Positions 1-42,815 of a DNA stretch of 42,815 bases are shown in pieces. Position 1 is the stretch's first letter; every line of letters starts with the position of its first letter. A program made the position numbers and the translations under genes. Source of the DNA: a gamma proteobacterium HTCC5015 (GTDB taxonomy: Bacteria > Pseudomonadota > Gammaproteobacteria > HTCC5015). Under the pieces are notes generated by a model. The model did no database searches and was not told the DNA's origin. It was given only the letters and a program-made list of their open reading frames with translations. The stretch spans positions 149,775-192,589 of the forward strand of contig DS990600.1 of assembly GCA_000155715.1 (NCBI GenBank). The letters are read 5' to 3'.

Positions 1-2
1 AC

Positions 3-515
3 ACCGCCCACTTGGCGAAGTCCTACAAAAAGCGTCATCAAGCGCTTATGAAGTGGCATCAACGCTGGCACAAAAACCACTGGATGGAAGCGCTAAGAGA
101 ACACTTTCCCGAGTGGAAAACTTCATTAAATGGACAGAAGTACCAAGAAAAAACCGTCAACCAGTGGTTTGCTGAACTCGAGCGCTGGCTCGCCGACCCC
201 GAGCACCCCCTCAAGCTCGAAAAGGGTTGGACCAATCTCAGCCCCGAGGGGCTGGCCGAAAATACCAAGAAGAACGGCACCCCACCTGAGCACGAACTGT
301 TTGAAAGCATTCCCGCACTGGAAGCGCTGTTTGCCACCCTCGACGAAAACGCCGACACCATTGCCTTGCACGCCGCCCACTGGGTTGCCGAGCGCATCGC
401 CACGCACAAACAACGCCGCAGCTTGATTGGCTTCGACGACATGATCTCGCAGCTGGCCGCCACCAGAAAACCGAGTTATGCACTGCCCAAGCCTGCCGTT
501 ATAATGCTGTCATGA
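3..515 (+). pseudogene. recB: Truncated RecB-like exonuclease V beta subunit fragment
   Basis: The reading frame is already open at the left edge, so the N-terminal part lies outside the window. The visible 170 residues resemble the part of RecB just before helicase motif II. They include a KGWTNLSPEGLAENTKK stretch, a PEHELFESI stretch and the RecB-like block RRSLIGFDDMISQLA near residue 150. In an intact RecB (about 1,180 residues in E. coli) this block is soon followed by the DEFQDTDP motif, the rest of the helicase and the nuclease domain. Here the similarity stops and the frame ends after about 17 unrelated residues, overlapping the next start codon. Nothing downstream resembles the missing part. 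I infer a broken gene unable to form RecBCD. The family call is from memory of motifs and is moderately sure. Confidence 0.68.
500..505 (+). promoter_or_regulatory. Possible -10 box of a leaderless transcript
   Basis: A perfect TATAAT lies 6 bases before the ATG at 512, and no Shine-Dalgarno sequence separates them. A transcript starting 7 bases after the box would begin at or next to the start codon. No good -35 hexamer is visible; TTATGC at 476-481 is weak. The perfect hexamer could be chance. Confidence 0.35.
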
Positions 516-1390
516 GTACATTAAAGCAGCGCATGGCCGAAAACGGCTTTGAATCTAACGAGTCTTACGATTTTGTTTTAAAAGCCCTGCGCCACCCCCA
601 CGAGCGCGTCATACCCTGCCTGAATGTCGAGGGCGACGGCGGGCGTCGAAAAACCGCTTTTGCCAATGCACTGGCTCACGCCATCGACGATATTGAGCAC
701 CACTTTTATCACGACTTCAGCCAACCAGAGCCCACACCCGCGCCTGTCTATGTGAAGCTGGACGACGAGGATGAGGGCAAAGAAGAACCGCCCGTTCCCG
801 CACTGGATCGCGCCCTCTGTGACGCCTGCGCTTACTCCGAAGGCGAACCCACTATTCTGATTTTAGATCAGCTTCACGAGGCCGATTTCAAAGATCAAAT
901 TCGTTTGTATCAATTTTTATCCAGCCACGAGTGGCCCTTCCGCGACACCTTTTTTTCCGCCAACTATAAAAACCTGATGGTCTTTATCGTCTCGGAAGAA
1001 CCCGTCTACCACTCGCTGCAAAAACAGAGCTTTCGCGTATGGGTCGATGCGGTTTCCGATAGAGCCATGGAGTGGACGGCCGAGGATTTTGGCCTAGACG
1101 AAGACATTCAACCAGTCATGGACGCACTCGCACCACTGTTTGAAAAACTCGAAGTCACACCCACCTATAGCGAATACCAAAAGATTCTGCGCGATATTCC
1201 CCGTGTCGTGCACACCGCTGAAGACTTAGCGAATACCGTATTCGGCTGGACTGAAGGCGTCAGCCGCCCTCGCCTGCGGGCACCCGACATTCAATATGTC
1301 GTGCAGGAGGAGGTTATGCCAGCCATCGAGCAGTACATCGGCGTTGAAGACATCGGTGAAATTCCCCTACCCACTCACTCCGACGATTGA
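512..1390 (+). CDS. P-loop-like ATPase of unknown function
   Basis: This 292-residue protein carries a degenerate Walker A motif, GDGGRRKT at residues 41-48, in which the glycine before the lysine is an arginine. A hydrophobic strand ending in Asp, ILILD at 115-119 followed by QLHEAD, looks like Walker B. This order and spacing suggest an AAA/ORC-like NTP-binding fold. An acidic, proline-containing insert (about residues 70-97) separates the two motifs. There is no signal peptide or membrane segment, so it should be cytoplasmic. The ATG overlaps the end of the recB remnant by 4 bases and has no Shine-Dalgarno sequence, but a TATAAT lies just upstream. IbaG starts 9 bases after its stop, so the two are probably co-transcribed. 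I do not recognise a named function, and the altered P-loop may mean weak or no ATPase activity. Confidence 0.75.
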   Translation: MSTLKQRMAENGFESNESYDFVLKALRHPHERVIPCLNVEGDGGRRKTAFANALAHAIDDIEHHFYHDFSQPEPTPAPVYVKLDDEDEGKEEPPVPALDRALCDACAYSEGEPTILILDQLHEADFKDQIRLYQFLSSHEWPFRDTFFSANYKNLMVFIVSEEPVYHSLQKQSFRVWVDAVSDRAMEWTAEDFGLDEDIQPVMDALAPLFEKLEVTPTYSEYQKILRDIPRVVHTAEDLANTVFGWTEGVSRPRLRAPDIQYVVQEEVMPAIEQYIGVEDIGEIPLPTHSDD

Positions 1391-1399
1391 GGACACAAC

Positions 1400-1642
1400 A
1401 TGAGCCAACCCGCCAGTAATGAAGAAGCCAAAGCACTGCTAGAGCAAGCACTGCCCAATGCCGAAATCACCGTCAACGGCGATGGCTACAAATACGAGGC
1501 CATTGTCGTCAGCGAAGAATTTGAAGGCATGAACACATTGCAACGCCACAAAACCGTCTACGCCGCACTGGGCGAATTGATCACCGGCGGCGCGTTACAC
1601 GCCTTGAGCATTAAAGCGAAAACACCCGAAGAAGTCGCATGA
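1400..1642 (+). CDS. ibaG: BolA-family protein, IbaG type
   Basis: This 80-residue protein matches the BolA/IbaG fold along its whole length. It has an LPNAEITVNGDGYKYE segment, then FEGMNTLQRHKTVYAAL, then LHALSIKAKTPEE at the C-terminus. The RH pair, with the histidine near residue 50, is the conserved BolA site that helps bind a [2Fe-2S] cluster together with a monothiol glutaredoxin. The family acts in the cytoplasm in iron-sulfur trafficking and acid-stress responses. The start has GAGGA about 8 bases upstream. The stop overlaps the next start as ATGA, so the thioesterase gene is translationally coupled. In many relatives ibaG sits beside murA or mla genes, so this neighbourhood is different. 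The family call is secure; IbaG rather than BolA is chosen from the short length and the TPEE ending. Confidence 0.9.
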   Translation: MSQPASNEEAKALLEQALPNAEITVNGDGYKYEAIVVSEEFEGMNTLQRHKTVYAALGELITGGALHALSIKAKTPEEVA

Positions 1643-2091
1643 AATCCTCCGAACAGCACTATCGTTGCCTAGAGGCCATGTGCCTCTCCGCGCCCATCAA
1701 CGATTGGTATCGACCCGAAATTCATATTGAGGAAGGCGAGGCCACCATGACCATTGATGTGCGGGAGGACTTTTTCCACCCCGCGCAAGCCGTACACGGC
1801 TCGGTCTATTTTAAGTTGCTAGACGACGCCGCTTTTTTTGCGGCCAACTCGCTCGAAGAGGACGTGTTTGTTCTCACCACGAGCTTTACCACCTATCTCA
1901 CTCGCCCCGTTAGCAGCGGCCAAATGCGAGCCGTCGGCAAGGTGGTCAATCAAAATAAAAGCCAGTGGATCGCCGAGGCGGTTGTCTACGATAGCCAAGA
2001 CCGAGAAATCGCGCGCGGCTCTGGTTGCTTTGTGCGCAGCAAGGTGCGCCTCGATTCGATTCCAGGCTACGCCAACCGCATGGCCGACTAG
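1639..2091 (+). CDS. PaaI-type hotdog-fold acyl-CoA thioesterase
   Basis: This 150-residue protein has the PaaI/hotdog pattern: FFHPAQAVHGSVYFKLLDDAAFFAANS around residues 46-72, where HGS and the following LLDDA are the usual substrate-pocket segment, then a central strand TTSFTTYLTRPV and a late strand IARGSGCFVRSK. Such enzymes hydrolyse acyl-CoA thioesters in the cytoplasm. The substrate cannot be read from the sequence. It overlaps ibaG by 4 bases (ATGA). The convergent glycosyltransferase gene ends 3 bases after its stop, leaving no room for a separate terminator. Confidence 0.85.
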   Translation: MKSSEQHYRCLEAMCLSAPINDWYRPEIHIEEGEATMTIDVREDFFHPAQAVHGSVYFKLLDDAAFFAANSLEEDVFVLTTSFTTYLTRPVSSGQMRAVGKVVNQNKSQWIAEAVVYDSQDREIARGSGCFVRSKVRLDSIPGYANRMAD

Positions 2092-2094
2092 CCG

Positions 2095-3159
2095 TTAAAC
2101 GCTGGGTTGGGCGCCTTCGGCAGATGCCACTTTCTGAACCTGCTGACTCCAGTTAGCCGGCACCATATTGCGCAGTAGAAACTGGGCCGTTTTCTCCCAG
2201 TTATTCGAGCGCGCCTGGGCGATACAATCATCGCTACTCAACCGCTCGGCACGCGTCATCGCTCGGCTTAAGTCTTCGTCCAATACGCCCGTCACCCCAT
2301 CGTTCACCACATCCAACGGCCCGCTCACGGGGAACGCCGCCACAGGGGTGCCGCAGGCCATGGCCTCCAGCATCACCACACCGTAAGTATCGGTTAGCGA
2401 GGGGAAGACAAACACATCGGCAGCGGCAAAATAGCGCGCCAAGTCGCGCCCTTTTTGGTAACCCACGAAATGCACATGGGGATACTGAGCTTCTAGCTTA
2501 GCTCGACTGGGGCCATCGCCGACAACGACTTTGTGCCCCTCGTAGTCGACATCGAGAAAAGCTTGAATATTTTTCTCGGGGGCAATGCGCCCCACATAAA
2601 TAGCCACCTTGCCATCGAGGTGAGCCAATGGGTTTTCATCGTCTGCATCGAGCGGCCGAAACACACTGGTATCGACACCGCGCGACCACGTCACTACATT
2701 ATCAAAACCCCAGTGCTCCAGCTCTTTGCGCACACTATCGGTGGCCACCATGACGCGCTCGGAGTGCTTGTGAAACGCGTGCATCACGCGATAACCAAAG
2801 GGCACCGTCACAAAGGGAAAACGCGCATTGGTGTACTCGGGAAATTTGGTGTGAAACGCCGTGGTGTAACTCATACCGCGACGACTCATGTAACGCATAG
2901 CCGCTAAGCCTAGCGGCCCCTCCGTTACAATATGCAGGCGATCGGGTTTAAACCGTGCAATTTTTTCGCCCACGCGCCAGACATCCATCGAGAGTCGAAT
3001 TTCTGGGTAAGTCGGCATGGGAACCGTGTAGAACTGACTCGGCTGAATGACATCGACCTCGTGCCCCTCGTTGCGCAGCGTTTCAATCACGGTACTCATC
3101 GTAGTGACCACGCCGTTCACTTGGGGAAACCAAGCATCGCTAACAAACATGAGTTTCAT
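2095..3159 (-). CDS. agt: GT4 glycosyltransferase, likely Agt-type glycolipid synthase
   Basis: This 354-residue GT-B enzyme starts with FVSDAWFPQVNGVVTT, the glycine-rich loop of GT4 enzymes that act on lipid or diacylglycerol acceptors. The donor half contains YVGRIAPEKN (about residues 190-199), VVGDGPSRAKLE and the nucleotide-sugar motif SLTDTYGVVMLEAMACGTPVAA. In this motif the first Glu of the usual E-x7-E is Asp. The start overlaps the stop of the phosphoesterase gene as ATGA, and GGAG lies upstream, so the two are coupled. A GT4 enzyme coupled to an LpxH-like phosphoesterase is the known PlcP/Agt pair of marine bacteria: PlcP makes diacylglycerol from phospholipid and Agt adds a sugar. 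The Pho box upstream of the pair fits this. The exact sugar is unknown. Confidence 0.82.
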   Translation of the reverse strand: MKLMFVSDAWFPQVNGVVTTMSTVIETLRNEGHEVDVIQPSQFYTVPMPTYPEIRLSMDVWRVGEKIARFKPDRLHIVTEGPLGLAAMRYMSRRGMSYTTAFHTKFPEYTNARFPFVTVPFGYRVMHAFHKHSERVMVATDSVRKELEHWGFDNVVTWSRGVDTSVFRPLDADDENPLAHLDGKVAIYVGRIAPEKNIQAFLDVDYEGHKVVVGDGPSRAKLEAQYPHVHFVGYQKGRDLARYFAAADVFVFPSLTDTYGVVMLEAMACGTPVAAFPVSGPLDVVNDGVTGVLDEDLSRAMTRAERLSSDDCIAQARSNNWEKTAQFLLRNMVPANWSQQVQKVASAEGAQPSV

Positions 3160-4016
3160 AGTACTTGCTCCAGTTTTAGTTCGGCGATCAAGCCCAGCTC
3201 GTCGGTTTTCTCCATGTCGTCGGGCAGCAGCTCGACGACATTGTGTTCCCCGCGCGTCCAGCGCAGTATTTCGATACTTCCATCTTCGCTTTCGGCCAAG
3301 CCCGTGCAGGACTCCACCCAGTCACCGCAGTTCATATAAGTGACTTCACCAATGGAACGAATTTCGGCGTGGTGAATGTGGCCACAAATCACGCCGTCGT
3401 AACCGCCCTTTTCAGCGGCGTGAGCCACCCAGTGTTCGAACTCAGAGATAAAGTTAACCGCCGATTTGACGCGGTGTTTCAAGAAGGCCGATAGAGACCA
3501 ATAGCCGTAACCCAACTTGGCACGCACTTTGTTGTAGTGGGCATTAACTTGAATAATGCTGTCGTAGGCCGCACTACCGAGAACCGACAGCCACTTATGG
3601 CAGCGGGTGACCGCATCGAATTGATCGCCGTGTATCACCAAAAAGCGCTTTCCATCCGCCGTGGTATGTTCAATCTCATCGACTAACTCAATATTGCCGA
3701 AGGTACGCCCCGAATACTGGCGAAGAAATTCATCGTGATTACCCGTGACAAAAACGACACGAGTGCCGCGCTTTGACAGCGTTAAAATGCGGCGCACCAC
3801 ATTGGTGTGAGACTGCGGCCAGTAGACGCGACTTTTTAGCGCCCACCCATCGATAATATCGCCCACTAAGTAGAGTGTGTCGCAGCTGTGGTGCTTTAAG
3901 AAATCAGTGAGAAAATCGGCTTGGCAGCCTCGCGTCCCGAGATGAATGTCCGAGAGCCAAAGCGTTCTGTAGTGTCGCTTTTTGATTTTAATATTGTCTG
4001 TTCGTTGCTTTGCCAT
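3156..4016 (-). CDS. plcP: Metallophosphoesterase, likely PlcP-type phospholipase C
   Basis: This 286-residue calcineurin-type phosphoesterase has all the metal motifs: SDIHLG (D23, H25), GDIIDGW (52-58), GNHDEF (92-97), IHGDQFD and CGHIHHAE near residue 216. Automatic annotation would call it UDP-2,3-diacylglucosamine diphosphatase. However, it is about 45 residues longer than LpxH and begins a two-gene unit with a GT4 enzyme, which is the PlcP/Agt arrangement. PlcP cleaves phospholipid head groups to diacylglycerol when phosphate is scarce. AAGGTGA precedes the ATG by 6 bases. Upstream, a Pho box lies 80 bases from the start, and a TAAAAT hexamer (4082-4087, read on the minus strand) lies between the two. 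No signal peptide is visible, so action at the inner face of the membrane is inferred. Confidence 0.8.
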   Translation of the reverse strand: MAKQRTDNIKIKKRHYRTLWLSDIHLGTRGCQADFLTDFLKHHSCDTLYLVGDIIDGWALKSRVYWPQSHTNVVRRILTLSKRGTRVVFVTGNHDEFLRQYSGRTFGNIELVDEIEHTTADGKRFLVIHGDQFDAVTRCHKWLSVLGSAAYDSIIQVNAHYNKVRAKLGYGYWSLSAFLKHRVKSAVNFISEFEHWVAHAAEKGGYDGVICGHIHHAEIRSIGEVTYMNCGDWVESCTGLAESEDGSIEILRWTRGEHNVVELLPDDMEKTDELGLIAELKLEQVL

Positions 4017-4096
4017 AAGCCGTCACCTTTTGCAGCGCATTGTGCAAAATCAATATGACGGCAGGCCTGCAAAACGATGACATTTTATTGAAGCGT

Positions 4097-4114
4097 CTGT
4101 CATGTAGCTGTCAC
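4097..4114 (+). promoter_or_regulatory. Pho box (PhoB operator)
   Basis: CTGTCATGTAGCTGTCAC contains two CTGTCA direct repeats at the 11-base spacing of the PhoB consensus, and all 14 arm positions match. Only the 4-base spacer differs from the usual A/T-rich form. A further GTGACA at 4119-4124 makes an inverted repeat with the second arm. The repeats point toward the PAP2 gene, but no good -10 box follows on that side. On the other strand TAAAAT lies 9 bases beyond the box, toward plcP. Control of one or both divergent units by phosphate limitation is inferred. Confidence 0.8.
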
Positions 4115-4158
4115 TTCAGTGACACAGCGGCTTCACTCGGCCGTGCAATGATGGCGCT

Positions 4159-4719
4159 ATGAAAAAACTAAAACTACACAGCACAACACCGACAGGCTTT
4201 CCACTACAGCAGTGGGCCAGCGCGGCCATTCAATGGGATCATCACTCTTCGATTCAAATCAACCGAGCGGTGCACATTCAAGCCATTCGGCGCTTCTTTA
4301 GCATCATCAGCAAAATGGGCGATGGCCCCCTGTGGACGGCTGCGATTCTATGCGTGCCCGTATTTGCCGACAATGGCTGGACGGCCATGTTTCAAATGAG
4401 CCTCATGGCGTTGCTAGGCTTGGGCATCTACAAACTGATTAAGCACTTCACCAGCCGCCCACGGCCCTTTGTGCAACACCGTGAAATCACCTTGGGCTGT
4501 CCCCCACTCGATCAGTTCAGCTTCCCCTCGGGCCACACGCTACACGCCGTTGGCTTAACCACACTGTTCTGCTATCACTTTCCTACCGTCGGTGTACTGC
4601 TCGTACCTTTTGCGGCGCTGGTCGCGCTATCGCGCGTGATTCTCGGCTTACACTTCGTGTCCGACGTCCTCATGGGCGCTGGGATTGGATTGAGTCTGGC
4701 TCTTTTAATCATTTCATAA
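4159..4719 (+). CDS. PAP2-family membrane phosphatase
   Basis: This 186-residue integral membrane protein has the complete PAP2 triad: K95-x6-R102-P103 (in KHFTSRPRP), PSGH at 123-126 and SR-x5-H165-x3-D169. Hydrophobic stretches near residues 60-92, 128-152 and 170-186 give the usual bundle of helices. The family removes phosphate from phosphatidate, phosphatidylglycerol phosphate or undecaprenyl pyrophosphate, with the active site usually facing the periplasm. Its position divergent from plcP-agt across a Pho box suggests it may release phosphate and feed diacylglycerol to glycolipid synthesis. Substrate assignment is inference. The ATG at 4159 has no strong Shine-Dalgarno sequence (GGCGCT only). 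Confidence 0.87.
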   Translation: MKKLKLHSTTPTGFPLQQWASAAIQWDHHSSIQINRAVHIQAIRRFFSIISKMGDGPLWTAAILCVPVFADNGWTAMFQMSLMALLGLGIYKLIKHFTSRPRPFVQHREITLGCPPLDQFSFPSGHTLHAVGLTTLFCYHFPTVGVLLVPFAALVALSRVILGLHFVSDVLMGAGIGLSLALLIIS

Positions 4720-4742
4720 TGGATGGAAAGCCTTGCTGGACT

Positions 4743-4826
4743 CGCCTGCAAACGATAGTGCAGGCGCACCAGTATCTCAGCATCGAGACTCCAATAGGGA
4801 GATTCCCGATCAAGTCTGGAATGACA
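4743..4826. repeat. Hairpin and degenerate dispersed repeat after PAP2
   Basis: CGCCTGCA at 4743-4750 and TGCAGGCG at 4759-4766 form a perfect 8-bp stem with an 8-base loop, just after the PAP2 stop. No T-run follows, so it may be a weak terminator. At 4801-4826 the sequence is a worn copy of the GATTCC...TGGAATGAC motif that is tandemly repeated at 27.2 kb and seen once at 15131-15155. Confidence 0.55.
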
Positions 4827-4882
4827 AAATGAAAAAATGACCTTAGGGCTGGAGTAGCAGCGCTCTATAGAATTTGTTCTTA

Positions 4883-4930
4883 GGGCCTGTTAACACAAAT
4901 TTTATGATCTCTGTTTGTGTTAACAGGCCC
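4883..4930. mobile_element. 48-bp internally deleted MITE relic
   Basis: Perfect 17-bp inverted arms, GGGCCTGTTAACACAAA at 4883-4899 and its complement at 4914-4930, enclose 14 bases. TA dinucleotides flank both sides (4881-4882 and 4931-4932), as expected of a TA target duplication. Its first 31 bases match the reverse complement of the right end of the 265-bp element at 9791-10055 with one mismatch. I infer a derivative that has lost its interior. Confidence 0.75.
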
Positions 4931-4998
4931 TAAAGTGTTCTACGCAAATCCCTTTAATTTCGTTACAGTGGGCGAAACCACCCATTGGAGCCACCTCT

Positions 4999-5151
4999 AT
5001 GAGCATTACTTTTAACTTCAACGACATTTTTCCCATTGTCTGCTTTGTCTGCGGTGTCGTCGCATTGGTTCGTCCCAAATGGACGAGCATGGCGCTGGCT
5101 GTGGCACTCGCCAGTTACGGCTTTTTTGAAGTGGTTCATATCCGCATCTGA
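4999..5151 (+). CDS. 50-residue membrane peptide, DUF3096-like
   Basis: A 50-codon frame starts at an ATG with GGAG 8 bases upstream, a good Shine-Dalgarno sequence. The peptide has a short polar N-terminus, a hydrophobic helix from about residue 10 to 24 (FPIVCFVCGVVALV), a tight RPKW turn, and a second hydrophobic stretch from about 31 to 47. This two-helix hairpin with an RP turn resembles the small DUF3096 membrane proteins, whose function is unknown. It stands alone between a MITE relic and the convergent acyltransferase gene. Hairpins at 5286-5306 and 5321-5336 follow its stop. The coding claim rests on the ribosome site and composition, with no homology search. Confidence 0.6.
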   Translation: MSITFNFNDIFPIVCFVCGVVALVRPKWTSMALAVALASYGFFEVVHIRI

Positions 5152-5285
5152 TCATCATGCCCCGCTTAGCCGCCCAATAAGCTGAGCGTAAAAACACAGA
5201 GTGCACAGAGAGCTCAGCAAACACAGGGTTTGATAAGTTCATCGCTCTGAACTCGATTCATCTGTAAGCGTTCGGTGAAAGGTTC

Positions 5286-5392
5286 TACCACTTAAACGCG
5301 GTGGTAACGATTAGAAATATCTGGCTTTCCAGCCAGTTTCTGCACTCACAACTCCGTGTTCTTTTACGCCCCCTTTTTTTTTGGGGGGGGGG
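5286..5392. other. Hairpins and a C5-T9-G10 homopolymer block between convergent genes
   Basis: Two short hairpins occur: TACCAC/GTGGTA (5286-5306) and CTGGCT/AGCCAG (5321-5336). Then come five C, nine T and ten G in direct succession (5369-5392). The C and G runs can pair around a T loop, so the block may end transcription from either side. Runs this long are also prone to slippage and sequencing error. Confidence 0.5.
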
Positions 5393-5432
5393 CTATGAGC
5401 TCCGTGCTTAACGAGTCACCGCGCGCTCACAA

Positions 5433-6332
5433 TCAACCACCTTCAGACAGTAACTCTGCTAACTGTCGGTCCTTCTCTTCCCAGAGCTGCGTGACCCACG
5501 ACTGAAACTCTCTGCGGAATGCCGCATCGTTTTGATAATCGCCTAGACAAAACGCTTCAGAGACGTCTATGACTCTTGCGCGCACAACTACCTTGCGAAC
5601 GCGGTTGGCAAATAAATCGCCAAACTGCTTATAACCCGTGGGATACGCAATGGTGATATCGACGAGCTTTCGAATCGCGCCATCCATTGCATTCAACGTA
5701 AAGGCCGCGCCACCCGCTTTGGGTTTTAGCAACCGCTGGTAGGGCGAGCCCTGCTTATCGTGCTTGGCCTGACTAAAGCGCGTACCTTCAAAAAAGTTAA
5801 TCACTGTCACTGGCGAGTGTTTAAAGTGGGCGCAAGCGCGGCGCGTTGCCTCGACATCTTGGCCGCGTTTTTCGGGATACTTTTCTAAGTACTCTCGGCT
5901 GTAGCGCTGCATAAATGGAAAATCTAAGCCCCACCAAGCAATGCCTAAAACGGGGACTTTGATCAATTCCTTTTTCAAAAAGAAGCGGGGAAACGGCACC
6001 AATCCCGTCAGCGCTTTTTGCAGCACGACGATATCGACCCAGCTCTGGTGATTGGCCGTCACCAAGTAGGACTCATGCTTGTTTAAGCTCTCTGGAAGTT
6101 CGATATCCCAGTCTAAGTCAATCATCAAAGCCATTATGGCGTTGTTGCCATAGACCCAGCACTCTGCGATGCCGGTCAGCACACGCATAATGTATTTGCG
6201 CAGTGGCGTATACCAAAAAATAATTTTTAGTAGCAGTACAGCGTAGAAGAGCAGACACCAGAACAGCAAATTCACAATGAACAGCGCATAGCTCAAAGCG
6301 AACACAATAGGTGTTGGCAAAAAGGACAACAT
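5433..6332 (-). CDS. PlsC-family acyltransferase, YihG-like
   Basis: This 299-residue protein begins with hydrophobic helices (about residues 6-40). It then has the acyltransferase motif I NHQSWVD, the HX4D catalytic pair near residue 94, motif II around FPRFFLKKEL, and motif III as FFEGTR near residue 180. It matches the YihG/LCLAT-like branch of the PlsC superfamily, which moves acyl chains onto lysophospholipids or related lipids at the inner membrane. The length is normal for that branch. It starts 2 bases after the stop of the HIT gene upstream on the same strand, so the two form an operon. A role in phospholipid turnover fits the nearby lipid locus, but a functional link is only a suggestion. 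Confidence 0.85.
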   Translation of the reverse strand: MLSFLPTPIVFALSYALFIVNLLFWCLLFYAVLLLKIIFWYTPLRKYIMRVLTGIAECWVYGNNAIMALMIDLDWDIELPESLNKHESYLVTANHQSWVDIVVLQKALTGLVPFPRFFLKKELIKVPVLGIAWWGLDFPFMQRYSREYLEKYPEKRGQDVEATRRACAHFKHSPVTVINFFEGTRFSQAKHDKQGSPYQRLLKPKAGGAAFTLNAMDGAIRKLVDITIAYPTGYKQFGDLFANRVRKVVVRARVIDVSEAFCLGDYQNDAAFRREFQSWVTQLWEEKDRQLAELLSEGG

Positions 6333-6334
6333 GC

Positions 6335-6781
6335 TTAGTACAACTCCAAATGTTGTTTTAGGCAGAGGCCTTGAGCCTCCAGCGTGGTTTGTGAGGTTTT
6401 CATTTTAAGAAGCTTGCGCACCAAATTGCCCACTAAGCTCGGAAAGGGAAAACCGTCCCCGCGACGGCGCGGCACCACATGGCAGTGAACGTGGGGCACC
6501 GTTTGCCCAGCTTGCTTGCCATTGTTAATCAAAAAGTGGCTGTCGCCGCGGGAAAACCCCGCCGACACCTGGGCATTAGCCACGGCTATGGCAACGCGCA
6601 TCAATTCACTTTGCTCCGTCTCACTCAACGCTTGAAGATAGGGAGTATCGCGTACGCTGATGACTAGTGCGTGACCCGGTAGCGTCGGGTAGGCGTCCAT
6701 GATTACCGCACAGTGTTCATTGCGATAGACGATGGTGCCGGGTAATTCACCCTTTAAGATCTGGCTAAAAATGGATGACAT
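6335..6781 (-). CDS. HIT-family nucleotide hydrolase
   Basis: The histidine triad HVHCHVVPRR lies near residue 97 and defines the HIT superfamily. It is preceded by the typical IMDAYPTLPGHALVIS segment (around 30-45) and FLINNGKQAGQTVPH. Such proteins hydrolyse nucleotide phosphoramidates or dinucleoside polyphosphates in the cytoplasm; the substrate here is unknown. I chose the ATG at 6781 (MSSIFSQIL, 148 residues) because GAGAGG lies 6 bases upstream. A longer frame to 6820 would start inside the thiolase terminator. The acyltransferase follows after 2 bases. The C-terminal 35 residues run beyond the common core. Confidence 0.88.
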   Translation of the reverse strand: MSSIFSQILKGELPGTIVYRNEHCAVIMDAYPTLPGHALVISVRDTPYLQALSETEQSELMRVAIAVANAQVSAGFSRGDSHFLINNGKQAGQTVPHVHCHVVPRRRGDGFPFPSLVGNLVRKLLKMKTSQTTLEAQGLCLKQHLELY

Positions 6782-6816
6782 AGAGCCTCTCTCAATGCGC
6801 GAGCATTGTCCCAAAC

Positions 6817-6857
6817 ACAAAAAAGCCCCGCCAGCTCAGTTGAGGCCAGCGGGGCTT
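6817..6857 (-). terminator. Rho-independent terminator after the thiolase gene
   Basis: AAGCCCCGC (6823-6831) pairs with GCGGGGCTT (6849-6857). Read on the minus strand, the stem is followed by a run of Us (A-run 6817-6824). It lies 28 bases after the thiolase stop, between that gene and the HIT gene. Confidence 0.88.
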
Positions 6858-6884
6858 GCGTCTGTCCGATTATGACAGATTCGC

Positions 6885-8135
6885 TTAATCGCGTGACAGC
6901 AGCATGGTTGTGCCAGAGGCACCGGCTGCACACACGCTCATAGCGCCGCGCTTACCGCCTGTACGCTTGAGCTGTAGCGCCAGCGACAAAGCAATACGAC
7001 CACCCGTCGCAGAGAAGGGGTGACCCAAGGCAATCGAGCTCCCCTGGGGGTTCAGCTTGTCCTCGGGAATTTCGCCGACTGCGGGCTCTTTCCAACCCTG
7101 TTTCCAAGCGGCGCGGTTACACTCAACTTGGCCAGCAAACGCCTCGTGTACTTCGACGATGTCGAGATCGTCAAATGTCACTTTATTGCGCTTGAGCATG
7201 CGAGGCATCGCCACGGCAGGCGCCATCAGCAGGCCGTCGTCGGGATCGATTGAGGCCACTTCAAAGTCCTCAATGAATGCCAGAATCTCGAGGCCTTCTT
7301 TTTTGGCGCGCTCTTCAGACATCAACATAACGGCAGAAGCGCCATCCGTGAGAGCCGAAGAGTTAGCAGCAGTCAGCGTACCCGCGCTAGAGCGGTCAAA
7401 GCAGGGCTTGAGACCGGCCAGCTTTTCCGCTGTTGTGCCGGGACGTACCAAGCCGTCCTTCTCGACGCCGTTGACGGGCACGATTTCCTCGCCCAAACGG
7501 CCGTCTTCTGTCGCCGCCGCTGCGCGTTGGTGCGAACGCGCCGCCAGTTCGTCCTGTGCTTCGCGGGAGATGTTCCACTCTTTCACCATCAACTCGCAGT
7601 GCTCACCCATCGTCAGGCCCGTAAAAGGCTCGGCAACACCGGGGCGCTCGGGGAAGAAATCCTTAGGACGCAGCTTAGAAAACGCCTTGAGCTGCTCGCC
7701 CATGGTTTTCATAAAGGCCGAGTCGGCGAAGATGCGCGTGGCTTTTTCATTAAAGCGCAACACGGGGTTCGACATAGAGTCCACACCGCCGGCGATGCCA
7801 ACTTCGATGCGGCCCTCTTTAATTTGGTGGTAGATGTGCTGAATCGCCGATGTGCCTGAAATGCAGTTATCGGTAATCGTCATCGCACGAGTTGAAGGCG
7901 TTAGGTTGGAGTTCAGTACCACATGGCGCGCCATGTTGGGGATACGGGAATCCACGACGGTAATACCCCAAGACAGGAAATCGACATCTTTTACATCGAT
8001 GCCCGATTTTTCCAACGTGCCGTTCACAGCGGCCACACTAAGATCTTCTGCCTTCTGATTTTTAAAGACCGTCATGGCCTTAACAAAAGGTGTACGGGCG
8101 CCACTAACAATGGCTACACGGGTTTCTTTACTCAT
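6885..8135 (-). CDS. Acetyl-CoA acyltransferase (thiolase), FadI-like
   Basis: This 416-residue thiolase has the nucleophilic cysteine C91 in TDNCISGTSA, the histidine motif VHEAFAGQV, the GHPFSATGGR motif and the second cysteine in SVCAAGASGT near the C-terminus. It joins or cleaves acyl-CoA and acetyl-CoA in fatty-acid metabolism. The sequence style (start MSKETRVAIVSGARTPF, insert with FNEKATRIF) is closest to FadI, the beta subunit of the anaerobic or short-chain beta-oxidation complex. No hydratase/dehydrogenase partner is adjacent, so it is a lone gene here. I chose the start at 8135 because AGAGGAG lies upstream; the longer frame to 8240 has no such site. A terminator follows. Confidence 0.9.
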   Translation of the reverse strand: MSKETRVAIVSGARTPFVKAMTVFKNQKAEDLSVAAVNGTLEKSGIDVKDVDFLSWGITVVDSRIPNMARHVVLNSNLTPSTRAMTITDNCISGTSAIQHIYHQIKEGRIEVGIAGGVDSMSNPVLRFNEKATRIFADSAFMKTMGEQLKAFSKLRPKDFFPERPGVAEPFTGLTMGEHCELMVKEWNISREAQDELAARSHQRAAAATEDGRLGEEIVPVNGVEKDGLVRPGTTAEKLAGLKPCFDRSSAGTLTAANSSALTDGASAVMLMSEERAKKEGLEILAFIEDFEVASIDPDDGLLMAPAVAMPRMLKRNKVTFDDLDIVEVHEAFAGQVECNRAAWKQGWKEPAVGEIPEDKLNPQGSSIALGHPFSATGGRIALSLALQLKRTGGKRGAMSVCAAGASGTTMLLSRD

Positions 8136-8348
8136 CACCCAAACTCCTCTAACGAGTTTAACGAAAACTGAATAAGGGCTTCTTTGCCCATTGGGAGCGC
8201 AACCATACAACAAAAGGGAGCAATTGCACACGACAGGCACACAGGATTGACGCCTGAGGGCACCCTGTGACTCAAAATTTGCCCCCGCCGCAATTTCCGT
8301 GCTATTCAGTCGGGATAATAACTCATAATCACTGCTTTCAGGATTGCC

Positions 8349-9791
8349 ATGTACCGTTTACTACTGACCCTATTTATAGGCGCCTTTTTAATTCTCGCCT
8401 GCGGCCCGCAACGCGGCGTTCAATACGATATTGAAGATCAGCACACCGTCGCCGTTATTAACGACTGGCGCGTGCCCACCGACAGCGCCCGCGCCCTGCA
8501 AACGGGCATGAACCGAGGACAAGTACAACATCACTTACGCGATGTCGTACAAGGCATTATCGAAAATGAATTGATCGCCGAGTACGCGCTCGATCGCTAC
8601 GGCATGGAGGAGCTGGTAAAACAAAATCGCGTGGCGTTTGAATTCGACGTCATCATCGAAGATCAAAGTACTGCCATTTTGCGCCACCATTTTGAAGACG
8701 CCATGTTGCAGTCCATCGCGCAGGAGCTGCCCGAAGGCAGCTTGGCGGGCACCACCACGCAAGCTTTTACACTCAAAGGGGAAGAATTGCTGGACATCGC
8801 CGAGCTGCAACATCTCGGAAAAATTGCCCTCACCCAAGAACAGCAACAACGCGCCAAAGAAACCGTACTCATCGCTTTTCAATTTCCCGGTGCCGAGGAA
8901 CAACGCGTCACGCTGTGGGACATCTACCGCCGTATGAACATCCAAGGCAAAGATCGCATTCACAAAGGCGATGTCGGCTTTGTCGAGGACCACGCCCGCC
9001 AGCGCGTCGGCTCGGCCTATGTGCGCTACTGGCTCAAGCAAAATAGAGCGCATGGCGAAGCCATCATCGCCGCCGTCGAGCGCTTTGTGCGCAACAAAGA
9101 GCTCAAACAGCGCTACATGCAAAAAGTCGGGCTGATTGCCGTTCTTCACGCCAACACTTCGGAAGTCTTCAAGCATCGCGCCGAGCAAGTTCCCCAAGCG
9201 GAGATCGCCGCCTACTTCAAAGAGCACAAGGCCGATTTCGAGCGCGTCGAGCGGGCGCGGGGGCGTCACCTGCGCTTTGCCGACGAGTCCACTGCCAATA
9301 AGGCCTACGCCGCACTGCATGAAGGCGCCAGCTACGACTCTGTGGCCGAGCACTATCAAGACAAGCTGCTCGCGCAGGGCGACACCGGCTGGATCGAGCG
9401 CCGTGATCGCGAGCAAATGTGGCTACAAACGCTACTGTTTACTCAACCCCTAGATACGCCCTCGCGCCCCTTCCGCAGCCCACAATCGGAAGGAGAGGAC
9501 ATATACTGGGACATTGTCATCGTCGATCAACGCGAAACCGGCTACCCCGCCGTAGACAGTGAGTCGGTGCGCTACGAGGTCAGTCAGATTCTGGCCAAGG
9601 CCGCCATCAGTAAAGACTTCAAGCTGCTGCGCGACACTTTGTTTAAAAACGCCTTAGTGCGGCTCAACCCCACACTGTTGGAGCTCGACGAACAGGGCGA
9701 CCCGCTGCCCGGCACCGAGAGCACTCACAAAAAGCGCCAGCCGTTTAGCGCCACCTTGCAACACGGCGATCACGCGGGGCATAGTCACTAG
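8349..9791 (+). CDS. Lipoprotein parvulin-type peptidyl-prolyl isomerase
   Basis: This 480-residue protein opens with a lipoprotein signal (LILAC, lipid-bearing C18). It then has a long helical N-terminal part resembling SurA/PpiC chaperone regions. A parvulin-like domain spans about residues 285-390: ARGRHLRF, a shortened loop, YDSVAEHYQDKLLAQGDTGWIERRD, then LFTQPLDTP and YWDIVIVDQRE. It probably assists folding of secreted proteins from a membrane-anchored position. Some catalytic residues look altered, so chaperone action may dominate. The start has AGGA upstream. The TAG stop is shared with the left edge of the MITE. The C-terminus is His-rich (HGDHAGHSH), which might bind metal. The next two genes, also exported, could be its clients; this is inference. 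Confidence 0.82.
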   Translation: MYRLLLTLFIGAFLILACGPQRGVQYDIEDQHTVAVINDWRVPTDSARALQTGMNRGQVQHHLRDVVQGIIENELIAEYALDRYGMEELVKQNRVAFEFDVIIEDQSTAILRHHFEDAMLQSIAQELPEGSLAGTTTQAFTLKGEELLDIAELQHLGKIALTQEQQQRAKETVLIAFQFPGAEEQRVTLWDIYRRMNIQGKDRIHKGDVGFVEDHARQRVGSAYVRYWLKQNRAHGEAIIAAVERFVRNKELKQRYMQKVGLIAVLHANTSEVFKHRAEQVPQAEIAAYFKEHKADFERVERARGRHLRFADESTANKAYAALHEGASYDSVAEHYQDKLLAQGDTGWIERRDREQMWLQTLLFTQPLDTPSRPFRSPQSEGEDIYWDIVIVDQRETGYPAVDSESVRYEVSQILAKAAISKDFKLLRDTLFKNALVRLNPTLLELDEQGDPLPGTESTHKKRQPFSATLQHGDHAGHSH

Positions 9792-10055
9792 GGCCTGTTA
9801 ACACAAATTTGATGGTCACTGTTGTGACTAAAAAAGCGCCAATCAAGGCGCAAGGAGCGTGGTTTGGTGACTCCAAATGAGCGACGAGCAACGATGAGTG
9901 GCGCTTTTTTAGCCACAACCCGAAGGGCTGGAGCTATTTTCCGCCCAGCTGCGTTATCCGTTGTTTGTGTAGACGTACTACACGGCACTCCTTCTGCCTT
10001 GCTGGGCAGAAAAATGGCTTCCAGCAGAGATCATAAAATTTGTGGTAACAGGCCC
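9791..10055. mobile_element. 265-bp MITE with TA target duplication
   Basis: The element starts GGGCCTGTTAACACAAATTT and ends in the inverted counterpart with one mismatch near the tip (GTTACC against GTTAAC). TA lies directly outside both ends (9789-9790 and 10056-10057). Inside is a perfect 14-bp inverted pair, CTAAAAAAGCGCCA at 9828-9841 and its complement at 9899-9912, plus a GTGTAG/CTACAC hairpin and an imperfect CCGCCCAGC/GCTGGGC pair. No transposase frame is present, so it would need an enzyme supplied elsewhere. It sits exactly between two genes: its first G completes the upstream stop codon, and the downstream ATG follows its right edge by 3 bases. I recall similar elements in other marine gammaproteobacteria, but that needs a search. 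Confidence 0.82.
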
Positions 10056-10058
10056 TAG

Positions 10059-10727
10059 ATGCAAACCCGTTTCGTCCTCATTGTTCTCGGCTGTCTCGTC
10101 GCCCTACTGATTGCGGGGCGCTGGGGCTTACAACAGCTTGAAGAGCCCACGGAATCACCGCCGCCACCCCAAGTAATGGCGTCATCCACGCCTGCGCCGC
10201 CCGCTCCCGTGGCTCCCCCTGCCCCCAAAGCCAACCCACCCAAGGTGGCGTCGGCGAAGCGCGAAACCGAGCCCGAGCCACAACCCGAACCGACCGAAGC
10301 CGAGGCTCTCATTGATGAATACGGCTTTAGCGCGGCTAAAATCGAATCCCTGCGCGCCGCTAGAGACGGCGACGCACGCACCCCCCCCATCAAACGCAGC
10401 GATCCCCGCGAGCTACCTACCCCCGAGGAATTAGCAGATCCCGAGCTGTACAGCCAGTACGAAGAGCGCCACCGAAAAGCCCTGCTGGCTGGGTTCGTCA
10501 ACGCCTCAACGCCCAAAATCGAGCAGCTAGAAAAACTATTAGAAGACGGCAAACAGCACGGCATGACCGAAGAAGCGATCCGCGAGGCGCAAGAGAAAAT
10601 CGATAAACTCAAGGAAACGCGAGATCAAATGCTGCGCGACGAGCCCGACTTGGCCAATGTTCCCATCCCCGAGATTGAATTGAACGAACCGCCCTCCCCT
10701 AACCAGCCTGGCGCTAATTCTCAATAA
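10059..10727 (+). CDS. Membrane-anchored proline-rich coiled-coil protein
   Basis: I do not recognise this 222-residue protein. It has one N-terminal transmembrane segment (about residues 5-22), which probably leaves the rest in the periplasm. A Pro/Ala/Glu-rich linker follows (about 28-85). After it come a charged region with SDPRELPTPEELADPELYSQYEERHR, a heptad-like helical stretch (about 150-190, IEQLEKLLEDGKQHGMTEEAIREA) and a Pro/Asn-rich tail. The gene probably once directly followed the parvulin gene (stop TAG then ATG). The MITE now separates them by 267 bases and supplies only a weak AGG before the ATG. Expression may therefore depend on the MITE sequence. It might be an accessory of the parvulin or of the secreted enzyme downstream. 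Confidence 0.72.
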   Translation: MQTRFVLIVLGCLVALLIAGRWGLQQLEEPTESPPPPQVMASSTPAPPAPVAPPAPKANPPKVASAKRETEPEPQPEPTEAEALIDEYGFSAAKIESLRAARDGDARTPPIKRSDPRELPTPEELADPELYSQYEERHRKALLAGFVNASTPKIEQLEKLLEDGKQHGMTEEAIREAQEKIDKLKETRDQMLRDEPDLANVPIPEIELNEPPSPNQPGANSQ

Positions 10728-10850
10728 GACCGCACAGAATGAGCCAAAGCAGCGTTATTCGACGCTGTTTGCCTTGTCCATTACCCCTAAACTGCGCAAA
10801 TCAGGTGATTTATACATAACAAGTACTCACAACAAATCAAGGGGATTACG

Positions 10851-11879
10851 ATGAAAAAGACCACTCTACTCACGGCAGCCGCCCTTTTACTGACCGCGGG
10901 CCAAGCTAGCGCCTTTCAGCAGATCACGCACAAGCGCATCGCGATTGATGCCGTGAACTACATGCAGGCCAACCCCAGCACAACCAATTTCAACAAGCTA
11001 CAGGCTGCTGCCAACGCAGCGGGCTATAGCGTGGCGCAAATGGCCGAAATCATTGGCCAAGGCGCTTACGATGTCGACGACTTTGCCGACACCTACATTT
11101 GCGGCGCCATCACAGGCGACTGTGTCGAAGCACCCGTGTGGGGCATGGCGGAAAGTATTGTTAAGTACACCTCGTACTGGCACTTCCAAAATCACACTCA
11201 AGGTAGCGATGCCCACGGCAACGACCTCGGTGGTTACAACTACGACAAGCTCACTGTCTGGGGCGCCGTCGACAACGCCGCAGCGAGCTGGTTGTACAAC
11301 GACCACCTCGACGATGGCAACGGCGGAATGACGGGCACCTGCTTCTGGTGGTCTTGCGCAGAAGACTCGGAGTACAACAGCTACGGCATCACCGAAGCAA
11401 ACTACCGTCAGGGTAGCTACTCCAACAAAGGTATGTACGAAGATTTCCAAAACATTCCTTTCCAGCCCATCGATAACTTAGGCCAGTACTGGTACAGCCA
11501 GTTCTTGAGCCAGCCCACCTTCCAGTCACTGGGCTTTGTCATGCACACCACTGACTTGTTGCAGCCCCACCATGTGTGGACCACATCTGACTTGAACCAC
11601 GCTGGCTGGGAAGGCTGGGTCGCCGACTACTACGACAGCGAAAACCTCAACGACAGCGCTCTCGTAACAGCGGCACTCAACGACTTTACCCCCGTACCCG
11701 CGAACCAGTCGGATATTCGTTCGCTGATGACCGAAGGTGGCGCCTACGCTTACCAAAACGGTGGCATTGTTCTCAACAGCACAGATCACACCGACCGCGT
11801 TGTCGTGGCGAAAAAGGTAGTCCCCCATGCCATCGCCATGGTTGTTCACATCCTGAACCACGCGGCGGAACAATTCTAA
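10851..11879 (+). CDS. Secreted zinc-dependent phospholipase C/P1-nuclease-like protein
   Basis: This 342-residue protein has a Sec signal peptide with likely cleavage after ASA (residue 21). It carries histidines and acidic residues in the pattern of the zinc phospholipase C/S1-P1 nuclease fold: ITHKRIA right after the signal, YDVDDFAD near 75, YWHFQNH near 120, and HTTDLLQPHHVW followed by HAGWEGW in the second half. The three-metal site of that fold uses such His/Asp/Glu residues and a mature N-terminus close to the cleavage point. It is predicted to act outside the cytoplasm on phospholipids or nucleic acids; which one cannot be decided here. A clear AAGGGGA site precedes the ATG, and a strong terminator follows. 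Cysteines around residues 84-91 and 165-170 could form disulfides. Confidence 0.75.
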   Translation: MKKTTLLTAAALLLTAGQASAFQQITHKRIAIDAVNYMQANPSTTNFNKLQAAANAAGYSVAQMAEIIGQGAYDVDDFADTYICGAITGDCVEAPVWGMAESIVKYTSYWHFQNHTQGSDAHGNDLGGYNYDKLTVWGAVDNAAASWLYNDHLDDGNGGMTGTCFWWSCAEDSEYNSYGITEANYRQGSYSNKGMYEDFQNIPFQPIDNLGQYWYSQFLSQPTFQSLGFVMHTTDLLQPHHVWTTSDLNHAGWEGWVADYYDSENLNDSALVTAALNDFTPVPANQSDIRSLMTEGGAYAYQNGGIVLNSTDHTDRVVVAKKVVPHAIAMVVHILNHAAEQF

Positions 11880-11909
11880 AATTCGTGTGATACAGCAGTA
11901 GCACTTTTT

Positions 11910-11935
11910 AAGCCGGCGCCCGCCGGCTTTTTTTT
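11910..11935 (+). terminator. Rho-independent terminator after the phospholipase-like gene
   Basis: AAGCCGGCG and CGCCGGCTT form a 9-bp GC-rich stem with a 2-base centre at 11910-11929, followed by eight Ts. It lies 31 bases past the stop of the gene ending at 11879. Confidence 0.92.
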
Positions 11936-12019
11936 GCCTATCCATCACTGCAAGACGAATCCACCTTCACACTTCAGCTGTATTTTTTACACCCTCTTTA
12001 TACCCTAGAGTGGCCGTAC

Positions 12020-13828
12020 TCACCGAGGCAACTCAGCCAAGGCACTGGGCGTTACCACATAGCGATAGTTCACTTGTAAATTCCCTTGGCCGTCAAAGTG
12101 CAGCGGAGTAACGGGGCGGGTACCGCTCACCGCAAAGGCCGCCAAGCTTTTGAAGGTGGTGCCATCTATTTTTTCCACGGATGCACCGTGCCCCAAAAAC
12201 AGATCGCCGTTATTATCTTCGGCCACATCAAAGACATCACCAAAATCGTATCGCGTGTATCGCTCGTGCTGCCGAATAATATCGACAGCGCCATTAGCGG
12301 TGTGGGCCCTTAAAAAGGTGTAGCGCGACAAGCCATTATTCGATGAGCTCGGCAAGCTATCGAGATAGCCCATATAAATGTAGTCTCCCTCGGCCTTAAA
12401 CACCGAGGTCAACACAGAGCGGGTATATTGCACATCGACGCCGACTTCACGACGCCACTGCTGGGCGCAATTGGTGTTCCATTTTTCAATGTATAAGCGG
12501 TTGTTATTAGAGATAGCTGTATTGGTATAGGCGATGTAAATACTGCCGTCTTCTCCCTCGGTTAGCGGGTTCCCGTACACACTAGACAAGTTGCTGTACC
12601 AAACACCTCCTCGTCGGGAGTGTGCTGCAAACACAGTGTCATTGATACCTTCATAGCGGGCAGACGAACAACTGGTATTGGGCTGCATATTTTGGTCGTA
12701 CAGCTGCAAGCGCAAACTCGACGCAGAGTCCTGAATCAGTGAGGCGTAACCCCCTGACGACAGCGCGTACAAATTGTCACGCCCCGTGTAGTAGGTGTCG
12801 CTAGGACCAGAGGGGTCGGGACGCTGAACTAAGCTGCCATTAGCTTGAATCGTCAGTGGCGTTTGAGGCTTAGTATTGTCTTGCACATGTTCAGAGTACG
12901 GATAGGGCGATAGCAACCAGCCGCCCCCCGCAAGGGCTTGTACACTGCCTGGCGTCAAACCTAGCTTGCCCAACTGAATCGCCTCTTCGGCACTGATCGT
13001 TGCTCCCCCTCTGCTGTAGTCAAATACCGAGCTTCTCTGGAGGGCGTTCCAAGAATGAATACTTGTCAAATAATTAGGCGGCAAATCATCTAAGTAGTTG
13101 CCAACAGCGCCACTGGGAATCGTAAACTCAACTTCGTTGTATGTATTGCCAGCGGCATCTAGCTGGCCCACAACCAATTCGCTATCGCCATTTTGAGTAA
13201 ACATATAGTGAGACGGTGGTTGGGCTTGCACATCAATTAGCCAGCGATCGGCAGAGCGGCCATTCAAAATTTTGGGCTTATCCAAGGCGTTTTCAAAAGC
13301 ATCAACACCGTCGATATCGGCATTCAAATCACCACAACTCGACAAAACCGATGCTGGTAAATCGTAGGTGCCACTGGCCTGATAATCCGTACCGCCCGAT
13401 TCTGCCGTGTATTCATAAGTACCCTGACGAGGAGAAGTGGGGGTTAATACATAGCGCTCACTACCACCGCTATAGCTCAACGCCAATGTGGCGACTGCCC
13501 CGTCCGAGCTAAAATCAATCTCTTGAATGCTTCTAATGGTTGGGTTTTTCGTATTATTGCCCTGAATCTCGCCACCCGAACTGGTGTTAACCCACCAATA
13601 TTGAACCGAGTAATCGCTATTGAGGCCCGTATTGCCACCATCGACAATATCAAATTTAAAATGCAGCCCAGTCGGGGAATTTGGCCAACGGTATTCGCAA
13701 TTGCCGAGTGTCGCACTCCCTTGGCCTGAGCCATCTCCCGACCCACCGCCAGAAGAGCCACCACAGCCCGCCAATATTAAGGGTAAAAACAACACAAAAA
13801 ATGCACAAAAGCGGATGAAAGCAGTCAT
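12020..13828 (-). CDS. Large lipoprotein of unknown function
   Basis: The start at 13828 gives a 602-residue protein with a classic lipoprotein signal (FVLFLPLILAGC). A Gly/Ser-rich linker GGSSGGGSGDGSGQGS follows, so the body is tethered to a membrane. I see no family that I can name. The rest is rich in beta-strand-like, Tyr/Asn/Gly/Ser-containing segments. Several repeated-looking blocks near the end (GSIYIAYTN, DYIYMGYLD, GDLFLGHGA) look like blades of a beta-propeller. The longer frame to 13882 would put 18 extra residues in front of the signal and is less likely. It is divergent from the LuxR-type gene, with about 116 bases between the two starts. Confidence 0.75.
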   Translation of the reverse strand: MTAFIRFCAFFVLFLPLILAGCGGSSGGGSGDGSGQGSATLGNCEYRWPNSPTGLHFKFDIVDGGNTGLNSDYSVQYWWVNTSSGGEIQGNNTKNPTIRSIQEIDFSSDGAVATLALSYSGGSERYVLTPTSPRQGTYEYTAESGGTDYQASGTYDLPASVLSSCGDLNADIDGVDAFENALDKPKILNGRSADRWLIDVQAQPPSHYMFTQNGDSELVVGQLDAAGNTYNEVEFTIPSGAVGNYLDDLPPNYLTSIHSWNALQRSSVFDYSRGGATISAEEAIQLGKLGLTPGSVQALAGGGWLLSPYPYSEHVQDNTKPQTPLTIQANGSLVQRPDPSGPSDTYYTGRDNLYALSSGGYASLIQDSASSLRLQLYDQNMQPNTSCSSARYEGINDTVFAAHSRRGGVWYSNLSSVYGNPLTEGEDGSIYIAYTNTAISNNNRLYIEKWNTNCAQQWRREVGVDVQYTRSVLTSVFKAEGDYIYMGYLDSLPSSSNNGLSRYTFLRAHTANGAVDIIRQHERYTRYDFGDVFDVAEDNNGDLFLGHGASVEKIDGTTFKSLAAFAVSGTRPVTPLHFDGQGNLQVNYRYVVTPSALAELPR

Positions 13829-13944
13829 GGTCGCGGGCCCGAGTCCAATTTTAACTTCCCAATTGTATAAAAACCCGCACAATGAGCAGTATCCCTATAT
13901 GGGGTTAATCATCGAATAATTTGGCGTTCGAGCCCCAAATAATA

Positions 13945-15099
13945 ATGAAAAAAACCGACTCTCAAGCTCCCACTCTCCCCCAACGCAACGCGGTCAGCAT
14001 CAGCGAGAACATTCCAGACCTTATCCATACTTTATACAGCGCACTCAACCACCCTGAGGGGTTCCATCCCTTTTTAGACCGCATCACTCACAGCATCAAC
14101 GGCTGTGCCGCGCAGCTCTCAACCATTCGTAAAGCGCCCATTCAACTGGAACACTTGTGGTACAGCGGACTGTCTGATGATTTTTTAAAGTGGTATTTAG
14201 ACAACAACATGATTGAGCACGATGTCGTATCCAATCACGCCGTCACACAAGCACCGGGACATTTTCAATCTGCCATACCGCTGCTCGATCACTACACCAT
14301 GGAAGCGTCTTATGCGCGCTGGGAATCCGACCAAGACATGCTGGACAGCGCTTGGCTCGTGGTAGAGGCCGACGAACACAGCATCACCTTGCTAACCATT
14401 CAACGCACCGTCGCTCAGGGCGTTTATCAACAAAGCGAACTGGCACAATTAAACCAGCTCACTCCGTATATTCGACAAGCGGTGCAACTGCATCGTCAAA
14501 TTGCTCACCAGTACCGCGTGGGGTCCTCGCTGGAATGGCTTTTTAACCACCTTGCCGAAGCGACTTTTATATTGGACGATCGAGCCAATGTTTTATACAG
14601 CAACCGCGCGGCCAAAACACTGCTTCAACGAGAGCGCTGTTTAAAAATCGCCGATACGCGATTTCAGTTTTCCCAAGATCAACTGCAGCACGATTTTGTT
14701 CGATCTTCGGTGCGGGTCGCTCGATCGAGCATTGGCAAAGAAAATTTTTACTCGCATTCCTTATTTTTGCCTCGCCCGCAAAAAACGCCGCTAACCTTGA
14801 TGATTAAACCGCTAGAGAGCAACGAACTCATGGCGGGAGGCGCCATCGTCACCGTCTACGACCACAGCCATCGAACGCTGCCGAATGCCGAGGCCATTGC
14901 CGCTTACTTCTCGCTGTCTCCCGCAGAGGCGACCTTGTGCGAAGACTTAATCACTGGTCTCAGCTTAAAAGACATTGCCGCTCGGCAGCACAAAGCCGAA
15001 GCCACTTTAAGAACCTATCTAAAAAACATATTTCGAAAAACGGAACACAACAGCCAAGGCCAATTGATCAGCAGTATATTATCCGCCCTGCTGCACTAG
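13945..15099 (+). CDS. LuxR-type transcriptional regulator
   Basis: This 384-residue protein ends in a LuxR/GerE helix-turn-helix: YFSLSPAEATLCEDLITGLSLKDIAARQHKAEATLRTYLKNIFRKT at about residues 320-365, with the usual LS-x-AE, G-x-S-x-K-x-IA and V/LRTYLKNI elements. The N-terminal part (about 20-200) and the middle (about 205-310, with a PAS-like NHLAEATFILDDRANVLYSNRAAKTLL) look like sensory domains. The ligand is unknown. I chose the ATG at 13945. A TTG at 13921 would add 8 residues; neither has a strong ribosome site. Divergence from the lipoprotein gene makes that gene a candidate target. Confidence 0.85.
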   Translation: MKKTDSQAPTLPQRNAVSISENIPDLIHTLYSALNHPEGFHPFLDRITHSINGCAAQLSTIRKAPIQLEHLWYSGLSDDFLKWYLDNNMIEHDVVSNHAVTQAPGHFQSAIPLLDHYTMEASYARWESDQDMLDSAWLVVEADEHSITLLTIQRTVAQGVYQQSELAQLNQLTPYIRQAVQLHRQIAHQYRVGSSLEWLFNHLAEATFILDDRANVLYSNRAAKTLLQRERCLKIADTRFQFSQDQLQHDFVRSSVRVARSSIGKENFYSHSLFLPRPQKTPLTLMIKPLESNELMAGGAIVTVYDHSHRTLPNAEAIAAYFSLSPAEATLCEDLITGLSLKDIAARQHKAEATLRTYLKNIFRKTEHNSQGQLISSILSALLH

Positions 15100-15130
15100 G
15101 GTCTTCTGTGCACCGAGCCCCTGCTGTGGA

Positions 15131-15629
15131 GATTCCAAATCCAGTTTGGAATGACAGTCATTGCGAGGAGGCGCAGCCGACGTGGCAATCTGCGGGTGCG
15201 TTCGATGGGCAGATTGCGTCACTGCGTTCGCCATGACGACGCACTGTCGGACCGAGGGCGGGACTCCTACAACCCCACCGTCGCTCCCGCGCAGGCGGGA
15301 GCCCAGTGGCTTGACTGCCCCCGCTCACTCAAAGACGCTGGATTCCCGCCTGCGCGGGAATGACGAAAATCTCGGGGAATGACGGACATTTCGGAGAGAC
15401 CCTGCTAAAAATCCGTCATTGCGAGGAGGCGCAGCCGACGCGGCAATCTGTGGGTGCGTTCGATGGGCAGATTGCGATACTGCGTTCGCAATGACGACGC
15501 ACTGTCGGCCCGAGGGCGGGCCTCCTACACCCCCACCGTCGCTCCCGCGCAGGCGGGAGCCCAGTGGCTTTACTGCCCGCTCACTCAAAGACGCTGGATT
15601 CCCGCCTGCGCGGGAATGACGAAGGTCTC
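15131..15629. repeat. Two tandem copies of a composite dispersed repeat
   Basis: This non-coding stretch between the LuxR-type gene and msrB holds two copies of a roughly 210-bp unit, 15157-15369 and 15414-15625, about 257 bp apart. Each unit starts GTCATTGCGAGGAGGCGCAGCC and contains an inverted GGCAATCTG...CAGATTGCG pair. It ends with two palindromes of the CGCGCAGGCGGGA type around CACTCAAAGACGCTGGATTCCC. A single GATTCC...TGGAATGAC motif precedes them at 15131-15155. An inverted copy with a shorter linker lies at 27390-27567. Open frames crossing this region follow the repeats and look non-coding. Confidence 0.88.
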
Positions 15630-15690
15630 GGAGAATGACGAAAACCTCGGGGGATGGCGGGGTTGATCAGGTTTCGCGCCCTTGCCGCTA

Positions 15691-16182
15691 TCAACTCGGT
15701 ACAAACTTGAGCGCCAGGCCGTTATTACACCAGCGTTTACCTGTAGGCTCGGGGCCGTCATCGAATACATGGCCTTGGTGGCCATCGCAGCGTTTGCAGT
15801 GATACTCGGTGCGCGGCAGGAACAATTTGAAATCGGTTTTGGTGCCGACATGCCCGTCGATGACTTCAAAGAAACTGGGCCAGCCCGTGCCGCTGTCGTA
15901 TTTCATATCGGAGGTAAACAACGCTAGATCACAGCCAGCACAGCGATACTCGCCAGCGCGCTTTTCATCGTTCAAGGGGCTGCTGTGGGCACGCTCCGTA
16001 CCCTCTTCGCGCAAAATATCAAAGCGCGCTTCACTCAAGCGCTCACGCCACTCACTTTCACTCAACTCAAAGGGCACGATCTTATCGGGCCTTGGCGCCA
16101 GCGACTGAGCCAACACGGTTGGCGACGCCCACGCCAGCCCCAATAAAGCCGACCCGCTTAAAACAAAATCTCGACGATTCAT
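15691..16182 (-). CDS. msrB: Exported methionine-R-sulfoxide reductase B
   Basis: This 163-residue protein has a twin-arginine signal (MNRRDFVLSGSALLGLAWASP) and an MsrB domain. The domain has zinc-binding cysteine pairs CAGC (near 82-85) and CKRC (near 129-132), the SGTGWPSF motif, a GHVFDDGP motif and the catalytic region RWCNNGLALKF near the end. MsrB reduces the R form of methionine sulfoxide in proteins. The Tat signal places this one in the periplasm, unlike the common cytoplasmic form. The reductant is unclear because no partner gene is adjacent. The catalytic segment has NN where many relatives have IN or VN. Confidence 0.92.
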   Translation of the reverse strand: MNRRDFVLSGSALLGLAWASPTVLAQSLAPRPDKIVPFELSESEWRERLSEARFDILREEGTERAHSSPLNDEKRAGEYRCAGCDLALFTSDMKYDSGTGWPSFFEVIDGHVGTKTDFKLFLPRTEYHCKRCDGHQGHVFDDGPEPTGKRWCNNGLALKFVPS

Positions 16183-16300
16183 GCCGATTCTCCCAAAGAT
16201 GTCATTACCCCTAGGAAACCCTATGAACCATCAAGTTCCCGTGAAGACGGTTTTTGTGATGAAACGGCGCCGCCCTAACTCTGCCGTAGAGCCTACCCCA

Positions 16301-16714
16301 TTAAGGTTGCAGCTTTTCTTTGCCCGAACTCGGTGGCACCACCCACCAACTGGCCAATACCAAGCCGCCAAAGGCGCTGTAGAGAGCGACAAAAACCCAC
16401 TCCGGTGCACTGTAATAAAGCAATTGGTGCAGCCAATGCTGGATAAAAGACCCCGAGTACGTCGCCGCCCCAGCGGCCTCTCTCAGCGACATTTCCCAAA
16501 CAGTCAACGGGCAGATCACGCCCGTCCAAGACTGCAGGGCCACTACGGCAATTGCCAGCAAATGCAGTATCCGAAACGCCCCATTACGAACCCAGCGCCA
16601 TTTCAAAAAAAAGCCCAGATAAATACAAAGAAGCCCAAAAACCACAAAACAAACAAAAAGAACATGAACGATTAGAATCGAATCGGCCAGTAACAACAGT
16701 GACGTTTTGGACAT
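16301..16714 (-). CDS. DUF2784 membrane protein
   Basis: This 137-residue membrane protein has hydrophobic helices at about residues 6-36, 48-64 and 105-128. It carries the DUF2784 hallmarks: an N-terminal ADSILIVHVLFVCFVVFG helix, W(R)WVRNGAFRILHLLAI, and GVICPLTVWEMSLR. The family has no known function. It lies 12 bases beyond the stop of the OsmC-YcaO gene, which is upstream on the same strand, so the two may be co-transcribed. Identification is from the motif pattern. Confidence 0.85.
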   Translation of the reverse strand: MSKTSLLLLADSILIVHVLFVCFVVFGLLCIYLGFFLKWRWVRNGAFRILHLLAIAVVALQSWTGVICPLTVWEMSLREAAGAATYSGSFIQHWLHQLLYYSAPEWVFVALYSAFGGLVLASWWVVPPSSGKEKLQP

Positions 16715-16726
16715 ACCACCCCTTCC

Positions 16727-18913
16727 CTATCCCGCCATTTTGGCCGCTCTGGCTGCATGCAGTTTTTTATAGCTCTCAATTAAGCGCTGGTGTTTTTCCA
16801 GCCCTTCCAATTGCGTATTGGTTGGTGTCAGTCCGTGGAACCGCTGCGTGCCAGCCACTAGGCCCACAACCGATTCCATCGTTTCTTCACCGTACATGCG
16901 CCCCAGATTAAAACGAAAATCATCGAGGACGAGCTCATCATCCAAAGTGATTTCCAGCACGGCATTGACTGCGCGGTAGAACAGGTTTCGCTCTACGGTG
17001 TTATCGTTGAATTGCAAAAACATCTCGACCCAGTCCAACGCGTCTTCGTGTTGCTGCAATGCGAGACACAGCATGATTTTCAGTTCCAAAATCGTGAGTT
17101 GTCCCCACACCGTGTTCTCATCAAACTCAATGCCAATCAAAGTGATGATGGTGGTGTAGTTGTCGATCTGGCTGTCCTCTAAACGATCGTAGAGATCGGC
17201 CAGTGCCTCGTCACTCAAACGATGTAAATTGAGAATGTCCTCGCGGTAATCGAGCGCCATATTGGTGTTATCCCACACCAAGTCCTCCGCGGGATACACC
17301 TCTGAATAATCGGGTACGAGAATGCGGCAAACGGGCGCACCCAAATCGTCGTGCACCATCATGTAAGCCTCTTTGCCTAAATCGTCTAGGATGCCAAACA
17401 GCGTGCGCGCCTCCTCTTCGGTTGTGCCCGAAAAATCCCACTCGCAAAACGCCACATCGGCACTGGCGCTAAAGAATCGCCAGGACACCACGCCCGTGGA
17501 GTCGATAAAATGTTCGACAAAATTGTTGGGTTCACTCACTTCGTGGCTATTAAAAGTAGGCGCGGGTACATCGTTTAAGCCTTCAAAGCTGCGCCCCTGC
17601 AACAGCTCTGTCAGACTTCGCTCCAGCGCCACTTCAAAATTGGGGTGCGCACCGAAAGAGGCAAACACACCGCCATTGCGCGGGTTCATCAAGGTGACGC
17701 ACATCACCGGGAACTGCCCGCCCAGCGAAGCATCCTTAACCAAAATGGGAAAGCCCTGAGCCTCCAGCGCTTCAATGCCCTCGACGATCTGCGGGTATTT
17801 GGCCAACACCTCCGCGGGCACGTCGGGTAGTGCGATTTCCTGCTCTAAAATCTCGCGCTTAACGGCTCGTTCAAAAATCTCCGACAAGCACTGCACCTGC
17901 GCTTCGGCCAATGTGTTGCCCGCGCTCATGCCGTTACTTAAAAACAAGTTTTCAATCAAGTTCGAGGGAATGTACACCGTGGTCTGGTCGGATTGACGCA
18001 CAAAGGGCAGCGCCACAATGCCGCGATCAGCGCGCCCAGAATTGGTATCGATCAAATGACTGGCTTGTAGCTCGCCATCGGGGTTGTAGAGACTCAAACA
18101 GTGTTCATCCAACAAGCCTTCGGGCAGGGCATCATCTGGGCCGGGTTGAAACCAGCGCTCACTGGGGTAGTGAACAAACTCGCTGTGGGCAATTTCTTCG
18201 CCAAAGTACTGATCGTTATAAAAAAAGTTACAACTCAGGCGCTCGATAAACTCGCCTAGGGCCGAACACAGGGCGCTCTCTTTGGTCGAGCCCTTGCCGT
18301 TGGTAAAACACATGGGCGAGGCCGCGTCTCGAATGTGCAGCGACCACACATGAGGCACTATATTGCGCCAAGAGGCGACCTCAATCTTCATGCCCAAGCT
18401 TTCGAGAATACCCGTCATATGGGCGATGGTATCCTCCAGTGGCAAGTCCTTGCCCTCGATATAGGTTTTTTCCTGACCATCGGCGATGTCCGTCAATAGG
18501 GCTTGGGCATCTTCGGCTAAGTGCTCGACGGGGTCGATCTCAAAATCGGGCCCCGCTTGGACGACCTTCTTCACCGTACAGCGATCAATCGCGCGCAATA
18601 TGCCTTGACGATCTTTTTCCGAGATTTCTTCAGGCAACTCGACCTGAATTTTAAAGATCTGCTGATAGCGGTTTTCAGGGTCGACAATATTGTTCTGAGA
18701 GACGCGAATATTGTCTGTAGAAATATCCCGCGCCTTGCAGTACACCTTGACGAAATAGGCCGCACACAGCGCCGAAGAGGCTAAAAAGTAATCGAAAGGA
18801 CTGGGCGCAGAGCCATCGCCCTTGTAGCGAATGGGCTGATCCGCCACCACGGTAAAATCGTCAAACTTCGCCTCAAGGCGCAGGTTGTCGAGAAAATTAA
18901 CATTGATTTCCAT
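16727..18913 (-). CDS. OsmC-YcaO fusion protein
   Basis: This 728-residue protein joins three parts. Residues 1-140 are an OsmC-like domain with both redox cysteines, C50 (ASSALCAAYF) and C112 (IDRCTVKKV). Residues about 150-560 are a YcaO domain, with STKESALCSALGEFIERLSC and EAQVQCLSEIFERAVKR providing the conserved Glu-rich ATP/Mg site. Residues about 570-728 are helical and TPR-like. YcaO proteins use ATP to activate backbone amides, and E. coli YcaO is tied to RimO-dependent methylthiolation of ribosomal protein S12. There is no precursor peptide or dehydrogenase gene next to it and no PxPxP C-terminus, so peptide-toxin synthesis is unlikely. The start at 18913 is preferred over 18943 because the OsmC domain begins directly. 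Confidence 0.88.
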   Translation of the reverse strand: MEINVNFLDNLRLEAKFDDFTVVADQPIRYKGDGSAPSPFDYFLASSALCAAYFVKVYCKARDISTDNIRVSQNNIVDPENRYQQIFKIQVELPEEISEKDRQGILRAIDRCTVKKVVQAGPDFEIDPVEHLAEDAQALLTDIADGQEKTYIEGKDLPLEDTIAHMTGILESLGMKIEVASWRNIVPHVWSLHIRDAASPMCFTNGKGSTKESALCSALGEFIERLSCNFFYNDQYFGEEIAHSEFVHYPSERWFQPGPDDALPEGLLDEHCLSLYNPDGELQASHLIDTNSGRADRGIVALPFVRQSDQTTVYIPSNLIENLFLSNGMSAGNTLAEAQVQCLSEIFERAVKREILEQEIALPDVPAEVLAKYPQIVEGIEALEAQGFPILVKDASLGGQFPVMCVTLMNPRNGGVFASFGAHPNFEVALERSLTELLQGRSFEGLNDVPAPTFNSHEVSEPNNFVEHFIDSTGVVSWRFFSASADVAFCEWDFSGTTEEEARTLFGILDDLGKEAYMMVHDDLGAPVCRILVPDYSEVYPAEDLVWDNTNMALDYREDILNLHRLSDEALADLYDRLEDSQIDNYTTIITLIGIEFDENTVWGQLTILELKIMLCLALQQHEDALDWVEMFLQFNDNTVERNLFYRAVNAVLEITLDDELVLDDFRFNLGRMYGEETMESVVGLVAGTQRFHGLTPTNTQLEGLEKHQRLIESYKKLHAARAAKMAG

Positions 18914-19034
18914 GAGCGAGGACCCAGACGAGAAATGGCGCACAGCGGCGTTGAGGCGTTACATTATCCTGATTTTTCAAGCTCGGATAAATGGCCTACC
19001 GAAAAACTCAAATCGTCGGTTTTTATACTGAATT

Positions 19035-19619
19035 TTACAATGCCGTAGTCAGCCGAAGTATCAATGCCTCGGCCACTGGCGCTAATTCCATCAATCGATA
19101 GTCGCCTTGATTGTTGAGAGCGTACAAAATCAGCTCGTTCACGCCAGCCACAACCGCCATACCCATTGCCAAGTCCAACGGCTGCAAAGGTTCGCCCCGC
19201 GCCCGCAGGGCATCGATTTGCAGTTGTAAGAACCCTGCAAATTGACTGGCTACTTGGTGCCGCATGGCCACACCTGCCTCCCCCAAAGCTCCCAGCTCGA
19301 CATACAACACTTTCATTAACTGAGGCTGGGCATCAATTAGGCGCAGATAGGCGTCGGTAATGTCGTGCACCAATTCTGGCCAAGTTTTACTGTCGTCGAG
19401 AGCGGCGGCCATTTCCATCATGATGGTTTGGCTGGTTTGCTCGGCCAATGCGAGAAAGCAGGCGTCTTTATTGGGGAAGTATTCGTAAATAGTGCGTCGA
19501 GAGACCTGTGCCGCCGACGCAATATCGGCAATGGTGATGTCTTGGTAGCGCTTGCTCGACATTGCAGAAGCCAAACCAGACAACAGGCGGCTGCGGTGAT
19601 CTATTTCGTTATTTTTCAT
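19035..19619 (-). CDS. TetR/AcrR-family regulator
   Basis: This 194-residue protein has a typical TetR N-terminal DNA-binding domain: ITIADIASAAQVSRRTIYEYFPNKDACFLALAEQ at about residues 28-61. A helical ligand-binding C-terminal half follows. It is divergent from an MpaB-like oxygenase gene. The 147-base gap holds two similar palindromes, so it probably represses itself and the oxygenase gene. The ligand is unknown. Confidence 0.9.
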   Translation of the reverse strand: MKNNEIDHRSRLLSGLASAMSSKRYQDITIADIASAAQVSRRTIYEYFPNKDACFLALAEQTSQTIMMEMAAALDDSKTWPELVHDITDAYLRLIDAQPQLMKVLYVELGALGEAGVAMRHQVASQFAGFLQLQIDALRARGEPLQPLDLAMGMAVVAGVNELILYALNNQGDYRLMELAPVAEALILRLTTAL

Positions 19620-19682
19620 GCGACGAGTCTAATCAATCTGGCCATTGGCATCCATTCGCTCAACTAGCTTAAAAAAAACAAC

Positions 19683-19741
19683 GGTACCGAAAAGTACCAT
19701 TTTTCAAAAAGCCGTGTTAGCGTTGGTATCAAATAGTACCA
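19683..19741. promoter_or_regulatory. Two GGTAC-type palindromes, likely TetR operators
   Basis: GGTACCGAAAAGTACC (19683-19698) and TGGTATCAAATAGTACCA (19724-19741) are inverted repeats of GGTAC/GTACC with 6-8 bases between the half-sites. Their centres are 42 bases apart, four helical turns. They lie between the divergent TetR and oxygenase genes, the second 25 bases before the oxygenase start. Confidence 0.65.
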
Positions 19742-19766
19742 AAAAATTGATTCAAGGAGCTCCGCT

Positions 19767-20990
19767 GTGACCACTCCCACCATCCCCACACGCCATGGCG
19801 CCAATCTCGACAAAGCCCAGCGCATTACCCGACCCTTTTTGCGCTTTATCAAAGCGCGCGAACACGCCTATCCAACCGCCCATCAATGGCAGAAACTCGG
19901 CCACCACTTGTTGCAAGGCGACCCATCAGCCGATGCACTGGCTCTGTGGATTCAAAGCAAAGACAGCGGGACACGCTACAAAACCTTTGAGCAAGTACTT
20001 TTGGATCCCAGCCCATCGCTCGATGAATTGCCCCAGCCACTGCAGGATTTTTTTAAAAGCGTCAGCATCCGGCCCCGCTGGGTAGACTGGCAACGCGTGG
20101 AGCGAGGCATTGAGGCCAGCGCCCTATCGGGCCGAACCGGTATGCGCGTGCTGCGCGATTTGGGGTTGATGTCGGGCTACCAAGCCAGCGGCATCAATAA
20201 AACGCTCATAATGACAGGCGCACTGGAGCGCGGCGCCTCGCGCCGCGTGGCGGAAACCACCAAGTGGTGGATGGACTGTACAACACCGGGCGCATTGAAT
20301 CCCGGCCAAAAAGGCCACAACACCACCCTGCGCGTTCGTCTCATTCACGCCATGGTTCGCCAACAACTGCAAAAGCGCCCAGATTGGGACACCAAAGCTT
20401 GGGGGCTACCGATCAATCAGCTCGATATGCAAGCCACTTATTTGGCCTTCTCTGTTCTGTTTCTGTTCGGTCAGAAAATACTCGGCACACAGCTCACTCA
20501 GCAGGAGTCTGAAGACATCATGCACCTGTGGCGTTACATCGGCTGGCTGATGGGCGTAGACGAATCTCTATTGTGCGAAAGCGAGCAAAGCGGTCGCATC
20601 GCCCTCTATCAAAACCTACTCAGTCAGGCCACCGCCGACGAAAGCAGCAAGCAACTCGGCCGCGCCCTAATGGATGAACCCCTGCACCACTACTATTCCA
20701 AGTACCCTAGGATCACCGGCCACTGGAACAAACAAGTCCACCTCAGCATTGTGCGAATATTTGTGGGTAGACAAGGCATGGCCGATCTGGGCCTACCGAC
20801 TTGGGTGCTCCCTTGGTACCCAATTCTGTTCGCGCCCCTCAACGCCGCCTGGTGCCTACTCAACCGCTGCCTGCCAGGCGGCAAGACGCGGCTACAGCAG
20901 GCGGGACGGAAAGTACAACAAAAACAACTGGAAACAATGTTTGGTGAGGACAGTCCGACGATCAAGAAAGAAAAATTGGCAGCAGAGTAA
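19767..20990 (+). CDS. MpaB/Lcp-like oxygenase (DUF2236)
   Basis: This 407-residue protein matches the DUF2236 oxygenase family, which includes MpaB and rubber-cleaving Lcp, both heme proteins in characterised cases. Visible marks are GRTGMRVLRDLGLMSGYQASGINKTLIMTGAL, RRVAETTKWWMDC, RVRLIHAMVRQQL (a likely heme-ligand His near residue 198) and LDMQATYLAFSVLFLFGQKILG. No Tat or Sec signal is visible, unlike Lcp, so it is probably cytoplasmic or membrane-associated. AAGGAG lies upstream of the start. The divergent TetR gene and operator-like palindromes suggest induction by an unknown hydrophobic compound. Confidence 0.78.
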   Translation: MTTPTIPTRHGANLDKAQRITRPFLRFIKAREHAYPTAHQWQKLGHHLLQGDPSADALALWIQSKDSGTRYKTFEQVLLDPSPSLDELPQPLQDFFKSVSIRPRWVDWQRVERGIEASALSGRTGMRVLRDLGLMSGYQASGINKTLIMTGALERGASRRVAETTKWWMDCTTPGALNPGQKGHNTTLRVRLIHAMVRQQLQKRPDWDTKAWGLPINQLDMQATYLAFSVLFLFGQKILGTQLTQQESEDIMHLWRYIGWLMGVDESLLCESEQSGRIALYQNLLSQATADESSKQLGRALMDEPLHHYYSKYPRITGHWNKQVHLSIVRIFVGRQGMADLGLPTWVLPWYPILFAPLNAAWCLLNRCLPGGKTRLQQAGRKVQQKQLETMFGEDSPTIKKEKLAAE

Positions 20991-20993
20991 GTA

Positions 20994-22061
20994 TTACTGA
21001 TGAGTCAAGAACTCAAAGATCCGACGAGTATCATCATCACTAAGAGATTTCTCAAAGTATTGGATATACCCGCTTAATCTATGGAGCGGCAAAATTTTAA
21101 CGTACTGGAATTCTTCTTTAGGCATATGATTCGTCATGACGATCAAATTTCGAATAGGGATTTTTTTGTCACCCCAGTGATGTTTGTCCAATCCAATTTG
21201 ATCAATGACTTGTTCATTCAAATGAACAAAAAGTGCATAGCTGGCTCTTAGAACTTGTTCAACTGGGGACCTTAAATCATGGTTTTCGACAGATCGCCTA
21301 CTCCAGTTTTTAGTCTCCACAACATACAACCCTGAGGGGCTAATCAAAAGGTGGTCAATCTGAATACTAAAAATACGGGCGCCATTTTTTCTATTGTAAA
21401 TTGGCGGGCTGAAGCTAACTGAAAAATCATTAATTAAATAATAATTATCTGGCAAGGTTTTCAGTGTATTAACAACAGAGTTTTCTCCTATTGCACCGGC
21501 AATCAGCGGGTAAAGACTGTCAATTAAATCTTTGGTTTTTCCGAGGACTTCAGAAGCTGAGTTTATTCTTTCTTTAATGATCGATTCTTTATTTTTACTA
21601 AAATCATCAAATTTATCGAAAGCGAGCTCTACTTGAGCCCCTGATCTTTTCACTCTTTTTTCAACAGTCTTATGAAAGCCCTCTTTTAGAGCGCTAACTC
21701 TCTTTTCCAGGTATAGTTTTTTGGGGTAAAGGAATATTTTTTTAAAGGTCCGGCCCATCAAGGCCAATTTTAGTTCGTTTAGGGCATCTTCTTTTTGGTT
21801 GATTTCACGGGTCAAAGAAGCGGACTCTTTGGCCCTTTTCTCCTCATGTATCTCTTTTTTCCTGGACAGAGTCTCGGAAAGACTTTTTAACTCTTCCTTA
21901 TACCGCTGAACGACAAGCCCCTCTACATCAGACAGTTCATTGTTATAGTTTTTCTGAAATGTCTTAATATCAGCAATGGATTTAAAGCGTGACACATTGT
22001 TGGCTGAAAGCTCCTCCTTGATCTTTCTCAATGTCTCAATTTGCCCGTATACAACAGTCAT
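20994..22061 (-). CDS. NERD-domain nuclease-like protein with coiled coil
   Basis: This 355-residue protein has a long charged coiled coil (about residues 55-185, rich in K, E and S). A NERD domain follows at about 190-310: AGAIGENSVVNTL, IQIDHLLISPSGLYVVETKNW and a later HLNEQVIDQ stretch. The E...D...E-x-K pattern matches the core of the restriction-endonuclease-like fold, so DNA or RNA cleavage is plausible but unproven. The codon use is AT-richer than that of the flanking genes (many AAA, TTT and ATT codons), which suggests horizontal acquisition. The gene is convergent with the oxygenase (3 bases apart) and has no obvious operon partner. NERD proteins sometimes occur near defence loci, but no other defence gene is visible here. 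Confidence 0.8.
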   Translation of the reverse strand: MTVVYGQIETLRKIKEELSANNVSRFKSIADIKTFQKNYNNELSDVEGLVVQRYKEELKSLSETLSRKKEIHEEKRAKESASLTREINQKEDALNELKLALMGRTFKKIFLYPKKLYLEKRVSALKEGFHKTVEKRVKRSGAQVELAFDKFDDFSKNKESIIKERINSASEVLGKTKDLIDSLYPLIAGAIGENSVVNTLKTLPDNYYLINDFSVSFSPPIYNRKNGARIFSIQIDHLLISPSGLYVVETKNWSRRSVENHDLRSPVEQVLRASYALFVHLNEQVIDQIGLDKHHWGDKKIPIRNLIVMTNHMPKEEFQYVKILPLHRLSGYIQYFEKSLSDDDTRRIFEFLTHQ

Positions 22062-22126
22062 TTTTAAAGTTTTTCTTCTAACTCAAAAATCATGACAGTC
22101 CGCATCCGAACAAACTCTTCCCATGA

Positions 22127-23782
22127 TCAATTCTGCCGGTAGCGTGGCACACCGTAGGGCCCGGAGAGCGCGGCGCGGCCGCCGTCCATGTAGTGATTCA
22201 GGCTCATGGTGCGCCCGCCTTCCAAAATCGCCACCAGCACCCGGGCTTCATGGGTGACACCGTTCATGTCCTTGATCCGGCGCGTCATGGGCTGGCCTGA
22301 CTTGGTCAGCATCGGCGCCCATTCAATGGCCACATATTGCTCCGTCCAGCCGCTGTCCATCGCCGAGCCGGACAGACCGTGGGTACAGTTTTCACAGGGC
22401 ATGTGTTCCAGCCGGGCCGTTCCATCGCTGTTCAGGCGATACCGGAAATCTGCGGCGGCGGGGTCCCGGTGCTCATTGGCGTACAGGCCCGCATACTCTG
22501 CACGGGCACCCTTATCCACCGGCAGCGCCCGGTCGACACCTTCGTGGGAGGTATAACGCAGAAAGTCGGGGTCCGCTGAGGCACTCGCTGCGCCAGTTGA
22601 GGCAGTACGGTTTTGCTGAACCTGGACGCTCCCCTGGCCACTGCCACCGTCAGTCGAATAAGTCCCGGAAGAATCCGGGGTTTCCGATGCGGCTGCCAAC
22701 TCTCTGGCCGCACGCCTCGTCGATTCTCTCGATGCCGGCACAATCGCCGACTGCACCGCATTGTAGGTATCGGTGCTGAGTTCACCGCGCTCAATGTCCC
22801 GGGCCGCTCTGACGCCAAGATCGACCGCAGAGCTTTCCGAGAACCCGGCACTCCCGGCAGCGGCGGTCGCTGCAAGGCCACCGAGAATCGCGGCCGCCCC
22901 GGCACCCGAGCTCGCGGTTTTCTGCCGCATGCCACAGGCCGACAAGGGCGCCTTTTCCCCGTACTGATAACAATACCGGGCACCGGGCACCTTGCCGCCC
23001 GGCCCGCTGAGAATCCTGTGAGGGTGGACGATCATCTTTCCATGAGGCTTCCCGTTGAGGCTCCAGGATTCCGTGACAACCACTGAACCGTAGTAACTGA
23101 CATGGTAATTCTGCTCTGTGCGTGTCGGCTGACTCACGCTTGTAGAGAACATATCGAGGCCCGTTGCACTCCCGGATGCGCCCTCCAACGGGAGATCAAT
23201 ATGAACGCTGTAATCGCCCTGAACGAGGCTGTAAGAATATCGGTCATCAGACCGGGCAAGCCGAAGCTGTCGGACTTGGCCATTATGAACGGTCACGACT
23301 TCCTTCGCTTTGACCGTCGACGGGCTGCGGGCCATGATCTTTTCGCCTGTGGTGATATCCACCGAAGGGTATTCAGTGACATAACGAAAAATCGATTCGG
23401 CCGTGTAGGGGCGTGCAGGCGATTCCGAGGCATCACAGTCGCCCTGGGTAATCACCGTATCCACTTCCTGAAGCGTCTGCCTCGCACCGCCCTGATCTTC
23501 CCCGCTCTCCTTGAACTTTTCCGGACTCATGCCATTGGGAGCGGCAATCTCCCACAGCCGTGATGACGGTGGGCGGCAGCCTTCCGGAAGCCCTGAGCGG
23601 CTCTCGATATAGCGGGAAAACGCGGGATGGTGGCGATTCAGTATTTCCGACTGGAAAGACGCCAGTGTCGGGTTCTTCAGCTTTGGGTGCTCCCTCAATT
23701 CCGGGATCGGCTTGCCCATTCCGGCGCAACCACCGAGAGTGGTGATGGCCAAACCCATCAATAACAGCTTGTTTTTATTCAA
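22127..23782 (-). CDS. Lipoprotein of unknown function with TTG start
   Basis: I prefer a TTG start at 23782, giving 551 residues beginning MNKNKLLLMGLAITTLGGC. A proper lipoprotein signal and lipobox then stand at the N-terminus, and AAGGA lies about 9 bases upstream. The longer frame to 23902 would bury the signal. The body has an N-terminal globular part with PEGCRPPSSRLWEIAAPNG, a beta-rich middle, a Gly/Ala-rich possible membrane or linker stretch (GAGAAAILGGLAATAAAGSAG), a Ser/Thr/Gly-rich linker and a C-terminal domain with a CENC pair. I know no family for it. GC-rich codon use contrasts sharply with the neighbouring NERD gene. Confidence 0.65.
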   Translation of the reverse strand: MNKNKLLLMGLAITTLGGCAGMGKPIPELREHPKLKNPTLASFQSEILNRHHPAFSRYIESRSGLPEGCRPPSSRLWEIAAPNGMSPEKFKESGEDQGGARQTLQEVDTVITQGDCDASESPARPYTAESIFRYVTEYPSVDITTGEKIMARSPSTVKAKEVVTVHNGQVRQLRLARSDDRYSYSLVQGDYSVHIDLPLEGASGSATGLDMFSTSVSQPTRTEQNYHVSYYGSVVVTESWSLNGKPHGKMIVHPHRILSGPGGKVPGARYCYQYGEKAPLSACGMRQKTASSGAGAAAILGGLAATAAAGSAGFSESSAVDLGVRAARDIERGELSTDTYNAVQSAIVPASRESTRRAARELAAASETPDSSGTYSTDGGSGQGSVQVQQNRTASTGAASASADPDFLRYTSHEGVDRALPVDKGARAEYAGLYANEHRDPAAADFRYRLNSDGTARLEHMPCENCTHGLSGSAMDSGWTEQYVAIEWAPMLTKSGQPMTRRIKDMNGVTHEARVLVAILEGGRTMSLNHYMDGGRAALSGPYGVPRYRQN

Positions 23783-23944
23783 AACCCGGTGTCCTTCGCC
23801 AAGAGGGGGCGGCTTTCTTTGAATAACAAAGCTAAACCGCCAGGGTCTGACTTTCAAGCGACTCGTATCACACGGGCGCCAGAACGCCTGCATCGTCGGC
23901 ACCCGGGCAAGTACCAGGGGCGCATAAATGCTACCCTTGGGCCT

Positions 23945-24268
23945 ATGTCAGAAGATCCTCTAAAAGCGCTTTCCGAAATCGCCAGCGATGCCCACGCTCG
24001 CATTCAGGAAAAACACGAACACATCAACCCAGTGGTCGGTGTGCGCCGCGGCATGCGAGACGCGGGTATTCCTGCGGATGTCATGACGATTGACTGCTTG
24101 GTCACTCGAAAACGCATTAACCTGATACTGCACGACGGACAACCGGGCGTGCTGCTGTATCAATACATTACGTTGAAAGAGGAAGCGGGCGACGACTTCG
24201 AGAGCATTGCGTTCTCAGAGATGGATGCCCAGACATTGGTTCAGTGGATGGAAGACTATTTTCGCTGA
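23945..24268 (+). CDS. Small conserved-looking cytoplasmic protein
   Basis: This is a 107-residue acidic protein with no signal or membrane segment. It reads as one compact domain: a helical N-terminus (DPLKALSEIASDAHARIQEK), a VRRGMRDAGIPADVMTIDCLVTRKRINLILHD middle, then strand-like VLLYQYITL and a C-terminal MDAQTLVQWMEDYFR helix. I do not recognise the family. The ATG at 23945 is chosen over a start at 23789 because the extra N-terminal stretch is basic and low in complexity. The ribosome site is weak (TTGGGC). A perfect hairpin begins at its stop codon. Confidence 0.65.
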   Translation: MSEDPLKALSEIASDAHARIQEKHEHINPVVGVRRGMRDAGIPADVMTIDCLVTRKRINLILHDGQPGVLLYQYITLKEEAGDDFESIAFSEMDAQTLVQWMEDYFR

Positions 24269-24291
24269 GGGCTGAACGAAAGCCCTCAGCG
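24263..24291. terminator. Perfect 11-bp hairpin overlapping a stop codon
   Basis: CGCTGAGGGCT (24263-24273) pairs fully with AGCCCTCAGCG (24281-24291) around a 7-base loop. It covers the TGA of the gene ending at 24268. No T-run follows, so it may stall transcription or protect the 3' end. Confidence 0.6.
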
Positions 24292-24342
24292 ATCCATCAC
24301 TAGTATTATTTACTGGCAAATTGATTGCTGTTTGGTGCAAGC

Positions 24343-24921
24343 TTATGGCCGTACGGGGCTAATAACCTCTGTAGCGGTTGAGCCACCATTAGTTTGGTTA
24401 CTTCCGGTACCAGTAAGCGCATCTAGAGCAGCATTTAGGTTCTGCCGTGTAAACGGAGTGGAGCTCGGCGTACTAGAAGGCACATTACTAAGGCCTTGTG
24501 CTAAATCATTGCCGCTATTGAGCGTCGTAACATCGAGGCCAAAGTTTTCAATAAGCAAATCCACATAGGCCTGAGAGTCCGCGCTCTCGCGCTCAGATGC
24601 ACTTAAACCGTCCTCCATGCCCAGCGCTTGAACTAATATGCGGGCGATATCGCCAGAGTCCGCAGGCGCGGATGCATCCCATCCACCTTTTGGCGAAATG
24701 CCTCTCTGAGCAAGTAGCTGCATTGCCGTTGCCTCAGTAAGAGAAGCTTCTACCGTAAGACCTAAACGGCTAGCAATTATCACCGCAGTTTGGCCCTGAG
24801 TCAGCCCTGCGTTCTCGCTGGGCGAATTCGTTCCTTCTTGAGCTTGAGCGCCAGACACAAGCGCCGATAAAAAAACAAAGGCAAGCAGCATAAAGCTTTT
24901 GGGGGCTTTTATAGCATTCAT
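24343..24921 (-). CDS. Small secreted protein of unknown function
   Basis: From the ATG at 24921 this is a 192-residue protein with a Sec signal peptide, cleaved probably after AQA (about residue 27). The mature part is acidic and Ser/Thr/Asn-rich. It contains SENAGLTQGQTAVIIASRLGLT, an ATAMQLLAQRGISPKGGWD stretch and a low-complexity SSTPSSTPF linker near the end. The pattern of short helices with GW-D spacing faintly resembles S-layer-homology modules, but I would not assign it. AAGG lies upstream of the chosen start. It stands alone between non-coding stretches. Confidence 0.65.
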   Translation of the reverse strand: MNAIKAPKSFMLLAFVFLSALVSGAQAQEGTNSPSENAGLTQGQTAVIIASRLGLTVEASLTEATAMQLLAQRGISPKGGWDASAPADSGDIARILVQALGMEDGLSASERESADSQAYVDLLIENFGLDVTTLNSGNDLAQGLSNVPSSTPSSTPFTRQNLNAALDALTGTGSNQTNGGSTATEVISPVRP

Positions 24922-25319
24922 AGAAAGACCTTTTTTAAAATTGTTGAAGTGCAAACATGAGAGCAATACAAGCCCACAGGCTTGAAATTATGAGATAGAC
25001 AGATTTTTTGCGCAATAAAAATTGGAAAACCCAATATGCTGTTATATCAGCGCGCCTAAATCGCGGTTTAGATATCTCATCCGGCATCAGAGATGCCGTA
25101 TCCTTCATTATTGCGTAGGTGTGTCAATTGAAGAGTGGAGTCCTCTCCCGAAATGGGAGAGGGGAACTTTGGTTGGTTTCGGGTAGCTGCGTTGCGACTT
25201 TCAGAATAACGCCCACCGTCATCGCGAGGAGGCTCTAGCCGACGCGGCGATCTACGGAGCGGCTCCTGCAGATTGCTTCGCTACGCTCGCAATGACGACA
25301 AAGGCAGGATGACGGGCCG
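24922..25319. repeat. Intergenic stretch with two dispersed palindromic repeats
   Basis: No gene is visible here. CCTCTCCCGAAATGGGAGAGG (25142-25162) is a CTCTCCC-type palindrome related to the repeats that flank the DUF559 gene. At 25217-25299 a CGTCATCGCGAGGAGG...GCTCGCAATGACG inverted pair with an inner GCGATCT/AGATTGC element matches the first half of the 15-kb composite repeat. It lies just past the cmoB stop. The left part, 24922-25080, is AT-rich and may hold the promoter of the secreted-protein gene. Confidence 0.75.
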
Positions 25320-26345
25320 TTATTTGGGGGTGCGAGCGATGACGCTGGCTCGGCGGGGGGCGGGGTGGCCTTCAATGGTTTTGCTGTGATCGTTAGGGTC
25401 GAGGAAGTTTTCCAGCGATTGAAAGGTCATCCACTCGGTGGCGCGCTGTTCTTCGATGGTGGTGTCGCTGACATCCACGGTTTCAATCTCGGTAAAGCCG
25501 ACACGTTTGAGCCAGTGCTCCAGCGCTGCCACCGAGGGCAAGCACCAGACGTTGCGCATCTGCGCGTAGCGATCCTCGGGAACGAGAACGGTGTGCTGAT
25601 CGCCCTCCACGACCAGCGTTTCCAGCAGCAGTTGTCCGCCGGGGCGGAGTTTGCGCTTGAGTTCGATCAAATGGTCGAAGGGTGAGCGGCGATGGTAGAG
25701 CACGCCCATGGAGAGCACGGTGTCGAACAGCGGCAAATCCAGCGGCAGCTGCTCTAGCCCCAAAGGCAAAATATGAAAATCGGGGTGTTGCGGCACAAAT
25801 CGGCGTAGGGCGGCGTAGTGAATGAGAAAACGCGGGCTAGGGTCGACACCCAGTACCCATTGGGCGCCCGCGCCGAGCATGCGCAAGGCGTAGTAGCCAT
25901 TGCCACAACCCACATCCAGTACGCGCTTGTTGTGCAAATCTAAATGCGGTTCAACCCGCGCCCACTTCCAGTTGGAGCGCCACTCGCTGTCGAGATCGAT
26001 GCCGAATATTTCGAAGGGGCCTTTGCGCCAGGGTTTTATATTGAGTAGACCTTGGCGAATGGCGGCTCGCTGTTCATCGCTAACATCATCCGCGCGACCA
26101 ATGCGCACCGCTTCGGCACTAAAATCGCAATCGCTAGCCACAACCTGAGGCATGGCGTGAACACTTTGCCACCACTGGGGCAAGTCGCCCCAGCGCTGGG
26201 GCTGACACGCGCGATGCGTAAACTCGGGCAACCCGCTTAGCCAAGGCTCTAGCCACTTGTCTTCCACACTGTTTCTGAGCAGTGCATCGAGTTTTTCAAA
26301 ATCGACGAGACCGGCGAGTGAGGGTTCATCTACGCCCTTAGCCAC
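25320..26345 (-). CDS. cmoB: tRNA U34 carboxymethyltransferase
   Basis: This 341-residue protein has the CmoB-specific N-terminal region with PWRKGPFEIFG (about residues 105-115) and EWRSNWKW. A methyltransferase core follows, with SAM loop RVLDVGCGNGYYALRML (141-157), then VDPSPRFL and VLSMGVLYHRRSPFDHL. It moves the carboxymethyl group from carboxy-SAM onto 5-hydroxyuridine at tRNA position 34, widening wobble decoding. The start is GTG at 26345 and overlaps the cmoA stop by 8 bases, so translation is coupled. The length is close to the E. coli enzyme (323). Confidence 0.95.
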   Translation of the reverse strand: MAKGVDEPSLAGLVDFEKLDALLRNSVEDKWLEPWLSGLPEFTHRACQPQRWGDLPQWWQSVHAMPQVVASDCDFSAEAVRIGRADDVSDEQRAAIRQGLLNIKPWRKGPFEIFGIDLDSEWRSNWKWARVEPHLDLHNKRVLDVGCGNGYYALRMLGAGAQWVLGVDPSPRFLIHYAALRRFVPQHPDFHILPLGLEQLPLDLPLFDTVLSMGVLYHRRSPFDHLIELKRKLRPGGQLLLETLVVEGDQHTVLVPEDRYAQMRNVWCLPSVAALEHWLKRVGFTEIETVDVSDTTIEEQRATEWMTFQSLENFLDPNDHSKTIEGHPAPRRASVIARTPK

Positions 26346-27078
26346 GCGCGGACTCCGCGGATTTCACTGCGACGATGGAGGCAAAATTCAGGCATTGAAA
26401 CCACACGTCAACAGAACCAAAACCAGCCTGCTTCATACGCTGGCGATGGGTGCTGAGGCTTTCGGGAATCAACACTTTATCGAGTGCACTGCGCTTGCCC
26501 GCAATTTCCATATCGCTGTAGCCCTGCGCCTTTTTAAAACCGTGGTGCAAGTCGATGTAGAGCTCGTCTAAGTGGGGGTCTTCAAAACGCAGCTTTTCCG
26601 ACAGCACCAAAATACCACCGGGAACAAGGCCATCGTAAATGCGCTGAATCACCGCAGCGCGCTGTTCGGGGGGTAAAAACTGCAAGGTGAAATTGAGCAC
26701 CACCATGGAGGCGTTTTCGATGGCGGTCTCGGCGACGTCGCCGAGCAATACGGCCACGGGCACTTCGGCGTCGTCTTCCAATACCGCCGCTTTGCACTGC
26801 TCGACCATGGCGGGCGAGTTGTCCACCGCGACAATGGCGACATCGCTGTGTTCAATGTGGTGGCGCATCGCGAAACTCGACGCCCCCAGTGAACAACCGA
26901 GGTCGTAACAGCGCGTGCCCGCTTGTACATAGCGCGCCGCCAGCATACCGATCATCTTAATAATGGTAGGGTAGCCAGGCACCGAGCGTTTAATCATATC
27001 GGGAAACACCTCGACGACTTTCTCGTCAAAGGTGAAATCGACAATCTCATCGCCGTTTTGATAAAGCGTATCTTTCAT
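26338..27078 (-). CDS. cmoA: Carboxy-SAM synthase
   Basis: From the ATG at 27078 this is 246 residues, the usual CmoA length. It has FTFDEKVVEVFPDMIKRSVPGYPTII at about residues 15-40, the SAM loop CYDLGCSLGASSFAMR (57-72) and LNFTLQFLPPEQR. CmoA makes carboxy-S-adenosylmethionine from SAM and prephenate for CmoB, encoded immediately downstream. A longer frame to 27219 reads into repeat DNA and is rejected. Confidence 0.95.
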   Translation of the reverse strand: MKDTLYQNGDEIVDFTFDEKVVEVFPDMIKRSVPGYPTIIKMIGMLAARYVQAGTRCYDLGCSLGASSFAMRHHIEHSDVAIVAVDNSPAMVEQCKAAVLEDDAEVPVAVLLGDVAETAIENASMVVLNFTLQFLPPEQRAAVIQRIYDGLVPGGILVLSEKLRFEDPHLDELYIDLHHGFKKAQGYSDMEIAGKRSALDKVLIPESLSTHRQRMKQAGFGSVDVWFQCLNFASIVAVKSAESARG

Positions 27079-27200
27079 GGGGCGTAGTGTATCGGATTTG
27101 GGTGGTTGGCCACAGAGGCGCGGTGGGGGCGAGTCATTGACACCGAAGGCGCCACCGTCATCCTGAACTTGATTCTGGATCTCCCAAACCCTGCCACTGT

Positions 27201-27319
27201 TATGAAGATTCCAAATCAAGTTTGGAATGACGGGGCTGGCTATAAAGGTTCCGAATCAAATTTGGAATGACGGGGCTGACTATGAAGATTCCGAGTCAAA
27301 TTTGGAATGACGGCTAAAT
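27201..27319. repeat. Three tandem 40-bp repeats
   Basis: Copies begin at 27201, 27241 and 27281 with an exact 40-bp period. Each has the form TAT(G/A)AAG(A/G)TTCC(A/G)A(A/G)TCAA(A/G)TTTGGAATGACGG and contains the partial palindrome TTCC...GGAA. Single copies occur at 4801 and 15131. The unit resembles many short intergenic repeats and shows no CRISPR-like variable spacers. Confidence 0.88.
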
Positions 27320-27389
27320 TGTCGCTGCAAGACATAGGCGAAGCCTCCGCTCCTGCTCACACCCCTTACCTATAATCCCTGCGGGTAAA

Positions 27390-27567
27390 GCCATCTGCTC
27401 ATCGAACTCACCAACAGATTGCCGCGTCGGCTGCGCGTCCTCGCAATGACCGTTATTCCTCCCTCCTCAGAAATACTCGTCATTCCCGCGCAGGCGGGAA
27501 TCTAGCGTCTTTGAGTGAGTGGGGCAGTAAAACCACTAGGCTCCCGCCTGCGCGGTAGCGACGGTGG
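27390..27567. repeat. Inverted copy of the 15-kb composite repeat
   Basis: The reverse complement of 27390-27450 matches the GTCATTGCGAGG...CAATCTG module of the 15-kb repeat. The stretch 27478-27567 matches its second module with the CGCGCAGGCGGGA palindromes around AGCGTCTTTGAGTGAG. Only a short linker separates them. The rest of the gap between cmoA and prpF (27079-27756) shows no gene. Confidence 0.82.
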
Positions 27568-27756
27568 AGGTGTGGGAGCGACGGAGTGACGGACAGGATG
27601 ACCGTGAGGGCGCAGCATAAAGGTGCCTTTATGCCCTTGGGTGCTCGGCCCGAGGGCGGGCCTCTTACAACAAAACGCACGCCTACAACCCGAAAGCAGC
27701 CCTGTGGGAGGGTCGCCGTCGGCCCGACCTAGTAGCTGTCCACATTCATTAACTAG

Positions 27757-28938
27757 CTACAGGAAACTATCGCCGGGCACGCGGATGTGGCCTTCCATCA
27801 AAACCCGCGCACTGCGGCTCATGCTGGCCTTTACGGCCTGCCACTGACCATCGACTGATTTGGCTTCCGCGCCGACGCGCAATGTGCCCGACGGGTGGCC
27901 AAAACGCACATCGGTTCGCTCGCCACCGCCAGCGGCCTCGCTCACTAAAGTGCCGGGCACAGCAGCGGCAATGGCAATCGCCACAGCGGCCGTGCCCATC
28001 ATGGCGTGGTGTAGCTTACCCATCGACATGGCGCGCACCAGTAGGTCGATATCGTCGGCCGACACCGCTTTCCCGCTGGATGCCGTATAGGCGGTGGGCT
28101 TGGCTACCCAAGCCACCTTAGGCGTATGCTGGCGATCGGCGGCCTCGCTGACATCTTCAATCAATCCCATTTTAAGGGCGCCATAGGCGCGAATGGTTTC
28201 CAGCTTTTCTAGGGCTTGGGGGTCGTTATTGATGTCGTCTTGTAGCTCGGTGCCCGTGTAGCCGATGTCTTCGGCATTAACGAATACCGTGGGAATGCCC
28301 GCGTTGATCATCGTCGCGTTTAGCGTGCCCACGCCGGGCACTTCTAAATCGTCGACCAACTGCCCCGTGGGAAACATCGAGCCCTTGGCATCGGCGGGGT
28401 CCATAAAATCGACTTGTACTTCGGCGGCGGGAAAGGTCACGCCATCGAGTTCAAAGTCGCCCGTTTCCTGCACTTCACCGCGCGTTATTGGCACGTGAGC
28501 GACAATGGTTTTTTGGATATTGACCTGCCAGATGCGAATTTCTGCGATGCCGTCTTCGGGAATGCGATCGGCATCGACCAACCCGTTTGAAATCGCGAAC
28601 GATCCCACGGCAGCGGTTAAATTGCCGCAGTTACCACTCCAGTCAATAAAGGGTTTGTCGATAGACACCTGCCCAAACAAGTAATCCACATCGTGGTCGG
28701 CCTGTTCACTTTTTGACAGAATCACTGTTTTACTGGTGCTAGAAGTCGCTCCGCCCATGCCATCGGTGTGCTTGCCATAGGGGTCGGGGCTGCCAATGAC
28801 TCGCAGCAGCAGTTTGTCTCGGCTTTCACCGGGCTGCTGCGCCGCCTCGGGCAAATCGTCTAGACGAAAAAAAACGCCCTTGCTCGTGCCGCCGCGCATG
28901 TACGTGGCGGGAATTTTAATCTGTGGTGCGTGGCTCAT
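27757..28938 (-). CDS. prpF: 2-methylaconitate cis-trans isomerase
   Basis: This 393-residue protein matches PrpF throughout: YMRGGTSKGVFF (13-24), the SSTSKTVIL segment with K70, and WSGNCGNL with C104, corresponding to the catalytic Lys and Cys of the Shewanella enzyme. Later it has FVNAEDIGYTG and MGKLHHAMMGT. It isomerises trans-2-methylaconitate to the cis form after AcnD in the 2-methylcitrate cycle for propionyl-CoA. It belongs to the run prpC-acnD-prpF on the minus strand but is separated from acnD by the DUF559 unit. In many relatives prpF follows acnD closely. Confidence 0.95.
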   Translation of the reverse strand: MSHAPQIKIPATYMRGGTSKGVFFRLDDLPEAAQQPGESRDKLLLRVIGSPDPYGKHTDGMGGATSSTSKTVILSKSEQADHDVDYLFGQVSIDKPFIDWSGNCGNLTAAVGSFAISNGLVDADRIPEDGIAEIRIWQVNIQKTIVAHVPITRGEVQETGDFELDGVTFPAAEVQVDFMDPADAKGSMFPTGQLVDDLEVPGVGTLNATMINAGIPTVFVNAEDIGYTGTELQDDINNDPQALEKLETIRAYGALKMGLIEDVSEAADRQHTPKVAWVAKPTAYTASSGKAVSADDIDLLVRAMSMGKLHHAMMGTAAVAIAIAAAVPGTLVSEAAGGGERTDVRFGHPSGTLRVGAEAKSVDGQWQAVKASMSRSARVLMEGHIRVPGDSFL

Positions 28939-28985
28939 GCTATTTTCCTATGGCTTGTTGCCGCTGAATATCGTGTTGCTTTGAT

Positions 28986-29100
28986 CACCCTCTCCCCCAA
29001 CCCCTCTCCCGTAAAGGGAGAGGGGAGCTATGGATTCCGCCCTGTGCAGGAAGTCGTCTTTTTCATCTTAACTAGCCCCTCTCCCCTCGCGGGAGAGGGG
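28986..29100. repeat. Direct repeat, copy 1, carrying the 3' end of the DUF559 gene
   Basis: This 115-bp block runs from CACCCTCTCCCCCAACCCC to CTCGCGGGAGAGGGG. It contains the palindrome CTCTCCCGTAAAGGGAGAG and the marker TGTGCAGGAAGTCGTCTTTTTCA. It is shared with copy 2 at 29508-29632. The last part of the DUF559 frame and its stop at 29028 lie inside it. Confidence 0.9.
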
Positions 29101-29450
29101 TTGGGGAGAGGGGGGGGTTCTGAAGTTACGGCTTTTAACACAACTTCCAATACCCCTTGGGTATTCTCAAATACCTCATTGTTCCAAAAGCGCAATACTC
29201 GAAAGCCTTGCTTCCGTAACCAAGCATCGCGCCGTTGATCTTTTTTACTGCCTAAATGCTGCGAGCCATCTAATTCGATAATGACTCTCGTGCCCAAATG
29301 CATAAAATCGACAATGTATGGCCCAATCGGTTGTTGGCGGCGGAACTTACTGCCATTGAGCCGATGTGCCCTAAGATGCCGCCATAATTTTCGCTCGGCA
29401 TCCGTCATGTTTTTTCGCAATGATTTTGCGAAGCTTATGCGGTCATCCAT
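29028..29450 (-). CDS. DUF559 (Vsr-like) endonuclease-domain protein
   Basis: This 140-residue protein has the DUF559 layout: AKSLRKNMTDAERKLWRHLRA at the N-terminus, FRRQQPIGPYIVDFMHLGTRVIIELDGSQH (about 37-66), RDAWLRKQGFRVLRFWNNEVF, then ends. The D...E-x-D core resembles the Vsr/restriction-endonuclease fold, so DNA nicking or cleavage is plausible. The last ~30 residues (PPPLPNPSPARGEG and beyond) are read from repeat copy 1. The gene sits between acnD and prpF on the same strand and has 115-125 bp direct repeats on both sides. Such repeat-derived tails are common in this family as I recall it. Whether the gene moves its own unit is unknown. Confidence 0.88.
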   Translation of the reverse strand: MDDRISFAKSLRKNMTDAERKLWRHLRAHRLNGSKFRRQQPIGPYIVDFMHLGTRVIIELDGSQHLGSKKDQRRDAWLRKQGFRVLRFWNNEVFENTQGVLEVVLKAVTSEPPPLPNPSPARGEGLVKMKKTTSCTGRNP

Positions 29451-29507
29451 TACCTGCTCCTATTTCTAGTCAGCTAGCTGATTGAATACTCTCTCCAGTT
29501 GATTGGG

Positions 29508-29632
29508 CACCCTCTCCCCCAACCCCTCTCCCGTAAAGGGAGAGGGGGCTATTGATGCCGTCCTGTGCAAAAAGTCGTCTTTTTCACCTTAACTCGCCCC
29601 TCGCTACGCGCCCCCGCCTCGCGGGAGAGGGG
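29508..29632. repeat. Direct repeat, copy 2, abutting the acnD stop
   Basis: This 125-bp block matches copy 1 (28986-29100), with several mismatches and about 10 extra bases (around TACGCGCCCC). It ends exactly at the base before the acnD stop codon. With copy 1 it brackets a unit of about 522 bp that holds the DUF559 gene. Confidence 0.88.
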
Positions 29633-32221
29633 CTATGCCGCCGACTCCATAAACTCTTTGGCGAATTTTTGCAGAATGCCGCCATTGGCGTAGACGGAGA
29701 CTTCCTCGGCGGTGTCGAGACGGCAGATCACGGGGACGCGTTCGACTTCGCCATTTTGGCGCGTGACAATCAGCGTGAGCGAAGCGCCGGGGGCGGGTTC
29801 GCCTTCTACATCGTAGATTTCTGTGCCGTCGAGCGCCAAAGTGTTGCGCGTTGTGCCCTCTTCAAACTGCAACGGCATTACGCCCATACCAATCAAATTG
29901 GTACGGTGGATGCGCTCAAAGCCTTCGGCAACGATAGCTTCGACACCCGCCAGTGCCACGCCTTTGGCCGCCCAATCGCGAGAGGAGCCCTGACCGTAGT
30001 CGGCGCCGGCAATAATAATCAGCGGCTGCTTGCGCTCCATGTAGGTTTCAATCGCCTCCCACATGCGCATCTGCTCGCCCTCGGGTTCCACGCGAGCCAA
30101 TGAGCCTTGCACCACATTGCCATCGGCGTCTTTGACCATCTCGTTGAACAACTTGGGGTTGGCCAAAGTCGCGCGTTGGGCCGTTAGGTGGTCGCCGCGG
30201 TGCGTGGCGTAGGAGTTGAAGTCCTCTTCGGGCAAGCCCATTTTGTCGAGATAGGCGCCTGCGGCACTGTCTAGCAAAATCGCGTTAGACGGCGACAAGT
30301 GGTCGGTCGTGATGTTGTCGGGCAGTATTGCCAACGGCCGCATGCCCGTTAGCTCGCGCTGCTTGGCCATGTTGCCTTCCCAGTAGGGAGGGCGGCGGAT
30401 ATAAGTCGACATGGGACGCCAGTCGTAGAGTGGACTCTTAGCCGCAATCGCCTTTTTAAGGTCGAACATGGGGTCGTAGACTTCGCGGAACTGCTCTGGC
30501 TTGACCGAGGCCTTAACGATCTCATCGATCTCTTCATCACTGGGCCAGATATCTTTGAGAGTAATCGGCTCGCCGTTCTCATCGTGCCCGAGCACATCCT
30601 TTTCGATATCAAAGCGAATCGTACCCGCAATGGCGTAGGCAACGACCAGCGGCGGCGAAGCCAAAAACGCCTGTTTGGCGTAGGGATGGATGCGACCGTC
30701 AAAGTTGCGGTTGCCAGAGAGCACAGCTGTGGCGTAGAGATCGCGGTCGATCACCTCTTTTTGAATCTCGGGATCCAGTGCACCCGACATGCCGTTGCAG
30801 GTGGTGCAGGCAAAGGCGACCACATCAAAGCCGAGCGTTTGAAGCTCGGGCAACAGCCCTGCTTCTTCGAGGTACATTTTGACCGTTTTGGAGCCAGGCG
30901 CGAGCGAGGATTTAACCCAGGGCTTGCGAATGAGGCCTAGCTTATTGGCGTTGCGTGCGATCAGGCCCGCCGCAATCATATTGCGCGGGTTGCTGGTGTT
31001 GGTGCAGCTGGTGATCGCCGCGATAATCACGGCGCCATCGGGCATTTCTCCCGGCGTTTCCTCCCAAGTCTTGGCGACACCGCGGTCTTGCAAGTCCGAT
31101 ACAGGCAGCAGCGCGTGAGGGTTGGAGGGGCCCGCAAGATTGCGCCCCACTTGCGACAAATCAAAGTGCAGTACGCGCTCGTATTCGGCGCTTTCTAAGT
31201 CAGAAGCCCACAGGCCGCTCTCTTTGGCAAAGCGCTCCACTAAGGCCACTTGCTCGTCGTCGCGCCCCGTCAGCTTGAGATAGTCCAGCGTTTGGTCGTC
31301 GATAAAGAACATGCCCGCTGTAGCACCGTACTCGGGCGTCATATTGGCAATCGTGGCGCGGTCGCCCACTGATAGGCTGTTGGCACCCTCGCCGAAAAAC
31401 TCCAAATAGGCTCCCACCACGCGCTCTTGGCGGAGGAACTCGGTGAGCGCCAAGACTAAATCCGTGCCAGTAATGCCCGGCTTGAGCTGTCCGCTCAGCT
31501 CCACGCCGACAATATCGGGCAAGCGCATCATTGAGGGGTTGCCCAACATGACGTTCTCGGCCTCGAGGCCACCGACGCCGACGGAAATCACCCCCAGTGC
31601 ATCGACCATGGGCGTGTGGCTGTCGGTGCCGACGCAAGTATCGGGAAAGGCCACGCCCTCGCGCACCTGTACCACAGGCGACATCTTCTCCAAGTTAATT
31701 TGGTGCATGATGCCGTTGCCGGGAGGGATCACATCGACATTATCAAAGGCCGTTTTAGTCCAGTTAATAAAGTGAAAGCGATCTTCATTGCGACGCTCTT
31801 CCACCGCGCGGTTTTTCTCAAAGGCATTTTCTTCAAAGCCCGGGTGTTCGACCGCCAGCGAGTGATCGACAATCAACTGCGTGGGAACCACGGGATTAAC
31901 CTTGGAGGGGTCGCCGCCCTTTTCGGCAATAGCGTCGCGCAGGCCGGCCAAATCCACCAGTGCCGTCTGCCCCAAAATGTCGTGGCAGACGACGCGGGCG
32001 GGATACCAGGGAAAGTCCAAATCGCGTTTGCGCTCGATCAGTTGCTTCAGCGAGTCGCTTAGTGCAGCCGGATCGCAGCGGCGCACTAGCTGCTCGGCGA
32101 GAATGCGCGAGGTGTAGGGTAGCTTTTCGTAGGCGCCCGCCTCGATGTCATTGACTGCGGCGCGCGTATCGAAGTACTCCAAGTCGGTCCCGGCGAGGGA
32201 CTTTTTATAATCTGTATTCAT
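29633..32221 (-). CDS. acnD: Fe/S-dependent 2-methylisocitrate dehydratase
   Basis: This 862-residue protein is an aconitase-superfamily enzyme. Cluster-binding cysteines are C406 (SCTNTSNP) and C472/C475 (ACTTCNG). Other marks are DSHTPMVDALG near 200, IAGADYGQGSSRDWAAKG in the swivelling domain and the ending FAKEFMESAA. Length and the flanking prpC and prpF genes indicate AcnD, which dehydrates 2-methylcitrate to trans-2-methylaconitate in the cytoplasm. The activity needs PrpF, also encoded here. A 113-base gap separates it from prpC. Confidence 0.95.
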   Translation of the reverse strand: MNTDYKKSLAGTDLEYFDTRAAVNDIEAGAYEKLPYTSRILAEQLVRRCDPAALSDSLKQLIERKRDLDFPWYPARVVCHDILGQTALVDLAGLRDAIAEKGGDPSKVNPVVPTQLIVDHSLAVEHPGFEENAFEKNRAVEERRNEDRFHFINWTKTAFDNVDVIPPGNGIMHQINLEKMSPVVQVREGVAFPDTCVGTDSHTPMVDALGVISVGVGGLEAENVMLGNPSMMRLPDIVGVELSGQLKPGITGTDLVLALTEFLRQERVVGAYLEFFGEGANSLSVGDRATIANMTPEYGATAGMFFIDDQTLDYLKLTGRDDEQVALVERFAKESGLWASDLESAEYERVLHFDLSQVGRNLAGPSNPHALLPVSDLQDRGVAKTWEETPGEMPDGAVIIAAITSCTNTSNPRNMIAAGLIARNANKLGLIRKPWVKSSLAPGSKTVKMYLEEAGLLPELQTLGFDVVAFACTTCNGMSGALDPEIQKEVIDRDLYATAVLSGNRNFDGRIHPYAKQAFLASPPLVVAYAIAGTIRFDIEKDVLGHDENGEPITLKDIWPSDEEIDEIVKASVKPEQFREVYDPMFDLKKAIAAKSPLYDWRPMSTYIRRPPYWEGNMAKQRELTGMRPLAILPDNITTDHLSPSNAILLDSAAGAYLDKMGLPEEDFNSYATHRGDHLTAQRATLANPKLFNEMVKDADGNVVQGSLARVEPEGEQMRMWEAIETYMERKQPLIIIAGADYGQGSSRDWAAKGVALAGVEAIVAEGFERIHRTNLIGMGVMPLQFEEGTTRNTLALDGTEIYDVEGEPAPGASLTLIVTRQNGEVERVPVICRLDTAEEVSVYANGGILQKFAKEFMESAA

Positions 32222-32334
32222 GCCTGTGGCTCTTGTGTTGTGTGGTGTTATTTCTCTCTTCCCGCCCCCTCCACCCAGTGTCTATGAATGGAGAGGCGTC
32301 GCTGCGGGAAGCGATAAAAAGGCGATCCGGCGTT

Positions 32335-33471
32335 TTATCGCTCGCCAATGGGTGTAACAGAGCGCAATTCTTCGCCCGTGTACTCGGCACTGGGGCGAAT
32401 AATGCGGTTGTCAGCGCGCTGTTCCATCACGTGTCCCGCCCAGCCCGTTAGACGGCTCATCACAAAGATGGGCGTAAACAACTTAGTGGGAATGCCCATA
32501 AAGTGATAAGCCGACGCGTGGAAGAAATCGGCGTTGCAGAACAGCTTTTTCTCGCGCCACATGACGTCTTCACAGCGAACAGAGACGGGGTACAGCACCG
32601 TGTCCCCCACATCGGCGGCGAGTTTTTCCGACCAGCCTTTAATGATTTCGTTGCGCGGGTCCGATTCGCGGTAAATGGCGTGGCCAAAGCCCATGATTTT
32701 TTCTTTGCGCTCTAGCATGCCCATCATTTCCTGCTCGGCGTGATCGGCGTCGGTAAATTTCTCGATCATTTCCATTGCCGCCTCGTTGGCGCCACCGTGA
32801 AGCGGGCCACGCAATGAGCCAATCGCCCCGGTGATGCAGGAGTAAATATCCGACAACGTCGAGGCACACACGCGAGCGGTAAATGTCGATGCGTTGAATT
32901 CGTGCTCGGCGTAGAGAATCAAAGAGACATTCATCACATCTTCATGCAACGCTTTGGGTGCCTCGCCGTTGAGCATGTGCAAGAACTGTCCACCGATGGT
33001 GTCGTCGTCGGTTTCCGTTTCGATGCGCACGCCGTCGTGGCTAAAGCGATACCAGTAACAAATAATGCCGGGGAATGTGGCCAACATGCGGTCGATTTTT
33101 TCTTCTTGGTCGGGGAATTGGCCGACAACACTGTTGTCTTCGCCTTCCAAATTACCCAACACCGAGCACCCCGTGCGCATCACATCCATCGGGTGAGCAT
33201 CGGCGGGAATGCGTTCGAGCACTTCTTTCAGTGCTTGAGGCAAACCGCGCAGACCTTTCAATTTGGTTTTATAGGCGTCCAGCTCCGTTTGGTTAGGCAA
33301 CTTGCCCTTGAGAATCAAATGGGCGACTTCTTCAAAAATACAATGGTTCGCCAAGTCCTTTACATCGTAGCCGCGGTACGTCAGCCCCGATCCCGATACG
33401 CCAACCGTCGACAGTGCCGTTTTGCCCGCCACCTGGCCACGCAGGCCCGCTGTGTTTTGTGGATTTGCCAT
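32335..33471 (-). CDS. prpC: 2-methylcitrate synthase
   Basis: This 378-residue citrate-synthase-family enzyme has the catalytic histidine regions GPLHGGANEAAMEM and MGFGHAIYRESDPR and the Asp region FCNADFFHASAYHFMGIP. The short length and YRGYDVKDLANHCIFEEVAHLILKGKLP at the N-terminus fit PrpC rather than GltA. It condenses propionyl-CoA with oxaloacetate. I chose the ATG at 33471 because AGAGG lies about 9 bases upstream; a TTG three codons earlier is less likely. It starts 41 bases after the DUF445 gene, so it may be read from that gene's promoter. Confidence 0.95.
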   Translation of the reverse strand: MANPQNTAGLRGQVAGKTALSTVGVSGSGLTYRGYDVKDLANHCIFEEVAHLILKGKLPNQTELDAYKTKLKGLRGLPQALKEVLERIPADAHPMDVMRTGCSVLGNLEGEDNSVVGQFPDQEEKIDRMLATFPGIICYWYRFSHDGVRIETETDDDTIGGQFLHMLNGEAPKALHEDVMNVSLILYAEHEFNASTFTARVCASTLSDIYSCITGAIGSLRGPLHGGANEAAMEMIEKFTDADHAEQEMMGMLERKEKIMGFGHAIYRESDPRNEIIKGWSEKLAADVGDTVLYPVSVRCEDVMWREKKLFCNADFFHASAYHFMGIPTKLFTPIFVMSRLTGWAGHVMEQRADNRIIRPSAEYTGEELRSVTPIGER

Positions 33472-33512
33472 GGTATTCAACCTCTTTATCTAACGAAAAC
33501 TAACGACAGCGC

Positions 33513-34736
33513 TTAGCTGCCAAACACTAAAAAGACCTGTGATAAGCCCGCCATAAAGCCCAGTGCCGCACCCACGGCAATCAGTATCCACTCGTCCTCT
33601 TGGAAGGCGGGGCGCAAGACATCCTGAAACTCCTCAGGACTGAGCTGGCAGAAGCGATCCGTCAAGAGGGCCTCCACCTGATTGGCGCGATACTCCATAA
33701 ACTGGGGATCGGAAAATGGCTCGTGGGCGTGGCGCAAAATGGTCGCTGACATCGAACCCGCCAACTTGTCGAATGCATCGGGGCCGAGAAACTGCTCAAC
33801 CATCTCTGGTGGTACGCTATCGTCCTGCAATTGGTATTGGCGCACGCGCTCGTCGACAATATGGCGCACCCCTTCGGCTTTAGAGCCCGTCAGTATCGAC
33901 CCCATAATGCGGTGGGTATTCAACAACTCGTGGGCAAGAATATGGCTATAGCGCTTGGCCACTTCTTTTTGACGGCGCAAAAACATGCCCTGAATTTGCC
34001 ACGGCCCTACTTTAATAGGGTGCAGCGGCCGAAAAATAATATTGAGCGCTAGCCAGTTGGTGGCGAAACCCACCATCAAGCCAAACAGAGGCCACAGCCA
34101 AATAAGCGGAGCAAAGTACCAAACCAGTAGCTGCACCACGCCAAATAGGCCGCCAAACAACAGGCCACTCTGCACAATAAAGCGCAGTTCCTTGCGCCCC
34201 GCTTCGAGAAACATGCGGTTGAGGATACTGGGGTTCGACTCCAGCGACTCTACCGCCATCTCTTCGAGGTCAAAAATCTCATCGAGCTTGTCCAAGCCCT
34301 CAAAAATCAACTCTTCCAGCACATAGGGCAGGCGTTGACGCACGGTGCTATAGATATGCTGTTTAATCGGATCGGGCAGTGCATCCCACTGCTCTTGATA
34401 GTGCTCGCAGATCACTTCATCGACAAACCCTTCTAGTCGAGGGTCGACATACTCAACGAGGTGGTCAATGACTTGATCGGGGCCGAGGCGGTCGATTAAA
34501 TCGCCAATATTGCCAATGCGGCTGAGCGTTTTTTCCACGGAGATGCGAGCCATTTTGCCCGCTTTACTGGGAATAATACCCTGCCACCCCAGCCAAGGCT
34601 TGATGCCCACAAACTCTAGCGGCCAAAAAGTCAGCTGAATCGCCACCCAATTTGTCACCCAGCCAAGCACAGCGGCCCCCACGGGAATACTGACAAAGCG
34701 CCAGAATTCTAGGTTATAGAGGGTTTGTTCCAGCAA
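33513..34736 (-). CDS. DUF445 membrane protein
   Basis: This 407-residue protein has the DUF445 arrangement: an N-terminal helix with GAAVLGWVTNWVAIQLTFWPLEFVG (about residues 18-42), a long charged helical region, two central membrane helices (about 190-235) with a repeated GFATNWLALNIIFRPL, and a final helix ALGFMAGLSQVFLVFG at the C-terminus. The two NW-A motifs are a family mark. Function is unknown. It lies upstream of prpC on the same strand with a 41-base gap, an unusual partner for methylcitrate genes. The opposite TetR gene begins 200 bases away. Confidence 0.88.
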   Translation of the reverse strand: MLEQTLYNLEFWRFVSIPVGAAVLGWVTNWVAIQLTFWPLEFVGIKPWLGWQGIIPSKAGKMARISVEKTLSRIGNIGDLIDRLGPDQVIDHLVEYVDPRLEGFVDEVICEHYQEQWDALPDPIKQHIYSTVRQRLPYVLEELIFEGLDKLDEIFDLEEMAVESLESNPSILNRMFLEAGRKELRFIVQSGLLFGGLFGVVQLLVWYFAPLIWLWPLFGLMVGFATNWLALNIIFRPLHPIKVGPWQIQGMFLRRQKEVAKRYSHILAHELLNTHRIMGSILTGSKAEGVRHIVDERVRQYQLQDDSVPPEMVEQFLGPDAFDKLAGSMSATILRHAHEPFSDPQFMEYRANQVEALLTDRFCQLSPEEFQDVLRPAFQEDEWILIAVGAALGFMAGLSQVFLVFGS

Positions 34737-34935
34737 GAGTGATCTCCGAGAAATAGAGCGGGCACTAGATTACACCAGCGCTGAGCCATTTCCCAAATGC
34801 TGAACGGGGTTTTAAGTGTCGATTTTAAACGGCTACATTGTTGAAAGACGCCACACTGACACACATGGCGAGTAAAAGGTGCTTCACTGCTTTTTTTAGT
34901 TGTTTTACTCCAATTTTAGCTGCCATGATCACGCC

Positions 34936-35643
34936 ATGACAGAAAAGCGATCAACCGTTATTACTATGGATCAGACTCTCAATATTAAAGAACGCCTCAT
35001 TCTCGCTGCACTGGAATTATTTGCCGAGCAAGGGATTCACGGCGTTTCCATGCGAAATATCAACGTGCTAGCAGGAACGAAAAACTCCGGTGCCGCTCAC
35101 TATCACTTTGGCAACAAACTCGGTTTGCTAGAGGCGCTGCTCGCCTATCTCAACACAGAAATCGGCATGCTTCGGGAAGCCCGCTTTGAAGCCTTGAAGT
35201 CACTAGATCGAACAGAGTTAAAGCCCCGCCAAGTACTGGAGAGCTTCTACGCGCCCTATGTTGAACTCTACCAACAGCGCTCTTTTGGCCCCAAGGCCAT
35301 CAAGTTCTATGCACGCCTAGCCGTTGAAGGCGACCCCAAGATTCAAGAGCTCATCAATCAATACCACAGTCGGACCTTCCAGACGCTAGACGAATATATG
35401 GCTTGGGCTCTGCCCGATGTAAACCGCACTTGGATGCGCCGCCAGCTCTTGTTCAGCTGGATCAGCGCCATTCACGGCTTGGCCGATCTCGAATACATGC
35501 ACAACACCTTTTTTGGCGACCTCAGCACGGATTCGATGGATGAGCTGATGGATCAATTTCTCGATTTCATCTCGGCGGGCATGTTGGGACTTCAGCAGGA
35601 GTCCACCAATAAAGGCAAAGACAGCGGTAGCGCCATTGCCTAA
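34936..35643 (+). CDS. TetR/AcrR-family regulator
   Basis: From the ATG at 34936 this is a 235-residue regulator with DNA-binding domain RLILAALELFAEQGIHGVSMRNINVLAGTKNSGAAHYHFGNKLGLLEALLAYL (about residues 20-72). The recognition helix around SGAAHYHF is typical of TetR proteins. The C-terminal half is helical, with a long SWISAIHGLADLEYMHNTFF segment. It points away from the DUF445-prpC unit, so that unit is a candidate target. Usual prp regulators are PrpR types, and none is seen here. A bidirectional terminator follows. Confidence 0.88.
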   Translation: MTEKRSTVITMDQTLNIKERLILAALELFAEQGIHGVSMRNINVLAGTKNSGAAHYHFGNKLGLLEALLAYLNTEIGMLREARFEALKSLDRTELKPRQVLESFYAPYVELYQQRSFGPKAIKFYARLAVEGDPKIQELINQYHSRTFQTLDEYMAWALPDVNRTWMRRQLLFSWISAIHGLADLEYMHNTFFGDLSTDSMDELMDQFLDFISAGMLGLQQESTNKGKDSGSAIA

Positions 35644-35662
35644 TGGATCACCGAGCCCCATA

Positions 35663-35690
35663 AAAAAGCCCCGCACCAGCGGGGCTTTTT
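35663..35690. terminator. Bidirectional Rho-independent terminator
   Basis: AAAAAGCCCCGC and GCGGGGCTTTTT form a 12-bp stem around a 4-base loop (ACCA). The stem has A-runs and T-runs on both sides, and serves the convergent TetR and OmpA-like genes. Confidence 0.93.
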
Positions 35691-35715
35691 ACGAATACCA
35701 ACTAAGGCTTTTCAG

Positions 35716-36393
35716 TTAGCTTTCTTTCGTCACAGGCAACAGTGTGATCTCTACTCGACGGTTTTGCTCGCGACCAGACTCGGTGCTGTTGTCGGCGATG
35801 GGGCGCGCTTCGCCAAAACCGATCACCTCAAAGCGCTCATTCAACACGCCTTTTGACTTCAAGTAAGAAGCGACTGAGCTGGCGCGCTTTTCGGACAACA
35901 CTTGGTTGTAGCTATCGGAACCCGTGCTATCCGTGTGACCGGATACGGCAACGATGGTTTTATCGAATTCTTCCAACACAATGGCCACTGAATCCAAAAC
36001 GTTGTAGAAGCTAGAGCTGACATCTGAGCTGTCCGTTTGGAAGGTAATGTTACCGGGCATAATCAGGTTAATGTTGTCGCCATCGCGCTCGACACTAACC
36101 CCCGAGTCGCGCAATTTTTCGCGCAGCTTCGCCTCTTGGCGATCCATGTAGTAGCCAACGCCACCACCAATGAGAGCACCGCCACCCGCAGCTTCTAAAA
36201 TTCGCTCTTGGCGCTTGTCACTGTCGGCATCCTTGTTGTCGATATATGCCACTACAGCGGCAATACCCGCACCAATGGCTGCACCTTTTGTGGTGTTGTT
36301 CACTTTTTTCTCGCCCGTGTAGGCATCAAAGGTTGTACACGCTGATAGTGCAAGAGTGGCGCTAGCAGCCAAAGCAAGTGCGGTTTTTTTCAT
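35716..36393 (-). CDS. OmpA-family lipoprotein, YiaD-like
   Basis: This 225-residue lipoprotein has lipobox LSAC with C19. A Gly-rich glycine-zipper-like region follows (KGAAIGAGIAAVVAYI and GGGALIGGGVGYYMD, about 35-85), then an OmpA C-terminal domain at about 115-222. The domain has NITFQTDSSDVSS, VSGHTDSTGSDSYNQVLSEKRASSVASYL and GEARPIADNSTESGREQNRRVEI. The domain binds peptidoglycan, and the lipid anchor holds it in the outer membrane. YiaD of E. coli has this architecture. It stands as a single gene. Confidence 0.92.
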   Translation of the reverse strand: MKKTALALAASATLALSACTTFDAYTGEKKVNNTTKGAAIGAGIAAVVAYIDNKDADSDKRQERILEAAGGGALIGGGVGYYMDRQEAKLREKLRDSGVSVERDGDNINLIMPGNITFQTDSSDVSSSFYNVLDSVAIVLEEFDKTIVAVSGHTDSTGSDSYNQVLSEKRASSVASYLKSKGVLNERFEVIGFGEARPIADNSTESGREQNRRVEITLLPVTKES

Positions 36394-36504
36394 GGTCGTC
36401 CTCTGTTTTCAGTGGGTAAGTAGGGGGATAATGTACCAAAATCGGCAGCGTGTAAAAATAACGCGCGCCTATCACAACACTTTGTAACATCACGAGGTCA
36501 CACT

Positions 36505-36816
36505 GTGGATTTACTCGATCGCTTACTCGACAAGGGCTCGCCCTATATTTTCGCACTGATCTACGATATCGACGAGCGCGCGCTCGTTATAGAAATGCTG
36601 AAAGACCCCAAGCAAGCGGATCGCCCTTTCCGACGTGCGATTTTCCCCGGTGTTACTGCCTTTCGTGAAGAGAGCTTGCTCGATGAGCCCGACGACGAAA
36701 ATCTCGACGACTTAGTCGACATCCTGCCGTTAAAAGAAGGTGGCTACATTATCACCACCTTCAAGAAAGCGCTCACTATCCACACTCGGGAAGAACCGAT
36801 TGTCGAAGCCGCGTAA
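36505..36816 (+). CDS. Small acidic cytoplasmic protein
   Basis: This 103-residue protein starts at a GTG with GAGG 9 bases upstream. It has no signal or membrane segment. The sequence reads as a compact alpha/beta domain: LLDRLLDKGSPYIFALIYDIDERALVIEML, a basic FRRAIFPGVTAF stretch, a very acidic DEPDDENLDDLVDIL linker, then EGGYIITTFKKALTIHT. I do not recognise the family. It is divergent from the OmpA-like gene and convergent with the TRAP operon. Confidence 0.72.
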   Translation: MDLLDRLLDKGSPYIFALIYDIDERALVIEMLKDPKQADRPFRRAIFPGVTAFREESLLDEPDDENLDDLVDILPLKEGGYIITTFKKALTIHTREEPIVEAA

Positions 36817-36833
36817 CGGGCGCGGAAACACGG

Positions 36834-38120
36834 TTACTCAATTAGGAATAGACTCAGAGCGGGCCAATAGGTAATGACCAATACCGTTGCAAATAAAATC
36901 ACAAAGAAGGGGATGGTAGCGCGGTAGAGCTCCATCACAGGCCGATTAAAACGGAAGCTCGCAATAAATAAATTCATGCCCACGGGCGGCGTAAAGTAGC
37001 CCAACTGCATATTGGCCAAGAACAAAATGCCTAAATGCACGGGATGAATCCCATATTGCAGGGCGATGGGCAAAATAATGGGCACCATAATGACGATGGC
37101 GGAAAAAATATCCAGCATCATGCCTAGCACCAATAAAAACAGCGTTAGCACCACTAAAAAGGTGTAGGGGTTATCAATAAAGGTTCGAATGGTTTCGAAC
37201 AATTTTGTCGGCACTTCGGCGGTAATCATGTAGTTGGTCGAGGCCAAAGACACGCCCAGTATCACCATAATGGCGCCAACCAATTTCATGGAATCTCGCA
37301 TCACTTGAGGGAGTTTTTTAAAACTCACCTCTCGGCGTACCAGCACCGTCACCACCAACACATAGAGCGCGGTTATCGCCGCTGCATCGGACACGGCAAA
37401 AAAGCCACCGTAGATTCCACCGAGCACGACAAAAGGCAAAGGGAGCTCCCAAGCCGATTCGCGAATAGCGGCCCAGGCCTCGCGCCCATCGAAGCGTTTT
37501 GTTGCCGCGGCCGCCGTACCGCGGGCCTGCCAAATACTGTAAACAGACAGCGCTAGCACCATCAAAAGACCAGGCAATATTCCCGCCAAAAATAAATCAT
37601 CAATGCTGATGGAGATAGGCAAGGCCAGTTGTTGCGCCACGACGCCGTAGAGAATTAAAGGCAGCGAGGGAGCAAACAGCAGACCTAAGCTCCCCGAAGA
37701 TGTCATCAAGCCTAGGCCAAAGCGGTCACTGTAACCGCCCTTTTGCATGGCGGGAAACAGTAGCGCGCCCAAGGCCACAATGGTGACGCCCGAGGCGCCG
37801 GTAAAAGCGGTAAACAAGGCACAAGCGCACAATGCCACAATCGCCAGCCCGCCGGGCATCCAGCCCATTAAGGCATCGGTAATTCGAACCAGCCGCTGGG
37901 GCGCTCGGCTTTCTCCCAACATATAGCCAGCAAACGTAAACAAAGGGATCGCCGATAAAATCGGCATTTCCGCGAGGCGGTAAAACTCGACGACAACCGC
38001 CTGTAAATCGATATCAAACTGATAAAAGCCCCACAGCGCGCTAGCGCCGATAATCGCAAACAGAGGAGCACCGTAAAGCGCCAACAACAAGAGCAGAACG
38101 CCGACTACAACACCGCTCAC
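36834..38120 (-). CDS. dctM: TRAP transporter large permease subunit
   Basis: This 428-residue membrane protein has about 12 hydrophobic segments and the DctM marks AIPLFTFAGYMLGES (about 55-69), FTAFTGASGVTIVALGALLFPAM and LGYFTPPVGMNLFIAS near 385. The start is a GTG at 38120 overlapping the dctQ stop by 4 bases (GTGA), so translation is coupled. A longer frame to 38249 reads back into dctQ. With DctQ it forms the sodium-driven permease of a TRAP importer. Confidence 0.93.
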   Translation of the reverse strand: MSGVVVGVLLLLLALYGAPLFAIIGASALWGFYQFDIDLQAVVVEFYRLAEMPILSAIPLFTFAGYMLGESRAPQRLVRITDALMGWMPGGLAIVALCACALFTAFTGASGVTIVALGALLFPAMQKGGYSDRFGLGLMTSSGSLGLLFAPSLPLILYGVVAQQLALPISISIDDLFLAGILPGLLMVLALSVYSIWQARGTAAAATKRFDGREAWAAIRESAWELPLPFVVLGGIYGGFFAVSDAAAITALYVLVVTVLVRREVSFKKLPQVMRDSMKLVGAIMVILGVSLASTNYMITAEVPTKLFETIRTFIDNPYTFLVVLTLFLLVLGMMLDIFSAIVIMVPIILPIALQYGIHPVHLGILFLANMQLGYFTPPVGMNLFIASFRFNRPVMELYRATIPFFVILFATVLVITYWPALSLFLIE

Positions 38121-38629
38121 GAGGCGTCCCCTTGCTCCATATCCACCCCAGCGGGCCGATAGCCGCGCACGGCAATATAACCCACGGCATGACCTGCAAA
38201 ACGCAGAGACATCAGCGCAAAGGCAGCGGGCATAATCGACTGTATCCACCAGGCGGGAATCTCGTTAAGAAAGCGATCATCGTAGACAAAAGTGCCCGCG
38301 ACGAAGCGGTAAGCATGGAACGCCAACACACCACAGACCAACGCGGCAAATGTCGTAGCCACCGCGTGGGCCACGCGGCGAGAGCGACCTTTTAACAGGC
38401 GCCCCAGTACATCGACGGCAATGTGCTGATTACTGCGCGTGGCGAGCAATGCGCCAAACAGCGCCAGCCACAACACCAATACTTTAACCACGGGCTGAGC
38501 CCAGCTAATTCCGCTATCAAAAAACAGACGCAGGAAAATGTCCGAGGCGGAAAGGCCGATCATAGCCAACAGCAAAATCGCCACGCAGGCTTCTTCCAAT
38601 CGCTGCAAACCCTGCAATATCGTTTTCAT
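38117..38629 (-). CDS. dctQ: TRAP transporter small permease subunit
   Basis: This 170-residue protein has four membrane helices (about 13-35, 46-65, 87-108 and 128-150). It carries the DctQ pattern: LEEACVAILLLAMIGLSASDIFLR, then WAQPVVKVLVLWLALFGALLATRSNQHIAVDVLGRLL. It is the small membrane partner of DctM. It lies between dctP (12 bases upstream) and dctM (4-base overlap). Confidence 0.92.
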   Translation of the reverse strand: MKTILQGLQRLEEACVAILLLAMIGLSASDIFLRLFFDSGISWAQPVVKVLVLWLALFGALLATRSNQHIAVDVLGRLLKGRSRRVAHAVATTFAALVCGVLAFHAYRFVAGTFVYDDRFLNEIPAWWIQSIMPAAFALMSLRFAGHAVGYIAVRGYRPAGVDMEQGDAS

Positions 38630-38641
38630 GGTACAGCCGTT

Positions 38642-39646
38642 TTATTCTGCGTCGCCGCGCAGCTGAGCCAAGCGCTCGCGCACCTTGCTCAATAACGCTT
38701 TCGGAAAAACACCCTCACCTTCAAGGCGTTGTAATGTGGCATCGGCCAGCTTTTGCCACTCGGCGCGATTGGCCTCGCTCATGGGGGCAATCTCAATACC
38801 ATTCGCTTCGAGCGCCTTTAGCGCTTGCTCGTCATTGTTGCGATTGGCTTGATCCAAACGCCCAAATGCCGCCGAAACGGCCTCTTTAACAACGCCTTGA
38901 TCCGCCGTCGACAAACGCATAAAGGCGCGCTTATCCACGACCATCATACCCATAATAAAGAGCAGCGGCTCATGAGTCATCGCGTTGACACGGGTGTGCC
39001 ACTGCAGCGCGATAGCACCTGTGGGGTTGATGGCGACGGTATCAATCAAGCCCGTTTGCAAGCCGGTATAAACATCGGAAATGGGAAGTGCCACCGGGGA
39101 AATACCCGCACTTTCAAAGGTCTCGCGGCTGATGCGATCGCCCTCGGGCACCCACACCTTGCGCGATTTGATGTCTTCCACACTCTGAACGGCTCGATCC
39201 GAGAACATATAGGCGAAGCCGCCTTCTGAAATTCCCAATACTACGAGCCCTTTCTTAGCCAGCTCTTGTTGGATGACGGGGTCGATCAAATCGCGAACCG
39301 CGCGCACTTCATCATAGTTACGGAACAAAAAGGGCAAGCTATAGAGGTTGACGCCGCTGTAGTGCTGAGCGAGTGACCCCGAGGACAATGCGCCGCCATT
39401 GAGCTGGCCAATACGCATTTTGCGCAGCACACTCTGGTCGCTACCCATGACACCACCGGGATAAAACTTGAGTTTAACGCGCCCTTCTGTGCTCTCTTCC
39501 ACCGCTTGGCCCGCCGCGCGAAACTCTTTCATCCAGTGCGTACCCTCGGGCACGACGGTGGCAATTTTTAACGTTGCCGCCGAGGCATTAGCCACGCATA
39601 ACGCGGCGAGAAAACAGCTGGCAATACATTTGTATAAAGTGGACAT
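38642..39646 (-). CDS. dctP: TRAP transporter substrate-binding protein
   Basis: From the ATG at 39646 this is 334 residues with a Sec signal (cleavage likely after ASA, residue 24) and a DctP domain. Visible marks are LKIATVVPEGTHWMKEF, then LKFYPGGVMGSDQSVLRKMRIGQLNGG and VWVPEGDRISRETFESAGISPVALPISDVYTGLQTGLIDT. It binds the solute in the periplasm; the solute cannot be read from the sequence. A start two codons earlier (39652) leaves too little room for the ribosome site. The tatT stop lies 8 bases upstream. Confidence 0.92.
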   Translation of the reverse strand: MSTLYKCIASCFLAALCVANASAATLKIATVVPEGTHWMKEFRAAGQAVEESTEGRVKLKFYPGGVMGSDQSVLRKMRIGQLNGGALSSGSLAQHYSGVNLYSLPFLFRNYDEVRAVRDLIDPVIQQELAKKGLVVLGISEGGFAYMFSDRAVQSVEDIKSRKVWVPEGDRISRETFESAGISPVALPISDVYTGLQTGLIDTVAINPTGAIALQWHTRVNAMTHEPLLFIMGMMVVDKRAFMRLSTADQGVVKEAVSAAFGRLDQANRNNDEQALKALEANGIEIAPMSEANRAEWQKLADATLQRLEGEGVFPKALLSKVRERLAQLRGDAE

Positions 39647-39654
39647 AGTCATTC

Positions 39655-40494
39655 TCAGAAGTAGTCGTTAGCACTAGCGAGCAAGGCTTTCGCCTTCTCT
39701 TGCGCCAGCGTGTTGCTCAAAGTGAAACCGTCCGCTCGCGGCTCGGCGTTCACGACTTCGTTCAAAAGGCGGTCGTGAAGTTCACGATCAAAAATCAGGC
39801 GGGCGTATTTTTCGGCATAGTACACTTTGGCCATTAAATTGTTGCCATCCGACAACAGTAGCGCGCGTTCAAAATGAGCTCGCGCCTGTTCGGGGCGCCC
39901 ACCCATGGCGGGGGGCAACAGCGTTTCCAGCACCCCCATGTAGAGGTGAGCCATGCCGCCATCAAAGCGTTCATCAATGGCCAGCACACGCTGCATAACG
40001 GCTTTGACCTTGGGCAGGCTGGCGACGGCGTTCCAGTCGCCCGAATTGGCCTGCACCCAAGAGGCTTGGGCGGCGGCGTATGTAAAGAGTACAGGGAGGT
40101 CGTCTTCGTCATCGACCTCATTCAAGGCTGCCTCAAATTCGCCTAGGCGCGCATCGCGAACGGCACACAGATCCTCAAGCTCTTCGCACAGCGCCGCATT
40201 GGCATAGTTGGCGGCGCGCCGGGCCAGTTTGCGGGCACGAACCTCGTCGTCGACGAAAGACCCTGCGTAAGCGCCGTACAGTTTGGCGGCCGGCAGCAAG
40301 TAGTCAGTGTCGTCCGAATCGCCCAACACCAAGGTGTCGAGCATGATCAAATAGGCGGGGATGGCGTTCTCGACCAGTATAGGGTCGTCGTGATTGAGCA
40401 TTGAACGCGACAAATTGTCTGACACGCTCATCAAAGAGCAGCCCGACAGCCACATCACCACAACCAGAAAAAGGGGCGCTTTTATCGCCTGCAT
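39655..40494 (-). CDS. tatT: TatT-type TRAP-associated TPR lipoprotein
   Basis: From the ATG at 40494 this is 279 residues with a lipoprotein signal (VVVMWLSGC). A helical TPR-like body follows, with AAKLYGAYAGSFVDDEVRARKLARRAANYANAAL and GGMAHLYMGVLETLLPPAMGGRPEQARAHFERALLLSDGNNLMAKVYYAEKYAR. It matches the TatT component family (Treponema Tp0956), periplasmic partners of TRAP binding proteins. The gene leads the tatT-dctP-dctQ-dctM operon. TatT-linked systems are thought to import hydrophobic or otherwise unusual ligands. Confidence 0.88.
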   Translation of the reverse strand: MQAIKAPLFLVVVMWLSGCSLMSVSDNLSRSMLNHDDPILVENAIPAYLIMLDTLVLGDSDDTDYLLPAAKLYGAYAGSFVDDEVRARKLARRAANYANAALCEELEDLCAVRDARLGEFEAALNEVDDEDDLPVLFTYAAAQASWVQANSGDWNAVASLPKVKAVMQRVLAIDERFDGGMAHLYMGVLETLLPPAMGGRPEQARAHFERALLLSDGNNLMAKVYYAEKYARLIFDRELHDRLLNEVVNAEPRADGFTLSNTLAQEKAKALLASANDYF

Positions 40495-40586
40495 AACATC
40501 ACCACAGTCTTTTAGAGGGCGCATTTTACACGCACTTGAGAGCGCATGATAATCTCACTGTGTCACATTTTTAAAAACGGCGCGGT

Positions 40587-41249
40587 ATGGCTTACAAAAT
40601 TTCACTCATTGGCGCGACGGGGCTCGTCGGCCAACACTGCCTTGAGCAACTCCTCAACAGCGACTTCGTCGAATCTGTGCAGGTGCTCAGTCGTCGGCCA
40701 TTGACCGTCGAACACCCCAAATTACAGGTGACAGTGTGCGATTTTGAAGCACTCGAATCAGTGCGCGAAGCGCTGATCTGCGACGCCCTGATCAGTTGCC
40801 TGGGAACCACCATCAAGCAGGCGGGCAGCCAAGCGTCGTTTTACCGCGTCGACCACGACTACGTAGTAGAGGCAGCCAATCTAGCTCGGCAACAGGGCTG
40901 CCGTCTCGCCACAGTAATCTCTGCGGTGGGCGCCGACCCCAACTCTGGTGTTTTTTACAACCGCACCAAGGGCGAGATGGAGCGTTCGCTCGAGGCATTG
41001 GACTTCGCCTCTCTCAATCTCGTTCGCCCCTCTTTACTGCTCGGCGATCGCGGCGAAAAGCGTTTGGCAGAAGACATAGGGAAACCTTTTATGCGAGCCA
41101 TTGCACCCGCCATGATTGGTCCCTTGCGCAAATATCGTCCCATTGAGGGTCGTCAAGTCGCCCGCGCCATTGTCGCCACACTGGATGCCAATGAAGTGGG
41201 ATTGCGCTACATTTATCCTAGCGACGAAATTTATCCTAGTAACGAATAA
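40587..41249 (+). CDS. NAD(P)-binding Rossmann protein, atypical SDR/NmrA-like
   Basis: This 220-residue protein begins with a Rossmann nucleotide-binding loop SLIGATGLVGQ (residues 6-16), then VQVLSRRPL and ISCLGTTIKQAGSQASFYRVD. A VISAVGADPNSGVFYNRTKGEMERSLEALD segment holds the Y-x3-K-like pair. It resembles the HTATIP2/YbjT group of atypical short-chain dehydrogenases. The substrate is unknown. The C-terminus ends with two copies of a six-residue IYPSDE/IYPSNE unit, a small tandem duplication. It is followed by the kinase gene after 25 bases. Confidence 0.85.
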   Translation: MAYKISLIGATGLVGQHCLEQLLNSDFVESVQVLSRRPLTVEHPKLQVTVCDFEALESVREALICDALISCLGTTIKQAGSQASFYRVDHDYVVEAANLARQQGCRLATVISAVGADPNSGVFYNRTKGEMERSLEALDFASLNLVRPSLLLGDRGEKRLAEDIGKPFMRAIAPAMIGPLRKYRPIEGRQVARAIVATLDANEVGLRYIYPSDEIYPSNE

Positions 41250-41274
41250 ATAAAAAACAGCGTTGTCGGGCGAC

Positions 41275-42657
41275 ATGGAACCAAGCATTCTTATTATTGA
41301 CAACAAAGTCAGCAGCTATGCGTTGCTGCAACATCTGTTGCCGAGGGCAATAGAGCAAACTCACGTCATTCACTACAATCCCGATCGCGCGACTCGAATC
41401 AGCAAACAAGAGCTGGAACATATTCGCTTGCTCGTCATTGGCGACGACTTTCTGAATCTCGCACTCTATTCAGAATTGCAGCGGCGTTATCTGCGTTTGC
41501 CCACGTTATTTCTGTGCGATGCCGAATCCATTAAAACCACACAAATCACCGCCCAAGCCCTGCCGAATGCCAGCACCTTACTTAGAAACCAGATCAATTT
41601 AGTCCATTTGCGCAAGGCCGCTTTTGATCTACTCAATGAAGGCCATCAAGCCAACATCGAGAACGCACCGCCCCCTTCGGCGGAACACGCACCAGAAGCC
41701 AGTGACGATGATGTGGATCAAACGCTGTATGTTGGCGCGAATTCGCCATCAGAGAACACGACGCCAGCCCCCTCTGCCAAAGATATTGCCATCGATGGCT
41801 ACCGCATTGAACGCGAACTCGCCGAGGGCGGCATGGGGCTTATCTACCTCTGTACACGCGAGGAAACGGGTGAAAAAGCCGTCTTAAAAACGGTGTCTCC
41901 CAAGGCTGAAAACGCCGTAAAGCTGAGAGCCATCGAGCGTTTCGATTTAGAGTTTGAAGTGATCAGCCGAATCGACAACCCCCATATCGTCAAGCTGTAC
42001 GACCACGGCCGCGTCAATGGATTGAGCTACACCACGATGGAGTATTTTGACACCGGCGATCTCAAGCAGCACCTCGGCACGGGCATAAGCCAACAGCGCG
42101 CACTCCAATATTTGGTGCAAATTGCCAAAGGCCTCGAAGCGATTCACGGTGCTGGCATTATTCACCGCGACCTCAAACCCGCCAACATCATGTTTCGCAG
42201 CGATGGTACACTCGCGATTCTCGATTTTGGCATTGCCCACGACATCACGCGGCATCTGCGCCTCACTCAAAGCGGCACTAAACTCGGTACTCCCAGCTAC
42301 ATGAGCCCCGAGCAAGGCAAAGGGGGCTACCGAACCGACGCCCGGTCCGACCTCTACGCGCTGGGAGTGATGCTCTACGAGCTACTGGCGGGAAAGCGCC
42401 CCTATCGAGGCAAAGTCGCCAAAGTTATGCAGGATCATCTCCACGCCCCCATTCCACAGTTGCCCAGTCAGTACTGGGAGCTCCAGCCCGTACTGGAGAA
42501 ACTCATGGCCAAATTTCCGCAAGATCGTTTTGAATCGGCCTACGACCTCTCTCACTATCTGCGCGAGGAGTATCGCTTCGATACGCTTTTGGATTTTGAT
42601 ATCGACGACACGGGCAATTTGATCAGCGGCCAGCACGACCCAAAGGCACACTTCTAG
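41275..42657 (+). CDS. Ser/Thr protein kinase with receiver-like N-terminus
   Basis: From the ATG at 41275 this is 460 residues. Residues 1-122 look like a degenerate response-regulator receiver fold, with ILIIDN at the N-terminus and LLVIGDD at the phospho-acceptor position (D57/D58). A low-complexity linker follows (130-170, with DDDVDQTLYVG). Residues about 175-450 are a Hanks-type kinase: glycine loop ELAEGGMGLIYL, K205, HRDLKPAN (297-304), DFG (317-319) and SPEQ. All key catalytic residues are present. No membrane segment is visible, so it is a soluble kinase. The target is unknown. It may be co-transcribed with the preceding Rossmann gene. Confidence 0.9.
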   Translation: MEPSILIIDNKVSSYALLQHLLPRAIEQTHVIHYNPDRATRISKQELEHIRLLVIGDDFLNLALYSELQRRYLRLPTLFLCDAESIKTTQITAQALPNASTLLRNQINLVHLRKAAFDLLNEGHQANIENAPPPSAEHAPEASDDDVDQTLYVGANSPSENTTPAPSAKDIAIDGYRIERELAEGGMGLIYLCTREETGEKAVLKTVSPKAENAVKLRAIERFDLEFEVISRIDNPHIVKLYDHGRVNGLSYTTMEYFDTGDLKQHLGTGISQQRALQYLVQIAKGLEAIHGAGIIHRDLKPANIMFRSDGTLAILDFGIAHDITRHLRLTQSGTKLGTPSYMSPEQGKGGYRTDARSDLYALGVMLYELLAGKRPYRGKVAKVMQDHLHAPIPQLPSQYWELQPVLEKLMAKFPQDRFESAYDLSHYLREEYRFDTLLDFDIDDTGNLISGQHDPKAHF

Positions 42658-42776
42658 ACCAAACACTGTGCCCAGCGGCGGCTGTACCCCTTGGTTGACG
42701 CCCTCAAGGCATTGCAGCTTTGGTACTTTTTGCCTACTCTTTCGATCCTTTAAGTCAATTGATTCGGGAGAGCTGC

Positions 42777-42815
42777 GTGGAAAAAATCTGGCTAAAACAC
42801 TACCCCAAGGGCGTA
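42777..42815 (+). CDS. fadD: Start of a long-chain fatty-acid CoA ligase (partial)
   Basis: The last 39 bases open with a GTG that has GGGAG 6 bases upstream. They encode MEKIWLKHYPKGV and run off the window. FadD proteins begin in this style (E. coli: MKKVWLNRYPADV). Thirteen residues are too few for certainty, but the motif and ribosome site agree. FadD activates fatty acids to acyl-CoA at the inner membrane. Confidence 0.6.
   Translation, partial: MEKIWLKHYPKGV

Follow-up and report, generated by a model that had tools for sequence, protein, structure and literature searches.

The window (the whole 42,815-nucleotide stretch of DNA from gammaproteobacterium HTCC5015 analyzed here) contains, near one end, three genes whose open reading frames are laid out as described in a first-pass annotation made from the sequence alone, with a phosphoesterase gene and a GT4 glycosyltransferase gene opposite a PAP2 phosphatase gene (Table 1). 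The first two, plcP and agt, lie on the minus strand with a 4-bp overlap (ATGA), and the PAP2 gene diverges from the pair across a 142-bp intergenic region that contains a Pho box.

Table 1. Coordinates of the genes and regulatory features at the locus (window 2095–4719)
Feature	Position	Strand	Description
agt	2095..3159	-	354 aa, GT4 glycosyltransferase; Pfam GT4 domains
plcP	3156..4016	-	286 aa, LpxH-like metallophosphoesterase; Metallophos domain
-10-like CACAAT	4044-4039	-	beside the 4055..4083 array; read from sequence
Possible second, degenerate Pho array	4055..4083	-	toward plcP; ATGTCAT / TTGCAGG / CCGTCAT, 11-bp period; weak, shuffle P = 0.011
Pho box	4097..4114	+	CTGTCAT and CTGTCAC separated by GTAG; oriented toward PAP2; no mismatch
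PhoB half-site-like array	4097..4136	+	four units, 11-bp period; 7, 7, 5 and 4 of 7 matches; 0/500 shuffles
PAP2 gene	4159..4719	+	186 aa, membrane phosphatase; PF01569, 77.9 bits

Elsewhere in the window, a perfect inverted repeat of 20 bp (TTAGGGCCTGTTAACACAAA; fold z -8), its arms 14 nt apart, lies just downstream of the PAP2 gene at 4880–4933. Its terminal sequence bounds a 271-bp stretch at 9788–10058 with 1–2 mismatches, and a further copy of that sequence is found just upstream of the window (L151 3273–3286). Together these copies look like a dispersed family of miniature inverted-repeat elements. The ORF at 12–515 has weak similarity to an interior segment of RecB, and a run of N precedes it in the genome, so that it is probably a gene truncated by a gap or by masked sequence. 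A long ORF at 16727–18943 reads, by eye only, as a fused OsmC–YcaO protein.

Identity of the PlcP–Agt pair

The window phosphoesterase is 63% identical over 251 residues to P. aeruginosa PlcP in a pairwise comparison, and the GT4 protein is 50% identical over 329 residues to the glycosyltransferase adjoining P. aeruginosa plcP. The assignment to PlcP and Agt in the first-pass annotation thus finds its counterpart in the P. aeruginosa plcP–agt1 locus. The agt product combines GT4 domains with similarity to a characterized Agt, and plcP is linked to a gene of phosphorus-free lipid synthesis, with agt downstream and overlapping. From sequence, we predict that plcP encodes a cytoplasmic phospholipase C and that agt encodes a GT4 enzyme that glycosylates diacylglycerol (DAG).

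Public annotation often names such phosphoesterases LpxH, in which case the locus would make lipid A. The protein scores 39.7 bits against the curated LpxH model, far from the cut-off of 190.35 bits, and a true LpxH (263 bits) is encoded elsewhere in the genome (C19). A phylogeny against true LpxH had been proposed in the first-pass annotation as the decisive comparison, and in our maximum-likelihood tree the PlcP-type (37) and LpxH (14) proteins split at 100/100 with the window protein in the PlcP clade, which was labeled by linkage to agt or btaA, the P. aeruginosa protein having been compared pairwise. The nearest neighbor of the window protein in the tree is a PlcP encoded behind a BtaA-like (DUF3419) gene with a Pho box. 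The score, the tree split and the genome's own LpxH refute an LpxH identity, and with the 63% identity to PlcP they leave a lipid A locus with negligible probability. Most PlcP matches bear the misleading annotation UDP-2,3-diacylglucosamine diphosphatase, which also appears in P. aeruginosa plasmid-labeled records (L240; 96–167 kb) carrying an apparently chromosomal plcP–agt region. The gene order in such a record is adenylate cyclase, glycosyltransferase, phosphoesterase, helix-turn-helix gene and tRNA-binding protein, and this synteny, together with the gene order given in PMC8528852, leads us to take the region, which is the reference for the identities above, as PA3217–PA3221.

In P. aeruginosa, the PA3218 glycosyltransferase gene lies immediately downstream of PA3219, and mutants of the PlcP–Agt1 pair show its glycolipid synthesis under phosphate stress (Jones et al. 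2021, PMC8528852). Given the identity of the window proteins to this pair, the plcP–agt–Pho box part of our locus is an already known system, and plcP–agt by itself is very likely a Pho-regulated lipid-remodeling pair. PA3219–PA3218 resembles the window in gene order, in the 4-bp overlap and in its upstream Pho-box-type repeats, but it has no adjacent PAP2 gene, its divergent neighbor being the helix-turn-helix gene. The "type 2" clusters of marine heterotrophs likewise have plcP followed by agt with a Pho box, but the text on the six neighborhood types does not mention PAP2 (Sebastian et al. 2015, PMC4796936). Methylosinus trichosporium OB3b has a plcP–agt operon for glycolipid under phosphate limitation, again in a text without mention of PAP2, and MGDG persisted in its plcP–agt mutant (PMC9239053). 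A literature search, with most subscription journals outside its coverage, found no paper linking PlcP and PAP2.

The Pho box between the divergent genes

The sequence CTGTCATGTAGCTGTCAC at 4097–4114 of the plus strand matches the consensus CTGTCATNNNNCTGTCAY without mismatch, in agreement with the first-pass annotation, in which all arm positions of the PhoB consensus were said to match. It is the sole exact match in the 2.6-Mb genome, where base composition predicts 0.034 matches genome-wide and about 2e-6 in the intergenic region, and 500 dinucleotide-shuffled versions of that region all scored lower. The genome-wide uniqueness and the shuffles rule out a chance origin. A PhoB-type regulator is present, since phoB-phoR-pstSCAB-phoU occur in the genome (phoB was called by an NCBIfam model, the other genes were recognized from sequence and gene order); sites resembling Pho boxes precede phoB and pstS. 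The locus therefore has two 7-bp direct repeats with an 11-bp period in a promoter region of a genome with PhoB. Sites with up to 3 mismatches show no genome-wide excess (245 versus 255 in the control), so that only close matches are informative on that scale. A Pho-like site at 496–513, with 2 mismatches and inside the end of an ORF, is probably due to chance.

The box is the first half of a longer array whose units (CTGTCAT, CTGTCAC, GTGACAC and GCTTCAC) weaken in that order, the two distal units being weak. The end of the box is 44 nt from the PAP2 start, and the strong direct repeats face PAP2, a point absent from the first-pass annotation. A sigma-70 scan of the intergenic region gave nothing useful, and there is no recognizable Shine–Dalgarno sequence before PAP2. 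The orientation of the strong repeats, together with the weakness of the array on the plcP side, would fit a box that controls PAP2 alone, with plcP–agt regulated otherwise or through the weak array. We consider this somewhat unlikely, as plcP is a Pho gene in characterized species, Pho-like sites precede plcP in 12 of 41 relatives (1.1 expected), and a good-poor-good array also precedes P. aeruginosa plcP. Such PAP2-only control concerns regulation and is compatible with our main explanation.

The PAP2 protein and its genomic neighbors

The PAP2 protein retains the three catalytic motifs of the superfamily (K95x6R102P103, P123SGH126 and S158Rx5H165xxxD169) and is predicted with confidence to adopt the membrane PAP2 fold (pLDDT 93); motifs and fold together place it in the PAP2 superfamily, of which it is the only member in the genome. 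Its nearest solved relatives, LpxE and B. subtilis PgpB, share this fold and the catalytic motifs, and Aquifex LpxE comes first among solved structures both in sequence and, by TM-score, in fold (TM 0.76/0.85). The subfamily differs from LpxE and PgpB in its sequence (about 25% identity), in a distinctive signature (ISRLGDG..WY, PLDxYSFPSGHTLHA) and in its gene neighbors. The protein is below the curated LpxE cut-off (25.4 versus 177 bits; NF007159, the single model used), and its best NCBIfam match, undecaprenyl-diphosphatase, is also far below cut-off (46 versus 250 bits). LpxE is a lipid A 1-phosphatase that accepts undecaprenyl pyrophosphate as well; the active site of PAP2 enzymes usually lies on the periplasmic side.

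With LpxE and PgpB as the nearest solved structures, other lipid phosphates are possible substrates. PAP2 might be an independent enzyme that saves phosphate or modifies the cell surface by acting on lipid A 1-phosphate or undecaprenyl pyrophosphate, with plcP–agt still a Pho-regulated pair; the proximity to Aquifex LpxE, the undecaprenyl-diphosphatase match and the suitability of a periplasmic active site for these substrates all point this way. We nevertheless find it unlikely, since undecaprenyl recycling is covered by a BacA encoded elsewhere in the genome (255 bits) and the subfamily tracks GT4 glycosyltransferases, with no lipid A neighbors seen in a survey that was not aimed at them. 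The genome also encodes PgpA (138 bits). With BacA and PgpA both encoded elsewhere, a housekeeping role is less likely, and PAP2 is unlikely to be the sole undecaprenyl or phosphatidylglycerophosphate (PGP) phosphatase. A PgpB-like housekeeping PGP phosphatase placed opposite plcP incidentally, as the PgpB-type enzymes among its solved relatives could suggest, is very improbable in view of PgpA, of linkage to plcP and GT4 genes far above chance, and of the enrichment of Pho boxes.

This linkage was established by a profile search for PAP2 and PlcP in 369 gammaproteobacterial genomes. At a threshold of at least 140 bits, 35 genomes have both proteins, 18 PAP2 only, 68 PlcP only and 248 neither, corresponding to an odds ratio of 7.1 (p 3e-10, uncorrected for shared ancestry). 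At a looser threshold, 47 genomes have both; in 14 of them no more than 10 kb separates PAP2 from plcP, versus 0.29 expected from random placement (again uncorrected for ancestry), and in 11 no more than 3 kb. Among the 14 genomes 12 families are represented, and the two genes are variously divergent, convergent or on the same strand, a diversity that favors repeated assembly of the linkage. Three of the 14 were used to seed the PAP2 profile, and the conclusion is unchanged without them. The first-pass annotation had called PAP2 a non-standard third member of the locus and proposed a search for conservation of plcP–agt–PAP2; its recurrence near plcP and the associated Pho boxes bear this suggestion out. 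On every point open to computation, the annotation's reading of the locus is supported.

An Agt-type or related glycosyltransferase is directly beside PAP2 in 59 of 80 named loci, and PlcP lies within about 6 kb in 11 of the 80. The GT4 proteins are of cytoplasmic type and resemble DAG glucosyltransferases; no close second GT4 of the PAP2-associated type was found in the window's own genome. Other neighbors in some loci are olsB/olsA (ornithine lipid), btaA (betaine lipid), ppk, and phoB-like and pstS-like genes. Pho boxes with up to 3 mismatches head 18 of 68 PAP2 operons; shuffled sequences gave 1.0, and 3% of control ORFs had such a box. In a further divergent plcP/PAP2 pair (G103), the box likewise faces PAP2, and one genome (G047, locus L090) has in a row phoR, phoB, a porin gene, PAP2, plcP, agt, another GT4 gene and polyphosphate kinase (ppk). 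Most plcP–agt loci lack an adjoining PAP2 gene, among them the P. aeruginosa locus and those of relatives such as G001.

The eight Acinetobacter genomes examined all carry this PAP2, most with a GT4 gene directly upstream, and all eight lack PlcP, giving LpxH-level matches or none. Four of the Acinetobacter GT4–PAP2 operons have a Pho box with at most 2 mismatches. These genomes are related and count as roughly one event.

A Thiothrix locus (L191) has plcP, a btaA-like gene, phoB, a GT4 gene, PAP2, ppk and another GT4 gene within 12 kb, and it and L090 are dense phosphate-economy islands. In four loci (L120, L122, L123 and L143), a distant PAP2 branch (32–37% identity) lies beside a MurG-like glycosyltransferase (Glyco_trans_1_3) and not a GT4, with plcP nearby in two.

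A candidate second supply of diacylglycerol

We propose that the locus is a Pho-regulated lipid-remodeling locus in which PAP2 is a second DAG supply, a reading to which we assign a probability of roughly 0.6. The gene identities, family placement, intact active sites, Pho box, recurrent linkage and Pho box enrichment support it; the control, the enzyme activities and the substrate are extrapolated from these. When phosphate is scarce, PhoB would bind the intergenic region and activate both sides. The cytoplasmic PlcP would cleave phospholipids to DAG and a phosphoalcohol, and Agt would glycosylate DAG with a UDP-sugar as donor, which would yield a phosphorus-free glycolipid. PAP2, a predicted phosphatidate phosphatase for which phosphatidic acid is suggested by the neighboring genes only, would release DAG and free phosphate in the membrane and feed the glycosyltransferase. 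New membrane could then be made directly as glycolipid, with no prior synthesis and degradation of phospholipid: PlcP would recycle existing phospholipid, and PAP2 would divert new synthesis upstream of it. The formation of DAG from phosphatidic acid is the probable, though by no means secure, step of the model. As the PAP2 site is expected to be periplasmic and both Agt and PlcP are taken as cytoplasmic, the DAG would need to cross the bilayer, a point against the model, as are the closeness of the protein to LpxE and the lack of PAP2 beside most plcP–agt loci.

Until now, the DAG of phosphate-saving glycolipids in bacteria has been attributed to the PlcP route. Yet residual glycolipid is found in a plcP mutant of P. 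aeruginosa, from which an alternative DAG supply was inferred (Jones et al. 2021, PMC8528852). Phosphatidate phosphatases were suggested as a DAG source for cyanobacteria only (Sebastian et al. 2015, PMC4796936). The idea of DAG from a phosphatidate phosphatase is hence not wholly new (PMC8528852, PMC4796936); what appears to be new is that heterotrophic bacteria have a particular PAP2 subfamily linked to the Pho system. Such a PAP2, accompanied by the glycosyltransferase, is a named candidate for a second DAG supply in those lineages that have it; we make no such claim for P. aeruginosa.

More tentatively, and at slightly less than even odds, this PAP2 subfamily, which in gammaproteobacteria is paired with Agt-type glycosyltransferases and would often be controlled by PhoB, may generally supply DAG for phosphate-starvation glycolipids independently of PlcP, working alongside PlcP here and replacing it in groups that lack PlcP, such as Acinetobacter. 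PAP2 may thus be an unrecognized second source of the glycolipid building block. If so, PlcP-less bacteria such as Acinetobacter would be predicted to make glycolipids when phosphate is short, and surveys of lipid remodeling that use plcP as the sole marker would miss them.
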